Origin: Alphaproteobacteria bacterium
Lineage (GTDB): Bacteria > Pseudomonadota > Alphaproteobacteria > UBA8366
DNA: 64,000 bases
Assembly (NCBI GenBank): GCA_028281325.1
Contig: JANQKC010000010.1
Location: forward strand, 1 to 64,000
Direction of reading: 5' to 3'
This document shows positions 1 to 64,000 of this stretch, in pieces. A program made the translations under genes and the position numbers. Below the pieces are notes generated by a model that worked only from the letters and a program-made list of their open reading frames with translations, had not been told where the DNA came from and ran no database searches. The number at the start of each line of letters is the position of its first letter. Within the stretch, counting starts at the first letter, position 1.

Positions 1-27
1 GTTTGCTGACCTCCATACGCAGCAAAC
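1..27 (-). terminator. Possible hairpin downstream of the plsC operon
   Basis: Perfect 8-bp arms GTTTGCTG and CAGCAAAC enclose an 11-nt loop. It lies about 70 nt beyond the plsC stop codon. Any T-tract for minus-strand transcription would fall before base 1, so terminator function cannot be confirmed. Bases 28-94 contain nothing else that I recognise. Confidence 0.3.
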
Positions 28-94
28 ACTGTGAATCATTATTCGCAACCTTTGGGAACCCTGTTTCCTCGATTCAGGATAAATTCATAACGAT

Positions 95-865
95 CTAGGG
101 CCTCGCGTCGACGACCGTGTCGGCCGGATCGTCGAGCGCGATTCCGTAGCGCTCCGCGGCCTCGGCTTCGATCTTTCGGGTGGCGGTTTCGATCCGCTCT
201 TCGAGCTGGGCCGCGAACTCACGGCGGTTCAAACCCGGCATGATCGGCGGCAGGAACTCCAAGACGACGGTGCCCGACCGCTTCACGAATTTCCGGCGCG
301 GCCAGAACATGCCCGAGTTCAACGCCACCGGCACGACCGGCACATCGCATTGGCCGTATAACGCCGCCACGCCCGGCAGATAGGGGCGCTTCGCCCCGGG
401 GGCTGTCCGCGTTCCTTGCGGGAAGATGACGATGTTGCGGCCCTGGGCCAGCCATTCCTTGGTTTCTCGGACCATCCGCTTCAGCGCGGTCGCGCCGCCG
501 GTCCGGTCGATCCCGATCATGCCGACGCGCCACAGGAACCATCCGAAGAAGGGGAACCAGAACAGCTCGCGTTTCAAGACATAGGCGCAGTCTCTGAACA
601 CGACGTTATAGATCAACGTGTCCCAGGCCGACTGATGCTTGGACGCCAGAATAAACGCGCCATCGGGCAGGTTCTCCTCGCCGCGCGTCTCGCATCGGAT
701 TCCGACGACGGCTCTTATGATCCACATGCAGGTATGGACCCAGACCCAGGCCACAAACCAGAATCCGCGCCGCGGCAACAGCATCAACGGCACATAGAGC
801 GGGCTGAGCACAGCGGACCAGCCATAGAAAACCACGGCGAACACGATCGACCGGACGGTGTGCAT
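95..865 (-). CDS. plsC: 1-acyl-sn-glycerol-3-phosphate acyltransferase (PlsC family)
   Basis: A 256-residue membrane acyltransferase expected to acylate lysophosphatidic acid to phosphatidic acid at the inner membrane. Hydrophobic segments cover roughly residues 5-50. The family motif HX4D is visible as HQSAWD (77-82), and the acceptor-phosphate motif as FPQGTR (148-153). Length is normal for the family. The ATG overlaps the stop codon of the upstream YdcF gene by one base (TGATG), which implies translational coupling. The order ftsE-ftsX-ydcF-plsC is familiar from alphaproteobacteria. Substrate specificity is inferred from the family only. Confidence 0.9.
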   Translation of the reverse strand: MHTVRSIVFAVVFYGWSAVLSPLYVPLMLLPRRGFWFVAWVWVHTCMWIIRAVVGIRCETRGEENLPDGAFILASKHQSAWDTLIYNVVFRDCAYVLKRELFWFPFFGWFLWRVGMIGIDRTGGATALKRMVRETKEWLAQGRNIVIFPQGTRTAPGAKRPYLPGVAALYGQCDVPVVPVALNSGMFWPRRKFVKRSGTVVLEFLPPIMPGLNRREFAAQLEERIETATRKIEAEAAERYGIALDDPADTVVDARP

Positions 866-1500
866 CAGACGCCCACCTTTTCAAGCAGGCCCATTCCCCA
901 ATGGCGGAGCATGGCCACGAGATACTTGTTGTACTCGCCGGCGATCAAATCCGCGGTACCGGGCCAGCGCCACCAATCATCAAGCTTTACCGTCGCCGGG
1001 AAAACCGGATGGGGCACGATCGTTTCCACCGGCATCGCGCGATGGAACTCCGCCAGGCTCCGCGGCATGTGATAACTCGCCGTGACCAGCCGCAGCGATC
1101 GGTACCCCTGTTCGCGCATCCATTCGGCCGTCTCGCTGGCGTTGCCGGCCGTATGATCGGCGCTGTAGCCGAGCACGATGCAACAGTCGAGCGCCCGCGG
1201 CGATTGGCGAGACAGCTTGAGGAGCTGTTGCACGTCGACCCCCCGATGTACGCCGGAAACGAAAAGTTTTTGAGCGAATCCTTGCTCCAGCAAGGCCAGG
1301 CCCTGTTCGAGCCGCAGACTGCCTCCGGTCAAGACGACGATCACATCGGTTTTCTCGGTCGACGCTTGCGCCGTTCGTGGAATTTCAGCGGCGAAGACGA
1401 ACAACCCGCCGAGCCAACCGGCGAGGATGACGACAAGAACAGCGATCATATAACGGTGCCGCCGTCGCCGGGTGCGTTTTCGTCGAGCCGGGCCGATCAC
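865..1500 (-). CDS. YdcF/DUF218 family membrane-anchored protein
   Basis: A 211-residue protein with a basic N-terminus, one membrane anchor (about 18-38) and a DUF218 (YdcF/SanA-type) domain. Recognisable pieces are the strand VIVVLTGG near residue 55, NASETAEWM in the middle and the TASYHMPRS segment. Related proteins are linked to envelope integrity and cell-wall or lipid-carrier metabolism, but the exact reaction is unknown. It sits 40 nt after ftsX and overlaps plsC by one base, so it is very likely cotranscribed with the division genes. Confidence 0.8.
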   Translation of the reverse strand: MIGPARRKRTRRRRHRYMIAVLVVILAGWLGGLFVFAAEIPRTAQASTEKTDVIVVLTGGSLRLEQGLALLEQGFAQKLFVSGVHRGVDVQQLLKLSRQSPRALDCCIVLGYSADHTAGNASETAEWMREQGYRSLRLVTASYHMPRSLAEFHRAMPVETIVPHPVFPATVKLDDWWRWPGTADLIAGEYNKYLVAMLRHWGMGLLEKVGV

Positions 1501-1540
1501 TCTGGCGCCCCCCCGACCCGGCAGGCAATTCGTCCGCCGT

Positions 1541-2428
1541 TCATGGCATCTGCCGCAGCGCGCGAATCACGGTGAGCCGCGCGGTCATCGTGGCGATCAA
1601 ACACGCCAAGATCGGAACGACACCCAAGGCGATCCATTCCCACGGCGCCAGGCTCGGCGCCGGCAGCAGCGCCGCATCCAAGTCGGCAAGCAAGCGGCCG
1701 AACCCGAACAAGGTGATGACCGCCAACAGCCCGCCGAAAACACTGCCCATGAGCGAAACGCGGAATGCCTGGCGCTGAAATTGTTGCGCAACATACTGAT
1801 CGGTCGCCCCAATCAGATGCAGAACCTCGATCACGTCGCGATGAACCGCGACACCGCTTCGCGTCGCGAACACCACCGCCGCCATCGCCGAAAACCCGAT
1901 CAGGACGATCACCACCGTCGCCAAGAGTTCTAGTGTCCGGACAAGCGATTCGATCTGCCCGCGCCAGTATTCATGGCTGTCGACCGCAACGCCCTCGATA
2001 TCGCCGCTCAACTGTTTCGCAAGCGCCGCCAGATCGACGGCGCCGGCCTTCTCCAGCCGGACGTCGATGACACGCGGCAACGGAAGATCCTGCGCGTTGA
2101 GGTTCGGCCCCAGCCATGGCTCCAACGCGGCCATCGTCGTCTCCGCCGGCACGACATTCACGATCGCAACGCCCGGCACATTGCGCAGCATCTTCGCGGC
2201 GTTCCGGACCCGGGTTTCGATTCCGCCGTCTTCTTCACCGTCGATCGGCGTGATCTGAACCGTGAAGGCCGCGGTCAGTTCGTCGTTCCACGCGGCCGCG
2301 GCCGCCGCCAGCACCATCGCACCGGCCAGGATGACCGCGCCCAGATAGACCATGATGCCGATGATCCACGGCAAAAGTCGTGACGACGATTCGCGGGAGA
2401 GCGGAAGGACGGCTTGCGAATCGCTCAT
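1541..2428 (-). CDS. ftsX: Cell division protein FtsX
   Basis: A 295-residue inner-membrane partner of FtsE. The pattern is an N-terminal membrane segment (about 25-45), an extracytoplasmic domain of about 120 residues, then three further hydrophobic segments towards the C-terminus (about 170-195, 215-240, 260-285), as expected for FtsX. The FtsEX complex couples ATP hydrolysis in the cytoplasm to activation of septal peptidoglycan hydrolases outside. Its ATG overlaps the ftsE stop in an ATGA arrangement. The large C-terminal FtsX permease domain is complete. Confidence 0.9.
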   Translation of the reverse strand: MSDSQAVLPLSRESSSRLLPWIIGIMVYLGAVILAGAMVLAAAAAAWNDELTAAFTVQITPIDGEEDGGIETRVRNAAKMLRNVPGVAIVNVVPAETTMAALEPWLGPNLNAQDLPLPRVIDVRLEKAGAVDLAALAKQLSGDIEGVAVDSHEYWRGQIESLVRTLELLATVVIVLIGFSAMAAVVFATRSGVAVHRDVIEVLHLIGATDQYVAQQFQRQAFRVSLMGSVFGGLLAVITLFGFGRLLADLDAALLPAPSLAPWEWIALGVVPILACLIATMTARLTVIRALRQMP

Positions 2429-3102
2429 TTCGTCTCCGCATCGCGATTCAGCACCGTCAATTCGCCATCTTCCAGATGCATGACGGGATGCGAAAACCGG
2501 GCGATCAGGCTCTTGTTATGCGTCGCGATGACGACCGTCGTCCCCATTCGGTTGAGTTCCTCGAACAAGTACAGCAAACGCACGGCGATCGTATCGTCGA
2601 CGTTGCCGGTCGGTTCGTCGGCCAGCAAGAGACTGGGGTGCGCGATGACCGCACGGGCGATCGCGATGCGTTGTTGCTGTCCGCCCGACAGGGTCGGCGG
2701 CCGCGCATGGAGATGATCCTTCAGCCCGACCCACGTCAGCAGCTCGGTGACATGCTTGTGCACGACATCTTCCCGGCTGCCGGAGACGCGCAACGGCAAC
2801 GCGACATTGTCGAATGCCGACAGGTGTTGAATCAGCCTAAAATCTTGGAATACGACACCGATTCTTCGCCGCAACTCGGGCAGCTCGCGGCGCGGCACGC
2901 GGGTGACGTCTCGACTGAACAAGGTGATGAAACCGCGACTCGGTCGGTGCGCCAGATACATCAGCTTGAGCAAGGACGATTTGCCCGCACCACTCGGCCC
3001 GGTCACAAAATGGAACGAGCCGGGCGGGAGCGTGAAGGTTACGTCGCTAAGCACCTCCGGGCCGGCGCCATAGCGCATGCCTACGTTTTCAAACCGAACC
3101 AC
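2425..3102 (-). CDS. ftsE: Cell division ATP-binding protein FtsE
   Basis: A 225-residue ABC ATPase. Walker A is GPSGAGKS (35-42), the ABC signature is LSGGQQQR (138-145), and Walker B runs into LLLADEP (158-164) with TGNVDD after it, typical of FtsE. It forms a membrane complex with FtsX at the divisome. The chosen start is GTG at 3102, preceded by a GGCGGAAG ribosome-binding stretch. The gene is divergent from the zinc-ribbon gene, and the 216 bp between them should hold both promoters. Confidence 0.95.
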   Translation of the reverse strand: MVRFENVGMRYGAGPEVLSDVTFTLPPGSFHFVTGPSGAGKSSLLKLMYLAHRPSRGFITLFSRDVTRVPRRELPELRRRIGVVFQDFRLIQHLSAFDNVALPLRVSGSREDVVHKHVTELLTWVGLKDHLHARPPTLSGGQQQRIAIARAVIAHPSLLLADEPTGNVDDTIAVRLLYLFEELNRMGTTVVIATHNKSLIARFSHPVMHLEDGELTVLNRDAETK

Positions 3103-3318
3103 GTCTTCCGCCGAAATTCATTCGTTGAAAGGTCGCCAATCGGCGGCGGACGAACCAAACGGCGTGTCGCCGGCTGCCCCAATCCCGCCCCGGATGAGCA
3201 AGATGGCATGCCGGACCATCTGCGTAAAGCACTGCCATCCTTGCAACGGGACTCACGACACCTTAGACTCCCCGACCAGTCGAGGGGTGTACACCATTGG
3301 GTCAGATTTTCCTGTAAA

Positions 3319-4395
3319 ATGATTATCTCTTGCCCGAGTTGCGGTGCCAGCTTCAATGTGAAGCCAGAGGCGCTTGGGTCCGCCGGGCGAACGGTAAAAT
3401 GCAGTAAATGCGCGCATCAGTGGCATGCAATGCCCGAGGCGGAGCCGGCCGAAGACGCGCTGGAAAGCCCGGGTACGCCCGTGCCGGAAGACGCCGCACC
3501 GGAGTCGGCGCCCGCTGAACCGGACACGACCGCTGTCGCGGCGGGCGTGGCGGCCGCCATGGCGGCGGACGACCCCCCCGCCGATGCGGACCCGGCCGGC
3601 GAAGCCGCCGAGTCCGAGCCAGACCAGGCCCCCAACGCCGCCGATTCGGTCGAGAAGGTCCTGTCCAACGCGGCAATGGACAAAATCTTCGATTCCGACG
3701 ACGAGCCGGAAGCCGGCGACGACGCGGCGGGCGAGACGGACGACGGCAACGCCGAAGACGCCATCGCAGCCGACGCCGAGAAATCCGAAGAAATACCCAA
3801 GGAATGGACGACGGACGAAGAGGGACAGGCCGCCGGCTTCCCGCCGCCGGGCGCGCCCGACGCGCCGCCCCAGACCGAAACGGACACAGCGACGGACGGC
3901 AAGCGCCATCGCGGCATCATGCGCTTGGTTTCGTTGTTGGCGCTGATCCTGGTGATTTCAACCGCCTTGGGCATCGGATACTTCATGCAGTCGAAGATCG
4001 TGATGCACTTCCCGGCGACCAGCAAGATCTACGCAATGGTCGGTTTGAAACCGGACGTCCTGGGCCAGGGTTTGCATATCGATGACCCGAAACCGACCAA
4101 GGAAATCGACGGAAACGACGAGATTCTAGTGGTGAACGGGGCAATCAAAAACACCACCGGCGATACCTTGACGGTTCCGTTGCTACGCGGCGCCTTGCTG
4201 GACAAGGACGGTAAGGAACTTCATATCTGGACCTTCACGGCGCAGCAAGAATCGGTCGAGCCTGGGGAACAGGTGATCTACAGAACCCAGTTCAAGAACC
4301 CGCCGGCCGCCGCCGAAAAACTCGACATCACCTTCACGCGGCCGGATGACGCGCAAACCGCGGAGCGCGAGGCCGCAACCCCGGACAAGAATTGA
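3319..4395 (+). CDS. MJ0042 zinc-ribbon / DUF3426 single-pass membrane protein
   Basis: The open frame extends much further upstream, but the real start is ATG 3319, where the protein opens with a zinc ribbon: CPSC at residues 5-8 and CSKC at 28-31 followed by W35 (MJ0042 type). A long acidic, Pro/Ala/Glu-rich low-complexity linker (about 40-195) leads to one transmembrane helix (about 200-222) and a C-terminal DUF3426 domain. Total length is 358 residues. The topology suggests a cytoplasmic metal-binding head and a periplasmic tail. Such genes commonly neighbour ftsE in alphaproteobacteria. Function unknown. Confidence 0.85.
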   Translation: MIISCPSCGASFNVKPEALGSAGRTVKCSKCAHQWHAMPEAEPAEDALESPGTPVPEDAAPESAPAEPDTTAVAAGVAAAMAADDPPADADPAGEAAESEPDQAPNAADSVEKVLSNAAMDKIFDSDDEPEAGDDAAGETDDGNAEDAIAADAEKSEEIPKEWTTDEEGQAAGFPPPGAPDAPPQTETDTATDGKRHRGIMRLVSLLALILVISTALGIGYFMQSKIVMHFPATSKIYAMVGLKPDVLGQGLHIDDPKPTKEIDGNDEILVVNGAIKNTTGDTLTVPLLRGALLDKDGKELHIWTFTAQQESVEPGEQVIYRTQFKNPPAAAEKLDITFTRPDDAQTAEREAATPDKN

Positions 4396-4420
4396 CCGGC
4401 TTAATTCGACGGCAATACCG

Positions 4421-7033
4421 CTAGAACTGCTTCAGCAACCGGTCGATATAGTCGAGTTCGGGCTGCGGGCGCGTCCGTTGCCCCGCCCGGCGGCGCAACT
4501 CATCACGGATGCGCCGGGCGTCCCGTAACCGGTTCTCATCGGGAATTTCGACCTGCTCGGTATTCATGCCGCGCCCGTCATTGTCTTGTGTCCGGCCAAA
4601 CGGATCACGCTGCCGCTCGCGCGCTTCAGCGTTAGGCTCCCCTTCGCCGCGCTGGCCGCGTTGACCGAATTGACGCATGAGCTGTTCCGTGGCGGCGCGC
4701 GCGCCCTGCTGAAGCTGGTCGATCGCATTGGTTTGCGGCGGGACGGCCTGACCGGCCTGGCCCTTGCCCAGTTGGTCGCTGGACCCGCGCATCGACCGTT
4801 CGGCCCGGCCAAGCGGCCGCGGCACCGAGTCCGACATCTCGCCCAACTGGCGCATTATTTCGCCGAGCCGCTTGCGCAGCGCTTCCTGCGACTCGGATTC
4901 CTGCGATAGCGGCGCTTGCGATTGATTGGGCTGGCCGTCGGGGCGTTGCATGCCCGGCGGCGGCGAGTTCGGCGGCATCCGGAAACGCCGGTTGTTGCCC
5001 CCCTGCCGCATCTGGCCCCGCCGCTGCGCCTCGCGGAAGGTCTGGTCCAACAAGCTCTGCTGGTCGCGAATGATATCCTGCAACTCGTTCAGCATCTGCA
5101 TCGCGCGCTGTTGTTGCTGACCCGGACGCGCAAACCGCCGCGCCCGCAGGTTCTCCAGCATGTTCTGCAGTTGCGACAGCATTTGCCGCGCGGCGTCCCG
5201 TTGTCCGCTTTTCATCAATTCGCGAATCCGGTCCATCATCTTCTGCAGATCGTTCCGGCTCAGCATGTTGTCCTGATTATTCGGCTGTGCCAATTCGTTG
5301 GGCTGACGCGGCGCGTCCTTGAGCGATTCGGCAAGCGAATTGAGATATTCATTCATCGCCCGCTCAAGCTCGCGCATGAGCTTTTCGAGTTCCTCGTCGT
5401 CCGCCCCGTCGCGCAAGGCGTCCTGCAAGGCCTGTTGCGCCTCCCGCAGCGCCTGCTCACTGAGCGATAGCGTACCGTCTTCCAACCGGAGAGCGGTATC
5501 CCACAGCAGCTTCATCACGCCCGCGACATGCTCCGGCGTGTTCCTGTAACCGCCCTCCAAGCGCCGCGACGCGGACGTCAAGGCCATGAACACGACCACG
5601 TCGCCGCCATACGTCTCGTGCTCCCACGCCAGGATTTCGAGCATCGCGGCAACCCGGTTGCGGTTCTTGTCCGGTTCCACCGCAATGTCACGGCGCTGAT
5701 CGATGATCGCCCGCGCCACGGGATGCGTGAAAACGCGTTCCGGCAGCACCGCCTGCACCGGCTCGGTCTTACCGACCTGCCCCGCGGCGTCGCGCGCCAG
5801 GAGTTGAATGCTGACCGGCAGACCGGCCCAGGGGTGCGGCGTCAGGTCGTTGTAGCTGGTCGACTTGACTTCCCGCGGCATAACGCCGGGCAACGGCAGC
5901 TCAAGCTCGATCGGCGGCAGCTTATCCAGGGCCGATTGCGCACCCTCCGCGTTGGCGCGCGTGATCAAGGCGGTCACCTGTTCCACGCCGTAGTCATCGG
6001 TCGCCTCGAAATCCAAGCGCAGCGCCTTGCGCTGGCTCTCGCTGGGCTCATCCGAAAACGCGACGGTCGGGACCGTATCGTCGGTGATCGCGACGTCCCA
6101 GCCAACCAGTTCCGCACCGTCCTGCCGAACAGCGACACGGCCGGTTTCCGCCAACGCGTCCTCGATATGGTATCCGGCCTTGTCGTCTCCCTCGAACGGC
6201 TTGGCCGTTTCGCCGAAGGCAAGCTCCGGCGTGGTCACGCCGCCGGTCAAGCGAATGACCAGTTTGCTGCCCTTCGGCACCGTGATCAGCGTGCCAGGCG
6301 CCACCGGTTGCGCCGCCGCGGACTCTTCCTTTTCCGCCGTGCCGGCGAGATCGCCCGACGCCAGGAAGACCGGGGGTTTCCGGGTATAGTCCGGCGGCGT
6401 GATCCAAGCATCCAACTTGACCGCCACCGTGCCTTGACCCGCCAGCAGGTCCGGCGTCAGCGCCCGCATCACGCGTTCGCCCGCCCGATCGCCGACCGCC
6501 AGGAAGCCGGCGATCAGCGCGACGCCGAGCCCGATGCGAAAGGCGAAGGGGTCGCGTTGGATGAGTTTCGGCCGCGGCCAGCCGATGCGCAATCGCGCGA
6601 CCGCCGCCTTCATGCGCTCCTGGTGCAGACGCCACAGGTCACGCGACGCCGAATCGGAAAAGCCGGTCGCCAAGTTGTCTTCCAACGTTTCGAGAGGGCG
6701 ATGCTCCAGGTCGTTGACCTGTTCGATATGGCGCAGCGAATCCTCGCGGTCCGGAATCCGTAACGCGCGCGCGCCGCGCCAGAGGGCCGCGCCAATCGCA
6801 AGCCCGAACCCGAAGAGCAAGACGACATGCAGCCATCCCGGCAACGCCTGCGGCAAGCCGATGAGGGCGAGCACGAGAAAAAGACCGGCAAAGGCGAGGC
6901 CAGGCCAGAGCGCCGGCCACAACCGTTCCCAGAGAAGAATGATGCGGGAAAGTGAAATGCGCCAACGCGGCAAGACCGCGGCAAGGGCCGATCCGCGTCG
7001 TTTCCTAGGCGTTCGGCTCTTTGGGCGCATCAT
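4421..7033 (-). CDS. Large DUF4175 (TIGR02302-type) membrane protein
   Basis: About 870 residues. ATG 7033 overlaps the lysA stop in an ATGA arrangement and is preferred to an upstream ATG at 7072 that would run 14 codons into lysA. Three hydrophobic segments lie in the first 190 residues, two near the N-terminus and one around GVALIAGFLAVGD. A long extracytoplasmic portion follows, ending in a very Gln/Arg/Met-rich, probably coiled-coil C-terminal third (many QQ, MLNEL and RRRAG blocks). This layout matches the alphaproteobacterial DUF4175 family found after lysA. The biochemical role is not established. An envelope function is an inference from topology. Confidence 0.85.
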   Translation of the reverse strand: MMRPKSRTPRKRRGSALAAVLPRWRISLSRIILLWERLWPALWPGLAFAGLFLVLALIGLPQALPGWLHVVLLFGFGLAIGAALWRGARALRIPDREDSLRHIEQVNDLEHRPLETLEDNLATGFSDSASRDLWRLHQERMKAAVARLRIGWPRPKLIQRDPFAFRIGLGVALIAGFLAVGDRAGERVMRALTPDLLAGQGTVAVKLDAWITPPDYTRKPPVFLASGDLAGTAEKEESAAAQPVAPGTLITVPKGSKLVIRLTGGVTTPELAFGETAKPFEGDDKAGYHIEDALAETGRVAVRQDGAELVGWDVAITDDTVPTVAFSDEPSESQRKALRLDFEATDDYGVEQVTALITRANAEGAQSALDKLPPIELELPLPGVMPREVKSTSYNDLTPHPWAGLPVSIQLLARDAAGQVGKTEPVQAVLPERVFTHPVARAIIDQRRDIAVEPDKNRNRVAAMLEILAWEHETYGGDVVVFMALTSASRRLEGGYRNTPEHVAGVMKLLWDTALRLEDGTLSLSEQALREAQQALQDALRDGADDEELEKLMRELERAMNEYLNSLAESLKDAPRQPNELAQPNNQDNMLSRNDLQKMMDRIRELMKSGQRDAARQMLSQLQNMLENLRARRFARPGQQQQRAMQMLNELQDIIRDQQSLLDQTFREAQRRGQMRQGGNNRRFRMPPNSPPPGMQRPDGQPNQSQAPLSQESESQEALRKRLGEIMRQLGEMSDSVPRPLGRAERSMRGSSDQLGKGQAGQAVPPQTNAIDQLQQGARAATEQLMRQFGQRGQRGEGEPNAEARERQRDPFGRTQDNDGRGMNTEQVEIPDENRLRDARRIRDELRRRAGQRTRPQPELDYIDRLLKQF

Positions 7034-8322
7034 CCAATACTCCGGCGTCTGAGGGGATCGTCCTGCTGCCAATCCGCGAAACTGTCCAGCGCGAGCAATT
7101 CTTCGTAAGTCTGGCGCGCGCGGATCACCGAATAGTCGCTTCCGCTCACCATAATCTCCGGCACCAAGGGCCGCGAGTTATACGTCGAGGCCATAACGGC
7201 ACCGTAAGCGCCCGCGGAGGCGAAGGCCAGTAAATCTCCGGTGATCACGGGCGGCAGGGGGTAACCGCGCACGAAGGTGTCGCCGGTCTCGCAGACCGGA
7301 CCGACCACATCGGCGGGCTCGAAGGCCGCGTTGGACGGCGCCTGCGCCACCGGCAACAGGTCGTGATGCGCATCGTAGAGTGTCTGGCGGATCAAATCGT
7401 TCATCGCGGCGTCGAGCACGACGAACCGGCGGCTGTTGCCGAGCTTCACGAACAACACCCGCGAGACCAGCACACCCGCATTGCCGACAAGCATACGGCC
7501 GGGCTCGAAGGCCAGCTGGCAGCCGAGATCGCCGACCGTCTCGCGCACCATCGCCGCATACTCTTCGGGGAGGGGCGGTTCTTCGTCGCGATAGGGGATG
7601 CCGAGTCCGCCGCCGAGATCGAGCCGGGTAATCGTGTGTCCCTGATCCCGCAGCGTCCGCACCAGCTCCGCGACGCGAGTGAACGCCATGCGGAAGGGGT
7701 CCAAGTCGGTCAACTGCGAGCCGATATGGACCGCCACCGACACCGGGTTGATGCCGGGCAAGTCGGCGGCCCGCCGATAGGTCTCGACCGCGTCCGCGAT
7801 GTCGATACCGAACTTGTCTTCCTGCCGGCCGGTCGAAATCTTGTCGTGGGTCTTCGCGTCCACGTCCGGGTTGACCCGGATCGCGATATCCATCTCCGCA
7901 TTACGCGCTTTTGCGACGCCCGACAGCGCGTCGAGTTCGGGCTGCGATTCCACGTTGATCTGATGGATTCCGCGCTCCACGGCGCCGGCGAGTTCTTCCT
8001 GCGACTTGCCGACGCCGGAGAAGATGATGCCGTCCGCGGGCACCCCCGCCGCCAGCGCCCGGCGCAGTTCGCCCTCGGACACCACGTCCGCGCCCGCGCC
8101 CAAGTCCGCGAAGGTCTTGATCACCGCGAGGTTCGAGTTCGCCTTGACCGCATAGAAAATCTTCGCGTCGAGGCCGGACAACGCCTCGGCGAATACCTGG
8201 TAATGTCGGGTCAGCGTCGCCGTCGAATAGCAATAGAAAGGCGTCCCTTCCGCCTCGGCGATCTGGGTGATCAGCACGTCTTCCGCGTGCAGGGCGCCGT
8301 TGCGATACTGAAAATGGTTCAT
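7030..8322 (-). CDS. lysA: Diaminopimelate decarboxylase
   Basis: A 430-residue fold-III PLP enzyme that decarboxylates meso-diaminopimelate to L-lysine, the last step of lysine synthesis. The PLP lysine is K60 in YAVKAN. HIGSQ in the barrel and CETGDTF near the C-terminus (the cysteine/glutamate pair contributed across the dimer) are present. Length is typical. It overlaps the small lipoprotein gene upstream and the DUF4175 gene downstream, each by 4 nt (ATGA), so argH-lptM-lysA-DUF4175 is a tightly coupled operon. Confidence 0.96.
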   Translation of the reverse strand: MNHFQYRNGALHAEDVLITQIAEAEGTPFYCYSTATLTRHYQVFAEALSGLDAKIFYAVKANSNLAVIKTFADLGAGADVVSEGELRRALAAGVPADGIIFSGVGKSQEELAGAVERGIHQINVESQPELDALSGVAKARNAEMDIAIRVNPDVDAKTHDKISTGRQEDKFGIDIADAVETYRRAADLPGINPVSVAVHIGSQLTDLDPFRMAFTRVAELVRTLRDQGHTITRLDLGGGLGIPYRDEEPPLPEEYAAMVRETVGDLGCQLAFEPGRMLVGNAGVLVSRVLFVKLGNSRRFVVLDAAMNDLIRQTLYDAHHDLLPVAQAPSNAAFEPADVVGPVCETGDTFVRGYPLPPVITGDLLAFASAGAYGAVMASTYNSRPLVPEIMVSGSDYSVIRARQTYEELLALDSFADWQQDDPLRRRSIG

Positions 8323-8447
8323 CGCGGCGCCGGATAGGTTCGCGGGTATTCGCCCTTGCCCGGCGGTTCCGGCGGCCCCTTCTTACCGCAGGCGGCCGCA
8401 CCCGTGGCCAACGCCAGCACGAAAAATACCCTTAACATCAATCGCAT
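8319..8447 (-). CDS. lptM: LptM-like small lipoprotein
   Basis: A 42-codon gene. The product starts [10 protein letters not shown], has a hydrophobic signal and a lipobox ending in GAAAC (Cys20), then GKKGPPEPP, the hallmark of the LptM (formerly YifL) family. Its start overlaps the argH stop by one base (TGATG) and its stop overlaps the lysA start by four (ATGA). In enterobacteria LptM helps oxidative maturation of the LPS translocon LptD; the same role here is inferred from the motif and the family's usual place beside lysA. Confidence 0.85.
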   Translation of the reverse strand: MRLMLRVFFVLALATGAAACGKKGPPEPPGKGEYPRTYPAPR

Positions 8448-9829
8448 CACAAAAATCGCTCCCGTGCGGCCTTCGCGGCTTCACGCACGCGCTCCGGCGC
8501 GGTCCCGCCGAAGCTCATCCGGCTCTGCACCGCCGCCGCATTGCTCAATACCGAGTATATATCCTGGGTTATCCCGGATTCCACCTGTTGCATGTCCGCA
8601 AGCGGCAAATCCGCCAGACCGCAGCCCTGTTTTTCCGCCAGGGCGACGATTTGTCCCGTCACGTGATGGGCGCGACGGAAGGGCATGTCGAGCACGCGCA
8701 CCAGCCAATCCGCCAGATCGGTCGCCGTCGGGAAGCCGTCGACCAGCGCGCGTTCCATCGCATCCGGGTCGGCTTCCATGTCGCCAACCATGCCGGCCAT
8801 CGCGGCGATGGCGAGTGACAGGCTTTCCGCGGCGTCGAAGGCGGGTTCCTTGTCTTCCTGCATGTCCTTGCCGTAGGCCAGCGGCAGGCCCTTCATCACG
8901 ATCATCAGCCCGGTCATCGCGCCGACGATGCGGCCGGCCTTGGCGCGCGCCAGTTCCGCCGCGTCCGGATTGCGCTTCTGCGGCATGATCGACGAGCCGG
9001 TGGTATAGGCGTCCGACAACCGGATGAAACCGTATTGCGGCGTGCACCACAACACGATCTCCTCAGCCAGGCGCGAGAGATGGACCGCCGAGATCGACAG
9101 GGCCGCCAGGAATTCCAGCGTGAAATCGCGCGCCGACACCGCATCCATGGAATTCTCCATCGGCGCGTCGAAGCCAAGCGCTTTCGCCGTCGCATGCCGA
9201 TCGATGTCGAAGGAGGTGCCGGCCAGCGCCGCCGCCCCCAACGGGCTTTCGTTGACCCGCACGCGGCAATCCCGCAGCCGACCGCGGTCGCGCCCGACCA
9301 TCGCCACATAGGCCAGCAAATGATGGCCGAAGGTGACGGGCTGCGCCGGCTGCAGATGGGTGAAGCCCGGCATGACGGTATCCGCATGCGCCTCGGCCTG
9401 TTCGATCAGCGCCGCTTGCAGCGCCTGGAGCTGTTCGTCCAACCCGTCGATGGCATCGCGCACCCAGAGCCGGAAATCGGTCGCCACCTGATCGTTGCGG
9501 CTGCGCGCGGTGTGCAGTCGTCCGGCGGCATCGCCGATCAATTCTGCGAGACGAGCCTCGATATTCAGGTGGATATCTTCCAGCGCCGTCTTAAATTCAA
9601 ACGTACCGGCCTCGATCTCCGTCAGGATTCGGTCGAGCCCGTCCTGGATCGCGTCGCCGTCCTCGGCGCTGATCAGGCCCTGATCGGCCAGCATCCGGCA
9701 ATGCGCCTTGGACCCCGCGATGTCCTGGGCGTAGAGCCGGCGGTCGAAACCGATGGAGGCGTTGATTTGTTCCATGATGGCCGACGGGCCCGACGCATAA
9801 CGCCCACCCCACATGCTGTTGCTGCTCAT
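8447..9829 (-). CDS. argH: Argininosuccinate lyase
   Basis: A 460-residue member of the fumarase/aspartase superfamily that splits argininosuccinate into arginine and fumarate. The superfamily signature [12 protein letters not shown] is at about residues 277-288, and the N-terminus (MWGGRY) and the HTARSRND block are as expected. First gene of the argH-lptM-lysA-DUF4175 operon, so the last steps of arginine and lysine synthesis are co-expressed. Its start is only 24 nt from the divergent tlpA-type gene, so any promoter must overlap one of the coding regions. Confidence 0.96.
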
Positions 9830-9853
9830 GGCGCACCATTTATCGCAGGTACG

Positions 9854-10417
9854 ATGAAACCCATTGAATTCATGTCAAAACTTCTCTTGGCCATCTTTGT
9901 GTTCGCCGCGATAGCGCCCAGCCCCGCGCTTGCCGGACCGCCGCTCAACGGCTGGATGGAGCAATTTACTCCCAACGATACGCCCAAACCAGTGCCGGAA
10001 ACCGCCTTCTTCGACGGCGCGGACAAGCCGCAATTGCTGGCCGAGTTCAAGGACCGGGTCGTGCTGGTGAATTTCTGGGCGACCTGGTGCGCGCCCTGCG
10101 TCCGCGAGCTACCCTCGCTCGACCGGCTGCAGGCCGATATGGGCGGCAAGGACTTCACCGTGGTCGCGATCAGCGTCGACCGGGGCGGCGCGAAGACTGC
10201 CGAGCCGTTCCTGCGGGAAAAGCTCGGCCTCAACGAACTCGCGCTTTACATCGACAAACGCATGGAGCTGGCCCGCGCCCTCGGCGTGAAGGGCATGCCG
10301 GCCACCTTCCTGATCGACCGCCGGGGCAACATCCGCGGCTCGCTCACCGGCCTCGCCGAATGGGACGACAAGGACGCCAAGGCCCTGATCCGCTACTACA
10401 TGCAGGACGGCAGCTAG
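9854..10417 (+). CDS. TlpA-family thiol:disulfide interchange protein
   Basis: A 187-residue secreted or membrane-tethered thioredoxin-fold protein. A signal segment with an AxA-type end at about residue 27 precedes the mature domain. The redox motif is WCAPC with cysteines 79 and 82, preceded by LVNFWATW, and the conserved cis-Pro appears in GMPATFLI. TlpA/ResA proteins reduce periplasmic disulfides, for example in cytochrome c or copper-centre assembly. ATG 9854 was taken, but ATG 9872 (MSKLLLAIF) is a credible alternative. The TAG stop is shared as CTAG with the convergent GNAT gene. Confidence 0.88.
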
Positions 10418-10965
10418 GGCGTGCCGACCTGTTTGTAATAGTAAGCTGTTGGACAGAACGCGCCATCCGGCGAACAGGCATAATTCGGGATTTCGCCCAC
10501 GCGAACGAAACCAAGTTTCGGGTAAAGCAAGTCCGCGACGCTTCCGGCCTCGGTGTCCAGAACCAGCAGACTTACGCCGGCATTGATAGCTTGCCGCTCG
10601 ATCTCCAACATAAGCCGTCGAGCCAACCCCTGTCCGCGCGCGCTGGTGTGAACCAGCAATCGCATCACTTCAGCGCGGTGCCGGCCGTTCGGTTTCGATG
10701 ACCGCTCGAACTGAACAGCGCCGACGACGCGTCCAGCCTCGGTTCTCGCAAGGAGCATCACACGCTCGCCGGGCCGGAGGTCGCGAAAGACTGAACGCCA
10801 GTAGGTGCCGTTCTCATCGACACCCAGGTTTTCAAGAAATCCGACTGATGCTCCCGAGGCCACGGAATCACGCAGCAGCTCGACCAGATCTTCGATATGG
10901 ATCGCTTGGTGGTCGGCCACGGCTTTAACGATTTCAACCATCTCGCCGTCGATCCGTTTCACCAT
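10414..10965 (-). CDS. GNAT-family N-acetyltransferase
   Basis: About 183 residues from ATG 10965; an earlier in-frame ATG at 10992 is less likely. The central block has RSVFRDLRPGERVMLLAR and AVQFERS strands, followed by VHTSARGQGLARRLM, which matches the acetyl-CoA pyrophosphate-binding motif A (Q/R-x-x-G-x-G/A), then LVLDTEAGS and a LGFVRVGEIP tail as in small-molecule acetyltransferases. Substrate unknown. It converges on the tlpA-type gene, sharing a CTAG stop overlap. Confidence 0.8.
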   Translation of the reverse strand: MVKRIDGEMVEIVKAVADHQAIHIEDLVELLRDSVASGASVGFLENLGVDENGTYWRSVFRDLRPGERVMLLARTEAGRVVGAVQFERSSKPNGRHRAEVMRLLVHTSARGQGLARRLMLEIERQAINAGVSLLVLDTEAGSVADLLYPKLGFVRVGEIPNYACSPDGAFCPTAYYYKQVGTP

Positions 10966-11001
10966 CGCACGACCACGCGGCGGCGGGCACACCCCATAGA
11001 C

Positions 11002-11874
11002 CTAGCGCGTCGGGACCGGCGTTTCCCCGCCATAGTCGTAGAAGCCGCGGCCCGCCTTGCGGCCGAGCCAGCCCGCCTCGACATATTTCACCAGCAACGG
11101 ACAGGGCCGGTATTTCGAATCCGCCAGGCCGTCATACAGCACCTGCATGATCGACAGGCAGGTGTCGAGGCCGATGAAATCGGCCAGTTCGAGCGGCCCC
11201 ATCGGGTGGTTCGCGCCCAGCCGCATCGCCTTGTCGATCGCCTCGACGCCGCCGACGCCTTCGTACAGCGTGTAGACCGCCTCGTTGATCATCGGCAGCA
11301 GGATGCGGTTGACGATGAAGGCCGGGAAATCCTCGGCGACCGCCACGTCCTTGCCGAGGGTCTCGGCCAGCGTCTTGATCGCCTGGAAGGTTTCCTCGTC
11401 GGTCGCCAGCCCGCGGATCAGTTCGACCAGCTTCATCACCGGCACCGGCAGCATGAAATGCATGCCGATGAACCGTTCCGGCCGGTCCGTGGACGCGGCA
11501 AGCCGCGTGATCGAGATCGACGAGGTGTTGCTGGCCAGCAGGGCGTCATCCTTGAGATGCGGGATAAGCTGCTCGAACACCTTGCGCTTGATCTCTTCGT
11601 TCTCGGTCGCCGCCTCGATGACGAAATCGCAGCCGCCGAACAACGCGTAGTCGACGCCCATCTCGATCCGGCCGAGCGCCGCCGCCTTGTCCTCCTCGCT
11701 CAACAGCGAGCGTTTGACCTGGCGGTCCATGTTCTTGTTGATGGTCGCCAGCGCGGCGTCGAGCTGGTCCTGCGACAGGTCGACGAGCTTCACGTCGAAT
11801 CCGGACGCGGCGCAGACATGGGCAATGCCATTGCCCATCTGCCCGGCGCCGATGACGCCGATGGTCTTGATCAT
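11002..11874 (-). CDS. 3-hydroxybutyryl-CoA dehydrogenase
   Basis: A 290-residue NAD(P)-dependent 3-hydroxyacyl-CoA dehydrogenase of the single-domain Hbd/PaaH type. The Rossmann motif GAGQMGNGIA starts at residue 9. SNTSSISITRLA and the HFMLPVPVMKLVE segment carry the usual catalytic surroundings, and the C-terminal helical dimerisation domain (NHPMGPLELADFIGLD) is intact. It interconverts 3-hydroxybutyryl-CoA and acetoacetyl-CoA. A GGGAG site precedes the ATG. It lies 35 nt after etfA, the classic etfBA-hbd arrangement, and with the upstream methylsuccinyl-CoA dehydrogenase suggests acetyl-CoA or PHB-linked metabolism. Confidence 0.93.
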   Translation of the reverse strand: MIKTIGVIGAGQMGNGIAHVCAASGFDVKLVDLSQDQLDAALATINKNMDRQVKRSLLSEEDKAAALGRIEMGVDYALFGGCDFVIEAATENEEIKRKVFEQLIPHLKDDALLASNTSSISITRLAASTDRPERFIGMHFMLPVPVMKLVELIRGLATDEETFQAIKTLAETLGKDVAVAEDFPAFIVNRILLPMINEAVYTLYEGVGGVEAIDKAMRLGANHPMGPLELADFIGLDTCLSIMQVLYDGLADSKYRPCPLLVKYVEAGWLGRKAGRGFYDYGGETPVPTR

Positions 11875-11909
11875 AGCCCTACTCCCAACGTGCTTTTGCG
11901 GCGTGCCGC

Positions 11910-12851
11910 CTACAGCACTTTATCGAGTTCCTCCTCCAGTTCGGGCACGAGCGTGAAGAGGTCCCCCACGATCCCGTAATCCGCGACCTGGAAGATGGGC
12001 GCTTCCTCGTCCTTGTTGATCGCGACGATGACTTTGCTGTCCTTCATGCCGGCCAGATGCTGGATAGCACCCGAGATGCCGACCGCGATGTATAGTTCCG
12101 GCGCCACGATCTTGCCGGTTTGGCCAACCTGGTAGTCGTTCGGCACGAAGCCGGCGTCGACCGCCGCCCGCGATGCCCCGACCGCCGCGCCGATCTTGTC
12201 GGCGACCTTTTCGAGCATGGCGAAATTCTCGCCGTTCTGCATGCCGCGGCCGCCGGAAATCACCACCCGCGCCGCCGTCAACTCGGGACGTTCGGACTTG
12301 GAGATTTCGGAGCCGACATAGCTGGTCAGGCCCGCGTCGCCGGCGGCATCGACCGCCTCGACCGCGCCGGAACCGCCCTCGGCCGCCACGGCGTCGAACC
12401 CGGTGGTCCGCACGGTGATGACCTTGACCGCGTCCGACGACTGGACGGTCGCGATGGCATTGCCCGCGTAAATCGGCCGTTCGAAGGTGTCGTCGGACTC
12501 GACGGCGGTGATGTCGGAAATCTGCTGCACGTCGAGCATGGCCGCGACGCGCGGCATCAGGTTCTTGCCGAAGGTATCCGCCGGCGCCAGGACGTGCGAA
12601 TAGTCGCCCGCCAGCTTCACCACCAGCGGGGCCAGGTTCTCGGCGATCGCATTGGCGTATTCGCCGCTCTGCGCGACCAGCACCTTGGCGACGCCGTCGA
12701 CCTTGGATGCGGCCTCGGCCACGCCGTCGCAATTCTCGCCCGCGACCAGCACATGGACATCGCCGGAAATCGCCTTGGCGGCGGCGACGGTGTTGAGCGT
12801 CGCGCCCTTCAGTTCCGAATTATCGTGTTCGGCAACGACCAGACTCGTCAT
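11910..12851 (-). CDS. etfA: Electron transfer flavoprotein alpha subunit
   Basis: A 313-residue FAD-binding ETF subunit. The C-terminal FAD domain is clear: [20 protein letters not shown] followed by QHLAGMKDS and [14 protein letters not shown], which is the ETF-alpha signature region. With EtfB it accepts electrons from acyl-CoA dehydrogenases and passes them to ETF-ubiquinone oxidoreductase, which is not in this window. Its ATG overlaps the etfB stop (ATGA), giving coupled equimolar synthesis. Confidence 0.96.
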
Positions 12852-13603
12852 GTTCCGATCACCTTCGCTTCGTTCGTCAGTTTATCGACCAGTTCGGCCA
12901 CCGTCTCGACCTTTACGCCGGCTTCGCGCTTGGGCGGGTCGACCACCTTGAGCGTCGCCAGCCGGGGGCTGATATCGACGCCCACTTCGTCCGGGGTCAA
13001 CGTGTCGATCGGCTTCTTCTTCGCCTTCATGATGTTCGGCAGCGAGGCGTAGCGCGGCTCGTTGAGGCGCAGGTCGACGGTGACGATCGCCGGCAGCGAA
13101 ACCTTGATGGTTTCCAGCCCGCCGTCGATTTCGCGCGTGACCTGCGCGCTGCCGTCGCCGAGTTCGATCTCGGAGGCGAAGGTCGCCTGACTCCACCCCA
13201 GCAGGGCGGCCAGCATCTGACCGGTCTGGTTCGAATCGTCGTCGATCGCCTGCTTGCCCGCGATCACCAAATCGGGGCTTTCGCGTTCGACCAGGACCTT
13301 GAGGATCTTGGCGACGGCCAGCGGCTCGACCTCTTCATCGGTCTGCACCAGGATACCGCGGTCGGCCCCCATGGCCAGGGCGGTGCGGATCGTCTCCTGG
13401 CTTTGTTGCGATCCGATCGATACGGCGATCACTTCGCTTGCGGTGCCCGCTTCCTTCATGCGGACGGCTTCCTCGACGGAAATTTCGTCGAACGGGTTCA
13501 TCGACATCTTAACGTTGGCGGTTTCCACGCCGGTCTGGTCCGCCTTGACGCGGATTTTCACGTTGTAGTCGATCACCCGTTTGACGGGGACGAGAACCTT
13601 CAT
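12848..13603 (-). CDS. etfB: Electron transfer flavoprotein beta subunit
   Basis: A 251-residue ETF small subunit that starts [24 protein letters not shown] three codons upstream is possible. The ETF-beta signature [17 protein letters not shown] followed by MLAALLGW is present, as is the AMP-binding region ADRGILV. It forms the heterodimer with EtfA. The nearest candidate electron donor is the acyl-CoA dehydrogenase at 16253-17932. Confidence 0.95.
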
Positions 13604-13751
13604 CGCGCTCACTTCTCCCCTAGGCTTTCTGGAACTGGATTGAACCTGGATTTAGATTGATCATACCGCGGCCCCGGTGCGCTGCAGTGCAACATCGCAA
13701 TGCACAAAGACCCGCTTTCGCGCGGAAACATAGGCGTAAGCGTCCCGCAGG

Positions 13752-14561
13752 TCAAACCGGCCACTCCCAGGTGGAAATGTCGCGGAACCCGACCACCCGG
13801 TTCCGCAGGGCATGGGTCCGGCTGATCTCGCCCAGCGGGGCCAAATCCCAGTTCCATTCGGTACCACCGCCCGGCAATTCCACGCCATAGAGCGCATCGT
13901 GACGCTGTACCACCGCGCCCTCCTTATCGAGGGCGGCGCGCCGCACCTCGGTGATCAGGCAGGCAACCGCGTCGAACCGCCGCAGGTAGGTCAGATGCGC
14001 CTCGATCACCGCGCGGCAGAAATCGTCGAGCGGATCGCCCGCCAACCGGGTCCGGCGCTGCAGTGCAGCAGCGAGGAAGATCGGCAACTGCGCCAACAGG
14101 TTCGCGGAGACGACAAGATCGACCTCCGGCCGGTCCAGAAACACGTCCGGGTCCGGCACCGGATCGCCCTGCCAGCCGGACGACACGCGGAGATCGAACC
14201 CGGCGGCCATGCCCGTCACATCTTCTTCCAGCAGGGTCACATTGGCGAACGCGGCGGCCTTCCGCCGGGCGGCGCGCAGATGGACCACGTCGGCCAGGAC
14301 GACATGCTCGAACTGCCGCGACAACTCGGCCAGCGGGATATCGAGCAGCAACCCCGACCCCAGCACCAGGGCCACGCGGCGGCGCTCGCATTGATCCAAG
14401 GCTTTGCGGATCAGCGCTTGAGACTGCTCCAGATGCGGCGTCCACGGGCCAGCCAGCCGTTTCTGCCGTGCCCCGATGGCGATGGCTTCCTTCAGATAGC
14501 CGAGCTTGCGCGCATATTTCGGACAAGGCGTGGTGAGATATTCGAGGAATTCGAGGATCAC
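13752..14561 (-). CDS. Conserved protein of unknown function, methyltransferase-like core
   Basis: A 269-residue soluble protein. After an N-terminal YLTTPCPKYARKLGYLKEA segment comes RVALVLGSGLLLDIPL, a glycine-rich strand-loop-helix similar to a SAM-binding motif I. Acidic strand ends follow (HVVLADVVHL, VTLLEEDVTG, DLVVSANLLAQLP), in the order expected of a Rossmann methyltransferase. The C-terminus is GTEWNWDLAPLGE. I do not recognise a characterised family; methyltransferase activity is inference from the fold-like pattern. Situated between the adenosyltransferase gene and etfB, with 148 nt to the latter. Confidence 0.7.
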   Translation of the reverse strand: MILEFLEYLTTPCPKYARKLGYLKEAIAIGARQKRLAGPWTPHLEQSQALIRKALDQCERRRVALVLGSGLLLDIPLAELSRQFEHVVLADVVHLRAARRKAAAFANVTLLEEDVTGMAAGFDLRVSSGWQGDPVPDPDVFLDRPEVDLVVSANLLAQLPIFLAAALQRRTRLAGDPLDDFCRAVIEAHLTYLRRFDAVACLITEVRRAALDKEGAVVQRHDALYGVELPGGGTEWNWDLAPLGEISRTHALRNRVVGFRDISTWEWPV

Positions 14562-14587
14562 CGTGCTATCACCGGGGGATCACGGTC

Positions 14588-15175
14588 TTAGCGGTTCGCG
14601 CCCGGCACCCAAAGGACATCGTCCGCCCCGCCGTTATTAGCGTCCCGCGCCATCACGAACAGCAGGTCCGACAGCCGGTTCAGGTATACGATCGCATCGG
14701 GGTTGACGGTTTCCGCCTCGCTCAATTTGGTCACCAGGCGTTCCGCCCGCCGCGCCACCGTGCGCGCGTGATGCAACTGCGCCGCCACCATGCTGCCGCC
14801 CGGCAGGATGAAGCTGGTCAACGCGCCGAGATCCTCGTTGATGGCGTCGATTTCGGCTTCGAGCCGCGCCGCCTGTTCTACCGTGATGCGCAAGGCGCCG
14901 TCGCCCTTGCGCCCGTCTTCCGGCGTGCACAGGTCCGCCCCCACGTCGAACAGGTCGTTCTGCACCCGCGACAGGATGGCGTCCGCGCGTCCCAAGGCGT
15001 CGGATGGGTCCGCCCGCGCGATCTCCGCGCGCGCGACGCCGAGCACCGCATTCGCTTCATCCACCGTGCCGTAGGCGGCCACGCGCAAGTCGTGTTTCGC
15101 GACCCGGCTGCCGTCGCCCAAGGAGGTCTGCCCCGTGTCGCCGCCGCCGGTGTAGATCCGCGTGAGTTGGACCAT
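14588..15175 (-). CDS. Cob(I)alamin adenosyltransferase, PduO type
   Basis: A 195-residue ATP:cob(I)alamin adenosyltransferase. The start is ATG 15175, which overlaps the HIG1 gene's stop by one base; an in-frame start 20 codons upstream would overlap that gene more. The ATP-binding N-terminus TRIYTGGGDTGQTSLGDG is diagnostic, followed by FILPGG, ARTVARRAERL and the C-terminal YLNRLSDLLFVMAR. It makes adenosylcobalamin, the cofactor of methylmalonyl- and ethylmalonyl-CoA mutases, which fits the nearby methylsuccinyl-CoA dehydrogenase. Confidence 0.93.
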   Translation of the reverse strand: MVQLTRIYTGGGDTGQTSLGDGSRVAKHDLRVAAYGTVDEANAVLGVARAEIARADPSDALGRADAILSRVQNDLFDVGADLCTPEDGRKGDGALRITVEQAARLEAEIDAINEDLGALTSFILPGGSMVAAQLHHARTVARRAERLVTKLSEAETVNPDAIVYLNRLSDLLFVMARDANNGGADDVLWVPGANR

Positions 15176-15375
15176 CAGGTCTTGCCCAGCACGACCATCA
15201 GGATGGCGAACAACAGCAACGCTACCGCCTGACAAACGATCCGGGCGCGCATCAGCTTGTTCGAATAGCGCTGGTTGAACTCACCACCACGCGCCATGCC
15301 GAACACGCCGACGAACAGCACGCCGAGCGTGGCGATCATGGCGATCACAAGAAGAACTACGATGAATCCAGTCAT
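15175..15375 (-). CDS. HIG1-domain twin-transmembrane protein
   Basis: A 66-residue protein with two membrane helices (about 3-27 and 46-64) separated by the loop GGEFNQRYSNKLMRARIV. The GGxFN..YSNKLMR..V loop is the hallmark of the alphaproteobacterial HIG1 (hypoxia-induced gene 1) domain, relatives of mitochondrial Rcf1-type respiratory-supercomplex factors. The stop overlaps the adenosyltransferase ATG (TGATG), so the two are translationally coupled. A role in cytochrome oxidase assembly or stability is only an inference from the family. Confidence 0.8.
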   Translation of the reverse strand: MTGFIVVLLVIAMIATLGVLFVGVFGMARGGEFNQRYSNKLMRARIVCQAVALLLFAILMVVLGKT

Positions 15376-15479
15376 GGATATGGATATAGAGCCTTTTGTC
15401 GCCGTTTCACAGGGTCAACGCGGATTGATTATCCGCCCTATGCATCGACAGGTTCGGCATAATGCGGCATCCAGATTGA

Positions 15480-15547
15480 CGTCATCCCCGTGAAAACGGG
15501 GATCCATATGCACCGATGTTTGGATTCCCGCTTCCGCGGGAATGACG
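15480..15547. repeat. Dispersed two-hairpin palindromic repeat (GTCATTCCC type)
   Basis: Two hairpins lie back to back: ATCCCCGT-GAAA-ACGGGGAT (15484-15503) and ATTCCCGC-TTCC-GCGGGAAT (15524-15543). The flanking GTCAT and TGGAT/ATCCA bases make the two halves inverted copies of each other over about 27 bp, so the unit could fold as one large or two small hairpins. It resembles the common GTCATTCCCGC dispersed repeats of proteobacteria. About 35 nt further on, at 15582-15596, there is a single GAGCTTGTCGAAGGA half-repeat like those clustered at 49.4-49.7 kb. Confidence 0.75.
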
Positions 15548-15605
15548 GCCGAAATCCTGCGCAATCGCCCTTATCCAGAGCTTGTCGAAGGATGAAGGAC
15601 GGCCC

Positions 15606-16241
15606 TTATGGATTCCGCCGCGCCAGCGCGAGGCCCAACCCCGTGCCGATCAGCAGCGTGCCGGTGATCCCGTTGCGAACGCGCGTCCGGCGGGCATCCA
15701 GCAACCGGCCGCGCAGCCGGCCGGCCAGCAGCGCGTAACCGCTGTCGATGACGACGGCGATGAGGACGAAGGCCACGCTCATCGCCGCGAGCTGCGGGCC
15801 GACCGGCAGGGCCGTGTCCAGGAATTGCGGGAAGAAGGCGATATAGAACAGGATCGTCTTGGGGTTGGTGACGGCGACGACCAGCCCTTGCAGGAAGACG
15901 CCGCGCGCCCGCGGCGCGGGCAGCGATTGCGGGGCCGACGCCGACCGCAGCGCCGCGCGCCAATGCCGCACGCCGAGATAGACCAGGTACGCGACCCCGG
16001 CCCAACGCACCCATTCGAAGATATCGGCCATCAACGCCAGCATGGTCGAGAGACCGAGCGCACCCGCGATCACCAGCAAGGCGTTGCCGAGGCTCGACCC
16101 CGCAACGGTGGCGAGGCCGGTGCGCGGCCCGTGGCCCAAGCTGTTGGCGATGACCAGGGTAACGATCGGGCCCGGCATGAGGATCAACGCAACCGTCGCG
16201 ACGAGATAGGCCGCGAACAGGTCACCGTTCAGGAATTCCAT
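15606..16241 (-). CDS. LysE/RhtB-family exporter
   Basis: A 211-residue inner-membrane protein that starts MEFLNGDLFAAYLVATVALI and has about six hydrophobic segments. The N-terminal family motif LMPGPIVTLVIANSLGHG with downstream GSSLGNALLV is diagnostic of the LysE/RhtB amino-acid exporters. ATG 16241 is chosen because it gives the canonical N-terminus and lies 11 nt after the mcd stop; longer readings would run into mcd. Exported substrate unknown. Confidence 0.88.
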   Translation of the reverse strand: MEFLNGDLFAAYLVATVALILMPGPIVTLVIANSLGHGPRTGLATVAGSSLGNALLVIAGALGLSTMLALMADIFEWVRWAGVAYLVYLGVRHWRAALRSASAPQSLPAPRARGVFLQGLVVAVTNPKTILFYIAFFPQFLDTALPVGPQLAAMSVAFVLIAVVIDSGYALLAGRLRGRLLDARRTRVRNGITGTLLIGTGLGLALARRNP

Positions 16242-16252
16242 GCCAACACGTC

Positions 16253-17932
16253 CTAGTTCCGGCTGCTGAGCAACCCCCGGGTGATCACGTTCGCCTGAAT
16301 CTCCGCCGTGCCTTCGAAGATGTTCAAAATCCGCGCATCGCACAACACGCGCGAGATCGGGTATTCCTCGGCATAGCCGTTGCCGCCGTGAATCTGCACC
16401 GCGTTATCCGCGTTCGACCAGGCGGTTCGGGCCGCAAGCAGCTTGGCCATGCCCGCCTCCACGTCGCAGCGCCGGTCCGAATCCTTCTGCCGGGCGGCGA
16501 AATAGCTGAGCTGTCGCGAGATCATCGTCTCCACCGCCATCCAGGCGATCTTGCCGGATATCCGCGGGAAGGCCGCCAGCGGCTTGCGGAATTGAATCCG
16601 TTCCTTGGCGTAGGTCAACGCGAGTTCGAGCGCATTCTGCGCGACCCCGACCGCGCGGGCGGCGGTCTGGATGCGCGCGGACTCGAAGGTCGCCATGAGC
16701 TGCTTGAACCCGTCGCCCTCGGCCTCGCCCAGCAGGTTATCCGCCGCGACCTCGAACCCGTCGAAGCCGATCTCGTATTCCTTCATGCCGCGATAGCCGA
16801 GGACGCGGATTTCGCCGCCGGACATGCCGTCGGCGGGGAAGGGATCGGCGTCGGTGCCGCGCGGTTTTTCCGCCAGGAACATCGACAATCCCCGATAACC
16901 GGGCTCGTCCGGATTGCTGCGCGCCAACAGGGTCATCAGGTCGCTGCGCGCGCCATGGGTGATCCAGGTTTTGTTGCCGTGGATGCGATAAACATCGCCG
17001 TCGCGTTCCGCCCGGGTCCGCAGGCTGCCGAGATCCGATCCCGTATTCGGCTCGGTGAACACCGCCGTCGGCAGGATTTCGCCCGACGCGATGCGCGGCA
17101 GCCATTTCGCTTTCTGCGCCTCGGTCCCGCCGAGCCGGATCAGTTCGGCGGCGATTTCCGACCGGGTGCCGAGCGACCCGACGCCGATATAGCCGCGGCT
17201 CAATTCCTCGGTCACCACGCACATCGCCATCTTGCCGAGACCGAGCCCGCCGTATTCCTCGGGCACGGTCAGGCCGAACACCCCCAGTTCGGACAGTTCC
17301 TCGACCAACGGCAACGGGATCAACTCGTCCCGGACGTGCCATTCGTGGCAATGCGGCGCGATCTTCTCGTCGGCGAACCGGTTGAACTGGTCCTGCATCA
17401 GGCCCAGTGTCTCGTCGTCGAGCGCGGGATCGGCAAAGCCTTCCTCGGCGATCAATTCGCACAGCCGATGCCGCGCCGCCGTGGTATTGCCGGCGCCGGT
17501 CAGCCGCTCGACCGACTCGGTGTAGAAGGCGTGCGCGGCGTCGTCGGGAACGCCGAGATCGCCGAGCCGGACCACCTCGCCCTGGCTCATCGCGATCCCG
17601 CCCCACATTTGCGACAGATACTCGCCGAAGGCCGACTGCAGCATCAGACCCTCGCGCTCGCCGAACTTGCCGGCGCCGTTGGTGCGCTCCGCCCAATCGA
17701 GCATCTGGCGCAGCGCCTCGACATAGGTGGTGAGCCAGGCAAAGCCATGCGCGGCGAACTGCTCCGTCTCCAGCGCCGCGCTATCGACCCGGCCGCCCGG
17801 CGCGACGCGCCCGGCAACCGCCTGCCGCGCCCGGTCGAGCAACGTTTCGGCGGCGGCAAGCCCGTCGCGGCACGACGGCAACAGGTTATCCAACAACGGC
17901 GTTTCCTCTACCGCGATCGCGGGTTCCGACAT
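16253..17932 (-). CDS. mcd: (2S)-methylsuccinyl-CoA dehydrogenase
   Basis: A 559-residue flavin acyl-CoA dehydrogenase, longer than usual (about 380) because of a helical N-terminal extension of about 150 residues, a feature of Mcd. Internal blocks EELSRGYIGVGSLGTR, FTEPNTGSDLGSLRT and LGYRGMKEYEIGFDGFEV match the Mcd pattern as I remember it. The C-terminal IFEGTAEIQ carries the likely catalytic glutamate (about residue 540). Mcd oxidises methylsuccinyl-CoA to mesaconyl-CoA in the ethylmalonyl-CoA pathway and would donate electrons to the ETF encoded nearby. GGGAGAAAG precedes ATG 17932. A generic acyl-CoA dehydrogenase is the alternative. Confidence 0.85.
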   Translation of the reverse strand: MSEPAIAVEETPLLDNLLPSCRDGLAAAETLLDRARQAVAGRVAPGGRVDSAALETEQFAAHGFAWLTTYVEALRQMLDWAERTNGAGKFGEREGLMLQSAFGEYLSQMWGGIAMSQGEVVRLGDLGVPDDAAHAFYTESVERLTGAGNTTAARHRLCELIAEEGFADPALDDETLGLMQDQFNRFADEKIAPHCHEWHVRDELIPLPLVEELSELGVFGLTVPEEYGGLGLGKMAMCVVTEELSRGYIGVGSLGTRSEIAAELIRLGGTEAQKAKWLPRIASGEILPTAVFTEPNTGSDLGSLRTRAERDGDVYRIHGNKTWITHGARSDLMTLLARSNPDEPGYRGLSMFLAEKPRGTDADPFPADGMSGGEIRVLGYRGMKEYEIGFDGFEVAADNLLGEAEGDGFKQLMATFESARIQTAARAVGVAQNALELALTYAKERIQFRKPLAAFPRISGKIAWMAVETMISRQLSYFAARQKDSDRRCDVEAGMAKLLAARTAWSNADNAVQIHGGNGYAEEYPISRVLCDARILNIFEGTAEIQANVITRGLLSSRN

Positions 17933-18200
17933 CTCTTTCTCCCTGGTCCCGATACAGTCTGACAGGTGCGCCCTCACACGGACGTGTGCGGGTCTCGGGT
18001 CGCTGGTTCTCGATGAGGCCGTCCAAACACCCGATCCTTAGGAAAACTATGTAGGTCCTGTCAAAAGGAAAGTCGGATGCCGCATCGCGCGGCGCATTCG
18101 ATATCGCGATTCGCGCGCCTGCATAGGCAGGCGGCTTTTCGAGAACCGATTTCGTATCGAGAGATCCGTTATCCGGGATATTCGCCACTTCGGCGAGCGG

Positions 18201-18461
18201 CTACCGCCCTTTCGGCCGCCCACGGGGTTTGCGGCCGGTGCGACCCGTCGCGTCGCGGGCGGCAGGGTCCCGCGGGGTGCGGAAGGGCAGGACATTGTCA
18301 TCCCGCTGGACCGGTTGTTCGGCATTCACGGCGATCCATTCCGCCAAAAGCTCGGCAACCGCCTCTTCGCGCTGTTCCATCGGCATGAAAGCGGAAGAAC
18401 CGCTGTGCTGCATTCTCGCCGAGCACGCCGGGCGGCGCTGATAAATCCAAAGATTAAACAC
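18201..18461 (-). CDS. Small hypothetical protein, uncertain
   Basis: Open frame of up to 86 codons. The likely translated part begins at one of the internal methionines (18413, 18386 or 18380) and includes EQREEAVAELLAEWI, a DDNVLPFRTPRD stretch and a basic GRPKGR tail. No clear ribosome-binding site precedes any start, and I recognise no family. The amphipathic helix and typical residue composition argue weakly for a real gene. The flanks 17933-18200 and 18462-18680 show no other gene; they should contain the mcd promoter and the leader of the AEC gene. Confidence 0.35.
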   Translation of the reverse strand: MFNLWIYQRRPACSARMQHSGSSAFMPMEQREEAVAELLAEWIAVNAEQPVQRDDNVLPFRTPRDPAARDATGRTGRKPRGRPKGR

Positions 18462-18680
18462 TGGATGCCTCTGTGATCATGCTTTTCTCCCGTACGATCA
18501 CTGTAGATCGTGTCCGCTGCCGGTCAAGCAAGAAACAGGATGACCCATAATACGATCTATCGGCATCGTACTTTTGGGCAGCAGCATCCCCGCTATTCGT
18601 GTTAGTGCATAAGGGATATCCCGCCGGCCCGGCCTCCCAGGCATCGGCTCGCCAACAAAAGATCACCGGATTACAGTTAC

Positions 18681-19619
18681 TTGGAAGTCATTCTCGATAT
18701 TATTTTGCCCGTCTTCGGCGTCATGCTGATCGGCTACGGCGCGGCGCGGCTGGGCTTTTTCAGCGACTCCGCCTGCGCCGGCCTTACGACCTTCGTGTTC
18801 AATTTCGCCATCCCCGTCATGCTGTTCCGCAGCCTGGCGACCACCGATTTGCCCTCGGTGTTGCCCTGGGGCCACCTGCTGTCCTTTTATCTGGGGGCGG
18901 CCGTCGTTGCCGCCCTCGGGATGGCCGTGGGACGGGTCGTCCGCCAGCGGGCATTGGACGGACAAGGAATCGTCGGACTGACCGCCGGCTACGGCAACAC
19001 GGTGCTGATCGGCGTCCCGCTCGTGCTGACCGCCTTCGGCGATGAAGCCACCCTGCCGCTGTTCCTCATCATCGCCTTTCACAGCGCCCTGCTGATCACC
19101 AGCGGTACGGTCATCGTCGAACTCGCGCAGGGCAGCCAGGCAGGGCTCCGGAAGCTGCCGCTCAACCTGTTCAAGGCCTTCGCCACCAACCCGATCATCG
19201 TGGGGCTCATGGCGGGGTTGGCGGTCGCCGCGTTCTCCCTGCCGTTGCCGAAACCGGTCGACGATATCTCGCGGCTGCTCGGCACGGCGGCCGCGCCTTG
19301 CGCCCTGTTCGCGATGGGGGCCGCGCTGCCGCAATACCGCATCGCCGGCAATGTGCTGGAATCCTCCCTGGTGGCGATCCTGAAGCTGGCAATGCACCCG
19401 CTGCTCGTCTGGCTGCTGGCCACCCACGTCTTCACCGTCGATCCGCTGCACAAGCAGGTCGCTGTGATCCTCGCCGCCACGCCGGTCGGCGCCAACGCCT
19501 ATCTACTGGCCGCGCGCTACAATGTGGGCACCGCCACCACCACGACCGCGGTGTTTTTGACCACCGCCGCATCGATGATCACCCTATCGATCGTCCTGGT
19601 GCTGATCGTCGTGCAGTAA
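18681..19619 (+). CDS. AEC-family (auxin efflux carrier type) transporter
   Basis: A 312-residue membrane permease. Its start appears to be TTG at 18681, because the first helix (ILDIILPVFGVMLIGYGAARLGFF) is needed and the next ATG falls inside it. About ten hydrophobic segments form two five-helix halves. VFNFAIPVMLFRSL and the C-terminal ATPVGANAYLLAARYNVG are typical of AEC proteins, with proline breaks in the crossing helices. Bacterial members move small dicarboxylates such as malate or malonate; the substrate here is unknown. Confidence 0.85.
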   Translation: MEVILDIILPVFGVMLIGYGAARLGFFSDSACAGLTTFVFNFAIPVMLFRSLATTDLPSVLPWGHLLSFYLGAAVVAALGMAVGRVVRQRALDGQGIVGLTAGYGNTVLIGVPLVLTAFGDEATLPLFLIIAFHSALLITSGTVIVELAQGSQAGLRKLPLNLFKAFATNPIIVGLMAGLAVAAFSLPLPKPVDDISRLLGTAAAPCALFAMGAALPQYRIAGNVLESSLVAILKLAMHPLLVWLLATHVFTVDPLHKQVAVILAATPVGANAYLLAARYNVGTATTTTAVFLTTAASMITLSIVLVLIVVQ

Positions 19620-19694
19620 CCCGTTACGGTCGAACCGGAATCCGGCGAAGAGGAATGCCGGACAGCATGGACAGCGGCCGACGGATCGGCCACC

Positions 19695-20546
19695 ATGCCG
19701 GCGATGAACGACCTGTTCTTGCAGTCCGGGATCTTCCCCTTCGCCGCCGCCGCGCTCGGCGTGGGCGCGCTGCGGCTGATCGCCGGACCGAATCGCGGAC
19801 CCCTGATCGCGGCCGGCGGCATCGGCATCGGTTTCCTGGTCGGCTTCGTCATGATCCTCGGCGCGCCGGCGCGCTGGCCGATCTCGTCCAGCGAGAAACT
19901 ATTCGCGATCGCGGCGCTCGCCACCGTGCTGGGCCTGGCGCTCGACCTGTCCCGCGATTCCCCGCCGGTGACCCGGCTGCTGGCGGCCATATTGCCGGTC
20001 GGCGCGTTGGCTTGGCTCGGGTGGTCCCGCATCGCCGCACAGGACTGGATCGACATCGCCACCCTCGCCGCCGTCGCGCTTGGTGGCGGATTCGTTCTGA
20101 CACGGCTTTTCACATCCGGACCGCAGGCGGTGGACGCCGCCGTCAAGCTCATGATCGCGTGCATCGCCCTGTCACTCGTGTCGATTTTCGGCGCGTCGGC
20201 GTCACTCGGCCAACTCGCGGGCGCGCTGGCGGCTGCCACGGCGGGATTCCTCGTCTGGAACTGGCCGGCCCCGCGCTTTCCCTTCGCGGCGGCCGCCGTC
20301 TTGGGCGGCGGGCTGACCTTCGTCGCCCTGACCGGCGTCGTCGCCGTCTTCAGCAACGCGCCGAAACCGGCGCTGGTCATGCTGTTGCCGATTTTCTTCG
20401 CGGATCTCGCCTTATCGCGCATGCCCAAGCCGCGACGCGGCATGAACCAAGCGATCCGGCCGATCCTGCTCGCCGCCGTGGCGCTGATTCCGGCGCTGGC
20501 CGCCGTCGGCCTCGCCAGCCTGCTCGGTGGCGGCAGCGGGTATTGA
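19695..20546 (+). CDS. Unknown polytopic membrane protein
   Basis: A 283-residue, very hydrophobic protein with about eight or nine membrane helices, including FPFAAAALGVGALRLI, GGIGIGFLVGFVMIL, LFAIAALATVLGLAL and a C-terminal RPILLAAVALIPALAAVGLA. Short polar loops such as APARWPISSSEKL lie between them. No signature of a known transporter class was recognised. It follows the AEC gene on the same strand after 75 nt. The start may be 19695 or the next ATG at 19704. Confidence 0.7.
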   Translation: MPAMNDLFLQSGIFPFAAAALGVGALRLIAGPNRGPLIAAGGIGIGFLVGFVMILGAPARWPISSSEKLFAIAALATVLGLALDLSRDSPPVTRLLAAILPVGALAWLGWSRIAAQDWIDIATLAAVALGGGFVLTRLFTSGPQAVDAAVKLMIACIALSLVSIFGASASLGQLAGALAAATAGFLVWNWPAPRFPFAAAAVLGGGLTFVALTGVVAVFSNAPKPALVMLLPIFFADLALSRMPKPRRGMNQAIRPILLAAVALIPALAAVGLASLLGGGSGY

Positions 20547-20732
20547 GGCAATCGCCACCGCTTGCCAACGACCGCCTTTTGCCAATTGCCCGTGACGGTC
20601 GGCGATGATAGGGTTCCGGTATGTCGACACACCGTTGGACCAACCTCTGCGCACGAATTAGCGTCCCGGCCCTTCTTAGGGACCGGGTTCGTTTCCTGTG
20701 CAGCAATGGTTTCTCCAACAATGGTGTGTCTG

Positions 20733-21050
20733 ATGTCTACGTCCCAAACTAAACCCCGTAACCCAGCGGCCGACCCCGAACCGGTCGCGGCGTTTTCCGT
20801 GACGGCGCAGCCGTCGCCCGGCGTGATGCCGCGTATCTTGGAGTTGTTCGCCAAGCGCGGGCTCGTCCCGACCCACTGGCAGTCGACGGTCAACGGCCCG
20901 GAACTCGCCATCGACATCCGCATGCACGGGATGGAGCAACCGTTGGCCGACTATATCGGCCGATGCCTGCGGCAAATTCATCTGGTCGACCGGGTGTTGG
21001 TGATCCACGACGCCACAATGCCGGTGGGACGCACAGCCGACGGCGCTTGA
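20733..21050 (+). CDS. ACT-domain-like small protein
   Basis: About 105 residues from ATG 20733; in-frame ATGs at 20706 and 20721 are alternatives and no site has a strong ribosome-binding sequence. The core FSVTAQPSPGVMPRILELFA followed by KRGLVP is the beta-alpha start of an ACT domain, as in the small regulatory subunit of acetohydroxyacid synthase (IlvM/IlvN). No catalytic partner subunit is adjacent. It probably binds an amino acid or regulates a partner encoded elsewhere; that is inference. Confidence 0.6.
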   Translation: MSTSQTKPRNPAADPEPVAAFSVTAQPSPGVMPRILELFAKRGLVPTHWQSTVNGPELAIDIRMHGMEQPLADYIGRCLRQIHLVDRVLVIHDATMPVGRTADGA

Positions 21051-21084
21051 TCGGACCGCACCGGACGGCTATCCAGACGCCGTT

Positions 21085-21942
21085 ATGGCATTCCTTGATC
21101 ACATCCGCGCCTGCAACAACTTCGACGCCCGCGCCTTCCGGTCGTTTCTGATCGGCGCGGACCAGGCCGGCTACATCCGGCACGACTTCGCCGACACACT
21201 GCGCCGCTGGCCGGACGTGTTTCATGTCACCGACGACGCGGTCCGGCTCGACCCGCAGCTGGACAGCTTCGAGACACGGTCGGAGGCGATCGCCGAGCCG
21301 ATCCGCACGCTCGCCGACGAAGGCGTCTTCACCGGATGGCGCGGCGAGATCTATCCGGCGAAGCCGCATTGGCATGCGCCGCCGTTGATGCAGCTCGAAC
21401 GCGCGGCCTGTCCTTACTTCGGCATCCGCGCCTATGGCGTGCATCTCAACGGCTATGTCCGCAAGGCCGACGGCCTCTATATGTGGGTCGCGCGGCGGGC
21501 GCGCGACAAGGCGACCTTTCCCGGCCAGCTCGACAACATGGTCGCCGGCGGCCAGCCGATCGGCATCAGCCTGTACGACAACATGGTCAAGGAATGCGGC
21601 GAGGAGGCCGGCATTCCGGAGGACATCGCGCGAACCGCACGGCCGGCCGGGATGATCACCTATACCCACCAGCCCCCGGAGGGCTGCAAGCCCGACCAGA
21701 TGTTCTGCTACGACCTGGAAGTGCCCGAAGGATTCACGCCCACACCCGTCGACGGCGAGGTCGAGGCCTTCCACCTCTGGCCGATCGAAAAGGTCGTCGA
21801 CATCGTGCGCGACACGTTCGAGTTCAAGTTCAACTGCAATCTCGCGGTGATCGACTTCCTGGTCCGGCACGGCGTGCTGAACCCGGACACCGAGCCCGAC
21901 TACACCGCGATCCTGCACGGGTTGCGCAGTGGGGGTACTTAA
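21085..21942 (+). CDS. DUF4743-Nudix hydrolase
   Basis: A 285-residue protein with an N-terminal DUF4743 domain (about 1-120: FLIGADQAGYIRHDFA, LRRWPDVFHV, WRGEIYPAK) and a C-terminal Nudix domain. The Nudix box is recognisable as GISLYDNMVKECGEEAGI (around residues 166-183), with the metal-binding REUXEE core present as KECGEE. Relatives are annotated as thiamine-pyrophosphokinase-associated or damaged-thiamine-diphosphate hydrolases. Substrate here not established. It lies 34 nt after the ACT-like gene and converges on lepA. Confidence 0.83.
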   Translation: MAFLDHIRACNNFDARAFRSFLIGADQAGYIRHDFADTLRRWPDVFHVTDDAVRLDPQLDSFETRSEAIAEPIRTLADEGVFTGWRGEIYPAKPHWHAPPLMQLERAACPYFGIRAYGVHLNGYVRKADGLYMWVARRARDKATFPGQLDNMVAGGQPIGISLYDNMVKECGEEAGIPEDIARTARPAGMITYTHQPPEGCKPDQMFCYDLEVPEGFTPTPVDGEVEAFHLWPIEKVVDIVRDTFEFKFNCNLAVIDFLVRHGVLNPDTEPDYTAILHGLRSGGT

Positions 21943-21955
21943 GCCAGCGGCCCGG

Positions 21956-23758
21956 CTATGCGTCTTTCATCTTGAGCGCGTCGATGAAGGCGGATTGCGG
22001 AATTTCCACCTTGCCGAACTGGCGCATCTTCTTCTTGCCCGCCTTCTGCTTCTCCAGCAGCTTGCGCTTGCGCGTCACGTCGCCGCCGTAGCATTTCGCG
22101 GTCACGTCCTTGCGCATCGCGCCGATGGTCTCGCGGGCGATCACCTTGCCGCCGATGGCGGCCTGGATCGGCACCTTGAACAGTTGGCGCGGGATCAGGT
22201 CCTTCAGCCGTTCGCAAATCTGCCGGCCGCGCGGTTCCGCGTTGGCGCGGTGGACGATCATCGACAGCGCATCCACCGGCTCCCCGTTCACCAGGATCGA
22301 GACCTTGACCAGATCGCCTTCCTGATAACCGGTCAACTCGTAGTCGAAGCTGGCGTAACCTCGGCTGATCGATTTCAGCCGGTCGTAGAAGTCGAACACC
22401 ACCTCGTTCAGCGGTAGGTCGTAGATCGCCATCGCCCGCGCGCCGACATAGGTCAACTCGTGCTGCACGCCGCGCCGTTCGGTGCAGAGGCTGAGCACCG
22501 CGCCGAGATATTCGTCCGGCACCATGATGGTCGCCCGGATCCACGGCTCCTCGACCGTGTCGATCTTCACCACGTCCGGGTAGTCCGCCGGGTTGTGCAG
22601 GTCGATCACCTCGCCGTCCGTCATATGGATACGGTAGACGACCGAGGGGGCGGTGGTGATCAGGTCGAGGTCGAACTCGCGGCTCAGCCGTTCCTGCACG
22701 ATCTCCAGATGCAGCAGGCCGAGGCAGCCGCAGCGGAACCCGAAGCCCAGCGCCGCCGAGCTTTCCGGCTCGTAATGCAGCGACGAATCGTTCAGCGCGA
22801 GTTTCGACAGGCTTTCGCGCAAATCCTCGTAGTCGGCGTTGTCGACCGGGAACAGCCCGCAGAACACCACCGGCACCGTCGGCTGGAACCCGGGCAGCGC
22901 TTCCGCCGCCTTCACCTTCACGCCGGTCAGCGTGTCGCCGACCCGGCAGTCCGCCACCGACTTGATGCTGGCGGTGATGAAGCCGATCTCTCCCGGCCCC
23001 AGGCTGTCGGTCATCTCGCGTTTCGGCGTGAAGACGCCGACCCGGTCCACGTCATGCACCGCGCCGGTCGACATCATCTCGATCTTCATGCCCTTGGTGA
23101 TCTCGCCGTCGACCACGCGGACCAGCGTGACCACGCCGAGATAGGCGTCATACCAACTGTCCACCAGCAAGGCCCGCAACGGCGCGTCGCGGTCGCCCGT
23201 GGGCGGCGGCAGCCGGGTGACCAGCGCCTCCAGCACCTCTTCGACCCCTTGGCCGGTCTTGGCGGAAATCTCCAGCGCGTCGGTCGCGTCGATGCCGACC
23301 ACATCCTCGATCTGCTGGCGAATCCGGTCCGGCTCGGCGGACGGCAGGTCGACCTTATTGAGCACCGGGATGATCTCGTGATCGTTGTCAATCGCCAGAT
23401 AGGTGTTGGCGAGCGTCTGCGCCTCGACCCCTTGCGACGCGTCGACCACGAGCAGCGACCCCTCGCAGGCCGAGAGCGACCGGCTCACCTCGTAGGTGAA
23501 ATCCACATGGCCCGGCGTGTCCATCAGGTTGAGCTGATAGGTCTCGCCATCCTTTGCGGTGTAGCTGAGCCGAACGGTCTGCGCCTTGATCGTAATGCCG
23601 CGCTCGCGCTCGAGTTCCATGGAATCGAGCACCTGTTCCTGCATCTCGCGGTCGGTCAGCCCGCCGCAGACCTGGATCAGCCGGTCGGCCAGCGTGGACT
23701 TGCCGTGGTCGATATGCGCAATGATCGAAAAATTACGGATGTGATCGAGATCGCTCAT
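21956..23758 (-). CDS. lepA: Elongation factor 4 (LepA)
   Basis: A 600-residue translational GTPase. G1 is [10 protein letters not shown] (near residue 15), the G2 region is [15 protein letters not shown]3 is DTPGHVDF and G4 is NKVDLPSA. The C-terminal LepA-specific domain includes [20 protein letters not shown] and the basic tail [19 protein letters not shown]-4 acts on stalled or back-translocating ribosomes and in ribosome assembly. Full length, with a purine-rich GGAGGAG upstream. Confidence 0.97.
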
Positions 23759-23796
23759 TGCCGTTCCGGCACTCCTCCGTCAGCGGTGAAACCAGC

Positions 23797-23964
23797 CTAT
23801 AACACGCAATGCTTGGCAAAATCCGCGGCTTCGTTGGCGCTCCAATCGCCTTTCGGCTTCTCTTTCATGTCCGCGCACCATTCCTTGCTGCCGACTTCCG
23901 GCGAGCAGGCGGCGAACACCCCGGCCAACGCCACCGCGATCCCTAGCTTTATGACTTTTTTCAT
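23797..23964 (-). CDS. DUF3012 small lipoprotein
   Basis: A 55-codon gene. The product MKKVIKLGIAVALAGVFAAC has a signal and lipobox ending at Cys20, then SPEVGSKEWCADMKEKPKGD and a C-terminal CVL. The GSxxWC..MKEKPKGDW pattern is the DUF3012 family. The two further cysteines (30 and 53) could form a disulfide in the periplasm. Function unknown. It stands alone between lepA and the ligase gene, with GGGGGAAAC before the ATG. Confidence 0.85.
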   Translation of the reverse strand: MKKVIKLGIAVALAGVFAACSPEVGSKEWCADMKEKPKGDWSANEAADFAKHCVL

Positions 23965-24047
23965 GATGTTTCCCCCTCGGTTCTGGAGTCGGCAGGAAGA
24001 TACGGGCGACGCCGCCAAGACGCAATGCACCATTCGCCGGATCGACG

Positions 24048-25652
24048 CTACTCCGCCACCAGCTTTTCCAGCGTTTCCAGCCGGTCGGCCTCGTGATGCG
24101 GCTTGTCCCAGCGAATCCGGTGGACGCGCGGGAAGCGCATCGCGAGCTTCGACTTGTGCCGCGCGGAGCGGTGAACCGAGTCGAAAGCGATTTCCAGCAC
24201 CAGGCCGGGCTCGACCGCGCGGACAGGGCCGTAGCGTTCGGTGCTGTGGCCACGCACCCATTTGTCCAGTTCCGCCAGTTCCGCATCGGTAAACCCGAAA
24301 TACGCCTTGCCGACCGGCACCAGTTCGGGCTTGCCGTCGTCGTCGGGCCGCCAGCAGCCGAAAGTGAAATCCGAATAGAAGGAGGACCGCCGCCCATGTC
24401 CCCGCTGCGCGTACATGACGACGCAATCGGCCAACATCGGATCGCGCTTCCATTTGAACCACGGGCCTTTCGGGCGGCCGGCGGTATAGGGGCTGTCGCC
24501 GCGCTTCAGCATCAGGCCCTCGATCCCGTTCGCGCGGGCGTCGGCGCGCAACGCCGACAGGTCGTCCCAGGCCCGGAACGGCACCAGCGGCGACAGGTCC
24601 ATCCGGCCGGGCGACTCGCGCCGCATCCAATCGTCGAGCCGCACCCGCCGGTCATCGAACGGCAGGGCACGCAGATCCTCGTCGCCGTCGAACAGCATGT
24701 CGTAGAGCCGCACATGCGCCGGATGATCGGCCAGCATCTGCCTGGTCACGCGTTTGCGGTTCAGCCGCTGCTGCAGGTGGTTGAAGGGCGCGACCGCGCC
24801 GTCGCGCAGCACCAGCAGTTCGCCGTCCACGACCGCGTCGAAATCCATCGCCGCGACAATATCGGGAAAGGCCGCGCTGATGTCGTCGCCGGTGCGGGAA
24901 TAGACCCGCCGCTCGCCGCCGCCCGCGACCAGTTGCACGCGGATGCCGTCCCATTTCCATTCGGCCCGGAACTCGTCCGGGTCGAGCGTCTCCAGCGCGC
25001 CGTCTTCCAGCGGGTTGGCCAGCATCAGCGGCCGGAAGGCGATGCGTCGGTCGACCGGCGGCGGCCCGGCGCGCCCTTCCAGCCAGGCGAACAGCGACAC
25101 ATAGGGCGGTTCCAGCCCGAACCAGATTTCCTCGATCTCCGCCAGCGACACCGAGTCCACCAGCGGCGCGCCGCCGAGCCGGGTCAGCGCCGTCTTCGCA
25201 AGCCGGGCCGACACCCCGACGCGCAGCCCGCCCATGATCAGCTTCAGCAGGGCGAAGCGCCCGTCGGCATCGAGCGAATCCAGCCAACCTTCGAGCAGCG
25301 CCGGCACCTCCGACCGGCCGGCGGTCTGAAGCGCGGCGACCGCGTCGCCGAGACGCAACGGCGTGTCCGCCGCCGTGCCGTCGTCCGGCCAGATCAGCGA
25401 GACGGTCTCGGCCAGGTCACCGACATAGTCGTAGGACAGGCGGAACAACACCGGGTCGACGCGCGCCTCGACGAGGCCGCGCACCAGGGCCGGCTTGGCG
25501 TGGCGCTGATCCAAGCCGTCGGTCAGCGCCGCCAGCGCCCAACCGCGGTCCGGGTCCGGCGTGGTGCGGAAATAGTCGGCAAGCAGCCGCAGCTTGCCGT
25601 TGCGCGACGGCGTATAGACCAGCCCGTCCAGCAAGGCGGCGAAGGCTTTCAC
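24048..25652 (-). CDS. ATP-dependent DNA ligase of the ligase-associated repair cluster
   Basis: A 534-residue ligase with an N-terminal helical DNA-binding domain, an adenylation domain whose lysine is in EWKWDGIRVQ (about residue 235), DGELLVLRDG and EGLMLKRGDSPY motifs, and a C-terminal OB fold. It matches the bacterial ligase type that travels with an MBL-fold exonuclease, a DEXH helicase and PdeM (TIGR04120-TIGR04123 families). The ATG overlaps the exonuclease stop (ATGA). Expected to seal nicks during DNA damage repair alongside the essential NAD-dependent ligase. Confidence 0.92.
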   Translation of the reverse strand: MKAFAALLDGLVYTPSRNGKLRLLADYFRTTPDPDRGWALAALTDGLDQRHAKPALVRGLVEARVDPVLFRLSYDYVGDLAETVSLIWPDDGTAADTPLRLGDAVAALQTAGRSEVPALLEGWLDSLDADGRFALLKLIMGGLRVGVSARLAKTALTRLGGAPLVDSVSLAEIEEIWFGLEPPYVSLFAWLEGRAGPPPVDRRIAFRPLMLANPLEDGALETLDPDEFRAEWKWDGIRVQLVAGGGERRVYSRTGDDISAAFPDIVAAMDFDAVVDGELLVLRDGAVAPFNHLQQRLNRKRVTRQMLADHPAHVRLYDMLFDGDEDLRALPFDDRRVRLDDWMRRESPGRMDLSPLVPFRAWDDLSALRADARANGIEGLMLKRGDSPYTAGRPKGPWFKWKRDPMLADCVVMYAQRGHGRRSSFYSDFTFGCWRPDDDGKPELVPVGKAYFGFTDAELAELDKWVRGHSTERYGPVRAVEPGLVLEIAFDSVHRSARHKSKLAMRFPRVHRIRWDKPHHEADRLETLEKLVAE

Positions 25653-26671
25653 GCGCCTTCCTCCTCGCGGCCGACCAGGGACAACGCTTCCGCCTCGATC
25701 CCGTGCGACCGCGCGTAATGCACCAATGCGTCCTCACGGCCATGGGTGACCCAGACGCGCGGCGCCTGCACGTCATGCAGCGTCGCGGTCAGTTCGTCCC
25801 AGTCCGCGTGGTCGGACAGGATCAGCGGCAGTTCGACGCCGCGCAGCCGCGCCCGCTGGCGCACGCGCATCCAGCCTGACGCCATCGCCGTCACCGGGTT
25901 GGGAAAGCCGCGCGACCAGCGATCCCGCAGCGACGACGGCGGACACAACACGATCTCGCCGGCGAAGCCTTTCTTGCTCTCGCGCCCGACCGGCCGCAGC
26001 GGGCCGAGCGCTATGCCCTGCGCCGCGTAGAGATCGCACAGCGCCGTCAACGCGCCATGCAGATGGATCGGACGGTCGTATCCCGCTTCCCGCAGCAGCG
26101 CGATCACCCGCTGCGCCTTGCCGAGCGCATAGACGCCGACCAGATGCACCCGGTCGGGATTCCGCGCCAGCGACTGCAGCAGTTTCCGGATCTCCGCACC
26201 GTCGGGGGGATGCCGGAAGACGGGCAGGGCGAAGGTCGCCTCGGTCACGAACAGATCGCAGGGCACCGGCTCGAAGCCGTCGCAGGTCAGGTCGCGGCGC
26301 CGCTTGTAGTCGCCGGAGATCACCACCCGCGTGCCCGCATGCTCGATCACCACCTGTGCGCTGCCAAGGATATGCCCCGCGGGCGCGAGCCGGACCGTCG
26401 CGTCGCCGAAGGATCGGGTCTCGCCATAAGCCGCTTCGTCATACGTCTTTGCCGCGCCGGCCCCAAAGCGGGACCGCATGATCACCGCCGTGCCCGGGGT
26501 CGTCAGCACCGCGTCATGCCCGGCCCGCGCATGGTCCGCGTGGCCATGGGTGATCACCGCGCGCTCGACCGGCCGGTGCGGATCGATGTAGAAATCCCCC
26601 GCGGCGCAGTACAAACCCTGCGGCGTGACGCGTAGCCACGTCTCCGGCGAAGTTTTTTCCGTCCGCGGCAT
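25649..26671 (-). CDS. Ligase-associated MBL-fold DNA exonuclease
   Basis: About 340 residues from ATG 26671 (MPRTEKTSPETWLRV). An in-frame extension to 26776 has no supporting start signals. The metallo-beta-lactamase motif THGHADHARAG lies around residue 40, with further metal ligands around GHILGSAQV and ILSDHADWDE, as in the beta-CASP/SNM1-like exonuclease family. Partner of the overlapping ligase gene. It is divergent from the helicase, with 125 nt between the two starts. Confidence 0.9.
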   Translation of the reverse strand: MPRTEKTSPETWLRVTPQGLYCAAGDFYIDPHRPVERAVITHGHADHARAGHDAVLTTPGTAVIMRSRFGAGAAKTYDEAAYGETRSFGDATVRLAPAGHILGSAQVVIEHAGTRVVISGDYKRRRDLTCDGFEPVPCDLFVTEATFALPVFRHPPDGAEIRKLLQSLARNPDRVHLVGVYALGKAQRVIALLREAGYDRPIHLHGALTALCDLYAAQGIALGPLRPVGRESKKGFAGEIVLCPPSSLRDRWSRGFPNPVTAMASGWMRVRQRARLRGVELPLILSDHADWDELTATLHDVQAPRVWVTHGREDALVHYARSHGIEAEALSLVGREEEGA

Positions 26672-26796
26672 TTGTTCCCTTTCCGTTCCAATCGAGTCCT
26701 TATATGCTTGGCTCGCTCCCCAATGGCAAGAGCGGCGGGCGAACCAGCAAAGCGCGCATCGAGCGGCAACGACCACAGGGACCCACCGAGAAACCT

Positions 26797-29286
26797 ATGC
26801 GCGCGAACGCCCCGCTCAAGAGACCCCGCCGCGACAACGGCGGCCCGGACGGCCAACTCGCCATCGACCTGCCCGGCGCCCTGCCGGACCGCTTCGCCGA
26901 TTGGTTCGCGTCGCGCGGCTGGCGGCCGCATCCGCATCAGCTGGCGCTGCTCGATGCGGCCTCGCGCGGCAAGACCACATTGCTGATCGCGCCGACCGGC
27001 GGCGGCAAAACGTTGGCCGGGTTCCTGCCGTCGCTGGTCGAGATCGCCGAGGGCGGCGCGCGCGGATTGCACACGCTCTACATATCGCCGCTGAAGGCGC
27101 TGGCGGTCGACGTTCACCGCAACCTGCAGATGCCGATCGAGGAAATGGGCCTGCCGGTCACCGCCGACACGCGCACCGGCGACACATCGCAGCACCGCCG
27201 CAAACGCCAGCGCGAGACGCCGCCCAACATCCTGCTGACGACGCCGGAGTCGCTGACCCTGTTGTTGAGTTACGCCGACGCGCCGCGAATGTTCCGCAAT
27301 CTGCGTTGCGTGGTGCTGGACGAGGTGCATGCCCTGGCCGGCAACAAGCGCGGCGATCAACTGGCGCTTTGCCTCACCCGGCTGCAGGCGCTGGCGCCCG
27401 AATGCCGCCGCGTCGGCCTGTCCGCCACTGTCGCCTGGCCGGACGCGCTCTGCCGCTGGGTCGCGCCCGACGCCAAGGCGGACAGCGTGCACCTGATCGA
27501 GGGCGGCGGCGCGGTCGATTCCGAAGTCCGCATGCTGGTCACACGCGAGAAGATGCCCTGGTCCGGGCATATGGCGGTGCACGCCCTGCCGGAGGTCTAC
27601 GACGAAATCCGCAAGGCGGGCACGACGCTGGTCTTCGTCAACACGCGGGCGCAGGCGGAAATCGTGTTCCAGGAATTGTGGCGGGTGAACGACGACAACC
27701 TGCCGATCGCCCTGCACCACGGCAGCTTGGCGCGGGAGCAGCGCCAGAAGGTCGAGGGGGCGATGGCCGAAGGATCGCTGCGCGCGGTGGTCGCCACCTC
27801 GTCGCTCGATCTCGGCATCGACTGGGCCGCCATCGACCTGGTGGTGCAGGTTGGCGCGCCAAAGGGCGTGAGCCGCCTGATCCAGCGCATCGGCCGCGCC
27901 GGGCACCGGCTGGACACGCCGAGCCGCGCGGTGCTGGTGCCCGCCAACCGGTTCGAGGTGCTGGAATGCCGCGCCGCGATGGACGCGATCCGCGAGGAGA
28001 CGCTCGACGGCGAGCCGCCGCAGCCGGGCGGGCTCGACGTGCTGGCGCAGCATGTAATGGCGATGGCCTGTTCCGCGCCGTTCCATCCCGACGCCCTGTA
28101 TGCGGAAATCATCCGCGCCGCCCCCTATGCCGAGATCACGCGGGCGGAGTTCGACGATGTCGTCGCCTTCGTCGATCACGGCGGTTACGCGTTGCGCAGC
28201 TACGACCGCTGGCGGCGGCTCGAAGCGCTGCCGGACGGGACCTACCGCGCCGCCTCGCCCGCGATGGCGCGGCGGCTGCGGATGAACCTCGGCACCATCG
28301 TCGAGGCGAACACCCTGAAGGTGCGGATCAAGCGCGGCCCCTTCCTCGGCGAGGTCGAGGAGTATTTCGCGCTCGGCCTGGAGATCGGCGACACCTTCAT
28401 CTTCTCGGGCCAGATGCTGCGCTTCGAAGGCATCCGCGAGATGACCGTCGAGGCGAGCCGCGCGCCGGGCGACGCGCCGAAGGTGCCCGCCTATGTCGGC
28501 GGCCGCCTGCCGCTGACCACGCATCTGGCCGACCGGGTGCGGGCGATCCTGGCGCGGCCCGCCGCCTGGGGCGCGCTGCCGGACCAGGTGCGCGAGTGGC
28601 TGAACATCCAGCTATGGGCCTCATCGCTGCCGGAGCCGAGCGCCCTGCTGGTCGAGAGCTTCCCGCGCGGCGACAAGCATTTCACCGTCGCCTACTGCTT
28701 CGAGGGCCGCAACGCGCACCAGACGCTCGGCATGCTGCTGACCCGCCGGATGGAGCGCGCGGGCCTGGCCCCGCTCGGCTTCGTCGCCACCGACTACGTC
28801 ATCGCCGTGTGGAGCCTGAAACCGGTCAGCAACGTCGCCGAGCTGTTCGACGAGGACATGCTGGGCGACGACCTGGAAGCCTGGATGGACGAATCGTCGA
28901 TGCTGAAGCGCACCTTCCGCAACGTGGCGGTGATCGCCGGGCTGATCGAGCGGCAGTATCCCGGCCAGCAGAAGACCGGACGGCAGGTCACCTTCAACTC
29001 CGACCTGATCTACGACACGCTTCGCCGCCACGAGCCGAACCACATCCTGCTGCAGGCAACCCGCCGCGACGCGGCGCGTGGGCTGACCGACATCAGCCGG
29101 CTCGCCGGGATGCTGAAGCGCGCCAAGGGCAACATCCTGCACCGGCGGCTCGACCGGGTGTCGCCGCTGGCGGTGCCGATCCTGCTGGAGATCGGCAAGG
29201 AGCGTGTGGAGGGATCGGCGATCGACCTGATGCTCGACGAAGCGGCGCAGGAGCTGATCGCCGAAGCGACAACGGGCGCGCCATGA
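26797..29286 (+). CDS. Ligase-associated DEXH-box helicase (Lhr-like)
   Basis: About 829 residues from ATG 26797; an in-frame ATG at 26704 would add 31 residues with little family resemblance. Superfamily 2 motifs are clear: Walker A APTGGGKTLAGF, DEVH in VVLDEVHALAGNK, SAT in VGLSATVAWP, and motif VI QRIGRAGHRLD. The C-terminal Lhr domain includes FTVAYCFEGRNAHQTLGML. Probably an ATP-driven 3'-5' helicase acting with the ligase, exonuclease and PdeM in DNA damage response. Confidence 0.93.
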   Translation: MRANAPLKRPRRDNGGPDGQLAIDLPGALPDRFADWFASRGWRPHPHQLALLDAASRGKTTLLIAPTGGGKTLAGFLPSLVEIAEGGARGLHTLYISPLKALAVDVHRNLQMPIEEMGLPVTADTRTGDTSQHRRKRQRETPPNILLTTPESLTLLLSYADAPRMFRNLRCVVLDEVHALAGNKRGDQLALCLTRLQALAPECRRVGLSATVAWPDALCRWVAPDAKADSVHLIEGGGAVDSEVRMLVTREKMPWSGHMAVHALPEVYDEIRKAGTTLVFVNTRAQAEIVFQELWRVNDDNLPIALHHGSLAREQRQKVEGAMAEGSLRAVVATSSLDLGIDWAAIDLVVQVGAPKGVSRLIQRIGRAGHRLDTPSRAVLVPANRFEVLECRAAMDAIREETLDGEPPQPGGLDVLAQHVMAMACSAPFHPDALYAEIIRAAPYAEITRAEFDDVVAFVDHGGYALRSYDRWRRLEALPDGTYRAASPAMARRLRMNLGTIVEANTLKVRIKRGPFLGEVEEYFALGLEIGDTFIFSGQMLRFEGIREMTVEASRAPGDAPKVPAYVGGRLPLTTHLADRVRAILARPAAWGALPDQVREWLNIQLWASSLPEPSALLVESFPRGDKHFTVAYCFEGRNAHQTLGMLLTRRMERAGLAPLGFVATDYVIAVWSLKPVSNVAELFDEDMLGDDLEAWMDESSMLKRTFRNVAVIAGLIERQYPGQQKTGRQVTFNSDLIYDTLRRHEPNHILLQATRRDAARGLTDISRLAGMLKRAKGNILHRRLDRVSPLAVPILLEIGKERVEGSAIDLMLDEAAQELIAEATTGAP

Positions 29287-29299
29287 CGGACTCTCCACG

Positions 29300-30025
29300 A
29301 TGATGCCGGGCACCGCCCTGCCGTTCGACTTCAACCGCGAATCGCTGATGGCGGACGCGAGCGGCGCGCTCTATTGGCCGGACCAGAAGACGCTGGTGGT
29401 GGCCGACCTGCATCTGGAGAAGGGCTCGGCCTACGCCAAGAACGGCAGCCATCTGCCGCCCTACGACAGCCGGGAAACGCTGCGCCGCCTGGCGCTGGCG
29501 ATCGACGCCTACGGGCCAACGCGGGTGATCTGCCTCGGCGACAGTTTCCATGACGACGACGCGGCGGGGCGGCTGCCGGACGACGACCGCGCCACCCTGC
29601 AGGCGATGACCGCCGCGATGGACTGGATCTGGATCGCCGGCAACCACGACCCGGCCCCGCCCGCCGGGATCGACGGGCTGACCACCGCCGAATTCCGCGC
29701 GGGCGAGCTGATCTTCCGGCACGAGGCGCGGAAACGCTCGTCGCCCGGCGAAGTCTCCGGCCATTTCCACCCGAAAGCGGGGGTCAACGCGCGCGGCCGC
29801 CGCGTCACCGGGCGCTGTTTCGTCGCCGACGGCAAACGGCTGATCCTGCCCGCCTTCGGCGCCTATACCGGCGGGTTGGACGTGCACGACCCGGCGATCG
29901 AATCGTTGTTGCAGGACAAATACACGGTGCTGATCTGCGGCCGCGCCCGCGTCCACCGCATCCCTCGCGAAGTGGTGCGGCGGCGGGAGGCGGCGGAGGA
30001 AACGCGGGAACCGCGGTTGATTTGA
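29300..30025 (+). CDS. pdeM: Ligase-associated metallophosphoesterase PdeM
   Basis: A 241-residue calcineurin-like phosphoesterase. Metal-binding motifs appear in order: VVADLHLEKG (around residue 35), LGDSFHDDD (about 75), GNHDP (about 114) and SGHFHPK (about 152). It is the fourth member of the ligase-associated set, lying 13 nt after the helicase stop. Predicted nuclease or phosphodiesterase in DNA repair. The first two codons are both ATG, so the exact start may be 29300 or 29303. Confidence 0.9.
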   Translation: MMPGTALPFDFNRESLMADASGALYWPDQKTLVVADLHLEKGSAYAKNGSHLPPYDSRETLRRLALAIDAYGPTRVICLGDSFHDDDAAGRLPDDDRATLQAMTAAMDWIWIAGNHDPAPPAGIDGLTTAEFRAGELIFRHEARKRSSPGEVSGHFHPKAGVNARGRRVTGRCFVADGKRLILPAFGAYTGGLDVHDPAIESLLQDKYTVLICGRARVHRIPREVVRRREAAEETREPRLI

Positions 30026-30033
30026 ACGCGGGC

Positions 30034-30387
30034 CTACTTCGCGGCGGCAGTCACCACGATTTCGACCAAGGTCGTGCCGGCGAGCGGGGCGCCGACGCAG
30101 GCGCGTTGCGGCCAGGTGTTCCAGTCGTCGCCGATCCACGCGTTCCAGACCTCGTCCATCGCTTCCTTCTGCGACATGTCGGCGAGGAAGATCTGCGCGG
30201 ACAGCATGCGCGTCTTGTCGGACCCGGCCTCGTTCAGGCTGTTCTCGATGATCTCGAGCGTGCCGCGCGTCTGCGACTGGATGTCCGGTCCGGAGGCGGA
30301 CGACGTGGCGACGGTGTAGACGATTCCTCCATGACGGACGGCCTTGTTGCGGCCCTTGGCACTGCCTTTCCAACGATCGATGCTCAT
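30034..30387 (-). CDS. RidA-family protein
   Basis: 117 residues from ATG 30387, preceded by AGGAGAA. The N-terminus SIDRWKGSAKGRNKAVRHGG, the IIENSLNEAGSDKTRMLSAQ helix-strand and the C-terminal PQRACVGAPLAGTTLVEIVV give the trimeric YjgF/YER057c/UK114 fold. The arginine in QRACV corresponds to the usual substrate-carboxylate-binding arginine. RidA members hydrolyse reactive enamine/imine intermediates; some of this divergent type act in specific catabolic pathways. Convergent with pdeM. Confidence 0.87.
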   Translation of the reverse strand: MSIDRWKGSAKGRNKAVRHGGIVYTVATSSASGPDIQSQTRGTLEIIENSLNEAGSDKTRMLSAQIFLADMSQKEAMDEVWNAWIGDDWNTWPQRACVGAPLAGTTLVEIVVTAAAK

Positions 30388-30587
30388 CGCGTTCTCCTGT
30401 TCTTCTCTATGATGGGGTTGCGGGGCGAGCGCCTGGTTGCTCTTGGCTGGATCGCCGCCCGGCGGAATGGATCCCATATGGTGATCGACTTCCCCGACTT
30501 CGTCACGGATTTTCTGAAAAGCGCGCTGGAATGGATCGCACCGCATTTCGCGGATGGCAACGGAATCCCGAAGCAACCGGACCGGTT
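30388..30587. other. Gene-free stretch before a MITE-like repeat
   Basis: Together with the repeat at 30588-30745 this fills the 384-bp gap between the RidA gene and the DUF4169 gene. A plus-strand open frame crosses it (for instance MVIDFPDFVTDFLKSALEW), but it continues into the repeat and has no ribosome-binding site, so I do not call a gene. The left end should carry the RidA promoter on the minus strand. Confidence 0.4.
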
Positions 30588-30745
30588 TAGCAGGCTGCTG
30601 AAGAAGTCATTCGAATCCTTCGAGACGGGCCTATCGGCCCTCCTCAGGATGAGGAAAACACGCATAAGCCTCATGGTGAGGAGGCGCGATAGCGCCGTCT
30701 CGAACCATGGTGACCGAACACCATGACTCTTTCAGCAGTCTGCTA
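30588..30745. mobile_element. MITE-like palindromic element, copy 1 (158 bp)
   Basis: Long imperfect inverted repeat. The left end begins TAGCAGGCTGCTGAAGAAGT and the right end, read on the other strand, begins TAGCAGACTGCTGAAAGAGT. Inside are nested arms TTCGAGACGG / CCGTCTCGAA, small hairpins GCCTATCGGC and GCGATAGCGC, and CCTCCTCA / TGAGGAGG. No coding capacity. Two relatives occur at 32441-32597 and 35206-35303. The structure suggests a non-autonomous mobile element; the parent transposase is not in this window. Confidence 0.7.
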
Positions 30746-30771
30746 GAAACGGATGGGACCGGGAGGGGCGG

Positions 30772-30969
30772 TCAGGAGGCTTCTTCGTCGTTACCCGTAT
30801 CGACTTGCCGGGCGTCCAGGAAAGCGACGGTGGATTTGATCTCGCGGTCGTCGCGCTCGCGCTCGGTCTTGGTGCGCCCGGAACGGGTGCGGTTTTCCGA
30901 CGCGGCCTCTGCCTTGGCGGCGCGCGCCTTTTGCTTCCGGTAACTCCGTAGATTTACGACTTCGCCCAT
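30772..30969 (-). CDS. DUF4169 family protein
   Basis: A 65-residue, highly charged protein. MGEVVNLRSYRKQKARAAKA followed by ENRTRSGRTKTERERDD is the characteristic start of the alphaproteobacterial DUF4169 family (VVNLR..RK.KAR, then ENR..FGRTK.ER). Mostly predicted helix, with no membrane segment. Function unknown. Divergent from the small membrane peptide and the FAH gene. Confidence 0.85.
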   Translation of the reverse strand: MGEVVNLRSYRKQKARAAKAEAASENRTRSGRTKTERERDDREIKSTVAFLDARQVDTGNDEEAS

Positions 30970-31124
30970 AATTGACTCGCTTCTGCGATGAGGCGCCCCC
31001 TGAGAATAAGCTTAACCGCAATCGCAGGACGACAACAAGACCAATACGGGCTTCGTTTGTGACCTACCCCGTTTGCGCTACACTGCGACGGCAATGAGAG
31101 TGGATTTTCGGTGGGAGTGACGGC

Positions 31125-31205
31125 GTGCGTATGTATTTCATCCTCAGCCTGGTGCTGTTCTTGGGGCTGACGATCTTCGGCCTGTTGAACGGCATGTTCT
31201 TCTAG
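31125..31205 (+). CDS. Tiny single-helix membrane peptide
   Basis: A 26-codon frame from GTG 31125 (24 from ATG 31131) encodes MYFILSLVLFLGLTIFGLLN then GMFF, a single hydrophobic helix. GGGAG at 31112-31116 is well placed for the GTG. It lies 46 nt before the FAH-family gene on the same strand, so it may be cotranscribed. No family recognised. The composition could also arise by chance, though the good ribosome-binding site argues for translation. Confidence 0.45.
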   Translation: MRMYFILSLVLFLGLTIFGLLNGMFF

Positions 31206-31251
31206 CACGGCAGGTAACACCGCAATCCGGTAAACAAAAAAGGAGACGTTC

Positions 31252-32034
31252 ATGCGCTGGGCGCGATTCGAACGGAACGGCAACGCGACATTCGGCATCA
31301 TCGAGGGCGATACGATCGAAGCGATCGACGGCACGCCGTTCGGCGACCACACGCGGACCGGCGACAAAGTGCCGCTGGACGGTACGAAATTGCTGGTTCC
31401 GTTCGAGCCGAAGACCTTCTACGCCGCGGGCCTCAACTATATCGGCCACATCATGGAACAGGCGGAAATGCACGGCCGCGAACCGAACATCCCGCAACAG
31501 CCGGATATCGGCTACCGCGCCAACAACGCCCTGACCGCCCATGACGAGGACATCGTCATCCCGAAGGACGCCACCGACAAGGTGCAGTACGAGGGCGAGC
31601 TGGTCGCCGTCGTCGGCAAGACGGCGAAACACCTGACCGAGGAAAACGCGCTGTCCTGCATCTTCGGCTACACCATCGGCAACGACGTCAGCGAGCGGAC
31701 CTGGCAGAAGAACGACCGCACCTTCTGGCGCGCCAAGAACGCGGACACGTTCAAGCCGATGGGGCCATGGATCGAGACCGACATCGACCTGGACAGCCTG
31801 CAGACGATGATCCGGGTCAACGGCGCGCAGACCATCCAGTTCGACACCAACAACATGCTGTTCAGCCTGCAGCGTTATATCGCCACGATGACGCAATACC
31901 TGACGCTGCATCCCGGCGACATGATCTGGTCCGGCACGGAGGGGTCATCGCCCGACATTAAGGACGGCGACGTGGTGGAGATCGAGATCAACCAGATCGG
32001 CGTGCTGCGCAACCGCTTCGTACGGGAGACATAA
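31252..32034 (+). CDS. Fumarylacetoacetate hydrolase-family protein
   Basis: A 260-residue FAH-fold enzyme that begins MRWARFERNGNATFGIIEGD. The family core is visible: FYAAGLNYIGHIMEQ, YEGELVAVVGK with the metal-binding glutamates, GNDVSERTWQ and MGPWIETDIDLD, then HPGDMIWSGTEGSSPDIKDGDVVE. These metal-dependent enzymes cleave C-C bonds or hydrate 2-oxo acids (FAHD1/HpaG type). Substrate unknown. AAAAAAGGAG precedes the ATG. Next to an NTF2-like gene, 18 nt downstream. Confidence 0.9.
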   Translation: MRWARFERNGNATFGIIEGDTIEAIDGTPFGDHTRTGDKVPLDGTKLLVPFEPKTFYAAGLNYIGHIMEQAEMHGREPNIPQQPDIGYRANNALTAHDEDIVIPKDATDKVQYEGELVAVVGKTAKHLTEENALSCIFGYTIGNDVSERTWQKNDRTFWRAKNADTFKPMGPWIETDIDLDSLQTMIRVNGAQTIQFDTNNMLFSLQRYIATMTQYLTLHPGDMIWSGTEGSSPDIKDGDVVEIEINQIGVLRNRFVRET

Positions 32035-32052
32035 CCACCACGGGAGACTGCC

Positions 32053-32427
32053 ATGACGGATTTCGACGGCGAGGCCTTCATCGACCGGTTCAACAAAGTC
32101 TGGGACGATCACGACCTGGACGGCATCGCCGACATGTTCACCGACGATGTCGTCTTCGAGGCGTCCTTCGGCAAGCATCCCTACGGCGAACGCGCGACCG
32201 GCAAGGACGCGGCGCGCAAGCTCGCCGCCGCGATTTTCGAACAGGTACCCGACCTGCGTTTCGCGGAAATCCGCCACATCGTCACGCCGGACCTCGCCGT
32301 GGTCGAATCGGTCACCACCGGCACGCCGGTCGGCGGGTCGCCGTATGAAATCCACATCGTCGACGTGCTGACGATCCGCGACGGCAAGATCGCCGCGAAA
32401 CGGTCCTACCGGAAAAGCCGGCTTTAG
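32053..32427 (+). CDS. NTF2/SnoaL-like protein
   Basis: A 124-residue alpha+beta-cone protein: FIDRFNKVWDDHDLDGIADM, FTDDVVFEASFGKHPYGE, GKDAARKLAAAIFEQVPDL and a C-terminal IHIVDVLTIRDGKIAAKRSY follow the SnoaL-like polyketide cyclase/limonene-epoxide-hydrolase layout. Such folds serve as small isomerases, hydrolases or binding proteins. Preceded by GGGAG and coupled to the FAH gene, suggesting one catabolic step pair. A paralogue on the other strand lies just beyond a repeat element. Confidence 0.8.
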   Translation: MTDFDGEAFIDRFNKVWDDHDLDGIADMFTDDVVFEASFGKHPYGERATGKDAARKLAAAIFEQVPDLRFAEIRHIVTPDLAVVESVTTGTPVGGSPYEIHIVDVLTIRDGKIAAKRSYRKSRL

Positions 32428-32440
32428 GGACGGGTTCAGC

Positions 32441-32597
32441 TAGCAGGGTGCTGAAAAGTCATTTGGATCCTTCGAGACGGGCCTATCGGCCCTCCTCAGG
32501 ACGAGGAAACCAAGCAGAAGCCTCATGGTGAGGAGGCGCGACAGCGCCGTCTCGAACCATGGAGACCCAAGACCATGACTTTTTCACCAGCCCATTA
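32441..32597. mobile_element. MITE-like palindromic element, copy 2 (157 bp)
   Basis: Same architecture as the copy at 30588-30745. The left end is TAGCAGGGTGCTGAAAAGTC; the right end on the opposite strand is TAATGGGCTGGTGAAAAAGT. The central TTCGAGACGGGCCTATCGGC and GCGCCGTCTCGAACC arms are nearly identical to copy 1. Its right edge contains the TAA stop codon of the adjacent SnoaL-like gene (32595-32597), so the insertion may have supplied that stop. Confidence 0.7.
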
Positions 32598-32975
32598 GCG
32601 CCGGTTCTTCAGAAAGCTGCTCTTCACATGAATCTTCCCGTCGCGGAAGGTGAACAGGTCGCATCCCGCGACCTCGACCGTCTTGCCGTCGGTGCGGGTG
32701 CCGCGCAGGATCCATTCGGAACAGCCGCGGTCGCCGCTGACGAAATGCCGGGCCTCGTCGAAGCGCACGTCGGGAATGTCGCGCCAAACCTCCTCGACCC
32801 TCGCGCGGACGGCGGCGGCTCCCTCGTGCCGGTCGCCCCAGGCCGCTTCGCCGCCGCCGGTCTCGAACACGCAGTCGTCGGTCATCGCGGCCATGATCCG
32901 GTCCGCGTCGTGGTCGTTCCAGGCCTCGCCGTAGGCTTCGAGAAATTCGACGGTCGGCGTGTCTGACTTGGGCAT
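32595..32975 (-). CDS. SnoaL-like protein
   Basis: 126 residues from ATG 32975 (MPKSDTPTVEFLEAYGEAWN), preceded by GAGGT; an upstream ATG at 33011 is less likely. The order of EAYGEAWNDHDADRIMAAMT, DDCVFETGGGEAAWG, VEEVWRDIPDVRF and the C-terminal FTFRDGKIHVKSSFLKNRR resembles the NTF2-like gene at 32053 and suggests an old duplication. The C-terminal few residues abut the MITE-like element. Function unknown, probably a small-ligand-binding or isomerase fold. Confidence 0.78.
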   Translation of the reverse strand: MPKSDTPTVEFLEAYGEAWNDHDADRIMAAMTDDCVFETGGGEAAWGDRHEGAAAVRARVEEVWRDIPDVRFDEARHFVSGDRGCSEWILRGTRTDGKTVEVAGCDLFTFRDGKIHVKSSFLKNRR

Positions 32976-33029
32976 GGATACCTCGTTCGGTGGCTGGGGG
33001 ACTGTTGGCATCGCGGCGGCGCACCGTTC

Positions 33030-33221
33030 CTAACGGCCGCGACCATCGCGATCCTGGAACCGTTCCGCCAAATGTTCGGCGAGCAGCCGCAACGCCAAAA
33101 GGTAGACGATCGCGGCCGCCACGAAGCCGACCGGCGACAACATCGCTTCCAGCGGCTGGTAGACAAACAGCAGCGGCAGCAATCCTACCGCATAGATGAT
33201 GACAACGATGTAGCGCTTCAT
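33030..33221 (-). CDS. Small two-helix membrane protein
   Basis: 63 residues from ATG 33221 (MKRYIVVIIYAVGLLPLLFV). Two hydrophobic helices (about 4-20 and 28-48) are followed by an amphipathic charged tail RLLAEHLAERFQDRDGRGR. In-frame upstream codons exist but add a non-hydrophobic stretch. No family recognised. Divergent from the ThDP enzyme gene. Confidence 0.55.
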   Translation of the reverse strand: MKRYIVVIIYAVGLLPLLFVYQPLEAMLSPVGFVAAAIVYLLALRLLAEHLAERFQDRDGRGR

Positions 33222-33381
33222 GTCCGGCCCGGCGATCCTGTCTGACGGCATCTTTCGCAGCGCATAAACTAAGGCCGCGCTGAGCCTCTGACAAACACGG
33301 CCCGCGGCCTCTTTGTCGGCCGGCATGCTTGACTGCTACCATCGGCGGCAAACGGCGAATTGGCACGGGAGGACACGACCC

Positions 33382-35184
33382 ATGGCGAAGAACAACATGC
33401 TCGACGGCGGTCAACTGATCGTCGATTACCTGGTCCGCGAGAAGGTGCCCTATGTGTTCGGGTTGTGCGGCCATGGCAACATCGGGTTCATCGACGCGCT
33501 GTACGAACGCTCGGACGACATCGACACGATCTCGGTGCATCACGAATCCGTCGCGGGATTCATGGCCGACGTGTACTACCGCGTGACCGGTCAGCCGACG
33601 GCGACCTTCACCTCCTGCGGTCCCGGCTCGGCCAACATGCCGATCTGCCTCGCCAACGCCTATTTCGACTCGGTGCCCTTCCTCGCCGTGACCGGCAACG
33701 TGCCGACCAGCCAGTTCAACCGGGGCGCCTTCCAGGAGACCTACCGGCAGCATCAGGCGGATTTCCCCTCCACCGTGCGCGCCTATTGCAAACGCGTGTT
33801 CCAGCCGACGCGCGGCGAGATGGTGCCTGTCGCGGTCCGCCAGGCGTGGAAGACGATGGTGACGGGCCGGCCGGGACCGGTCGTCCTCGACGTGCCGTTC
33901 GACATCTTCAAGGAAGCCGCCGCACAAGAAACCCCGAAACCCGAGGAATGGAATTCGAACATCAGCAGCCGCTGCGGCGCGGACCCCGACGGGGTGCGGC
34001 AGGCCGTCGACATGCTGCTGGCGGCCGAACGGCCGGTCATCCTGGTGGGGCAAGGCGTGAAGTACGGCGGCGCGGACAAGGACCTGCTGGCCCTGGCCGA
34101 ACGCTTGGGCATCCCGGTCGCAAGTTCCGCCAGCGGCATCGGCGCGCTCGACAGCGAGAACCCGCTCAACCTTGGGCTGGTCGCGCGCAACGGCACCTAT
34201 CAGGCGAACCAGGCGACGCGGCAGGCCGATGTCTTGTTGGCCCTCGGCGTGCGCTTCGACGACCGGACCTCAAGCTCCTGGCATCCGGGATACTCGTTCA
34301 CGATTCCGCCGACGAAGCTGATCCATGTCGACATCGACCCCGACGAGATCGGCCGAAACTATCCGGTCGCCCTGGGGCTGATGGCGGACGTCCGGACTTT
34401 CCTGCGACAGGTGCGCGCCGAACTCGACAGCCGGAAGACCACCGAGGAAGCCGCCGACGCCCGAACGGCATGGCGCGACAAGATCGACGGCTACCGCAAG
34501 GAATGGGACGCCTTCATCGCGCCCGGCTTCGTCGACGACTCCTCGCCGATCCACCCGCAGCGCGCCGCGCACGAGATCGACAAGGTCCTGCCGGAAGACG
34601 CCATCCTGGTCAGCGACATCGGCATCCATCACAACTGGCTGATCCAATTCTGCAAACCCACGCGCCCCGACTCGCTGATCGGGTCGATGGGCTTCGGGCC
34701 GATGGGCTTCGGCGTCGCGGGCGTGCTGGGCGCGAAACTCGCCGCGCCGGACCGGCCCTGCGTGTCGGTCTGCGGCGACGGCGCGTTCCTGATGCACGCC
34801 AGCGTGCTGGCGACCGCGGTGGAATACAACATCCCGGCCGTCTGGGTGGTGTGGAACAACTACGCCTACGCCTCGATCCGCGGCTTGCAGCGGGGCTATC
34901 TGGACGGCCGCGAACTGGCGACCGACTTCAAGGACCCGGAAACCGGCGCGCCCTACAACCCGGACTTCGCCGCCATGGCCCGGTCCGCCGGAGTCGAGGC
35001 GGCCAGCGTCGACCGCCCCGGCGATCTGGGCGACGCGATCCAGACGGCCATCGCGGCGAACAAGCCCTATCTGATCGACGCCAACATCGCCGCCGACGCC
35101 AACCCGTCCGGCGCGGGCGTCTGGGAGTTGCCGGGCCTGGGCATCAGCGCGCCGGCGATCGGTGGGCGCCACACACCGGGCTAG
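33382..35184 (+). CDS. Thiamine-diphosphate-dependent enzyme (acetolactate synthase-like)
   Basis: A 600-residue ThDP enzyme with the three-domain POX/AHAS layout. The catalytic glutamate is in SVHHESVAGFMAD (near residue 55). TSCGPGSANMPI, the middle domain AERPVILVGQGVKYGGADKD and the cofactor motif GDGAFLMHASVL...VVWNN (GDG to NN) are intact. Candidates include acetolactate synthase-like, oxalyl-CoA decarboxylase-like or 2-oxo-acid decarboxylases; no regulatory subunit is adjacent, so a catabolic decarboxylase or lyase is more likely. ATG 33382 follows GGGAGGA. Confidence 0.85.
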   Translation: MAKNNMLDGGQLIVDYLVREKVPYVFGLCGHGNIGFIDALYERSDDIDTISVHHESVAGFMADVYYRVTGQPTATFTSCGPGSANMPICLANAYFDSVPFLAVTGNVPTSQFNRGAFQETYRQHQADFPSTVRAYCKRVFQPTRGEMVPVAVRQAWKTMVTGRPGPVVLDVPFDIFKEAAAQETPKPEEWNSNISSRCGADPDGVRQAVDMLLAAERPVILVGQGVKYGGADKDLLALAERLGIPVASSASGIGALDSENPLNLGLVARNGTYQANQATRQADVLLALGVRFDDRTSSSWHPGYSFTIPPTKLIHVDIDPDEIGRNYPVALGLMADVRTFLRQVRAELDSRKTTEEAADARTAWRDKIDGYRKEWDAFIAPGFVDDSSPIHPQRAAHEIDKVLPEDAILVSDIGIHHNWLIQFCKPTRPDSLIGSMGFGPMGFGVAGVLGAKLAAPDRPCVSVCGDGAFLMHASVLATAVEYNIPAVWVVWNNYAYASIRGLQRGYLDGRELATDFKDPETGAPYNPDFAAMARSAGVEAASVDRPGDLGDAIQTAIAANKPYLIDANIAADANPSGAGVWELPGLGISAPAIGGRHTPG

Positions 35185-35205
35185 CCGACCGCGCGATGGA
35201 ATATG

Positions 35206-35303
35206 CTTCGAGACGGGCCTATCGGCCCTCCTCAGCATAAGGTCACGGTCCGAAAACACGCAAGGACCTCATCCTGAGGAGCCGCCAGAGGCCGCGTCTC
35301 GAA
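35206..35303. repeat. Palindromic repeat, copy 3 (core only, 98 bp)
   Basis: CTTCGAGACGGGCCTATCGG at the left and GCGTCTCGAAG at the right are inverted arms, with CCTCCTCAG and CTGAGGAG nested within. This is the central part of the MITE-like element seen at 30588 and 32441 without its outer TAGCAG..CTGCTGAA ends. It lies between two convergent genes (ThDP enzyme and EamA transporter), where it may act as a bidirectional terminator. Confidence 0.7.
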
Positions 35304-35319
35304 GGATGGCCGTCAGAGC

Positions 35320-36240
35320 CTAAGTATCGACGACATCCCGCGCTTTCTTCAGTTGCGCCTCGCGGAAGGCGATGTAGCTGATGCTGCCGCCGATCACCGC
35401 GGCCCCGATCCAGGTCCACAGGTCGGGCGTCTCGGCGAAGATGAAAAATCCAATCAGCGCGGCCCACACCAGCCGCGTGAACCGCACCGGGGCCAGCAGG
35501 GTCGCGTCCGCGTCCTTGAACGCCTGGGCCTGCGCCATGTTGGTCGCGCTCGACACCACGCCGATAAGCACGAACCACAAGAGGTGTTCGAGCGTCGGCG
35601 TCACCCAGGTCAGGGCCGCCGGGATCGCCGCCACGCCGATGCGAAACAGATACATATAGACGACGATGGTGAGCGGCGATTCGGTGCGGGTCAGCAGTTT
35701 CAGCATCAGCATCGAGACGCCGGACAGCACCGCGCTCAACAGCACCAGCATCGCGCCGGGCGTGATGACCTCGATCCCCGGGCGTAGGATGATGAGCGCG
35801 CCGACGAAGCCGATGATCACCGCCGACCAGCGCCGCGGCCCGGCCTTTTCGCCCAGGAACAGCACCGCGCCGATCGTCAGGAAGATCACCGCCATGAAGC
35901 TGAGCGACGTCGCCACGACGAAAGGCACCAGCGTCAGCCCCGTATACCAGGCCAGCGCGTTGGCCCCGCCGATCACGCCGCGCGTGACATGCAGGCCGAA
36001 CCGGTGAGTCCCCAGGGTGCGGCGCAACCCCGCGCGCATAATGAACGGGCTGAGCGCCATCAGCGCGAAAAAATGCCGGATGACGACGACTTCTTCCGGC
36101 GGCAGGTCGCTGCCGAGATGACGGATCACCGCATGCGTCCCGGTCGCCATGCCGACGGAGACCGTCATCAGCAGAATGCCGCGCAGACCGGGCGGCATGG
36201 TGCTGATGACATCGTGCAGTCGACGATAGGTGTGACGCAT
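35320..36240 (-). CDS. DMT-superfamily EamA transporter
   Basis: A 306-residue membrane protein with ten hydrophobic segments in two EamA repeats. The first repeat includes HAVIRHLGSDLPPEEVVVIR and GANALAWYTGLTLVPFV; the second includes GVVSSATNMAQAQAFKDADA and LVWAALIGFFIFAETPDLWT. The C-terminus is IAFREAQLKKARD. Probably an exporter or permease of small metabolites; substrate unknown. ATG 36240 or an internal ATG (15 codons later) could start the protein. Confidence 0.87.
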   Translation of the reverse strand: MRHTYRRLHDVISTMPPGLRGILLMTVSVGMATGTHAVIRHLGSDLPPEEVVVIRHFFALMALSPFIMRAGLRRTLGTHRFGLHVTRGVIGGANALAWYTGLTLVPFVVATSLSFMAVIFLTIGAVLFLGEKAGPRRWSAVIIGFVGALIILRPGIEVITPGAMLVLLSAVLSGVSMLMLKLLTRTESPLTIVVYMYLFRIGVAAIPAALTWVTPTLEHLLWFVLIGVVSSATNMAQAQAFKDADATLLAPVRFTRLVWAALIGFFIFAETPDLWTWIGAAVIGGSISYIAFREAQLKKARDVVDT

Positions 36241-36338
36241 ACGGTCCGGTTTCAGGGCCGCCGGAAAGGCAGCGGTATGATAGGGCGGACCGCGACTATA
36301 TCAGCAATCCGCAGGACGGGGCGGCGCGGCGGCCGGCG

Positions 36339-37217
36339 CTAGCTTTCTTCGGGCTCCGGTTCGTCGGCGGTGAGCGGGGGCACGGTCATCGCCAGGTTGC
36401 CCACTTTCATCAGGGTAATGCCGGCGTCGTCCAACGCGCGCAGCACCGCCTCGTTCACCCGGTAGCGCGTGTTGAAGTATTTCATGCTCGGTACCCAGTA
36501 ACGTGCGCCGATAATGACGCCGCCATAGGTGAAGTCGTGCACGCCGACTTGCGGCGGCGCGCCTTCGGAGAGTTCCGGAAATTCATCCAACGCTTTGCGC
36601 ACGATCTCGATCGCCCGCGTCGGGTCTTTGTCCTCGGCAATACAGAGGCGTGTCTCGATCACGCGGCGCGCTTCGGAATTGACCAGAATTTCCCCGACGA
36701 TCTGCTTGTTCGGGATGGTGATCCGCTCCCCGTCCTCCCCGACCAGGGTAGTCGCCGCCAAGGCGACCTCGTCGACCACGCCGCTCACGTTGCGGACCGT
36801 GATCGTGTTGCCGACGACGAAGGGCCGGCCGAGGATAATGGCGAGGCCGGCCCCGTAATTCGACAACGGTCCCTGGATCGCCACCGTCGCGCCGAAGGCC
36901 GAGGCGCCGGCCAGCGCGATCAGCGGCGCGATGGTGATGCCGAAATTGCCGAGGGTGATGATGATGACCATCACGACCAGCAGCACCTTCACCACATTGC
37001 CCAGGAATTTCGACAAGGTGATGTCGACATCCTTCGCCAGCGCCATCCGCTCGGCCTTGCCGCCCAGCCAGCCGGCGATCTTGAGACCGATGACCAGGAC
37101 GATCAACGCGCCGAGTATCTGAAATCCGTATTGCACGACGAAATCGATCACCGTATCGGCGAGCGACGTCAACAGTTCCACATTCTGCTCTATATTTTCT
37201 TCAATCGTTTTTTCCAT
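36339..37217 (-). CDS. MscS-family mechanosensitive channel
   Basis: A 292-residue small-conductance mechanosensitive channel: two or three N-terminal helices, then the pore-lining segment with the Gly/Ala pattern (LIALAGASAFGATVAIQGPL followed by SNYGAGL), the beta domain (NTITVRNVSGVVDEVALAAT, ITIPNKQIVGEILVN) and the C-terminal alpha-beta domain. It relieves turgor in hypo-osmotic shock. GGAGA precedes the ATG. Length matches E. coli MscS. Confidence 0.93.
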   Translation of the reverse strand: MEKTIEENIEQNVELLTSLADTVIDFVVQYGFQILGALIVLVIGLKIAGWLGGKAERMALAKDVDITLSKFLGNVVKVLLVVMVIIITLGNFGITIAPLIALAGASAFGATVAIQGPLSNYGAGLAIILGRPFVVGNTITVRNVSGVVDEVALAATTLVGEDGERITIPNKQIVGEILVNSEARRVIETRLCIAEDKDPTRAIEIVRKALDEFPELSEGAPPQVGVHDFTYGGVIIGARYWVPSMKYFNTRYRVNEAVLRALDDAGITLMKVGNLAMTVPPLTADEPEPEES

Positions 37218-37254
37218 CTATCGATCTCCGATGAACCGAAGCGCGCTGCCCGGC

Positions 37255-38235
37255 TCAATACCCGAGGGTCCGGTCGATGACGTTGCGCAAGGGCACGCCG
37301 TCGATCATGCGTTGCAGATTTTCAAAGAAAATGTCGAGAGCGCGCGGCATGTAACGCGCCGAATCATCCGACGAGATATGCGGCGTCAGGATGGCGTTCT
37401 TCACGTTCCACAAGGGCGAGTCCGACGGCAGCGGCTCCTCGGCAAAGACATCGAGGACCGCACCGCTGAGGCGGCCGTCCTCGAGCCGTTCGCTCAATGC
37501 ATCGTAATCGACGATCGGCCCGCGCCCGATATTGACGACGCCGGCCCCCGGTTTCAGCTGGTCCAGCTCCGCCGCCCCGATCAGTCCGCGCGTCTCGGCG
37601 GTCAAGGGGGCCGCGACCACCAGAAAATCCGCGTCCGCGAGTGCGGTATGCAGGTCACCGGTGGCGAAGATCGCATCGACGTCGTCGTCCGGCGCGGCGG
37701 TGCGCCGGATACCGCGCACGGTGATGCCCAGAGTCCGTAAGGCGCGCGCCGACGCCCGGCCCATATTGCCCAGCCCGAGGATCGCCACGGTCTTGCCCGC
37801 CGCGGTGGAGCTGAATATCTGCTCCCACCGGGACGCCCGTTGGTTGGCGATGATCGCCGGCAGGCGCGCGTTCAGCATCAACACGGACATCACGACCGAT
37901 TCGGCGGCTTTCGGCGAATGGGTGCCGCTGTTGTTGGTCAGGACCACATCCGCCGGCAGCCAGTCCATCGGCATCAGGTATTCGATCCCGGCGGACGGCG
38001 CGTTGATCCATTTCAGGTTCGGCGCGACGGTCGCCAAATCCTCCCGCGGGAAGCGCTGGGCAAAGAGGATATCGGCGGTCTGCATATGCGTCGCGAAATC
38101 TTCGCTGTCCCAACTGAACGTCACGGTGAGTTGCGACGCCAAATCGGGATGCCGCCGGGCGGCGTCCTGATAGACTTCGGGGGTAATATGCATGTGCGGC
38201 GGCTTGGCGCGCAGACTGTCGATATGCAGATGCAT
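37255..38235 (-). CDS. D-2-hydroxyacid dehydrogenase
   Basis: A 326-residue NAD(P)-dependent oxidoreductase of the D-isomer-specific 2-hydroxyacid dehydrogenase family. The nucleotide motif is ILGLGNMGRASARAL. The catalytic Arg lies in VVNIGRGPIVDYDAL, the Glu in DVFAEEPLPSDSPLW and the His in ILTPHISSDD. Substrate unknown; glyoxylate/hydroxypyruvate-type or bulkier 2-oxo acids are possible. The AGGAGG site before the ATG is excellent. Divergent from the M20 amidohydrolase gene. Confidence 0.9.
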   Translation of the reverse strand: MHLHIDSLRAKPPHMHITPEVYQDAARRHPDLASQLTVTFSWDSEDFATHMQTADILFAQRFPREDLATVAPNLKWINAPSAGIEYLMPMDWLPADVVLTNNSGTHSPKAAESVVMSVLMLNARLPAIIANQRASRWEQIFSSTAAGKTVAILGLGNMGRASARALRTLGITVRGIRRTAAPDDDVDAIFATGDLHTALADADFLVVAAPLTAETRGLIGAAELDQLKPGAGVVNIGRGPIVDYDALSERLEDGRLSGAVLDVFAEEPLPSDSPLWNVKNAILTPHISSDDSARYMPRALDIFFENLQRMIDGVPLRNVIDRTLGY

Positions 38236-38331
38236 GGGTGATCCTCCTTCTTTTGGCGCGTATCATACCGAAGCCGCTTCCTGCGGTCTTGCATGCAAGA
38301 GCATGTTTTCTGGAATTTTCGGGATAGACCT

Positions 38332-39639
38332 ATGGCGCTGACGCAATCGGAGACAGAAACCCTTGCCAACGCCGTCGATGACAGCATGGCCCTGGCCGAG
38401 GACTTGTTCGACCGGCTCGCCACCGAAACCGCCGACGGCGGCGGGGTGACGCGCGCTTCCTACGGCGACGGCGAGCAGTTGGCCCATGACATGGTCGCCG
38501 ACGCGGCGCGCGGGCTGGGTCTTGAGGTCACCACCGACTTGGCGGGCAATGCTTACTACGTCCTGCCCGGCCGCGATCGCTCGGCGCCGCAGGTGATGAC
38601 CGGCTCGCATCTCGATTCGGTCCCGAAAGGCGGCAATTTCGACGGCGCGGCCGGCGTGGTGGCGGGGCTGGCCGCGCAGGCGGCGATGAAGGCGGCGGGA
38701 TTCGACCCGGCCCGGGACGTCACCGTCATGGCCATCCGGTCGGAGGAATGCAGCAGCTGGTTCCGCGGCCGGCACGGCGGCCATCTCGGATCGCGCGCCG
38801 CGCTCGGTCTGATGCAGCCGGCAGAGTTGGAGAACGCCATCCATCTCGGCACCGGCAGGACGCTGGGCGAGCAAATGGCCGCTTGCGGCCTCGACCCGGA
38901 AAAGCTGATGGCCTCCCCGCCGCATCTGACCGCCCGGGACGTGTCCGCCTATATCGAACTGCACATCGAACAGGGCCCCGTCCTCGTCGCCGAGGAAAAA
39001 CCGGTCGGCGTCGTCACCGGGATTCGCGGCAACACCCGCGCGCGCGACGGCCGGGTGCTGGGCGAATACACCCATAGCGGCGCCGTGCCGCAAGCGCATC
39101 GCCACGACGCCGTGCTGGCCGGGGCGGAGCTCCTGACCGCGCTCGACCGGGAAACCGAGGCCGTGCTGTCGGAAGGCGGCGACATCGTCTTCGCCGCCGG
39201 ACAGTTCGGCACCGACCCGGACATGCACAGCCTGTCGAAGGTGCCGGGGGAAGTGCGCTTCACGCTCGATATCCGCAGCCTGGACGAGGCGACGTTGACG
39301 CGGATGCGCGGATGCGCGGAGAGCGTCGCGGCGGAGATCGAGGCGCGGCGCGGCGTGCAGGTCGATTTCGGCGGGTTCAGCGTCAGCCAACCGACCGTGA
39401 TGGCCGCAAACCATTGCCGGCTGCTGCGTGAGGGTTGCCGGGCGCTCGGCATCCCGGCGATCGACATCGCCAGCGGCGGCGGCCATGACGCCCAGGAGTT
39501 CGATCGTATCGGCGTGCCGTCGTCGATGATCTTCGTCCGCAACGACAACGGCAGTCACAACGCGGACGAGGCGATGGAAATCGCCGACTTCGCCCTCGGC
39601 ACGCGGCTGCTCGCCTGGATGCTGGCCGACGCGCTGTGA
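38332..39639 (+). CDS. M20-family Zn-dependent amidohydrolase (hydantoinase/carbamoylase type)
   Basis: 435 residues from ATG 38332. Metal-site blocks are MTGSHLDSVPKGGNFDGAAG (catalytic H..D), RSEECSSWF with the bridging EE, and HIEQGPVLVAEEKPVGVV. A lid domain and the C-terminal ASGGGHDAQEF with the last histidine ligand complete the set. The family includes N-carbamoyl-L-amino acid hydrolase, allantoate amidohydrolase and beta-ureidopropionase. Which of these it is cannot be read from sequence alone. Confidence 0.88.
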   Translation: MALTQSETETLANAVDDSMALAEDLFDRLATETADGGGVTRASYGDGEQLAHDMVADAARGLGLEVTTDLAGNAYYVLPGRDRSAPQVMTGSHLDSVPKGGNFDGAAGVVAGLAAQAAMKAAGFDPARDVTVMAIRSEECSSWFRGRHGGHLGSRAALGLMQPAELENAIHLGTGRTLGEQMAACGLDPEKLMASPPHLTARDVSAYIELHIEQGPVLVAEEKPVGVVTGIRGNTRARDGRVLGEYTHSGAVPQAHRHDAVLAGAELLTALDRETEAVLSEGGDIVFAAGQFGTDPDMHSLSKVPGEVRFTLDIRSLDEATLTRMRGCAESVAAEIEARRGVQVDFGGFSVSQPTVMAANHCRLLREGCRALGIPAIDIASGGGHDAQEFDRIGVPSSMIFVRNDNGSHNADEAMEIADFALGTRLLAWMLADAL

Positions 39640-39671
39640 CCTCGGGCTGCCGTCGCGTTCAGCAAATCGGC

Positions 39672-39705
39672 AAAAGGAAAGGGCGCCTGCCGGAAGCGGG
39701 CGCCC
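39672..39705 (-). terminator. Rho-independent terminator for the small gene at 39737
   Basis: A 10-bp stem GGGCGCCTGC / GCGGGCGCCC (one G-U pair) with loop CGGAA occupies 39681-39705. On the minus strand it is followed by a T-rich run CTTTCCTTTTG (39671-39681). It begins about 30 nt after the stop codon of the minus-strand gene 39737-39949 and could also halt plus-strand readthrough from the M20 gene. Confidence 0.6.
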
Positions 39706-39736
39706 TACGAGACCTTGCCAAACAATTCTTGGGCCG

Positions 39737-39949
39737 TTAGCCGCTGGCCGCGACTGGCGTAAACAACCTGGGGTCTGTTAGAGCGGAAATAGAGTACAAC
39801 CGCACATCCGCGTTATGCTTTGCCATGCTGACACGCGCGCGCGCATGCGGCGGTTCACCTTCCGGGGTGAACAGCTCTATAACCTCCAAAACGAATTCCG
39901 GGGCATCCTTCTTTCGGAATTTTACGCCCACTTCAAGGGTCTGAGGCAT
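39737..39949 (-). CDS. Small conserved-looking protein of unknown function
   Basis: A 70-residue soluble protein that starts MPQTLEVGVKFRKKDAPEFV and continues LEVIELFTPEGEPPHARARV, suggesting a small beta-rich fold. GCGGAGAGA is well spaced before the ATG and a terminator lies just downstream, so it looks like an independent transcription unit. No family recognised. The 275 bp to its right (39950-40224) are AT-richer than average and contain no other gene; they hold an AATTCC-AA-GGAATT dyad at 40044-40057 that could be a regulatory site. Confidence 0.6.
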   Translation of the reverse strand: MPQTLEVGVKFRKKDAPEFVLEVIELFTPEGEPPHARARVSMAKHNADVRLYSISALTDPRLFTPVAASG

Positions 39950-40224
39950 ATGTCTCTCCGCAGTGTCCTCCAGTTAAAAAATTCTGACCCGATACTGCTA
40001 ACAAAATGTTAACCGTCCCGCCCCAGAGAGTCATTTGTACTTGAATTCCAAGGAATTTACGGACAAATCCGCCTCCTTTGACGAATCACGACAAATCCAT
40101 TCCGAATTTGGGAGTCCCCTACCCCCAATGACGGACCGGATACCAACCCGGTTGGCGCGACGCAAGGACACGCGATATCGTGACCCGACCGGTACATCGA
40201 CCAACCGCCCGCAGGAGACCCGCC

Positions 40225-40692
40225 ATGCCCGACGACCAATCGCCCACCGCCAAGATCGGCGCAAAACCGACCTTCTTCAAGATGCGGGCCCAACTGTTGG
40301 ACGACGGCCGCAGCAACACGCCGCTCGCCGAAACCGAGAACATGTGGTCACGGCTCAAGGTCTATGCCTCGGGCGGAGAAAACACGCTGCACGCCCACCC
40401 CAACGAGGATCACATGTTCGTCGTCCTGGACGGGTCGGCCCGTTTCTATGGTCCCGGCGGGGAAGAACGCGAGCTGACGCGAAACGAAGGCCTGATGCTG
40501 CCGGCCGGAAGCTTCTATAGCTTCCAGGCGACCAGCGACGAGCCGTTGGTGCTGTTGCGGGTCGGCTGCTGCGTCAACGACCGGGACGACCACGGCAAGC
40601 GGATCGCGGTCGACGGCGGCCCGTTGCCGGGCAAATCCAAGGCGAATAAATGGAAAGCCCCGGTCTACCGCGACGGCGCCTATTACGAATAG
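40225..40692 (+). CDS. Cupin-domain protein
   Basis: 155 residues from ATG 40225, with AGGAGA upstream. The cupin core is seen in GGENTLHAHPNEDHMFVVLD (motif 1 with two His and Glu) and GLMLPAGSFYSFQATSDEPL (motif 2). A single small beta-barrel domain, metal-binding in most relatives. Could be an isomerase, dioxygenase or sensor; no partner is adjacent. Convergent with the NTF2-like gene. Confidence 0.82.
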   Translation: MPDDQSPTAKIGAKPTFFKMRAQLLDDGRSNTPLAETENMWSRLKVYASGGENTLHAHPNEDHMFVVLDGSARFYGPGGEERELTRNEGLMLPAGSFYSFQATSDEPLVLLRVGCCVNDRDDHGKRIAVDGGPLPGKSKANKWKAPVYRDGAYYE

Positions 40693-40701
40693 ATCCGCCG
40701 G

Positions 40702-41169
40702 TCAGCCGGTATGCCCCGCCGCTTCGGGCCGGGCGGCCAAATGCTCGGCCTCACGCGCCATCAGTTTGGCAAGCCGTTCCGGCGCGAAGCCGAGGCGCGA
40801 CAGACCGGGCCCGACATTCGCGACCTCGCGGTAGCTGGCGATCAGGCCGTCCCGCAGCCCGATAATCGCGACGCCTTCGAACATGCCGCGCCGCCCCTCC
40901 GCGCCCGCCAACTTCGAATCGTAGCTGAACAGGTATCGCACATAGCCCACGTCGCCCTGGCACACCGGGTCGTGCATATCCCAGCGGAAGTTGCACGCGT
41001 CCCGGTGGAACCGGTTCTCCAGCATATCGGCGATTGCGGACCGACCGGTGAAGGTCCCATAGAAAACATCGTGGTACTGACCGTCCTCGGTGAACAGGGC
41101 GGCAAATTCGCCGCCGTCCCCGGCGACCGCGGCGGCGGCGAAACGCTGCATCAAGTCGTCGAAATTCAT
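40702..41169 (-). CDS. NTF2-like protein
   Basis: A 155-residue protein with an NTF2/SnoaL fold: LMQRFAAAAVAGDGGEFAAL, FTEDGQYHDVFYGTFTGRSA, a central RWDMHDPVCQGDVGYVRYLF, then a helical C-terminal extension of about 40 residues (RLGFAPERLAKLMAREAEHL) beyond the usual fold. Preceded by GGGGAGA. Function unknown; the third member of this fold class in the window. Confidence 0.78.
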   Translation of the reverse strand: MNFDDLMQRFAAAAVAGDGGEFAALFTEDGQYHDVFYGTFTGRSAIADMLENRFHRDACNFRWDMHDPVCQGDVGYVRYLFSYDSKLAGAEGRRGMFEGVAIIGLRDGLIASYREVANVGPGLSRLGFAPERLAKLMAREAEHLAARPEAAGHTG

Positions 41170-41206
41170 GCCGGTTTCTCCCCTAACACTCCGGTTCTAA
41201 GCGCCC

Positions 41207-41695
41207 TCAGTCGGCCGCGGCAACGGTGTCCTGCAACAGGTCGAGGGCGGCGCGGGCAAAGGCCCACATGTTGCTCTCCCGGTCGTCGGACCCGGTGGAA
41301 ATCGTGATCACGCGCTCGGCCGGCCCGGCGATGGCGATACAGCCATGCCCGGCCGGATCGCCATAGCGGTTGCCGGTCGGCCCGGTCGCGCCCGTCTCGC
41401 CGATCGCCCAGTCCGTACCCATGCGGGCGCGCATCGATCCGGCGAGGATCTTGGCATGGGTTTCGGTCGCCGCGCGCTCGGTCTCGATATCCGCATCGCT
41501 GAGACCGGCCAGCGTCTGCTTGGCTTCCCGCGTGTAGACGACGGCGCCGCCGCGGAAATATACGGACGCCCCGGGCACCGCCAACAACGCGGCCGAGATG
41601 ATCCCGCCGGTCGAAGATTCGGCGACCGCCACCGTCGCACCCCGCTCTTTCAGCACCGCCCCGACGGCAGCCGCCAGATCGCTCAGGTCCGTCAT
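41207..41695 (-). CDS. CinA C-terminal-domain protein (nicotinamide-nucleotide amidase, PncC-like)
   Basis: 162 residues from ATG 41695 with a strong AAGGAG site. The domain signature VAVAESSTGGIISAALLAVP and GGAVVYTREAKQTL, plus DWAIGETGATGPTGNRYGDP, identify the stand-alone CinA-C/PncC family that deamidates nicotinamide mononucleotide to nicotinate mononucleotide in NAD salvage. The catalytic serine lies in the ESSTGG block. The usual CinA N-terminal domain is absent. Confidence 0.9.
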   Translation of the reverse strand: MTDLSDLAAAVGAVLKERGATVAVAESSTGGIISAALLAVPGASVYFRGGAVVYTREAKQTLAGLSDADIETERAATETHAKILAGSMRARMGTDWAIGETGATGPTGNRYGDPAGHGCIAIAGPAERVITISTGSDDRESNMWAFARAALDLLQDTVAAAD

Positions 41696-41779
41696 GTCCG
41701 CGCTCCTTCCCAATAAGCATCGATCCGCCATCCAACCACGTCTGCGGCGGCGGTGTCGAAAAAACGGCGCGCGGCGCGC

Positions 41780-42418
41780 TTAGCCGACCAATTCGAAATG
41801 CTGCTGGACCGGATCGTAGACCTGCAGGCTGCAGGAACGAATGTCGACATACCATCCATGAAGACGCAAGCGGCCATCACCGACCCGATCGCGAATCGAC
41901 GGGAAGGTCATGAGATTTTCGAGCGAGACCAACACCGCAGCCTGCTCGCAGACATGCGCCTTCTCCTCGACCGGAGCATCCGGCATGGTGCCTTGCACCC
42001 GCAGATAGGCCGACCACACGAGGGTCATCCAGGGCACAACGAATTGACTGTCGTCGACACCGATGCCGCGGGGTTCGAACATCGACCGGATGCCGCCGCA
42101 ATGCGCATGACCCAGCACGATCATGTGGTCGACATCGAGATTCTGGACCGCGAATTCGAGCGCCGCGCTCGTCCCGTGGAATTCGCCGCCTTCCTCGAAC
42201 GGCGGCACCAGATTAGCAACGTTGCGGATGATGAACAGGTCGCCCGGATCGGTCTGCAACAACACCGTCGGATCGATCCGCGAATCCGAACAGGCGACGA
42301 GCGCCACCTTCGGCCGCTGACCCTCATCCACCAGCGATTCATAGGCGCCGCGTTGTTCTTCGAAGCGCCCAACGCGGAATTTTTGGAATCCCGCGGTAAG
42401 TTTGGCGATTGGATCCAT
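41780..42418 (-). CDS. Beta-class carbonic anhydrase
   Basis: 212 residues from ATG 42418. Zn ligands are Cys43 in ACSDSRIDP, with the Asp45/Arg47 dyad, plus His104 and Cys107 in GHAHCGGI. The dimer region NVANLVPPFEEGGEFHG and the C-terminal WYVDIRSCSLQVYDP are typical. Interconverts CO2 and bicarbonate in the cytoplasm, which suits carboxylating routes such as the ethylmalonyl-CoA pathway. The frame remains open 59 codons upstream, but conserved sequence starts here. Confidence 0.93.
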   Translation of the reverse strand: MDPIAKLTAGFQKFRVGRFEEQRGAYESLVDEGQRPKVALVACSDSRIDPTVLLQTDPGDLFIIRNVANLVPPFEEGGEFHGTSAALEFAVQNLDVDHMIVLGHAHCGGIRSMFEPRGIGVDDSQFVVPWMTLVWSAYLRVQGTMPDAPVEEKAHVCEQAAVLVSLENLMTFPSIRDRVGDGRLRLHGWYVDIRSCSLQVYDPVQQHFELVG

Positions 42419-42589
42419 GGTTTCAAAAGTCCCCAATAAGAAACCGTGACGCGATCGTACCGGAATAATCCGGCATGACAACGATCGTCTTCGGCATGAC
42501 ATCGCCGCGTCGCGGCCATTCCTATTTTGCCGGTTCAACCGCGCGCTCCGATGCGCTACACCTTCCCCGCGAGTCATTGGAAGGTTCCT

Positions 42590-44341
42590 GTGCATATCGA
42601 GACACTGAATCTACGGGAAGTGATCGTCTTTCTCGTCGCGGCGGGTGTTGTCGTGCCGTTGATCCGGCGCCTCGGGATCAGCCCGGTGCTCGGCTTCCTG
42701 GTCGCGGGCTTGGTCATCGGCCCCTTCGGCCTGGCGCGTTTCGCCGACATGCTGCCATGGATCAGCTATGCGGTGATCAACGACCTGGAGGGCGTCCGCG
42801 CGCTGGCGGAACTCGGCGTGGTCTTCCTTCTGTTCATGATCGGATTGGAACTGTCGATCGACCGGCTCTGGGCGATGCGCCGCCTGGTTTTCGGGCTGGG
42901 CGGGGCGCAGGTCATGGTGACCGGCGCGGTCATCACGGGCATCGCGTTGTTGTTCGACAACACGCTGCCGGTCGCGGTCGTGCTGGGCGCCGGATTCGCG
43001 CTCTCCTCGACGGCAATCGTGATGCAGGTCCTCGCCGAAAACGGCCGGCTCGGCACGCCGACCGGGCGAACCAGCTTCTCCATTCTGTTGTTTCAGGATC
43101 TGGCCGTGCTGCCGATCCTCTTTCTCGTGGGCGCTTTCGCCGCGAAAGCCGGCGAATCGGTAGGGCTCGCGTTCGGATCCGCGATCGGCCAGGCGCTGCT
43201 CGCGGTCGCCGTGATCCTGGTCTTGGGCCGTCTGGTGATCCGTCCCCTGTTCCGGTTCATCGGCAGCGCCGCGAGCCACGAGATGTTTCTCGCGTTGGTG
43301 CTCCTGGTCATCGTCGGCACCGCGGTGGTGACGGAAATGGCCGGATTGTCGATGGCGCTCGGCGCGTTCCTGGCCGGATTGCTGCTGGCCGAGACCGAAT
43401 ACCGATACGAGATCGAAATCGATATCGAGCCGTTCAAAGGGCTGCTGCTGGGCTTGTTCTTCGTATCGGTCGGCATGTCGATCGACCTGACCAAGACCGC
43501 CGCCTACCCATTCTGGCTGATCGCGTCGGTCTTCGGCCTGTTCCTGGTGAAGGGACCGATCATCTATCTCTTGGTGCGGCTGTTCGGCGAGCCGCGGTAC
43601 GTCGCGCTCGAATCGAGCCTCCTCCTCGGCCAGGGCGGCGAATTCGCCTTCCTGATCATCGGGCTCGCCGTCACGCTCGGCGTGATGCCCGGCGGGACCG
43701 CCCAGTTCATGCTGATCGTGGCCGGCATCACGATGGTCGCGACACCGCTGGTCGCCAATGCGGCGCGTCGGCTCGCCCGCGCGGTCGAGAGCCGCGATAC
43801 GAGCAAGGACGCGCCGGACGCCGAGCTGCCGAGCGACCTAAGGGACCACGTCATCATCGTCGGCTATGGCCGCGTCGGGCGCCTGCTTGGATCTATTCTG
43901 GATGGACAGCGGCTGTTCCACGTCGCGCTTGATATGGACATGACGATCGTTGCGCGCAATCGCGCCGCGGGCGGCAGTATTTTTTACGGCGACGCGAGCC
44001 GGCGCGACATGCTGGAAAAACTGAACGCCGGCGACGCGATCGCACTGGTCATCACCATGGACAGCCCACAGGCGGCCGAGCGGGTGGTCGAAACGGCACA
44101 CAAGCATTGGCCGGGACTCGCCATTTACGCCCGGGCGCATGACGTCGAGCACGCGGCCCGCTTGATCACCCATGGCGCCACCCACGCGGTACCCGAAGCG
44201 ACGGAAGCGAGCCTGCAACTCAGCGAACAGGTCTTGATGGGCGCCGGCATTCCCGAGCCAGCCGCCCGCCAGATGATCGAATCCCGCCGCCAAGCCGAAC
44301 AGGCCGCGATCGACGAAGGCGAAACGCCAAGATCGGACTAA
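42590..44341 (+). CDS. CPA2-family cation:proton antiporter with RCK domain (KefB/KefC-like)
   Basis: 583 residues from GTG 42590 (preceded by GGAAGG). ATG 42551 would add 13 residues. Twelve or so membrane helices form the Na/H-exchanger domain (FLLFMIGLELSIDRLW, ALSSTAIVMQVLAE, GLLLGLFFVSVGMSIDL, GQGGEFAFLIIGLAV). A C-terminal TrkA-N domain begins at about residue 430 with HVIIVGYGRVGRLLGSIL. Such proteins mediate K+ efflux or K+/H+ exchange under nucleotide control. No glutathione-linked KefF/KefG partner is nearby. Confidence 0.9.
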   Translation: MHIETLNLREVIVFLVAAGVVVPLIRRLGISPVLGFLVAGLVIGPFGLARFADMLPWISYAVINDLEGVRALAELGVVFLLFMIGLELSIDRLWAMRRLVFGLGGAQVMVTGAVITGIALLFDNTLPVAVVLGAGFALSSTAIVMQVLAENGRLGTPTGRTSFSILLFQDLAVLPILFLVGAFAAKAGESVGLAFGSAIGQALLAVAVILVLGRLVIRPLFRFIGSAASHEMFLALVLLVIVGTAVVTEMAGLSMALGAFLAGLLLAETEYRYEIEIDIEPFKGLLLGLFFVSVGMSIDLTKTAAYPFWLIASVFGLFLVKGPIIYLLVRLFGEPRYVALESSLLLGQGGEFAFLIIGLAVTLGVMPGGTAQFMLIVAGITMVATPLVANAARRLARAVESRDTSKDAPDAELPSDLRDHVIIVGYGRVGRLLGSILDGQRLFHVALDMDMTIVARNRAAGGSIFYGDASRRDMLEKLNAGDAIALVITMDSPQAAERVVETAHKHWPGLAIYARAHDVEHAARLITHGATHAVPEATEASLQLSEQVLMGAGIPEPAARQMIESRRQAEQAAIDEGETPRSD

Positions 44342-44403
44342 GATGACGCACCGCCGCGCAATCCGATATTGTGTGGGGCGCCAAGGATAAGGAGTTTCTG
44401 AAA

Positions 44404-45423
44404 ATGCGCCTACTGCTGGTGGACAAGCGATACCCCGAAGAACCCGAGATCGAGCGCGCCGTGATCGGCAGCGCCGGCGAGTATGAATTCTACCCGGTCG
44501 CCGACGACGTGCCGGAGGACGCGTGGCGCGCAGCCGAGGGGATTCAGACCTTCCGCGAAAGCAAGGCGGTCAACGCGATGGCGATGGCCGGCAAGCTGAA
44601 GAATTGCCGCATCATCGTGCGCGGCGGCGTCGGCTTCGACAATCTCGACCTGCAGGCGCTCGGCGAGATGGGGATCGCGGTGTGCAACGTGCCCGACTAC
44701 GGCACGACCGAGGTCGCCGACCATGCCATGGCGCTGTTCCTGGCGCTGCGCCGGGGCATCACCACGTTCAACGACGCCCTGCGCAAGGATCCCGCCGCCG
44801 GCTGGCAATACAGCGCGGCCCCCTGCGTCGACCGATTGCGCGGGCGCAAGTTCGGCATCATCGGCCTTGGCCGGATCGGCACGGCGGCCGCCCGGCGCGC
44901 CCAAGCCTTCGATATGGACGTGTTGTTCTACGATCCGGATCTGCCGGACGGTGCGGACCTCGCCACCGGCTACACGCGGGTTTCCTCCGCGGAAGAACTG
45001 GCCGAATCCGCCGACGCGATCAGCCTTCACACACCCCTGACCGAGGCGACCACCCGCATGGTCAACGCCGACCTGCTGAGCCGCATGCGCCCGGGCGCGG
45101 TTATCGTGAACACCTCGCGCGGTCCAGTGATCGACCTCGACGCGCTGCATGCGGCGCTCAAGGACGGCACGCTCGGCGGCGCGGGACTGGACGTCTTCCC
45201 GGTGGAGCCGGCGGACGCATCCCATCCCCTGATCAGCGCCTACATGAAGCGCGAAGCCTGGATCGACGGGCGTTTGGTCCTCAGCCCGCATGCCGCCTTC
45301 TTCAGCGACGACGGCAACAACGACCTGCGCCGGAAATGCGTGGAGACCATGGTCGACTATCTCGGCGAGGGACGGCTGCGGAATTGCGTCAACGAGGAGT
45401 GGCTGCGGACCGGCGCGAATTAG
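44404..45423 (+). CDS. 2-hydroxyacid dehydrogenase (C-terminal-binding-protein-like)
   Basis: 339 residues from ATG 44404, with AAGGAG upstream. The Rossmann motif is FGIIGLGRIGTAAARRA. The active-site Arg is in VIVNTSRGPVIDLDALH, Glu in DVFPVEPADASHP and His in LSPHAAFFSDD. Its FRESKAVNAMAMAGKLKNCR region and overall length resemble CtBP-type oxidoreductases. It lies 63 nt before a TauD-family gene on the same strand, so both may act on one substrate. Substrate unknown. Confidence 0.88.
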   Translation: MRLLLVDKRYPEEPEIERAVIGSAGEYEFYPVADDVPEDAWRAAEGIQTFRESKAVNAMAMAGKLKNCRIIVRGGVGFDNLDLQALGEMGIAVCNVPDYGTTEVADHAMALFLALRRGITTFNDALRKDPAAGWQYSAAPCVDRLRGRKFGIIGLGRIGTAAARRAQAFDMDVLFYDPDLPDGADLATGYTRVSSAEELAESADAISLHTPLTEATTRMVNADLLSRMRPGAVIVNTSRGPVIDLDALHAALKDGTLGGAGLDVFPVEPADASHPLISAYMKREAWIDGRLVLSPHAAFFSDDGNNDLRRKCVETMVDYLGEGRLRNCVNEEWLRTGAN

Positions 45424-45486
45424 CCCGGCTCGGTCGAACGCCCTATAATCGGGTTGCTTATCGACGGCAACCCGAAGAGGCCCAAA

Positions 45487-46338
45487 ATGGTCAAGGTCAT
45501 CCCGGTCGACGCGCCGATCGGCGCGGAAATTCGCGGCGTCGATCTGTCGAAACCGTTGGACGACGACACCTTCGCGGCGATCGAAAACGCCTTCAACGAC
45601 CATGCCGTCATCTGGTTCCGGAACCAGACGATCACGCCGGCGCAGCAGGTGACCTTCAGCGAGCGGTTCGGCGAGATCGAGGTCAACGCCTTCAACAAGT
45701 TCGCGCTGCCGGACGATCCGAAGGTGCTGATCGTCTCGAACATCAAGCAGGACGGCAAGGACATCGGCTATGCCGACGCCGGCAGCCACTGGCACACGGA
45801 CATGTCCTATACCGCGACGCCGCCGCGCATGACGATGCTGTACGCCATCGAGGTGCCGGTGGAAAACGGTACGCCGCTGGGCGATACGGTTTTTGCCAGC
45901 GCCACCGCCGCCTATGACTCGCTGCCGGACGAGACCAAGGCGAAGATCGAGGGGCTCAAAGCGACGCACCGGTTCGCGGCGAAGGAGCGCGGCGTCAAGA
46001 AGCCGGTCGCGCTGACGCCGGAACAGATCGCCAAGAATCCCGACGTGGACCATCCGGTCGCCCGCACCCACCCGATCACCGGCCGCAAGGCGCTCTATGT
46101 CCGCACCGGCGAGTGCATCGGCATTCCGGGCATGCCGGACGCCGAAGCCTTGCCGCTGATCGACGAATTGTCGGACCGGATCATCCGCCCCGAGTTCCTG
46201 TACCGCCACCGATGGCGGGTCGGCGACGTGCTGCTATGGGACAACGCGGCGGTCCAGCACTGGGCGCCACGCGACTACGAATGGCCGCAGCGCCGCCGCA
46301 TGCACCGCACCACGGTCAACGGCTCGGTGCCGTTCTGA
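45487..46338 (+). CDS. TauD/TfdA-family 2-oxoglutarate-dependent dioxygenase (paralogue 1)
   Basis: 283 residues from ATG 45487. Fe(II) ligands are the HxD pair H103/D105 in SHWHTDMSYT and the distal histidine in WDNAAVQHWAPRDY; the 2-oxoglutarate arginine is in RMHRTTVNG near the C-terminus. Intact. The last 57 bp (46282-46338) recur almost unchanged at 48168-48224, beyond an inserted gene. Probably hydroxylates a small acid to start its breakdown; substrate unknown. Confidence 0.92.
   Translation: MVKVIPVDAPIGAEIRGVDLSKPLDDDTFAAIENAFNDHAVIWFRNQTITPAQQVTFSERFGEIEVNAFNKFALPDDPKVLIVSNIKQDGKDIGYADAGSHWHTDMSYTATPPRMTMLYAIEVPVENGTPLGDTVFASATAAYDSLPDETKAKIEGLKATHRFAAKERGVKKPVALTPEQIAKNPDVDHPVARTHPITGRKALYVRTGECIGIPGMPDAEALPLIDELSDRIIRPEFLYRHRWRVGDVLLWDNAAVQHWAPRDYEWPQRRRMHRTTVNGSVPF
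46282..46338. repeat. 57-bp direct repeat, left copy (3' end of tauD paralogue 1)
   Basis: TGGCCGCAGCGCCGCCGCAT... to the TGA stop of the dioxygenase gene. The right copy at 48168-48224 differs at two positions, both synonymous third-codon changes (CAG/CAA and CGC/CGT). The pair brackets the low-GC segment carrying the 491-codon gene, like the ends of an integrated cassette or a remnant of a duplicated gene. Confidence 0.85.
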
Positions 46339-46407
46339 GGCGTCGGCACGCCACTTTGTCTCCAAGAGACAGCTTTTTCCGACCCCAAGAGCAAGGCGCA
46401 ACGGGCC

Positions 46408-47883
46408 TTAGGCTAAACCGGCAGTCGACCTGACGAGGTTGCGCCCGAATACCTTTTCTACCTGAGGGGCCAAGTCTCTTCGAACACCCGGACTGAGTAT
46501 GGCGCCCCTTAGATCGCGGTACTGATCGATATAGGTATCGCGATTGAATCGCCAAAGGAGTTGTCCAACGGCCACTGTGGATCCAACGAAACCGCTTATA
46601 AACGGATCGCCGACGTAAGCCATTTGGAGTAACGGGGCAATATCCGGCCAGCCGGAGAGCCATGCCTTCAAAGATTGGCCGACGAAATGAGACCCTACGC
46701 CCGATGCAGCCCCCAATGCGGTAGCGTCGATCGCCGGCCGAAGAAACTCCCGAGTTTTTGTTTTCGTTTGCCCATAACGCTGCAACTCTTTCTCAAATTC
46801 TTTTAGGTCGGCATCGATCTCGTCAACACGATCCGCACCAGCCCGCTTGCGTTCGATTTCAACCGCCTTCCGCCAGAGATACGGGAACCATTTGTCCCGG
46901 TAACCATCGACAAAACTATTTGTCTCAGCGATTAAGTGAGCCGGATCTTTCACGTCTGTCGACAAAAGGACATGAAGCCCAATTGAAGGAATCTGACTAT
47001 TCCATTCCAGATCGCGCCGAAATACATCCGATGGAGTCGATCCGATTTCTCGTTGAAAGATTTCCAAGCAAGTCTGATAGGCAAGCTTTCCATCGCGAAT
47101 TGACAGCGGCATTAAGTTGGGTGTGGGCAGGTATATGCTTCGAGAGCGTCGAGAGAGTTGACGCGCATAATGCAGGCGAAAGCGATTAATCAGAGCGCCC
47201 GTGACGCGCAGCGCCTGGACATCGCCGTTACTCGCATAGGCGCCGATGGCCGCTCGTGAGGCGTCAGGACCCAAGGATGCAATTGCCGCAAGGCATTTGC
47301 TCCCTCTAAACCGCTTATTGTCTCGATACTCGGCCGCCATCTCGCTTGCGAGACGACCGACATCGCAGTCCGAAGTCTGCTGCAAGGATTTATCGATATA
47401 CTCCAATTCCTTCTTGAATCTTTCATGGCCCTTGATATCCGGACTGCCATCGCGATTCACGAGATCAGAGTCAGCAGGCGTTAACTCGAAAGGCCGCGGC
47501 GAACCGGAGCTGTCCACGAGGAAATCCAATAACCCGAATGACGCAAATGACACATCCTCCGCGTGGGTTGGCCCTGTGCGTAATCCGACAGCGTCGGGAA
47601 TAAGCTTGTCCATTCCCGTCGCGTCCCTAAGCGATGTCCCCCATTCCGAAAGATCGCCGTGATCGCGTTCGGGTAGCGTTCCATCATAAACGAAGCCGTT
47701 TGCCATGGCGGCGGTTTCGACAAACCATAAGGCATCCGCTAACTCGTCCACGGTCATTTCCGATGGCGTATCATGTAAGGATTTGTCGAGCAGTTTGGAT
47801 GCACGTTCGAACGACCGTTTGTTAAGAAGGAAGGTTCCGTCGTACCGGCTGGTTTCCAAAGCGGGCATCTCAGTACTGACCAT
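46408..47883 (-). CDS. Unknown 491-residue protein in a low-GC island
   Basis: No family recognised. The N-terminal two thirds look soluble and helical (RASKLLDKSLHDTPSEMTVD, ADALWFVETAAMANGFVYDG, DLVNRDGSPDIKGHERFKKE). A charged, likely coiled segment RVDEIDADLKEFEKELQRYG precedes two glycine-rich, weakly hydrophobic stretches (AIDATALGAASGVGSHFVGQ and FISGFVGSTVAVGQLLW) that might insert in a membrane. GGGAG precedes ATG 47883. Base composition is clearly lower in GC than the flanks (hand count: 24 of 60 G+C at 46741-46800 and 33 of 60 at 46801-46860). Bracketed by direct repeats, with its own AT-rich promoter. Probably horizontally acquired; a defence or toxin role is possible but unsupported. 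Confidence 0.85.
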   Translation of the reverse strand: MVSTEMPALETSRYDGTFLLNKRSFERASKLLDKSLHDTPSEMTVDELADALWFVETAAMANGFVYDGTLPERDHGDLSEWGTSLRDATGMDKLIPDAVGLRTGPTHAEDVSFASFGLLDFLVDSSGSPRPFELTPADSDLVNRDGSPDIKGHERFKKELEYIDKSLQQTSDCDVGRLASEMAAEYRDNKRFRGSKCLAAIASLGPDASRAAIGAYASNGDVQALRVTGALINRFRLHYARQLSRRSRSIYLPTPNLMPLSIRDGKLAYQTCLEIFQREIGSTPSDVFRRDLEWNSQIPSIGLHVLLSTDVKDPAHLIAETNSFVDGYRDKWFPYLWRKAVEIERKRAGADRVDEIDADLKEFEKELQRYGQTKTKTREFLRPAIDATALGAASGVGSHFVGQSLKAWLSGWPDIAPLLQMAYVGDPFISGFVGSTVAVGQLLWRFNRDTYIDQYRDLRGAILSPGVRRDLAPQVEKVFGRNLVRSTAGLA

Positions 47884-47902
47884 TTCAGTCTCCCACGGTG
47901 TT

Positions 47903-47923
47903 ATTCAAACGTTTAATTTGAAT
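47903..47923. promoter_or_regulatory. Perfect dyad (operator-like) upstream of the 491-codon gene
   Basis: ATTCAAA-CGTTTAA-TTTGAAT: two perfect 7-bp arms around a 7-bp spacer, 20 nt upstream of the ATG. On the minus strand it is preceded by TTTATGATACGATAATATT, an AT-rich run containing a possible -10 hexamer GATAAT that touches the dyad. This placement suits a repressor site near the transcription start. No regulator gene is adjacent. Confidence 0.5.
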
Positions 47924-47963
47924 ATTATCGTATCATAAACACCTTATAGGTGAACAACGCAGT

Positions 47964-47990
47964 GTGGATTTTCGGTATGACCAAATCCAC
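47964..47990 (+). terminator. Hairpin with short T-run, possible terminator
   Basis: Arms GTGGATTT and AAATCCAC are perfect, with an inner GGT/ACC pairing and a central ATG, followed by TTTT. It lies in the gene-free 354 bp between the 491-codon gene and the CoA-transferase gene. The rest of that gap, up to 48149, contains no gene that I can recognise; one plus-strand frame (FNNNETTVRSASNGSKDRIR then a stop) may be debris. Confidence 0.35.
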
Positions 47991-48151
47991 TTTTAGGGAA
48001 AGGCGTTCGACCCATAGCTCGGCGCAGTTCAACAACAACGAAACCACCGTGCGCTCGGCCTCGAACGGAAGCAAGGACAGGATCAGAGGATCAAAGGCCT
48101 TCTAGGCATGGTCCGACCGGCAGTTCTAGGTAACGGTAGTATTAGGTCATG

Positions 48152-48224
48152 CGCGCACAGCTACGCGTGGCCGCAACGTCGCCGCATGCACCGCACCACG
48201 GTCAACGGCTCGGTGCCGTTCTGA
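48152..48224 (+). pseudogene. Decayed 3' end of a TauD-family gene / right direct repeat
   Basis: Translates as CAHSYAWPQRRRMHRTTVNG followed by SVPF and a TGA stop, matching the C-terminus of the dioxygenase at 45487-46338 including its 2-oxoglutarate-binding arginine. The 57 bp from 48168 are nearly identical at DNA level to 46282-46338; further upstream only scattered codons agree (TAC for the tyrosine, one codon missing). It ends 13 bp before the convergent CoA-transferase stop. Either a leftover of a tandem paralogue or one side of an insertion duplication. Confidence 0.75.
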
Positions 48225-48237
48225 CGCGCCGGCGGCG

Positions 48238-49398
48238 TTAGTCTGCCGCCTCCTCCTTGATTCCCAGCTCGGCGAGGATTTCGTCGGTGTGTTCGCCCAG
48301 CATCGGCGCGGCGCGGCGGATCGAGCCGGGCGTGCCCTTGAGCTTCACCGGCGTGCCGAGGGTCCGCTGGCGGCCCGCCGCCGTGTGATCGACCTCGACC
48401 ACCATGTCGCGCGCCAGCACATGCGGGTCGTGGAAGACCTCGTCGTGATGCATCACCGGCCCGGCGGGAATGTTGGCGGCGTCCAGCGCGTCGAACCATT
48501 CCTGATTGCTCTTCGTGATGAAGCGTTCCTGGAGCAAGGCCACCAGCGCCTTGTTATTGGCCACCCGGTCGGCCTTGGTCAGGAAGCGTTCGTCTTTCAT
48601 CAACGCCTCGCAGCCGAGCACCTTGCAGGCCTTCTCCCACAGGTTCTGGGCCGCCGCGCCCAAAACGAGCCAGCCGTCCGACGTCTGGAACACCTGATAG
48701 GGCGAGCTGCCGCGATGCTGTTGGCCGAGCCGTTCCGGCCGCTTGTCGGTCGCGAAGTAATAGGCCGCCTCGTAAACGCATTTAGAGATCGCGGACTCGA
48801 ACAACGACACGTCGACCTGCTGTCCCTTGCCGGTCTGTTCGCGCGCCGCCAGCGCGGTCAGCACGCCGATTGCCGCGAACATACCGCCGCTGGTGTCCGA
48901 GATCGGGATCGGCAGTCGGTGCGGCGGGCCGTCCTCGTCGCCGCAGATCGACATCAGCCCCGACATCGCCTGCGCCACGAGATCGAAGCCGCCGCGCGGA
49001 CCGTAGGGGCCGGTCTGCCCGAATCCCGAGACCGAGCAATAGACGAGGCGCGGGTTCAACTCGCTCATCGCGTCGTAGCCGATGCCGAGACGTTCGGCCA
49101 CGCCGGGCCGGAAATTTTCGATCAGGATATCGGCCTCGGCGATCAGCTTGCGGCAGATGTCGAGATCCTTCTCTTCCTTGAGGTTCAGCTCGATGCTGCG
49201 CTTGTTGCGGTTCCACAGCATGAAGGGGGCGCTTTCGCCGTTCACGAAGGGCGGCGTCTTGCGCAGCACGTCGCCCTCGCCCTTGCGCTCGACCTTGATC
49301 ACGTCCGCGCCCTGGTCGCCCAGGATCATCGCGCAATAAGGGCCGGAGAGGTTCGAGGTGAGGTCGACCACCTTGAGATGGGACAGGGCCTCGGGCAT
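48238..49398 (-). CDS. CaiB/BaiF-family CoA-transferase
   Basis: 386 residues from ATG 49398, with a strong AAGGAGG site. Family III CoA-transferase pattern: HLKVVDLTSNLSGPYCAMIL, GDQGADVIKVER, NKRSIELNLKEE, SVSGFGQTGPYGPRGGFDL, and PISDTSGGMFAAIGVLTAL where the catalytic aspartate region lies. It moves CoA between carboxylic acids (formyl/oxalate, carnitine, succinyl-type). Substrate unknown. Its setting beside dioxygenase, amidohydrolase and dehydrogenase genes suggests activation of a degradation intermediate. Confidence 0.92.
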   Translation of the reverse strand: MPEALSHLKVVDLTSNLSGPYCAMILGDQGADVIKVERKGEGDVLRKTPPFVNGESAPFMLWNRNKRSIELNLKEEKDLDICRKLIAEADILIENFRPGVAERLGIGYDAMSELNPRLVYCSVSGFGQTGPYGPRGGFDLVAQAMSGLMSICGDEDGPPHRLPIPISDTSGGMFAAIGVLTALAAREQTGKGQQVDVSLFESAISKCVYEAAYYFATDKRPERLGQQHRGSSPYQVFQTSDGWLVLGAAAQNLWEKACKVLGCEALMKDERFLTKADRVANNKALVALLQERFITKSNQEWFDALDAANIPAGPVMHHDEVFHDPHVLARDMVVEVDHTAAGRQRTLGTPVKLKGTPGSIRRAAPMLGEHTDEILAELGIKEEAAD

Positions 49399-49432
49399 CG
49401 TTTCCTCCTTGCTATCTGTTCTTGTATCGCCG

Positions 49433-49686
49433 TCATGCTTCGACACGCTCAGCATGAGGATTGAACACAGGCTCGCACCAGCGCTCAATCTTCAACGAAT
49501 TACACTACCTCGTCCTGAGCCTGTCGAAGGACGAAGCGAGCGGAACTCAATACCTCATCTTGTAGCTTCATGCCGAGTTTGTCGAAGCACGAAACCGAGA
49601 CGTAAAACCCACATCCTTCGACAGGCTCAGGATGAAGGCGATATGGATTCAACGATCCTCATGCTGAGCTTGTCGAAGCATCAAGC
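49433..49686. repeat. Cluster of five short palindrome-like repeats
   Basis: Five copies of a 26-30 bp unit with core TTCGACA(G/A)GCTCAG(G/C)ATGA lie at about 49433-49460 (+), 49508-49536 (-), 49566-49593 (-), 49612-49638 (+) and 49656-49686 (-). Opposite-facing neighbours can pair into hairpins (TCCTTCGACAGGCTCAGGAT with ATGCTGAGCTTGTCGAAGCA). They fill the 297-bp gap between the CoA-transferase and amidohydrolase genes and contain no gene. A single half-copy is near 15582. Confidence 0.75.
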
Positions 49687-49695
49687 CGCTAGAAC

Positions 49696-50565
49696 TCAAT
49701 CGTCGAAATCGTACAGAACCGCAGCATTGTCGGCGAGAATCGCATTCCGCACCGCCGCGTCCGGCACCCAGTCTAGCAAAACATCCAGGCAATCCGCCTC
49801 TTCCGGCTTGTTGCCGGCACCCGTGTGATGCGGATGCGGCCAGTTGGCGGCCCAGACCAGCCGGTCCGGCCGGACATCGACGAGCGCCCGTACCTTGTCG
49901 CCGACATCGGCGTAATGCGGCGGACCGTCGGTCGTGGCGAGATAGGGCGCGGATATCTTGACCCAGCATTTGCCGCTCTCCATGAAGCGCAACAGCGCCT
50001 GGAAACTGGGATCGTTCACGCCGTTTTCCGGCGGCGTCCGACCGATATGGTCGATCACCACGTCGACCGGCAGTTGCTCCATCATCGGGATCGCGTCTTC
50101 GATCCAATCGCCCTCGTCCTGCATCTGGATATGCCACCCGAACGGCGCGATCTTCTTCGCCATCTCGGGCGCGTCACCCGCCGCGAAATCGTCGACCAGC
50201 AGGTAGAAGCGCATACCGCGCATACCCGCGTCATGCAGACGGCGCAGCTCGGCGTCGCCGATATCCTTCTCGGTGACCGCGACGCCGCGCGCCTTGGACA
50301 AGCCGAAATGCGCCATGGCGTCGAGCGTGCAGCGATTGTCCCGGCCATAGAGCGATGGCTGCACGATCACGCAGCGCTCCATCCCCAGCCGGTTCAGCAT
50401 GGTCTCATACGCCTCGATCGAGCCGCCATAGTTTGGGGTGCGGCCCGGAATGCGGGGGTACTGGTCCGCCGGGCCGTAGATATGCGAATGGGTCTCGCAC
50501 GCCTTGGGCGGCGTCACCAGTTTCGGCTTTCGTCCGTCGCCGCTCACCATATACGCGTCGGTCAT
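49696..50565 (-). CDS. Amidohydrolase-family lactonase/hydrolase (PDC-hydrolase-like)
   Basis: 289 residues from ATG 50565, which overlaps the preceding dehydrogenase stop as ATGA. The metal-site start ACETHSHIYGP and downstream blocks CVIVQPSLYGRDN, VDVVIDHIGRTPPENG and VWAANWPHPHHTG follow the amidohydrolase-2 family that includes 2-pyrone-4,6-dicarboxylate hydrolase and related lactonases. Likely opens a lactone in a degradation pathway; exact substrate unknown. AAAGGAG lies upstream. Confidence 0.87.
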   Translation of the reverse strand: MTDAYMVSGDGRKPKLVTPPKACETHSHIYGPADQYPRIPGRTPNYGGSIEAYETMLNRLGMERCVIVQPSLYGRDNRCTLDAMAHFGLSKARGVAVTEKDIGDAELRRLHDAGMRGMRFYLLVDDFAAGDAPEMAKKIAPFGWHIQMQDEGDWIEDAIPMMEQLPVDVVIDHIGRTPPENGVNDPSFQALLRFMESGKCWVKISAPYLATTDGPPHYADVGDKVRALVDVRPDRLVWAANWPHPHHTGAGNKPEEADCLDVLLDWVPDAAVRNAILADNAAVLYDFDD

Positions 50566-51623
50566 GCTGCGCTCCTTTCCTGTACTGGGTGTCCCATGAT
50601 CGCTTCGAAGCGTTCCGCATAATGCGGCCAAACCTCGGGATTGACCAAGCGCGGCGGCCGTTCGCCATTCAATAACTGCACCCATTGCGCCGCCGAGCCG
50701 CGCGCCATCTTGAGCCAGTTCTCCCAGGTCATGCCCGCATTGTGCGGTGTCGCCAGCACATTGTCGAAGCGCAACAGCGGATGGTCGAGCGCCGGCGGCT
50801 CGACCAGCCACACGTCGACCCCGGCGCCGGCGATGACCTTCTTTTCCAACGCCTCCACGAGATCCGCGTCGACATGAATGCCGCCCCGCGCGACGGTGAC
50901 GAAGAACGCGGTCGGCTTCATCTTCGCGAAGGCGCCGGCGTCGAACATCCCCTCGGTCTCCGCGTTGCGCGGCATGGCGACGGCGACGAAATCGGACTCG
51001 GCCAGCAGTTCATCGAACCCGACGAGCTCGGCACCGCGTCGGGCGGCTTCCTCAGGTGTCAGACGCGGATGGCTGGTCAGCACGCGCATGCCGAAGGCCG
51101 TGCAGAATGTCGCCAACGTCTGGCCGATCGCGCCCATGCCCATGATGCCGACCGTCTTGCCGGAAATGTTATGCCCGGCGAAATCCTGCCGGACCCAGTT
51201 GCGGTCGCGGCGCAGCGCCTTGTCCGACTGCGCCATCTGCCGCGACAGGCACAGCATCTGCGCCAAGGCGTGTTCCGCGACGCCCTCGGCATTGCTGCCC
51301 GCCTGGTTCACGACGGCGACTCCCGCTTCGGTGCAATCGTCCAGGTTGACCACCTCGTAGCCCGCGCCGCTGGTCGAGATCGCCAACAGGTTGGGACAGC
51401 GCGCGATGAATTCCTTATGGCCGCTGAAGGCTTCGGGCAGCGCCGTGCGGTTGCCGCGGATCTGATAGCCCACCGCCGTATCGAGCTGCGCCTGCAACGC
51501 ATCGTCGGGCATGTCATAGGCCAGTTGGGTCAGGTCGATGTCACCTTGCTCGGCGAGTATCCGTTTGAATTCCTCGACAATTCCCATGATCTCGAAATAA
51601 ACGATATGCTTGCGTGCTGCCAC
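50562..51623 (-). CDS. D-2-hydroxyacid dehydrogenase
   Basis: 353 residues from GTG 51623, preceded by GAGGACA; a longer reading to 51674 lacks a ribosome-binding site. The NAD motif is VGIMGMGAIGQTLATF; catalytic Arg in FVTVARGGIHVDADL, Glu and His around VDVWLVEPPALDHP and VLATPHNAGM. First gene of a coupled pair with the amidohydrolase; together they could reduce or oxidise an oxo-acid and open its lactone. Substrate unknown. Confidence 0.88.
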   Translation of the reverse strand: MAARKHIVYFEIMGIVEEFKRILAEQGDIDLTQLAYDMPDDALQAQLDTAVGYQIRGNRTALPEAFSGHKEFIARCPNLLAISTSGAGYEVVNLDDCTEAGVAVVNQAGSNAEGVAEHALAQMLCLSRQMAQSDKALRRDRNWVRQDFAGHNISGKTVGIMGMGAIGQTLATFCTAFGMRVLTSHPRLTPEEAARRGAELVGFDELLAESDFVAVAMPRNAETEGMFDAGAFAKMKPTAFFVTVARGGIHVDADLVEALEKKVIAGAGVDVWLVEPPALDHPLLRFDNVLATPHNAGMTWENWLKMARGSAAQWVQLLNGERPPRLVNPEVWPHYAERFEAIMGHPVQERSAA

Positions 51624-51847
51624 GGCGTGTCCTCGTCGACTTTGGGGGAAAGGGATGCCCGCGGCGGCGGCCACGGGGAGACGCTACACGCTATACCCGT
51701 TGATCGTTAAAATCGGAAGTCATTCATCCATCGCTTTTCGGCGATTCCTCCCGCGAGCCGGACCGTGATCGACCAACCGCCCTTGAGGCTGTCCATGAGG
51801 CCGTGCTTGCCCTGTCGCCGATTCCATCCCCCGACCGGAGTCTTCGT

Positions 51848-53107
51848 TTGACCACGCAACCGGCCACGCACCGCGTCAGTCCCTGGGAGCTGTTCCGCGA
51901 TGCGAACTACAGCTGCCTCTGGCTGGCGGGCGGATTCATCGGCACGATCCGGTGGCTCGAACTGCTCGTCATCAGCATCTACGTGTATGAGGTCACGGGC
52001 TCTCCCTTTCTCACCGCCTTGATGACCTTCTTCCGGCTGCTGCCGATGGTGTTGCTGGGCGCGGTGATCGGTGCGGTGGCGGAACGGCTCAACCGGCGCG
52101 TTCTCATGCTGGCCGGCCTCGGCGTGCTGATGGTCACCACGACCGGGCTCAGCGTGCTGGCCTATACCGGCAACCTGACGATCTGGCACGCGGCGCTCGG
52201 CGCGTTCCTCGGCGGCACCGTGCACACGTCCGAGTTTCCGATCCGCCGGATCATGGTGGCGGAGATTGCCGGCTCCGAAAGGTCCTCGGCCGCCCTGGCC
52301 TTCGATTCCTTGACCAACAACCTGACGCGGCTGATCGGCCCGATCTCGGGCGGCGTGCTGTATGACGTCATCGGCCTGTACGGCGCGTATGCCCTCTGCG
52401 CCGTGCTCTACGTGATCAGTTTCCTGCTTGTCTGGCGTGTCGATTACACGGCGGACTCTCAGTCGAGCGTCACGTCGGGCTCTTATCTCACGAATATCAT
52501 CGAAGGGTTCCGCTTCGTGCGACAGCGGCGGCTGATCGTCGGCACCCTGTGCGTCACCGTCATCATCAACATGTTCGCCGTGCCCTTCTCGGCGATGGTG
52601 CCGGTGATCGGCAAGGAAAACCTCGACCTCAGCGCGTCGCTGATCGGGGCCTTGGCGACGACCCAGGGCCTCGGCGCGTTCCTCGGCGCGGTTTTGATCG
52701 CCCTGTTGCAGCCGAAGAACTTTCCCCGGACCTATCTGTTGGGGTCCTTCCTGTTCCTGGCGGGCATCGCGGTGTTCGCCCAGTCCAATACGCTGATCCT
52801 CGCCTTCGGCGTCCTGCTGATCGCCGGGTTCGGCCATGCGGGATTTTCGACCACCCAATCGGCGATCATCTTCGGGGCGGCGTCCCCGGAAATGCGGTCG
52901 CGCATGCTCGGCGTGCTGGCGACCAGCATCGGCGCCGGCCCGCTCGGCGTGCTGCATTTGGGCTGGCTCGCCAACACGATCGGCGCACCCTGGGCGCTGG
53001 CCATCGTCGCGACGGAGGGATTCATCCTGCTGGGGATCGTCGCCGCGATCTATCCCGAGTTGTTCCGCGGCGGCGCGCGACCGGTCAGCGGTAAAGCAGC
53101 AGAATGA
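51848..53107 (+). CDS. MFS transporter (EntS-like, MFS_3 type)
   Basis: 419 residues from TTG 51848, which has GGAG at proper spacing; GTG 51803 would add 15 residues. About twelve membrane helices. SPWELFRDANYSCLWLAGGF then EVTGSPFLTALMTFFRLLPM, and the loop AERLNRRVLMLAG as motif A, are typical of MFS_3 proteins; LAFDSLTNNLTRLIGPISGG marks the middle. Likely exports a small organic compound. The last 23 nt overlap the convergent EamA gene. Confidence 0.85.
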   Translation: MTTQPATHRVSPWELFRDANYSCLWLAGGFIGTIRWLELLVISIYVYEVTGSPFLTALMTFFRLLPMVLLGAVIGAVAERLNRRVLMLAGLGVLMVTTTGLSVLAYTGNLTIWHAALGAFLGGTVHTSEFPIRRIMVAEIAGSERSSAALAFDSLTNNLTRLIGPISGGVLYDVIGLYGAYALCAVLYVISFLLVWRVDYTADSQSSVTSGSYLTNIIEGFRFVRQRRLIVGTLCVTVIINMFAVPFSAMVPVIGKENLDLSASLIGALATTQGLGAFLGAVLIALLQPKNFPRTYLLGSFLFLAGIAVFAQSNTLILAFGVLLIAGFGHAGFSTTQSAIIFGAASPEMRSRMLGVLATSIGAGPLGVLHLGWLANTIGAPWALAIVATEGFILLGIVAAIYPELFRGGARPVSGKAAE

Positions 53108-53990
53108 CGATGCCGACGACGATCAGGACCATGCCCAGAATCTCGTACCGGGTGGACCGCTCCTTGAACACGATATAGGAGGTCAGCAGCGAGAAGATCA
53201 GCTCGATCTGACCCAGCGTCCGGACATAGGCCGCATTCTCCAAGGTCATGGCGTTGAACCACGCCATTGACCCCAGCACGCCGGTCAGCCCGACGAGAAA
53301 GGAAAACTTGAAATTGCGGAAGATCGCGACGAGCTGGTCGCGCTCGCGCCAGACCATGTAAATCCCCATCACGGCGACTTGAATCGCGGTAACCCAGATC
53401 AGCGTCAATGCCGCCGGCAACAGGAAACCGTCCAAACCCAGCGACAGGCTGGCGGCCCGGATACTGACCGCGGCGACCGCGAAACCCGCGCCCGACACCA
53501 AACCGATCAGCGCGATGCGGTTGGTCCAGCCGGTCATGAAGCCGCGCAAGGTCGCCTGGCCATGCGCGACCGAGATCATCATCACGCCGACCACGCTGAT
53601 GACGATTGCCGACGCCCCGGCCAGACTCAACGCCTCGCCGAAGAAGATCAGGCCGAACAGGGCGGTCTGCACCGCCTCGGTCTTGGTATAGGTGGTGCCG
53701 ACCGCGAAGTTGCGGAACGAGAAAAGATAGACGAGCAGGAAGGTGCCGACGATCTGGCCAATCCCGGCGACGAAGGTCAACCCGACGAAGGACGCGGTTA
53801 ACGGCGGCACCGTCTCGTCCGAGACCCAGATCAGCGCTGCCAGATAGATCGCCGCGATCGGCATCCCGAACAGGAACCGCACGAAGGTAATCGCGCTGGT
53901 CTTCAGTTCGGTTTTCAGATGCTTTTGCAGCCCGGTGCGGATGGTCTGCAAAATGACAGCCGCCACGGTGATGACCACCCACAATTCCAT
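53085..53990 (-). CDS. EamA/DMT-superfamily transporter
   Basis: 301 residues from ATG 53990, with AGGAC upstream. About ten hydrophobic helices in two EamA repeats: AVILQTIRTGLQKHLKTELK and FVRFLFGMPIAAIYLAALIW, then YTKTEAVQTALFGLIFFGEA, and in the second half NAMTLENAAYVRTLGQIELI, FSLLTSYIVFKERSTRYEIL. The YTKTE motif is shared with small-multidrug-type permeases. It ends inside the convergent MFS gene (23-nt tail-to-tail overlap). Substrate unknown. Confidence 0.85.
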   Translation of the reverse strand: MELWVVITVAAVILQTIRTGLQKHLKTELKTSAITFVRFLFGMPIAAIYLAALIWVSDETVPPLTASFVGLTFVAGIGQIVGTFLLVYLFSFRNFAVGTTYTKTEAVQTALFGLIFFGEALSLAGASAIVISVVGVMMISVAHGQATLRGFMTGWTNRIALIGLVSGAGFAVAAVSIRAASLSLGLDGFLLPAALTLIWVTAIQVAVMGIYMVWRERDQLVAIFRNFKFSFLVGLTGVLGSMAWFNAMTLENAAYVRTLGQIELIFSLLTSYIVFKERSTRYEILGMVLIVVGIVILLLYR

Positions 53991-54112
53991 CGCGCTTGTC
54001 CTGACGGGTCCCGTTTTTTCTTTCGTTCGACTATGCCTATCGCAGGTCCGACAGGATCTCGCTGATCTCGTCGACAAGCGTAACGCCCGGTCCGGGCCAA
54101 CCCGGTCGCCGA

Positions 54113-54232
54113 TCAGGCAACCACCGCCCGCCCTTCGCAGGGGCCGACAATACAAACACCGTCCTCCGGGCGAAACAATGCCCCATGGCTGTGGCAGAAA
54201 ACCCGCCCTTTCCCCAACTGCGTTATAGATAT
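54113..54232 (-). pseudogene. Truncated Rieske [2Fe-2S] domain remnant
   Basis: In the minus frame ending at 54113 the translation reads QLGKGRVFCHSHGALFRPED followed by GVCIVGPCEGRAVVA and a stop. CHSH is the second cluster-binding box (CxxH), with the typical GALFRPEDG and GPC.GR tail of small Rieske proteins. The first box (CxH) and all the N-terminal half are missing, because the MFS gene stop lies 45 nt away. It cannot bind a cluster as it stands, so it looks like debris of a Rieske gene. Confidence 0.75.
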
Positions 54233-54276
54233 TCTACGTCGAACGGGCGGTCGTCCGGAAACGGAGTTTGCCCCGT

Positions 54277-55539
54277 TCAGTGCGACCGGCGGGCATCCTG
54301 GCTCGGCTTGCGGTCCTCGGCCCGGCCGTAGACGATCATCGCCGCGATCAACACGCAGGCGACGAAACCGAACGCCGCCCGATAGGCGATCGCAGGGGCC
54401 GTCGAGCCGCCGTCGGCGAACCCGCCCAAGATCAGCCCCGTCGCCATCTGCAGCACCGCGACGCCCGCGACCATCGAGGTATTCACCGTGGTCACGCCGC
54501 GCCCGACCAGCCGCGCCGGAAACAAGGAGCGGCCATGCGCCATCATCGCCACCCGGTGCCCGCCCAGATAGCCGATCGCCGCGAACAACGCCGTCACGGC
54601 CCAGAGCGGCGGCCGGTCGAGCAGCGCCAGGATCGAGAACGCCGCGGCCAACGCGCCGCAACTCGCCATCACGACGCCCTTGCGCGTGTCGAACCGGCGG
54701 TCCATCGGCCCGTAGCTCAGCGACCCGGCCAGCATCGCCGTCGCCATCACCAGCATCACGTTGCCACGCGCGATGGCGTCCAGGCCGTAGACGTCGTTCA
54801 ACATCGGCGCGCCCCACAAGCCGAACACGCACAGCGCGCTGCCATATCCGACGAAGGCGATCGCCAGCACCGGGCCGATCCCCGGCATGCGCAGCGCCTC
54901 GCGGACGCCGCGCAGCATGTCGCCGAGGCTTGCGCCGTCGGATTCGTCTCGCGTTTCGCCGGGCGGCGCATCGCGGACGCCGATCCAGGCCACCGCCGTC
55001 AGGACGGCCGCAACCCCGGCGGCAATCAGGAACGCGTTCCGCCAACCGATGCCTTCCGCCAACAATGCGAAGGGCGTGGCCGCCAGCAGATGCCCGGTCT
55101 CGCCGCCGCCGATAATGATCCCGGCGAAGGTGGCGTAGCGGTCCGGCGGGAACCACCGGGCGCAGACGACAAGTGATCCGACCAGCACGCCGGCACAGCC
55201 GATCCCCATGCCGATGCGCGCCAGCGTCAGCTCCGCCAACCCGTCCGCCCGCGCGAACAGGACCGCACCCGCCACCGCCAACAACAGGAGGCTCGACACC
55301 GTGCGCCGCGGCCCGAACCGGTCGAGCAGCATGCCGATGGGAATTTGCGCCGCGCCGAAGGACACGAAGAAGGCGCCGGTCAACAGGCCCAGGTCGCCCG
55401 GCGTCAGATTCAGGTCGCGCGTCAGGTCCGGCGCCACCACGGCATGCGACGCGCGGAAGAACTGGCTGACCACGTAGACACTGCAAAGCGTGGCGACGAT
55501 ACGAACCGCCGCACCTTTCGGCGGGGACTGCTCGGACAT
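54277..55539 (-). CDS. MFS transporter
   Basis: 420 residues from ATG 55539 (MSEQSPPKGAAVRIVATLCS). Twelve predicted helices. The motif-A region GMLLDRFGPRRTVSSLLL and HVLA-like LTLARIGMGIGCAGVLVGSL identify the major facilitator superfamily; the second half repeats the pattern (YGPMDRRFDTRKGVVMA). Probably an organic-acid or metabolite transporter. Upstream reading to 55650 is open but has no good start. Divergent from the TauE/SafE gene. Confidence 0.88.
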   Translation of the reverse strand: MSEQSPPKGAAVRIVATLCSVYVVSQFFRASHAVVAPDLTRDLNLTPGDLGLLTGAFFVSFGAAQIPIGMLLDRFGPRRTVSSLLLLAVAGAVLFARADGLAELTLARIGMGIGCAGVLVGSLVVCARWFPPDRYATFAGIIIGGGETGHLLAATPFALLAEGIGWRNAFLIAAGVAAVLTAVAWIGVRDAPPGETRDESDGASLGDMLRGVREALRMPGIGPVLAIAFVGYGSALCVFGLWGAPMLNDVYGLDAIARGNVMLVMATAMLAGSLSYGPMDRRFDTRKGVVMASCGALAAAFSILALLDRPPLWAVTALFAAIGYLGGHRVAMMAHGRSLFPARLVGRGVTTVNTSMVAGVAVLQMATGLILGGFADGGSTAPAIAYRAAFGFVACVLIAAMIVYGRAEDRKPSQDARRSH

Positions 55540-55694
55540 TCGCGCGACGGTGGCGCGCGCCCCGCCAGTTGTCAACGCCGCGCCGCGCTCTATCACCGCC
55601 TGCGCCGTCGATTTGCGCCGGTCAGCCCCGGCGCTATAGTGGCGGCCCATCCATGCCGCGCCGGCCCTCGCCCAAGAATAAGAACAAGGACGCG

Positions 55695-56483
55695 ATGAGT
55701 TTCGATTTCATACCGTTTGCGGAAATCGACGGTTTCGCCGTCGCCGCGCTCCTGGTCATCTATTTCCTGGCCTTCTTCATCCGGGGGATCATCGGGTTCG
55801 GCTCGGCCATGCCCGCCGTCCTGGGCAGCGCCTGGATCCTGCCGCCGCATGACGCGGTGCTGATCGCTCTGCTGACATCGGTCTTCGCGCAGGTCCAACT
55901 GCTGCCGCAGGGGTTTCGCGACGCCAATTGGAAAATCACCAAGCCGTTGGTCGCCGGCGCGATCCTGTCGGTGGCCATCGGCGTTTGGATCTTCGCCGCG
56001 CTGGAGGCAGCCTGGCTGACCATCGCGCTGGGCCTCATCCTGAGCGCCGCCGTGATGATCGACATCGGACGGCTGACCCAGCATATGTCGAAAATCTTGC
56101 GACTCGACCGGTTCGCGGTCGCCTTTTCGCTCGCCAGCATCGCGGGATTGATGGCCGGAATCGCTGGGGCCGGATCGAACTATTTCCTTTCGGTCTATAT
56201 CCGCTGGGCCGCGCCGGAACCGCGGGTCTTCCGGGCGACCAACATCCTCGTCTCCGGCGCGATGACGCTGTGGCGCTGCTGCGTCACGTTGATCGCCGGG
56301 CTGCTGTCGATCAAACTCGCCGTCGAATCGCTGCTGGTCATGCCCGCGGTCTACGCCGGCGCCTGGGCGGGCCGCATCATGAGCGAACGGCTGTCGGCGG
56401 AGCGGTATTTCGGCCTGTTCCGCTGGCTGTTGCTGGCCGCCGCCGTGGCGCTGATCTGGAAAGGCGTGACCGCTCTCGATTGA
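55695..56483 (+). CDS. TauE/SafE-family sulfite/anion exporter
   Basis: 262 residues from ATG 55695 with AAGGA upstream. About eight helices, with the duplicated family pattern: AFFIRGIIGFGSAMPAVLGS in the first half and ASIAGLMAGIAGAGSNYFLS in the second. TauE/SafE proteins export sulfite, sulfoacetate or related organic anions. Placement next to several TauD dioxygenases, which in their best-known form release sulfite from taurine, is suggestive but not proof. Confidence 0.87.
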   Translation: MSFDFIPFAEIDGFAVAALLVIYFLAFFIRGIIGFGSAMPAVLGSAWILPPHDAVLIALLTSVFAQVQLLPQGFRDANWKITKPLVAGAILSVAIGVWIFAALEAAWLTIALGLILSAAVMIDIGRLTQHMSKILRLDRFAVAFSLASIAGLMAGIAGAGSNYFLSVYIRWAAPEPRVFRATNILVSGAMTLWRCCVTLIAGLLSIKLAVESLLVMPAVYAGAWAGRIMSERLSAERYFGLFRWLLLAAAVALIWKGVTALD

Positions 56484-56606
56484 CGTCTCGGCGGCGCGGG
56501 AAATTTGCGCCGCGCCGCGGCCGCGCCGTATAGTTTCGGGACCATTCCGGACCATTGTCAGACGCGCCGCCGCGTCGGCCGCCTGATGACATCAGGAGAC
56601 GGCATC

Positions 56607-57452
56607 ATGTATCAAATCAATCCTTTAGGAGACGCGCTCGGCGCCGAAGTGATCGGCCTGGATCCGAGCCGGGACTTGACCGAAGACGAATCCCGCATGC
56701 TCAACGAGGCGTTCTTCGACTACCTGCTGTTGTGTATCCGCTGTGATCCCATGCCGGCGGAGGATTTCGCCCGCTTCGGCCGGCAGTTCGGCAAGCCGCA
56801 GCTTCAGCTTCTGCGCAACCGCCGTCACGGCGACGTGCCGGAAGTGTCCGTCCTGGAATCCACCTATAAACGCGCGGAAGACAAGCCGGACGACATGCAG
56901 ATGATGCGCCTGTCGGGATGGCACACCGACGATTCCTATTTCGCCAAGCCCGCCAAGGCGACGATGTATCAGTCGCTCCAGATTCCCGAGTCCGGCGGTC
57001 AAACCCGCTTCTGCAACATGCGCCAAGCCTATGACGACCTGTCCGACGCAATGAAGGCGCGGCTCGACGGCCTGAAGACGGTGCACAGCTACGACACGAT
57101 GCGCGCACCGGCCCGCGCGTCGGCTCGCACCGCCGTCGAGGCCTCGGAAACGCCGGACGTGGTGCACCCGCTGATCCGAACCCATGAAGACACGGGCCGC
57201 AAGGCGATCTACCTCAATTCGAACCGGACAGACCGGATCGTCGACATGAACCGCGCCGAAAGCGATGCCCTGCTCGACGAGCTGTTCGACCATGTCACGC
57301 AGCCGAAATACGTGTACGACCACGAATGGCGGGTCGGCGACGTCCTGCTCTGGGATAACCGCTGCCTGATGCATTCGGTCAACATGGACTTCCCCGTCGG
57401 ACAAACGCGGCTGCACCAACGCCTCCTGCTGGAAGGCGCGATTCCGGTCTAG
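56607..57452 (+). CDS. TauD/TfdA-family dioxygenase (paralogue 2)
   Basis: 281 residues from ATG 56607, with AGGAGA upstream. Fe(II) ligands H106 and D108 in SGWHTDDSYF; the distal His is in LLWDNRCLMHSVNMD, and the 2-oxoglutarate Arg in TRLHQRLLLEG. Note HQR instead of HRT at this site. Intact and of normal length. First member of the 56.6-63.2 kb plus-strand run. Substrate unknown; only modest similarity to paralogue 1, so it probably acts on another compound. Confidence 0.9.
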   Translation: MYQINPLGDALGAEVIGLDPSRDLTEDESRMLNEAFFDYLLLCIRCDPMPAEDFARFGRQFGKPQLQLLRNRRHGDVPEVSVLESTYKRAEDKPDDMQMMRLSGWHTDDSYFAKPAKATMYQSLQIPESGGQTRFCNMRQAYDDLSDAMKARLDGLKTVHSYDTMRAPARASARTAVEASETPDVVHPLIRTHEDTGRKAIYLNSNRTDRIVDMNRAESDALLDELFDHVTQPKYVYDHEWRVGDVLLWDNRCLMHSVNMDFPVGQTRLHQRLLLEGAIPV

Positions 57453-57491
57453 CGACGGCCGAAACGATCCAAGCCGGGGGCGCTGCAGGGG

Positions 57492-57617
57492 CATGCATTT
57501 CCGGCACGGTTCGGGTATCGTCTCTCCCGGCGGCCGCATGACGTCCTGATCCGGGATAATCGCTGCCTCGTAACCGCCGCGACGAATGGCTGTACGGAGC
57601 CTCGGCGCATGCATTGA
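57492..57617 (+). pseudogene. Degenerate TauD C-terminal fragment
   Basis: The frame reads HAFPARFGYRLSRRPHDVLI then RDNRCLVTAATNGCTEPRRM-H and TGA. This aligns with the dioxygenase pattern F-x-Y-R...R-x-GDVL(I/L)WDNRC...PRRMHR of the intact genes here, but the Trp before DN is Arg, the distal His position is Thr, and the gene stops at the MH of RMHRT. Upstream coding sequence is lost. The whole 250-bp gap 57453-57702 is otherwise without a gene. Confidence 0.65.
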
Positions 57618-57702
57618 AGATTTGCCGACAGGCCGTGAACCGTACTGGCGGCCGACCCAAACGACGTAAACGCCCAGCCCTAAGCCCCGGGAGACACCGC
57701 AT

Positions 57703-59295
57703 ATGACCAAACGCCTCGACGCTCAATCCCTCAAAACTATGATCACGGACGGCGAGGAAATCGCCCTGCTCGATGTCCGAGAGGACGGGCAGTTCGGCGA
57801 AGGCCATCTGCTGTTCACCGTGCCGGCCCCCTACAGCGTGTTGGAAATGCGCCTGGCCGCGCTGATGACCCGCAAATCGGTGCGCACGGTGCTGGTCGAC
57901 GATGGCGACGGCGTCGCCGAGAAGGCCGCAGCGCGGATGGACGACCTGGGCTTCACGAATGTATCGATCCTCGACGGCGGCGTGCCCGCCTGGGCCGCCG
58001 CGGGCTATGAGATCTTCAAAGGGGTCAACGTTCCCTGCAAAGCCTTCGGCGAAGTGGTCGAGCACGCGGCCCATACGCCATCGATCTCGGCGGAAGAATT
58101 GAACGCCATGTTCGAGAATAACGAGGACTTGGTGGTCGTCGACGGCCGCACGCCGGAGGAATACAAGCGCATGAGCATTCCCAACGGCATCAGCGTGCCG
58201 AACGCGGAACTCGTCTACCGCATCCAGGAACTGGCGCCCTCGCCGGACACCACGGTTGTGGTCAACTGCGCCGGACGGACGCGTAGCATCATCGGGGCGC
58301 AGACCCTGATCAACGCGAAAATCCCGAACAAGGTGGTCGCGCTCCGCGCCGGCACGATGGGCTGGAACCTCGCCGGCTTCGAGTTGGACCACGGCGCGAC
58401 GCGCCGGTATCCCGAGGTGTCGGCCGACGGCATGAAGGTCGCGCAACAGCGGGCCGCCGACATGGTCGCGCGCTACAACATCAGGAAGACCAATCTCTCG
58501 ACCGTGGAAAAATGGCGCGATGACCCGAGCCGCAGCCTCTACCTGCTAGACGTGCGCGACCGGGCCGAATACGAGGCCGGGCATCTGCCCGGCGCCGTGC
58601 ATGCCCCCGGCGGGCAGCTGGTGCAGGCGACCGACGCCTGGATCGGCACCAAGGGCGCGCGCGTCGTGCTGACCGACGATACGGAAATCCGCGCGATCAC
58701 GGCGGCGCATTGGATGGTCCAGATGGCTTGGGACGTCTATGTCCTGGAAGGCGGCATCGGGGACGCCGGCACCGAAACCGGCACGCCGCCGCGCGCCGTT
58801 CTCGGCATCGACGACATCGCCGTCGACACGATGACGCCGCAGGAGCTGTCGCAGGCCCTGGACGACGGAACGGCCGTCGCGGTCGATATGGACTTGTCGG
58901 GGCATTACCGGGACCGGCGTTTGCCCGGCGCGCATTGGGGCATCCGGCCACGGCTCGACCGGCTCGCGGCCGAGCTTCCCGCCGGCAAGACCGTCGTGCT
59001 CTATTCCGAACACGAAACCCGCGCCCGGCTCGCGGTGCCCGACATGCGCGCCGCGACCGACGCGCCCGTCGTCCTTCTCGCCGGCGGGCGGGAAGCCTGG
59101 GTCGCCGCCGGGCTGCCGACGGAAGCCTCCGGCGGCACGCCGCCCGACTCCGAGCGGATCGACTTTCTGTTCTTCGTCCATGACCGTCATGACGGGAACG
59201 AACAGGCGATGCGCGACTATCTGAGTTGGGAGGAAGCCCTGCCCGCCCAGATCGAAAACGACGGCGACGCAGGCTTCACCGTGATCACACCGTAA
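57703..59295 (+). CDS. Four-domain rhodanese-like protein
   Basis: 530 residues, four tandem rhodanese domains beginning near residues 5, 125, 260 and 385 (each opens with an LDVRE/VVDGRTPEEY/LLDVRDRAEY/AVDMDLSGHY-type strand). Only domain 2 has an active-site cysteine, C189 in VVNCAGRTRS; the matching loops of domains 1, 3 and 4 are VDDGDG, LTDDTE and LYSEHE. Cytoplasmic, with no signal peptide. Expected to carry persulfide sulfur or act as a scaffold. GGGAGA precedes the ATG. It sits between two TauD genes, consistent with organosulfur metabolism. Confidence 0.88.
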   Translation: MTKRLDAQSLKTMITDGEEIALLDVREDGQFGEGHLLFTVPAPYSVLEMRLAALMTRKSVRTVLVDDGDGVAEKAAARMDDLGFTNVSILDGGVPAWAAAGYEIFKGVNVPCKAFGEVVEHAAHTPSISAEELNAMFENNEDLVVVDGRTPEEYKRMSIPNGISVPNAELVYRIQELAPSPDTTVVVNCAGRTRSIIGAQTLINAKIPNKVVALRAGTMGWNLAGFELDHGATRRYPEVSADGMKVAQQRAADMVARYNIRKTNLSTVEKWRDDPSRSLYLLDVRDRAEYEAGHLPGAVHAPGGQLVQATDAWIGTKGARVVLTDDTEIRAITAAHWMVQMAWDVYVLEGGIGDAGTETGTPPRAVLGIDDIAVDTMTPQELSQALDDGTAVAVDMDLSGHYRDRRLPGAHWGIRPRLDRLAAELPAGKTVVLYSEHETRARLAVPDMRAATDAPVVLLAGGREAWVAAGLPTEASGGTPPDSERIDFLFFVHDRHDGNEQAMRDYLSWEEALPAQIENDGDAGFTVITP

Positions 59296-59316
59296 AGACC
59301 CCGCCGAAGGTTCGAC

Positions 59317-60159
59317 ATGACCGTAACCATCGCCCCCCTTGCCGAGAATGCCGGCGCGGAAGTCACCGGCCTCGACCTGCGCGACGAGGTCGACGCGGAG
59401 ACGGCTAAGCGGCTCAACGACGCCTTCGTCGACCGGGTCGCCTTGGTGTTCCGCGACCAGACATTGACGCCGCAGGCGTTCGTGAAGGGCGCCAGCATCT
59501 TCGGCAAACCGATGAAACAACTGCTGGCGCAGTATCATCTGCCCGACTGCCCCGAGGTCGGCACCGTGTCGAACCGGGACCGCGACACCAAAGGCGACGG
59601 CAAGATCCTGATCCGGGGCACCACCTGGCACACCGACCATTCGAACAAGGAGGTGCCGCCAAAGGCGACATCGCTCTACGCGGTCGAATTACCGGACAGC
59701 GGCGGCGACACGGAGTTCACCAATACCTGCGCCGCCTATGACGCGCTGCCGGACGACACCAAGAAGCGGATCGACGGCCTACAGGCGGTGCATGCCTATC
59801 TCAGCAGCCGCACGCCCCGCAAGCTGCCGAAACGCACCAAGGAAGAGGAAGCGGCCAGCCCGGATATGATCCAACCGCTGGTCCGCACCCATCCCGATTC
59901 CGGCCGCAAGGCGCTATACTTGAATCCGGTGCGGATCGAGGAATTCGTCGGCGTCGAGAAGGAGGAGGGCTTCGCGCTGCTCAATGCGCTGATGGCGCAC
60001 GCCACCGAGGACCGCTTCATCTACCGGCACAAGTGGCGGCGCGGCGACATGGTGATCTGGGACAACCGCTGCTCGATGCATCAGGCGCATACGGACTATG
60101 ACATGAACCAACTTCGCCTGCTGCACCGGCTGATGCTGGAAGGCACCAAGCCGGTCTAG
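59317..60159 (+). CDS. TauD/TfdA-family dioxygenase (paralogue 3)
   Basis: 280 residues from ATG 59317, 21 nt after the rhodanese stop. Fe(II) ligands H105/D107 in TTWHTDHSN, distal His in VIWDNRCSMHQAHTDYDM, 2-oxoglutarate Arg in LHRLMLEGTK. Complete. LADSGG-type middle (VELPDSGGDTEFTNTCAAYD) is conserved. Clearly cotranscribed with the rhodanese gene. Substrate unknown. Confidence 0.92.
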   Translation: MTVTIAPLAENAGAEVTGLDLRDEVDAETAKRLNDAFVDRVALVFRDQTLTPQAFVKGASIFGKPMKQLLAQYHLPDCPEVGTVSNRDRDTKGDGKILIRGTTWHTDHSNKEVPPKATSLYAVELPDSGGDTEFTNTCAAYDALPDDTKKRIDGLQAVHAYLSSRTPRKLPKRTKEEEAASPDMIQPLVRTHPDSGRKALYLNPVRIEEFVGVEKEEGFALLNALMAHATEDRFIYRHKWRRGDMVIWDNRCSMHQAHTDYDMNQLRLLHRLMLEGTKPV

Positions 60160-60190
60160 CCGGCGGCGCAGGACACGGAGGAGACGCGCG

Positions 60191-61078
60191 GTGGCCACGA
60201 TCCGCATCATGTTCAGCCGGTTCTCGGCCTTCTACAGCCCGCTGATCTGCACCTTCGCCGGCGGTTTCCTGGGCGAGGAAGGCCTGGACGCCGAATACGG
60301 CGTGGCGACGCCGGACCGGTCGGCCGGAGAAGCCGTGGAGAACGGGTCCCATCACGTCACGCAATACGCGGTCTCCGCCAGCTGGGCGGCGATGGAGGCG
60401 GGACGGTCTTCGTCGCTCGTGCATTTCGCGCAGATCAACCTGATGGACGGATTCTTCATCGCGGGCAAGGACCCGGATCCGGGCTTCACCTGGGACAAGC
60501 TGGCGGGCAAGCGCGTGCTGGTCGACCACGGCGCACAACCCTTGGCGATGTTCAAATACGGCCTGCACCGCATGGACGTCGATTTCGGCAGCATCGAGGC
60601 GATCGACATGGGCGGCGACGACGCCATGGAAGCCGCCTTCCGCGCCCGCCGGGCCGACTACGTCCATCTGCAGGGTCCGACGCCGCAACAGATCGAAAAA
60701 GACGGGGCCGGGCATATCGTCGCTTCGGTCGGCGAAGCGGTCGGCCCGGTCGCCTTCAGCAGCCTCGCCGCCACGCGCGACTGGCTGGCGACCGACATGG
60801 CGCAGGCCTTCATGCGCGCCTACCGCAAGGCGCGCGCCTTCGTCATCGAGACGCCCGCCGCCGACGTCGCCCGGATCGAACAGGATTTCTTCCCCGATAC
60901 CGACACGGACGTTCTGGCCAAGACCATCGCCTTCTACCAGGGTCTCGGCAATTGGCATCCCTCGGTCGAGATCGGCCGCGACTCTTACGAAACCGCGCTC
61001 GATGTGTTCGAACATAGCGGCCTGATCACCCGGCGGCATGCCTATGAAGACGTGTGCGCCGCGCCGCCCGATGCGTAG
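60191..61078 (+). CDS. NMT1/ABC-substrate-binding-like protein without signal peptide
   Basis: 295 residues from GTG 60191, with a strong GGAGGAG. The fold pattern is that of NitT/TauT or THI5-NMT1 periplasmic binding proteins: ATIRIMFSRFSAFYSPLICT, FLGEEGLDAEYGVA, LAGKRVLVDHGAQPLAMFKY and the C-terminal lobe AFMRAYRKARAFVIETPAAD. There is no signal peptide or lipobox, so it should stay in the cytoplasm. It may be an enzyme or sensor that reuses this fold. The ABC permease and ATPase that would accompany a true binding protein are absent. Confidence 0.75.
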   Translation: MATIRIMFSRFSAFYSPLICTFAGGFLGEEGLDAEYGVATPDRSAGEAVENGSHHVTQYAVSASWAAMEAGRSSSLVHFAQINLMDGFFIAGKDPDPGFTWDKLAGKRVLVDHGAQPLAMFKYGLHRMDVDFGSIEAIDMGGDDAMEAAFRARRADYVHLQGPTPQQIEKDGAGHIVASVGEAVGPVAFSSLAATRDWLATDMAQAFMRAYRKARAFVIETPAADVARIEQDFFPDTDTDVLAKTIAFYQGLGNWHPSVEIGRDSYETALDVFEHSGLITRRHAYEDVCAAPPDA

Positions 61079-61087
61079 TCGCGCCGC

Positions 61088-62311
61088 GTGAACCCGCCGC
61101 CCACCGATACGCACCGTGCCGAAAATCCGTGGCGAACCCGGCTGGCGGTCCTGACCCTTGCCCATGTCGTCGGCACGTTGCACATCACCACATTGACCGT
61201 GATGGCGCCGGTCATCAAAGAGGACCTTACGCTTTCCTTTACGCAGGTCGGCCTGCTGGTCACCGCCTATAGCGCCGGACAGGTCACAGGATCGATCCCG
61301 GCGGGCACGTTGAGCGACCGTGTCGGCGTCGGCTGGGCGCTGGTCGTCGCGCATCTTTTCATGATCGCGGGCGCCGCGACGCTGACCCAGGCCGACGGCG
61401 CGGCGATGGCCATGGCGGCGATGCTGTTGACCGGCTGGGGGTATGCGATCGTCAACCCGGCAACCGCGAAGGGCGTGTTCGATTCCTTCCCGCCGGAGCG
61501 GCGCGCGACGGCGATGGGGATCAAGCAGACCGGGGTGCCGATCGGCGGGGTCACGGCGGCGGTTCTCGGCTCATTCGCGACGGCCGACGGCTGGCCCCTG
61601 ATCACCGCCGGCGTCGCCATCGCCACCGTCGCCGGCGGCCTGTGCTGTTTCGCCATCGTCGAACGCCCGAAACCCCGAACCGGCGCGGCCGCGGCGGCGC
61701 GGTCCGGCGCGCTGCGCGAAGTGATGCAGGACATGAATTTCGCCCGCTTCGTGTTGGCCAATTTCCTCTACAATTTCGGCCAGGCGAGCTTCTTCGCCTA
61801 CCTAACGCTGTTCATCCGGCAAGGCGCGCAAGCCAGCCAGGAAGTTGCCGGCCTATGCTACGGCGTCGCGCAAATCTTCAGCGTCGCCGCGCGGCTCGGC
61901 TGGGGCGCGGTCAGCGATTTCCTGTTCAAGGGACGGCGCAAATCGCTCACCCTGGGTTTGGGGGTCGTCGCCGCCGTCTGCCTCGCCGCGATGACGCAGG
62001 TCGCGCCGGGATGGGGCTTGACGCTCGGCGTTGGACTGTCCGCCGCGCTCGGCGTTACCATCGCATCCTATGCACCGCTGATGCAGACCATGGCGACCGA
62101 GGCGGTGCCGACGCACCTGACCGGATCGGCGGTCGGCTACAACATGGTCGGCACGTCGATCGGCAGCATCGTCGGTCCGCCGCTCTTCGGCGCGGCCATC
62201 GACGTCACCGGCACTTTCGAGAGCGGCTGGCTGCTCTGTTCGATCCTCGTTGCGGCCGGCGTGACCCTGCTGGCCTTCGGGTTTCGCGAACGGGGCGCGG
62301 CAAAGGAATAG
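61088..62311 (+). CDS. MFS transporter
   Basis: 407 residues from GTG 61088, 9 nt after the previous stop. Twelve helices. TLTVMAPVIKEDLTLSFTQV, GTLSDRVGVGWALVVAHLF (motif A) and PPERRATAMGIKQTGVPIGG (sugar/anion-type motif) are recognisable. Likely brings in or exports the substrate of the neighbouring dioxygenases and dehydrogenase. The ribosome-binding site is weak, so translation may be coupled to the upstream gene. Confidence 0.88.
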   Translation: MNPPPTDTHRAENPWRTRLAVLTLAHVVGTLHITTLTVMAPVIKEDLTLSFTQVGLLVTAYSAGQVTGSIPAGTLSDRVGVGWALVVAHLFMIAGAATLTQADGAAMAMAAMLLTGWGYAIVNPATAKGVFDSFPPERRATAMGIKQTGVPIGGVTAAVLGSFATADGWPLITAGVAIATVAGGLCCFAIVERPKPRTGAAAAARSGALREVMQDMNFARFVLANFLYNFGQASFFAYLTLFIRQGAQASQEVAGLCYGVAQIFSVAARLGWGAVSDFLFKGRRKSLTLGLGVVAAVCLAAMTQVAPGWGLTLGVGLSAALGVTIASYAPLMQTMATEAVPTHLTGSAVGYNMVGTSIGSIVGPPLFGAAIDVTGTFESGWLLCSILVAAGVTLLAFGFRERGAAKE

Positions 62312-62329
62312 CGACTTGGGAGGAGAGTC

Positions 62330-63220
62330 ATGACAATCGGTTTCATCGGACTGGGCAACATGGGCAACCCCATGTGCGGCCGGTTACTCGACGCGGGACA
62401 CCAGCTCGTCGTGCACGATATCGACGAAGACGCGGTCAAGCCGATGGCGGACCGGCAGGCGCGGGTGATGGGATCGCCGAAGGACGTGGCCGACGCCGCC
62501 GACGTAGTCTTCGCCTCGCTGCCGACCAACGCGTCGCACCGGCAGGTCGCGCTCGGCGCCGACGGCATCCATGCGGGGGCAAAGGCGAAGATCTTCGTCA
62601 ATCTCTGCACGGTCGGCGGCGCTTACATCCGAGAGATCGCCGACACGCTTGCGACATCGAACATCGCCACCATCGACTGCCCGATCAGCGGCGGTCCGCC
62701 GGGCGCGGCGGCGGGCACCCTGTCGGTCATCGTATCGGGCCCCACAGACGCCTTCGAACAGGTGAAAGACATGCTCGACCGATTGGGCACGATCACCTAT
62801 GCGGGCGAGGAGGTCGGCATGGCGCAAAGCCTGAAACTGGCCAACAACATCCTGTCGGCCACGGCGCTGGCCGCGACATCCGAAGCGCTGGTGATGGGCG
62901 TCAAGGCGGGGTTGGACCCGGAGGTCATGCTGCAGGCGATCAATCTCGGCAGCGGCCGCAACAGCGCGACCCTGGACAAGATTCCCCGCGACGTGCTGAC
63001 CCACAACTTCGCCTTCGGGGCGGCGATGGACATCCTGCTGAAAGACATCGACATGGCGGTCGCCGAAGGCGAGGGCCTGGGCGTGCCGATGCGCGTATGC
63101 CAGTCGACGCGGCAGTTCTTCCGGTTGGTGCAGGCGCAGCTCGGCGGCGACGCCGACATCACCCGCGTCGCCGAATGGGTCGCCGGGGCCGCGAAAACGG
63201 AGATTCCGAAGACGCGCTGA
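62330..63220 (+). CDS. 3-hydroxyisobutyrate dehydrogenase-like NAD(P)-dependent oxidoreductase
   Basis: 296 residues. The NAD(P) motif GFIGLGNMGNPM lies at residues 4-15, the substrate motif is DCPISGGPPGAAAGTLSVIV, and the catalytic lysine is in SLKLANNILSATALA. Beta-hydroxyacid dehydrogenase family (hydroxyisobutyrate, tartronate semialdehyde, 6-phosphogluconate-like). GGGAGGAG precedes the ATG. Last gene of the plus-strand run and probably oxidises a hydroxy acid formed in the same pathway. Confidence 0.9.
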   Translation: MTIGFIGLGNMGNPMCGRLLDAGHQLVVHDIDEDAVKPMADRQARVMGSPKDVADAADVVFASLPTNASHRQVALGADGIHAGAKAKIFVNLCTVGGAYIREIADTLATSNIATIDCPISGGPPGAAAGTLSVIVSGPTDAFEQVKDMLDRLGTITYAGEEVGMAQSLKLANNILSATALAATSEALVMGVKAGLDPEVMLQAINLGSGRNSATLDKIPRDVLTHNFAFGAAMDILLKDIDMAVAEGEGLGVPMRVCQSTRQFFRLVQAQLGGDADITRVAEWVAGAAKTEIPKTR

Positions 63221-63395
63221 CCAACCGCAAGCAAGCCGGTTACCGCCCGATTTTCCATAACGCCGACACTACCAGGGTGCGGCATTCAGAATTTCTAAAT
63301 TCCATGCTACGATAATCGAAAGTGAGTTTCGGGTTCGCCCCCTCCCGTCACTTTCCGACGCGCGGCGCGTGCCCTGGGAAATTGGGAGATTGCCC

Positions 63396-64000
63396 ATGCG
63401 ATTCGCCTTGATTGCCGTTTCCGCCGCCGTTTTTTCTCTTTTCACGACCGCCGGCGCGCAGGCCGCGCCGCAAACGCTGCTTCTGGTCGCCCAGGGCAAT
63501 GATTTGTATTTCACCTGCGTCGGGGAGCATTGCACGACCGAGGGAAGTTCGCTTTGCCTGCAGTACGAGCGCGCGAGCCCGACGCGGGGCACCCCGTATG
63601 AGCTGGTCAACGAAGCGCGCTATGGCACCGGTCGGCCGACCGGCCTGACGCTGATCGGGCAAACTGCGAGCGGATCGGAAAAGACCTTACCGCTCGACAG
63701 TATGAGCATCGCGTCCGAACGCGATCATATGGCGGTGCGGTTCCGTATCGATAAGGCGCTGCTCGCCGCCCATGGGGTCGAGTCCGCCAAGCTCCGCGTG
63801 ACGCACAATGTCGTCCTGGCCCCGGTGTGGCAGCTGGGAGACCCGAACCCGCAGCTCGAAGCCGATTACGAACTCTCGATGGGCCCGCTGCGCGCGGCCG
63901 CGGAGAGCACGCTGAAGCGGCAACAGACCGAAGTTCGAGTCGCTCATATCGTGCGCGACACGATGAACGCCTTGCCGCGCGGCCGCGTCGCGACGAAGGA
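63396..64000 (+). CDS. Secreted hypothetical protein, cut by the window end
   Basis: ATG 63396 is preceded by GGGAG. The product starts MRFALIAVSAAVFSLFTTAG with an AQA-A signal-peptidase site near residue 24, then a mature part beginning APQTLLLVAQGND with a cysteine pair in YFTCVGEHCTTEG. No stop codon appears before base 64000, so at least 201 residues are encoded. No family recognised. The 175 bp before it (63221-63395) contain an AT-rich CTACGATAATCG that could serve as a -10 region, and no gene. Confidence 0.7.
   Translation, partial: MRFALIAVSAAVFSLFTTAGAQAAPQTLLLVAQGNDLYFTCVGEHCTTEGSSLCLQYERASPTRGTPYELVNEARYGTGRPTGLTLIGQTASGSEKTLPLDSMSIASERDHMAVRFRIDKALLAAHGVESAKLRVTHNVVLAPVWQLGDPNPQLEADYELSMGPLRAAAESTLKRQQTEVRVAHIVRDTMNALPRGRVATK

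Follow-up and report, generated by a model that had tools for sequence, protein, structure and literature searches.

A cluster of genes for TauD-family dioxygenases, a rhodanese, an NMT1/SsuA-like protein and an MFS transporter is conserved in one family of uncultured Alphaproteobacteria, and its dioxygenases form an ordered array of old, separately conserved paralogues. The enzymes of the cluster may remove sulfur, or else other charged groups, from organic matter. Our main reading, to which the sequences lead us to assign a rough probability of 0.45, is that the cluster would act as an oxidative unit, setting sulfite free from anionic organic compounds and then removing it. The cluster lies in the window, by which we mean the whole stretch of 64,000 nucleotides analysed here, contained in contig C14 of a 5.1-Mb genome.

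The six open reading frames reported by the initial annotation are real, all lie on the + strand, and Pfam supports the assignment of each. They were described as mostly 9–31 nt apart, which is true for four of the five gaps (in gene order 250, 21, 31, 9 and 18 nt), the exception being that of 250 nt. A TauE/SafE-type gene on the same strand ends 123 nt upstream of the first TauD gene. A scan of the locus returned one promoter-like site (0.9 expected) and nine terminator-like sites (4.8 expected), none of them positioned to delimit a transcription unit. The features are as follows.

~55695..56483, + strand: TauE/SafE-type (DUF81) membrane exporter, perhaps the gene that opens the cluster (PF01925, E 5.8e-22, 78.9 bits)
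56607..57452, + strand: TauD-family Fe(II)/2-oxoglutarate (2OG) dioxygenase, slot A (PF02668, 215 bits; Fe and 2OG residues kept)
57483..57701, + strand: decayed 3' end of a slot B TauD gene, with spacer (nucleotide match to G001)
57703..59295, + strand: four-domain rhodanese (PF00581, four stretches; match to PDB 1yt8)
59317..60159, + strand: TauD-family dioxygenase, slot Z (PF02668, 223 bits; Fe and 2OG residues kept; placed by the tree)
60191..61078, + strand: leaderless NMT1/SsuA-like protein with a periplasmic-binding-protein fold, GTG start (PF09084, 33.5 bits; predicted model)
61088..62311, + strand: MFS transporter (PF07690, 176 bits)
62330..63220, + strand: β-hydroxyacid dehydrogenase of the tartronate-semialdehyde reductase or 3-hydroxyisobutyrate dehydrogenase type, accessory (PF03446, PF14833; motifs GLGNMG, DCPISGG and KLANN)

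Orthologues of the NMT1-like gene were sought in 59 genomes, comprising the window's own and 58 relatives. A match of some kind was obtained in 30 of the 59, and 16 relatives have one with at least 50% identity (one of these being partial). Six of the ten relatives in the same family carry a close orthologue, which together with the window's own genome gives seven genomes in three genera; the four family members without one are all incomplete genomes (64–87%). In all seven, the rhodanese gene lies upstream, followed by TauD genes, the NMT1-like gene and the MFS gene. The conserved core of the family is TauD(0–2) – rhodanese – TauD(1–7) – NMT1-like – MFS. Absence of the grouping from related species had been set beforehand as the outcome that would speak against the cluster; the grouping was found in those six of the ten other family members, and the conserved cluster stands. 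The claim that all six genes form one coherent set survives for the core and not for the dehydrogenase, which follows the MFS gene in only two of the seven clusters (own genome and G001) and is a local addition outside the conserved core. Upstream of the rhodanese, four of the seven clusters (own genome, G001, G002 and G006) have a TauE gene or match; none was found in the remaining three.

That the genes are chance neighbours in a TauD-rich genome is very improbable. TauD pairs are common in the window's own genome, where 64 TauD genes include 13 neighbouring pairs less than 3 kb apart, eight of them on one strand. Random placing of the genes (2000 rounds, contig ends ignored), however, yields 2.5 pairs on average and 8 at most, and gene order and slot orthology are maintained across the seven genomes and three genera. 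The grouping exceeds chance, because it recurs in every family genome that holds a close NMT1 orthologue.

On-strand TauD copies number two in the window's array, three in each of G001, G002, G006 and G009, and nine in each of G004 and G008, in which two precede the rhodanese and seven follow it; the latter two genomes also carry an extra inverted copy beyond the MFS gene. A tree of 89 sequences, built with FastTree only (supports are local support values), comprised 50 of the 64 own-genome TauDs, the arrays, some other copies and 1GQW; the 14 own TauDs scoring below 140 bits were omitted. One clade of 37 sequences (support 0.996) contains all 32 on-strand array copies, four of the remaining 48 own copies and a single further copy from G008. 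Outside it fall the inverted G008 copy and a TauD pair beside the NMT1-like gene at L112, a non-family orthologue. Slot A (support 0.999) unites the first window TauD with the first array copy of G001, G004 and G008, and slot B (support 1.0) unites the second array copies of those three genomes. Slot Z (support 0.915) groups the last slot of the window with the third of G002, G006 and G009 and the eighth of G004 and G008. The three slots of G002, G006 and G009 preserve their order among those of G004 and G008. Since the slots group across genera and the nine on-strand copies of G008 share only 32–46% pairwise identity, fresh tandem duplication is ruled out, and the array TauDs are old, separately conserved paralogues whose order is kept between genera. 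Bases 57483–57701 match the 3' end of G001 slot B and the following spacer (79% over 219 nt, E 1.6e-49; best E for the reversed gap, 0.34), and the slot B gene is intact in G001, a sister species. The match indicates that the window array has lost slot B, a loss that explains the sole long gap of 250 nt.

Both window TauDs are members of the TauD/TfdA family, their PF02668 scores of 215 and 223 bits being well above the cut-off of 27, and both retain the HxD...H iron site and the 2OG Arg, with residues equivalent to E. coli TauD H99, D101, H255, T126, R266 and R270. On the substrate side, H70 is replaced by Gln, V102 by Asp or His, and F206 by Arg, and an Arg is also found at position 159 (TauD numbering; the 70–73 and 159 stretches align less surely). 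The arginines at 159 and 206 suggest that the substrate carries a second negative charge. Both enzymes fall short of the taurine-dioxygenase family NCBIfam NF007104 (161 and 181 bits against a cut-off of 313). The top PDB match of the first is 3pvj, a taurine dioxygenase, and that of the second is 6d0o, an (R)-phenoxypropionate dioxygenase, almost equalled by 5keu, which is named taurine dioxygenase.

The rhodanese aligns over its full length with PDB 1yt8, which we take to be PA2603 (455 bits over residues 14–528; CAGRTRS aligned), and by this match it belongs to the four-domain 1yt8 type. Its only cysteines are residues 112 and 189, and an active-loop cysteine is present solely in domain 2 (C189, CAGRTR). 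For such a full-length 1yt8 relative with one active-loop cysteine, the sulfur role that had been suggested is plausible. According to PMC12947264, a PA2603 homologue of P. protegens, annotated as a probable thiosulfate sulfurtransferase, appears to be co-transcribed with 3-mercaptopropionate dioxygenase, and PMC5373536 describes a rhodanese-domain gene that clusters with mercaptosuccinate dioxygenase genes. In the sister family f2, close rhodanese relatives (58–66%) adjoin pyruvate kinase in all five loci read (assigned by Pfam at L242, to which the other four are linked by BLAST), and in the own-family members G003, G005 and G010 (rhodanese 50–59%) no TauD gene lies directly beside the rhodanese. 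Therefore, a link between this rhodanese and TauD is not obligatory. G010 has two TauD genes ~5 kb from the rhodanese on the opposite strand, and near the rhodanese of G003 and G010 lies an aldehyde dehydrogenase that most resembles the succinate-semialdehyde type. A second rhodanese gene of the own genome (contig C28) is 47% identical to that of the window; no recognisable thiol dioxygenase lies beside it, and Pfam gives no match for the 167-aa protein encoded next to it.

In our main reading, the MFS carrier would import anionic organic compounds, each TauD slot would hydroxylate the leaving-group carbon of a different compound to give sulfite (or sulfate) and an aldehyde, and the rhodanese would convert sulfite or persulfide to thiosulfate, thus removing sulfite. 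The TauE-type exporter, where present, would also clear sulfite, and the dehydrogenase may process the product in the window's genus. The NMT1-like protein would be cytosolic, with one ligand common to many such pathways, and would act as sensor, binding partner or enzyme. Counted for this reading are the core in all seven genomes, the collinear slots, the kept metal and 2OG ligands and R270, the 1yt8-type rhodanese, TauE in four of seven clusters, the top match to 3pvj, and a sulfoacetaldehyde acetyltransferase encoded in the own genome (876 bits against a curated cut-off of 676). Counted against it are the TauD scores under the taurine cut-off, the differing substrate-side residues, the best match to 6d0o, the rhodanese relatives without TauD elsewhere, the breadth of the TauE family together with its presence in only four of seven clusters, and the position of the L112 TauD pair outside the array clade.

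It is possible, if rather unlikely, that the array oxidises sulfur-free anionic compounds, such as aryl-oxy-alkanoates, dicarboxylates or N-/O-alkyl acids, while the rhodanese serves persulfide or cofactor chemistry. Such substrates would fit the proximity of the second TauD to the phenoxypropionate dioxygenase (a taurine dioxygenase scoring almost as high), the second negative charge suggested by Arg at 206 and, less surely aligned, at 159, the pyruvate kinase beside rhodanese relatives, the window dehydrogenase and the aldehyde dehydrogenase of G003 and G010. They accord poorly with TauE upstream in four of the seven clusters and with the taurine dioxygenase as top match of the first TauD, and they leave the rhodanese in all seven clusters unexplained.

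The lineage as a whole is rich in TauD genes, with 64 in the own genome, 108 in G001, 46 in G002 and 100 in G008. Among 44 genomes compared (own included) with a ceiling of about 44 scored hits per genome, the 22 of families f1 and f2 have at least 24 each, and the 22 of f3, f4 and f5 have 1–11 each. Multiple TauD-related proteins of Entotheonella are mentioned in PMC10356861, so that TauD multiplicity as such is already in print.

The NMT1-like protein had been described as leaderless and lacking ABC partners, and both points were borne out. In the predicted model (pLDDT 95.3) the first strand comprises residues 2–8, 16 of 17 aligned family members start at the same column (as judged from match coordinates), and no ABC component is encoded among the six cluster genes or the eight window proteins scanned with Pfam. 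An ABC-type sulfonate-binding protein (SsuA/TauA) was rejected on the missing leader, the lack of an ABC gene among those eight proteins and an SsuA_fam score of 18.7 bits against a cut-off of 163.5. The best fold matches of the model are ThiY, CmpA and SsuA-type binding proteins (VIA Z 24–27), followed by the regulatory domains of CmpC (9uak, 9uai) and NrtC (8wm7) at Z 23–24, by TauA (22.8) and Thi5 (20–23; Foldseek E ~1e-14) on a par with each other, and by MqnD at ~19 and DszB at 18.9. The fold by itself does not settle the function of the modelled protein.

Relatives of the NMT1-like protein are encoded in 344 genomes of a named-genome scan, and the best 80 of the 344, which were kept, share 56–89% identity and come, by record titles, from Alpha-, Beta- and Gammaproteobacteria, Chloroflexi/Dehalococcoidia, Rokuibacteriota and Methylomirabilota. 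In a plasmid collection, 16 records had a match, and the eight best of the 16 were all below 31% identity. Several distant relatives carry the label 'ABC transporter substrate-binding protein'. An alignment of 60 sequences (the window protein and 59 of the 80 loci, picked to reduce redundancy) has 44 invariant columns; judged from their positions, many of these, namely S12, Y15, Q58, H78, Q81, N83, D86, Q116, Q161, Q166, Q167, S190 and S191, probably lie in cleft-lining loops. No Lys or Cys is invariant among the 60. Cysteine is best conserved in a column where 47 of the 60 have it and the window protein has Leu; lysine is best conserved (54 of 60) around residue 213, in sequence a long way from 62.

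These columns bear on the proposal that the protein is an enzyme comparable to THI5 or DszB, which we consider improbable. Its cytosolic location, shared fold and near-invariant cleft would agree with such an enzyme. THI5, however, relies on Lys62/His66 and a Cys cluster, and DszB on the catalytic Cys27. Support for the THI5 analogy of the initial annotation is confined to the fold: the consensus lacks the Cys cluster as well as any invariant Lys or Cys, and ThiC is present in six of the seven array genomes. THI5-type HMP synthase was rejected on the Cys cluster and ThiC, and a DszB-type desulfinase, attractive for the sulfur context, on the lack of an invariant Cys.

Neighbourhoods were counted at 94 NMT1 loci, leaving out the repeats L057–L059 and L061–L063, loci with a distant NMT1, and the seedless L083, L086 and L087. 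No single constant partner gene was found across them. An MFS gene is directly downstream in 15 (seven in the own family, eight elsewhere), and the same-strand run includes a dehydrogenase-family gene in 10, TauD in eight (seven in the own family) and rhodanese in seven. Minority neighbours comprise phosphodiesterase, CoA-transferase, amidase, α/β-hydrolase, DHDPS-like, dehydrogenase and MFS genes; at 62 of the 94 loci the run includes genes without assignment, and the absence of ABC genes refers to the window cluster. The constant cleft and changing partners suggest that the family binds a single shared ligand and not the separate substrates of the various pathways. One conceivable, as yet doubtful role lies in the cytosol, where the protein would sense for the MFS carrier or regulate it as a partner, comparable to the cytosolic binding-protein domain of NrtC and CmpC. 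That its gene immediately precedes MFS in 15 of 94 loci, and that it matches those regulatory domains, would suit this role, but the other 79 loci lack this cluster's MFS directly downstream, and a physical link is only conjectural.

The kinds of gene are known; what is unusual is the variant, in which an ordered array of diverged TauDs stands together with a rhodanese, an MFS carrier and a binding-fold protein that lacks a leader. A literature search of open-licence PMC papers gave no recognised description of a rhodanese–TauD array or of such a TauD expansion. Tentatively, the cluster might be regarded as a modular 'desulfonation array', in which the TauD slots would keep their own substrates over long times and be gained or lost singly, and in which they would share the rhodanese, the carrier and a cytosolic binding-fold protein of a new class (one conserved ligand, many catabolic clusters, several phyla). 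Anionic organic matter, including dissolved organic sulfur, is chemically diverse and its degraders are poorly known, and a lineage with 46–108 TauD genes in fully counted genomes and ordered arrays provides a concrete list of enzymes for assay. If the cytosolic reading is true, members of the NMT1-like family named as ABC transporter substrate-binding proteins are misnamed.

Among known systems, units of a thiol dioxygenase and a rhodanese (3-mercaptopropionate dioxygenase with a PA2603-type protein, or mercaptosuccinate dioxygenase with rhodanese) likewise place an iron dioxygenase beside a rhodanese. In contrast, the eight window proteins scanned include no cupin thiol dioxygenase, and TauDs take its place. 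With the taurine, alkylsulfate and phenoxypropionate dioxygenases of the TauD/TfdA family, the window enzymes share the Pfam family, the iron and 2OG residues and the R270 equivalents; unlike them, they score below the taurine cut-off, have changed substrate-side residues and belong to ordered arrays of 2–9 diverged copies. The NMT1-like protein has the NMT1/THI5-like fold and Pfam family of SsuA/TauA/ThiY-type binding proteins, but it has neither leader nor ABC partner in the cluster, and its gene adjoins an MFS gene. Paralogue expansions of SAR202 (enolases, flavin monooxygenases and ring-hydroxylating dioxygenases), as described in PMC6946804, similarly involve dozens of diverged catabolic copies in uncultured bacteria, the genome richest in ring-hydroxylating dioxygenases having 62 copies, or 1.96% of its genes. 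The main text of that paper contains 0 occurrences of TauD or taurine; unlike in SAR202, the family expanded here is TauD and the hosts are Alphaproteobacteria.

TauD-family genes are very numerous in the genome that carries the cluster (G000, 64 genes in the whole genome) and in three relatives of the same family that share the cluster (G001, 108; G002, 46; G008, 100). Their numbers are likewise high in the sister family, and 22 genomes of other families hold 1-11 each. The window itself encodes an additional TauD gene, and the gene that precedes it looks, by eye, to be of the 2-hydroxyacid dehydrogenase type. The G+C content falls to 0.553 at window positions 46001-48000, as against about 0.63-0.66 in the adjoining stretches, and this low-G+C stretch, with the 491-residue open reading frame inside it, was perhaps acquired. 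A sulfoacetaldehyde acetyltransferase is encoded on another contig of G000, where the match exceeds the curated cut-off.

Window 44371-46338: additional TauD gene (Pfam match at 45502-46314) together with the gene preceding it
Window 46408-47883, minus strand: 491-aa open reading frame
G000, contig C39, 112325-114061: sulfoacetaldehyde acetyltransferase, 876 bits (curated cut-off 676)

A second copy of the NMT1-like gene, 53% identical, lies on contig C28 of G000 (33014-33886, locus L071), in the vicinity of amidase, isopropylmalate-dehydrogenase-like, BhcC-like aldolase and GMC oxidoreductase genes; the same grouping occurs in G001 (locus L069). At four loci from a different family of the same order (L063, L064, L070 and L075), NMT1-like and β-hydroxyacid dehydrogenase genes are located within a housekeeping region that includes the RNase III, Era and RecO genes. 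Five further loci (L076, L078, L080, L081 and L087) encode distant NMT1-like proteins (27-29% identity), each with genes for a thiamine-diphosphate enzyme and an SDR close by. Finally, in the relative G011 (locus L066, 6222-9938), a PAPS-reductase-family (CysD-like) gene and a CysN/CysC-like gene, which represent sulfate activation, are followed on one strand by an NMT1-like gene.

Follow-up and report, generated by a model that had tools for sequence, protein, structure and literature searches.

Enzymes of the TauD family release sulfite from sulfonates, and the family also accepts sulfur-free substrates. Rhodanese chemistry joins sulfite, persulfide, and thiosulfate, and in the persulfide dioxygenase-rhodanese fusions an iron dioxygenase giving sulfite lies beside a rhodanese that links these three species. 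Pairs and fusions of mercaptosuccinate or cysteine dioxygenases with rhodaneses, found in Variovorax, Advenella, Azospirillum, and Paraburkholderia, place a member of the rhodanese family treated here next to an oxygenase expected to yield sulfite. According to the sections consulted of one study, sulfinosuccinate, the product of mercaptosuccinate dioxygenase, decays to sulfite, and the Variovorax rhodanese adjoining this enzyme is discussed for sulfite detoxification or cofactor synthesis, its domain number being unstated there (PMC5373536). Here we describe an alphaproteobacterial gene block in which such a rhodanese is surrounded by TauD-family genes. We put the chance at about even that the block is an operon for the use of organic sulfur compounds, in which TauD enzymes take the place that thiol dioxygenases have elsewhere as partners of the four-domain rhodanese.

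The window, i.e., the whole stretch of 64,000 nucleotides that was analyzed, encodes a protein of 530 aa at 57703..59295 (+ strand, ATG start codon), referred to here as Rho4 (P0001). The initial annotation had read it from the sequence as four tandem rhodanese domains, and the Pfam profile Rhodanese (PF00581) matched the whole protein at 1.6e-48 in four stretches (57721-58002, 58087-58368, 58504-58758, and 58834-59106), each above the curated cut-off in the genome scan. Rhodanese was the sole domain type identified by Pfam, and a metallo-beta-lactamase-fold dioxygenase domain was absent from the Pfam results for Rho4; the persulfide dioxygenase-rhodanese fusions thus resemble the proposed block in their working but differ in the fold of the oxygenase, Rho4 consisting of rhodanese domains only. 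PDB chain 1yt8, named "thiosulfate sulfurtransferase," matched residues 14-528 of Rho4 with an E value of 2.3e-135, and near full-length homology, four domains, and a cysteine in the domain-2 loop place Rho4 in the 1yt8-type four-domain rhodanese family. We take 1yt8 to be PA2603 of Pseudomonas aeruginosa. The term PA2603 is absent from the main text of PMC9765439. A predicted structure of Rho4, calculated from four sequences, had a mean pLDDT of 62.9.

Rho4 contains two cysteines, C112 and C189. The second (codon 58267..58269, + strand) is the only one located in an active-site loop (NCAGRTRSII in domain 2), since the corresponding loops of domains 1, 3, and 4 lack cysteine in the alignment, in agreement with the initial annotation. 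The domain-2 cysteine is present in 78/78 aligned Rho4 relatives, an alignment that omits three duplicate loci, the loci L077, L078, and L089, and all ORFs no longer than 450 aa. One active cysteine among four domains is therefore the usual appearance of the family, and the idea that it is a peculiarity of the window's protein was rejected. The diverged rows L118 to L121 keep the cysteine in a different loop (CMSATRG or CMSGTRG), and a few rows (e.g., L053 and L090) carry an extra cysteine within the domain-4 loop or close to it, as does 1yt8. The domain-2 loop of 1yt8, NCAGRTRSIIG, is identical to that of Rho4, and both proteins adjoin a nonheme iron oxygenase; they differ in the domain-4 loop, which has a cysteine in 1yt8 but not in Rho4, and in the partner, which is a thiol dioxygenase for 1yt8 and TauD-family enzymes for Rho4. 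Two arginines are present in the Rho4 loop. In the consulted portions of two reports on other rhodaneses, a loop arginine of RDL2 is critical for sulfane sulfur transfer (PMC8533005), and PspE converts thiosulfate to glutathione persulfide (PMC10215317).

The best NCBIfam matches of Rho4, all below the cut-off, were the rhodanese domains of MoeB/MoeZ. Such matches would suit a protein that provides persulfide sulfur for a cofactor or for thiolation (e.g., for the molybdenum cofactor of a sulfite-oxidizing enzyme) and takes no part in the TauD reaction. Cofactor synthesis is likewise suggested for the rhodanese next to mercaptosuccinate dioxygenase, in the sections consulted of PMC5373536, and the genome that contains the window encodes three Oxidored_molyb proteins, with substrates that are only putative. 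None of these three proteins lies on the window's contig (C14), however, and a scan of ten genes around Rho4 revealed no recognizable cofactor gene; we regard this role as very unlikely.

Rho4 is part of a closely spaced series of genes on the + strand, in the order TauE/SafE, TauD, Rho4, TauD, NMT1/THI5-like, major facilitator superfamily (MFS), and hydroxyisobutyrate-type dehydrogenase. The four intergenic gaps 3' of Rho4 measure 9 to 31 bases, and strand and spacing suggest that the block is cotranscribed. The first gene (55695..56483, + strand) encodes the TauE/SafE-family membrane protein that the initial annotation had placed nearby; it lies upstream of Rho4 and matches PF01925 at 9.5e-22 with 78.2 bits against a cut-off of 32.6, which assigns it to the family. 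Its start is probably at 55695 instead of 55569, with a translation that begins MSFDFI and aligns with that of the sister genome (L039). Downstream of the second TauD gene, an NMT1/THI5-like protein of 295 aa (60191..61078, + strand; PF09084, 5.1e-8) is kept in the block of relatives and is 62% identical to its counterpart in L040/L041 (see below). It shows no obvious signal peptide by eye and has no PDB sequence match at 0.01; its predicted structure, from four sequences, had a mean pLDDT of 46.7. Equivalence with the binding proteins found by Rho4 in Azospirillum, Paraburkholderia, or Shinella was rejected (best E value, 0.06). An MFS transporter (61088..62311, + strand; PF07690, 9.7e-52), also kept in the block, is followed by a 3-hydroxyisobutyrate dehydrogenase-like NAD(P) dehydrogenase (62330..63220, + strand; PF03446, 9.2e-38, and PF14833, 2.4e-35), which is the last codirectional gene and is present in the window and in L039. 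The block yielded no transporter specific to sulfonates, which counts against the operon reading.

A profile scan of the window located TauD matches at 45502-46314, 56616-57422, and 59329-60135, the last two of which confirm that TauD genes stand on both sides of the rhodanese. The upstream copy (56607..57452, + strand) matches PF02668 at 2.9e-63, and its start is probably at 56607 instead of 56505, where the translation begins MYQINP and aligns with that of the sister genome; the downstream copy occupies 59317..60159 (+ strand; PF02668, 8.2e-66). Scores, the HxD...H iron-binding residues, and the 2-oxoglutarate arginine assign both to the TauD/TfdA superfamily of Fe/2-oxoglutarate dioxygenases. 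Both were rejected as taurine dioxygenases proper, with 161.1 and 181.4 bits against the equivalog cut-off of 313 bits (NF007104). The window TauDs thus share the enzyme family and iron-binding pattern of E. coli TauD (tauABCD); unlike that system, they fall below the equivalog cut-off, no tauABC transporter is recognized in the block, and several paralogs surround a rhodanese. The downstream copy is equally close to (R)-phenoxypropionate dioxygenase (1.2e-44) and to TauD chains (7.8e-41 or better).

The 250-bp gap directly 5' of Rho4 (57453-57702) contains what is left of the 3' part of another, decayed TauD gene (57483..57645, + strand). A tblastn search of the gap with a TauD of the sister genome gave 57.0 bits (E value, 1.5e-15), compared with 24.3 bits for the best of 200 shuffles of the gap. 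The second iron-binding histidine of the remnant is gone and stops are present, and its counterpart is an open gene in L039 and copy 2 of the array in L040. The view that the gap is a regulatory region only was consequently rejected, since a TauD remnant lies inside it; it may still hold an internal promoter.

To survey the neighborhood, Rho4 matches were collected at several taxonomic depths. Matches occurred in 38/39 near genomes at an E value of 0.001 (own genome included; many of the weaker ones are single domains), in 35/43 genomes of the order at 1e-110, and, at 1e-60, in at least 51/289 genomes drawn from the class and at least 22/299 drawn from the phylum, with up to five and up to four candidates scored per genome, respectively. 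Neighborhoods were fetched for part of the matching genomes, and their ORFs were called, clustered, and labeled. The largest form of the block was found in two Rhodospirillaceae metagenome-assembled genomes, L040 (SAT126) and L041 (RS386), where the codirectional order is an enolase-superfamily enzyme, four TauE, two TauD, Rho4, seven TauD, NMT1-like, and MFS. In another genus, three genomes (L050-L052) combine Rho4 with three TauD, NMT1-like, and MFS; the TauE gene is open in L051 and broken in L050, and none was found in the block neighborhood of L052. The initial annotation had proposed a survey of this kind, and Rho4 is indeed accompanied by same-strand TauD genes across three genera of the family to which the window belongs (L039; L040/L041; L050-L052). 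In family f125 of the same class, TauD matches start 14 and 39 bases 3' of Rho4 on the same strand (L063 and L064), and Rho4 and TauD occur together on 2/3 of the Azospirillum plasmids examined. The closest Rho4 orthologs outside the genus (58 to 66% identity), in family f2, have no adjoining TauD; at four loci (L049, L059, L060, and L061), they directly follow a gene that looks by eye like a pyruvate kinase, a setting without evident connection to sulfur. Two orthologs in genus g3 (59% identity) have no TauD within 3 kb.

In L040, L041, and L050-L052, genes resembling nitrile hydratase, asparaginase, and lyase (named by eye) lie upstream of the block on the opposite strand, and Rieske and glyoxalase-fold proteins are also divergent from the TauD-Rho4 block in some of these genomes. 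The nitrile hydratase-like genes, 4.5 to 9.6 kb upstream of Rho4, could point to cyanide or nitrile handling, in which Rho4 would detoxify cyanide to thiocyanate. They are divergent from the block, however, and a search of 16 kb of the window revealed none; we consider such a role very improbable.

Phylogenetic and residue analyses were used to characterize the members of the block. In a Rho4 tree of 78 rows built by a quick method, the window's protein falls in a 13-row clade (starred support, 98) composed of all seven TauD clusters, from three genera, two g3 rows without adjoining TauD, and four f2 rows. A wider 19-row clade (starred support, 99) has L063/L064 at its base and includes four rows with no labeled neighbor nearby. 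In a TauD tree of 56 rows, likewise built by a quick method, 23/24 cluster TauDs form one set together with one background TauD (starred support, 99); L040_20232, the one not in this set, is on the opposite strand and not part of the block. As background, 26 of the own genome's 62 other TauDs were sampled, and nearer ones may exist among the rest; the tree omits the L041 rows, which are near copies, and a short row from L107. The block TauDs thus form one nearly private subfamily, distinct from the majority of the own-genome TauDs that were sampled. Orthologs could be traced between genera, pairing the upstream TauD of the window with copy 1 of the L040 array (starred support, 99) and copy 2 of L039 with copy 2 of L040 (starred support, 100); the downstream TauD is nearest to a group of L040 copy 8 and L050 copy 3 (support of 93, not starred). 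Because of these orthologs, several TauD copies probably predate the split of the genera. The HxD...H residues and the 2-oxoglutarate arginine are kept in 67/67 aligned TauDs, and a second arginine is replaced by lysine in three rows and by a gap in one. In total, 20/20 gene pairs gave dN/dS values of 0 to 0.2, indicating purifying selection; 13 of these compare L040 with L041, where few changes were seen, and seven compare the window with L039, including Rho4 (0.083), the upstream TauD (0.108), the downstream TauD (0.065), and TauE (0.126).

TauD-family genes are so frequent in these genomes that adjacency to any gene is weak evidence, and for this reason TauD adjacency alone was rejected as proof of a link. 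The own genome carries 64 in 5.1 Mb, several of them as tandem pairs, and ten relatives carry 29 to 103 each (three of these counts are "at least" values), with up to about 100 in genomes of 3.4 to 3.7 Mb. In a draw from the class, TauD was found in 84/142 genomes, and most genomes had few copies; only three of the 84, one of them the own genome, exceeded 40 candidates at first look. Elsewhere in the own genome, a TauD gene lies about 650 bases behind the last matched domain of a sulfite/nitrite reductase-family protein, on the same strand (C14:113279-116026). On contig C35, the stretch L146 encodes a protein 33% identical to a mercaptosuccinate dioxygenase-like query (5296-5853, - strand), near a tandem TauD pair (6872-7828 and 7782-8633, - strand); Rho4 is absent from this stretch.

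With such numbers, the neighborhood could have arisen by hitchhiking in TauD-full genomes, having no functional meaning, and Rho4 would work alone; the further tandem TauD pairs of the own genome and the TauD-free Rho4 orthologs in g3 and f2 fit this explanation and count against a link. A link is supported by the gene order shared among three genera, by a TauD subfamily that is nearly private to the block and has orthologs traceable between genera, and by the recurrence of the arrangement in f125 and Azospirillum; these observations, together with the purifying selection, leave hitchhiking quite unlikely. Thus, where the initial annotation had hinted at organosulfur metabolism, the link to organosulfur genes is strengthened by the conserved neighborhood and weakened by the f2 and g3 orthologs without TauD.

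To place the block within the wider Rho4 family, 111 Rho4 loci were labeled. The window's order contributed 41 of these, the draws from the class and the phylum 40 and 20, respectively, and plasmids the other 10, which were chosen for their annotation among the matches listed (40 of 97 records). A thiol dioxygenase of the cysteine/mercaptosuccinate type lies within 3 kb of Rho4 in 41/111 loci, on the same strand in 41/41; TauD does so in 14/111 (11 on the same strand). TauE was found near Rho4 in 8/111 loci, and a binding-protein or NMT1-like gene, a category that lumps unlike proteins, in 15/111. Any of four nonheme oxygenase types is near Rho4 in 57/111 loci, and none was detected within 3 kb in the other 54 at the search sensitivity used. 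Labeled neighbors were absent at 8/20 phylum loci (L167, L168, and L172-L177), a count that speaks against the operon reading; of these, L173-L175 and L177 are shorter relatives that match about residues 12-366 of the query alone. At ten loci, a dioxygenase and Rho4 are joined in one ORF of 722 to 850 aa; in L067, a PDB sequence search with the N-terminal part of the fused ORF gave mercaptosuccinate dioxygenase 8vni (1.9e-32). Unlike these pairs and fusions, the window's Rho4 has no thiol dioxygenase detected within 3 kb. The second Rho4 copies of the own and sister genomes (L042 and L044) adjoin a small cupin instead of TauD; the cupin of the own genome resembles 8vni weakly (E value, 0.004, PDB sequence search), and neither this small cupin nor the fused protein had a thiol dioxygenase match in Pfam.

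The annotated plasmids illustrate the range of partners. In Azospirillum ramasamyi, the gene order is cysteine dioxygenase, Rho4, binding protein, TauD; in Azospirillum TSH58, a LysR gene stands first and is followed by Rho4, binding protein, TauD; and in Azospirillum B510, the order is cysteine dioxygenase, Rho4, binding protein, and the stretch contains no TauD. Caballeronia NK8 carries cysteine dioxygenase, cystathionine beta-lyase, two rhodaneses, and TauE on the opposite strand, and Shinella carries an LLM oxidoreductase, binding protein, Rho4, SDR, and TauE. In Variovorax, a single 2253-base gene annotated as a sulfurtransferase contains a dioxygenase match, and in two Paraburkholderia a thiol dioxygenase lies directly 5' of Rho4; no dioxygenase is annotated near Rho4 in Agrobacterium or Ensifer. 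A further oxygenase type is seen in L111 and L118, where Rho4 relatives lie near isopenicillin-N-synthase-like 2-oxoglutarate oxygenases and NMT1-like proteins.

The range of neighbors also bears on whether the block TauDs act on sulfur compounds at all. They may instead use sulfur-free compounds (e.g., aryloxy compounds or amino acids), with Rho4 serving general sulfane-sulfur or redox homeostasis next to iron oxygenases of any substrate. The downstream TauD, with its equal closeness to TauD chains and (R)-phenoxypropionate dioxygenase, agrees with this, as do the Rho4 genes behind pyruvate kinase and near isopenicillin-N-synthase-like oxygenases. The TauE/SafE genes in the window's block and in the L040/L041 block argue against it, as does the partnership of the wider family with thiol dioxygenase, and we judge sulfur-free substrates unlikely. 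The initial annotation had tied its reading to a recurrence of these families together in other genomes, and the association of Rho4 with TauD and thiol dioxygenases is conserved. The organosulfur reading is plausible and better supported than from the window's sequence alone.

If the block does serve organic sulfur use, the TauD paralogs, each probably with its own substrate, would hydroxylate the carbon adjoining an oxidized sulfur group and release sulfite, as may be expected from the TauD family. C189 of Rho4 would hold a sulfane sulfur, and the three domains without cysteine would be structural or binding domains. Rho4 would most likely meet the released sulfite, forming thiosulfate from its cysteine persulfide and sulfite or catalyzing the reverse, and would thereby keep a reactive product in transferable form, while TauE would carry a sulfur oxyanion across the membrane. 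The substrates, the release of sulfite, the direction of sulfur transfer, and the role of TauE in this scheme, like cotranscription, are all conjectural. Because sulfinates can decay to sulfite, sulfite would be the point in common with the thiol dioxygenase version. That Rho4 is kept beside different oxygenase types suggests that these share a product, for which sulfite is the simplest candidate. In Pseudomonas protegens, deletion of the Rho4 ortholog did not significantly affect 3-mercaptopropionate, according to the part of the study consulted (PMC12947264), a result that counts against a strong role for Rho4.

The largest blocks allow a further, tentative reading, to which we give well under an even chance: a many-substrate desulfonation array, in which a single sulfurtransferase would be the hub for as many as nine tandem dioxygenases of differing function and as many as four transporters of sulfur oxyanions. 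Such an array would have expanded through duplications within the locus, in alphaproteobacterial genomes that have 29 to over 100 TauDs each. Every dioxygenase would attack its own dissolved organosulfur substrate, and the sulfite set free would be gathered by the common rhodanese in the form of thiosulfate or persulfide. Isolate names suggest that the related bacteria carrying the block are marine. Among titles and abstract openings listed by PMC for the four-domain protein, TauD with rhodanese, and TauD expansion, a scope mostly outside subscription journals, the cluster is undescribed; we regard it as a new type of gene block built around a known protein family. Rho4 is widespread and has a solved relative, and its retention beside thiol dioxygenases, TauD, and perhaps isopenicillin-N-synthase-like enzymes gives the family a testable role. 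The array form, if true, would provide candidate enzymes for the breakdown of organosulfur compounds in the sea.
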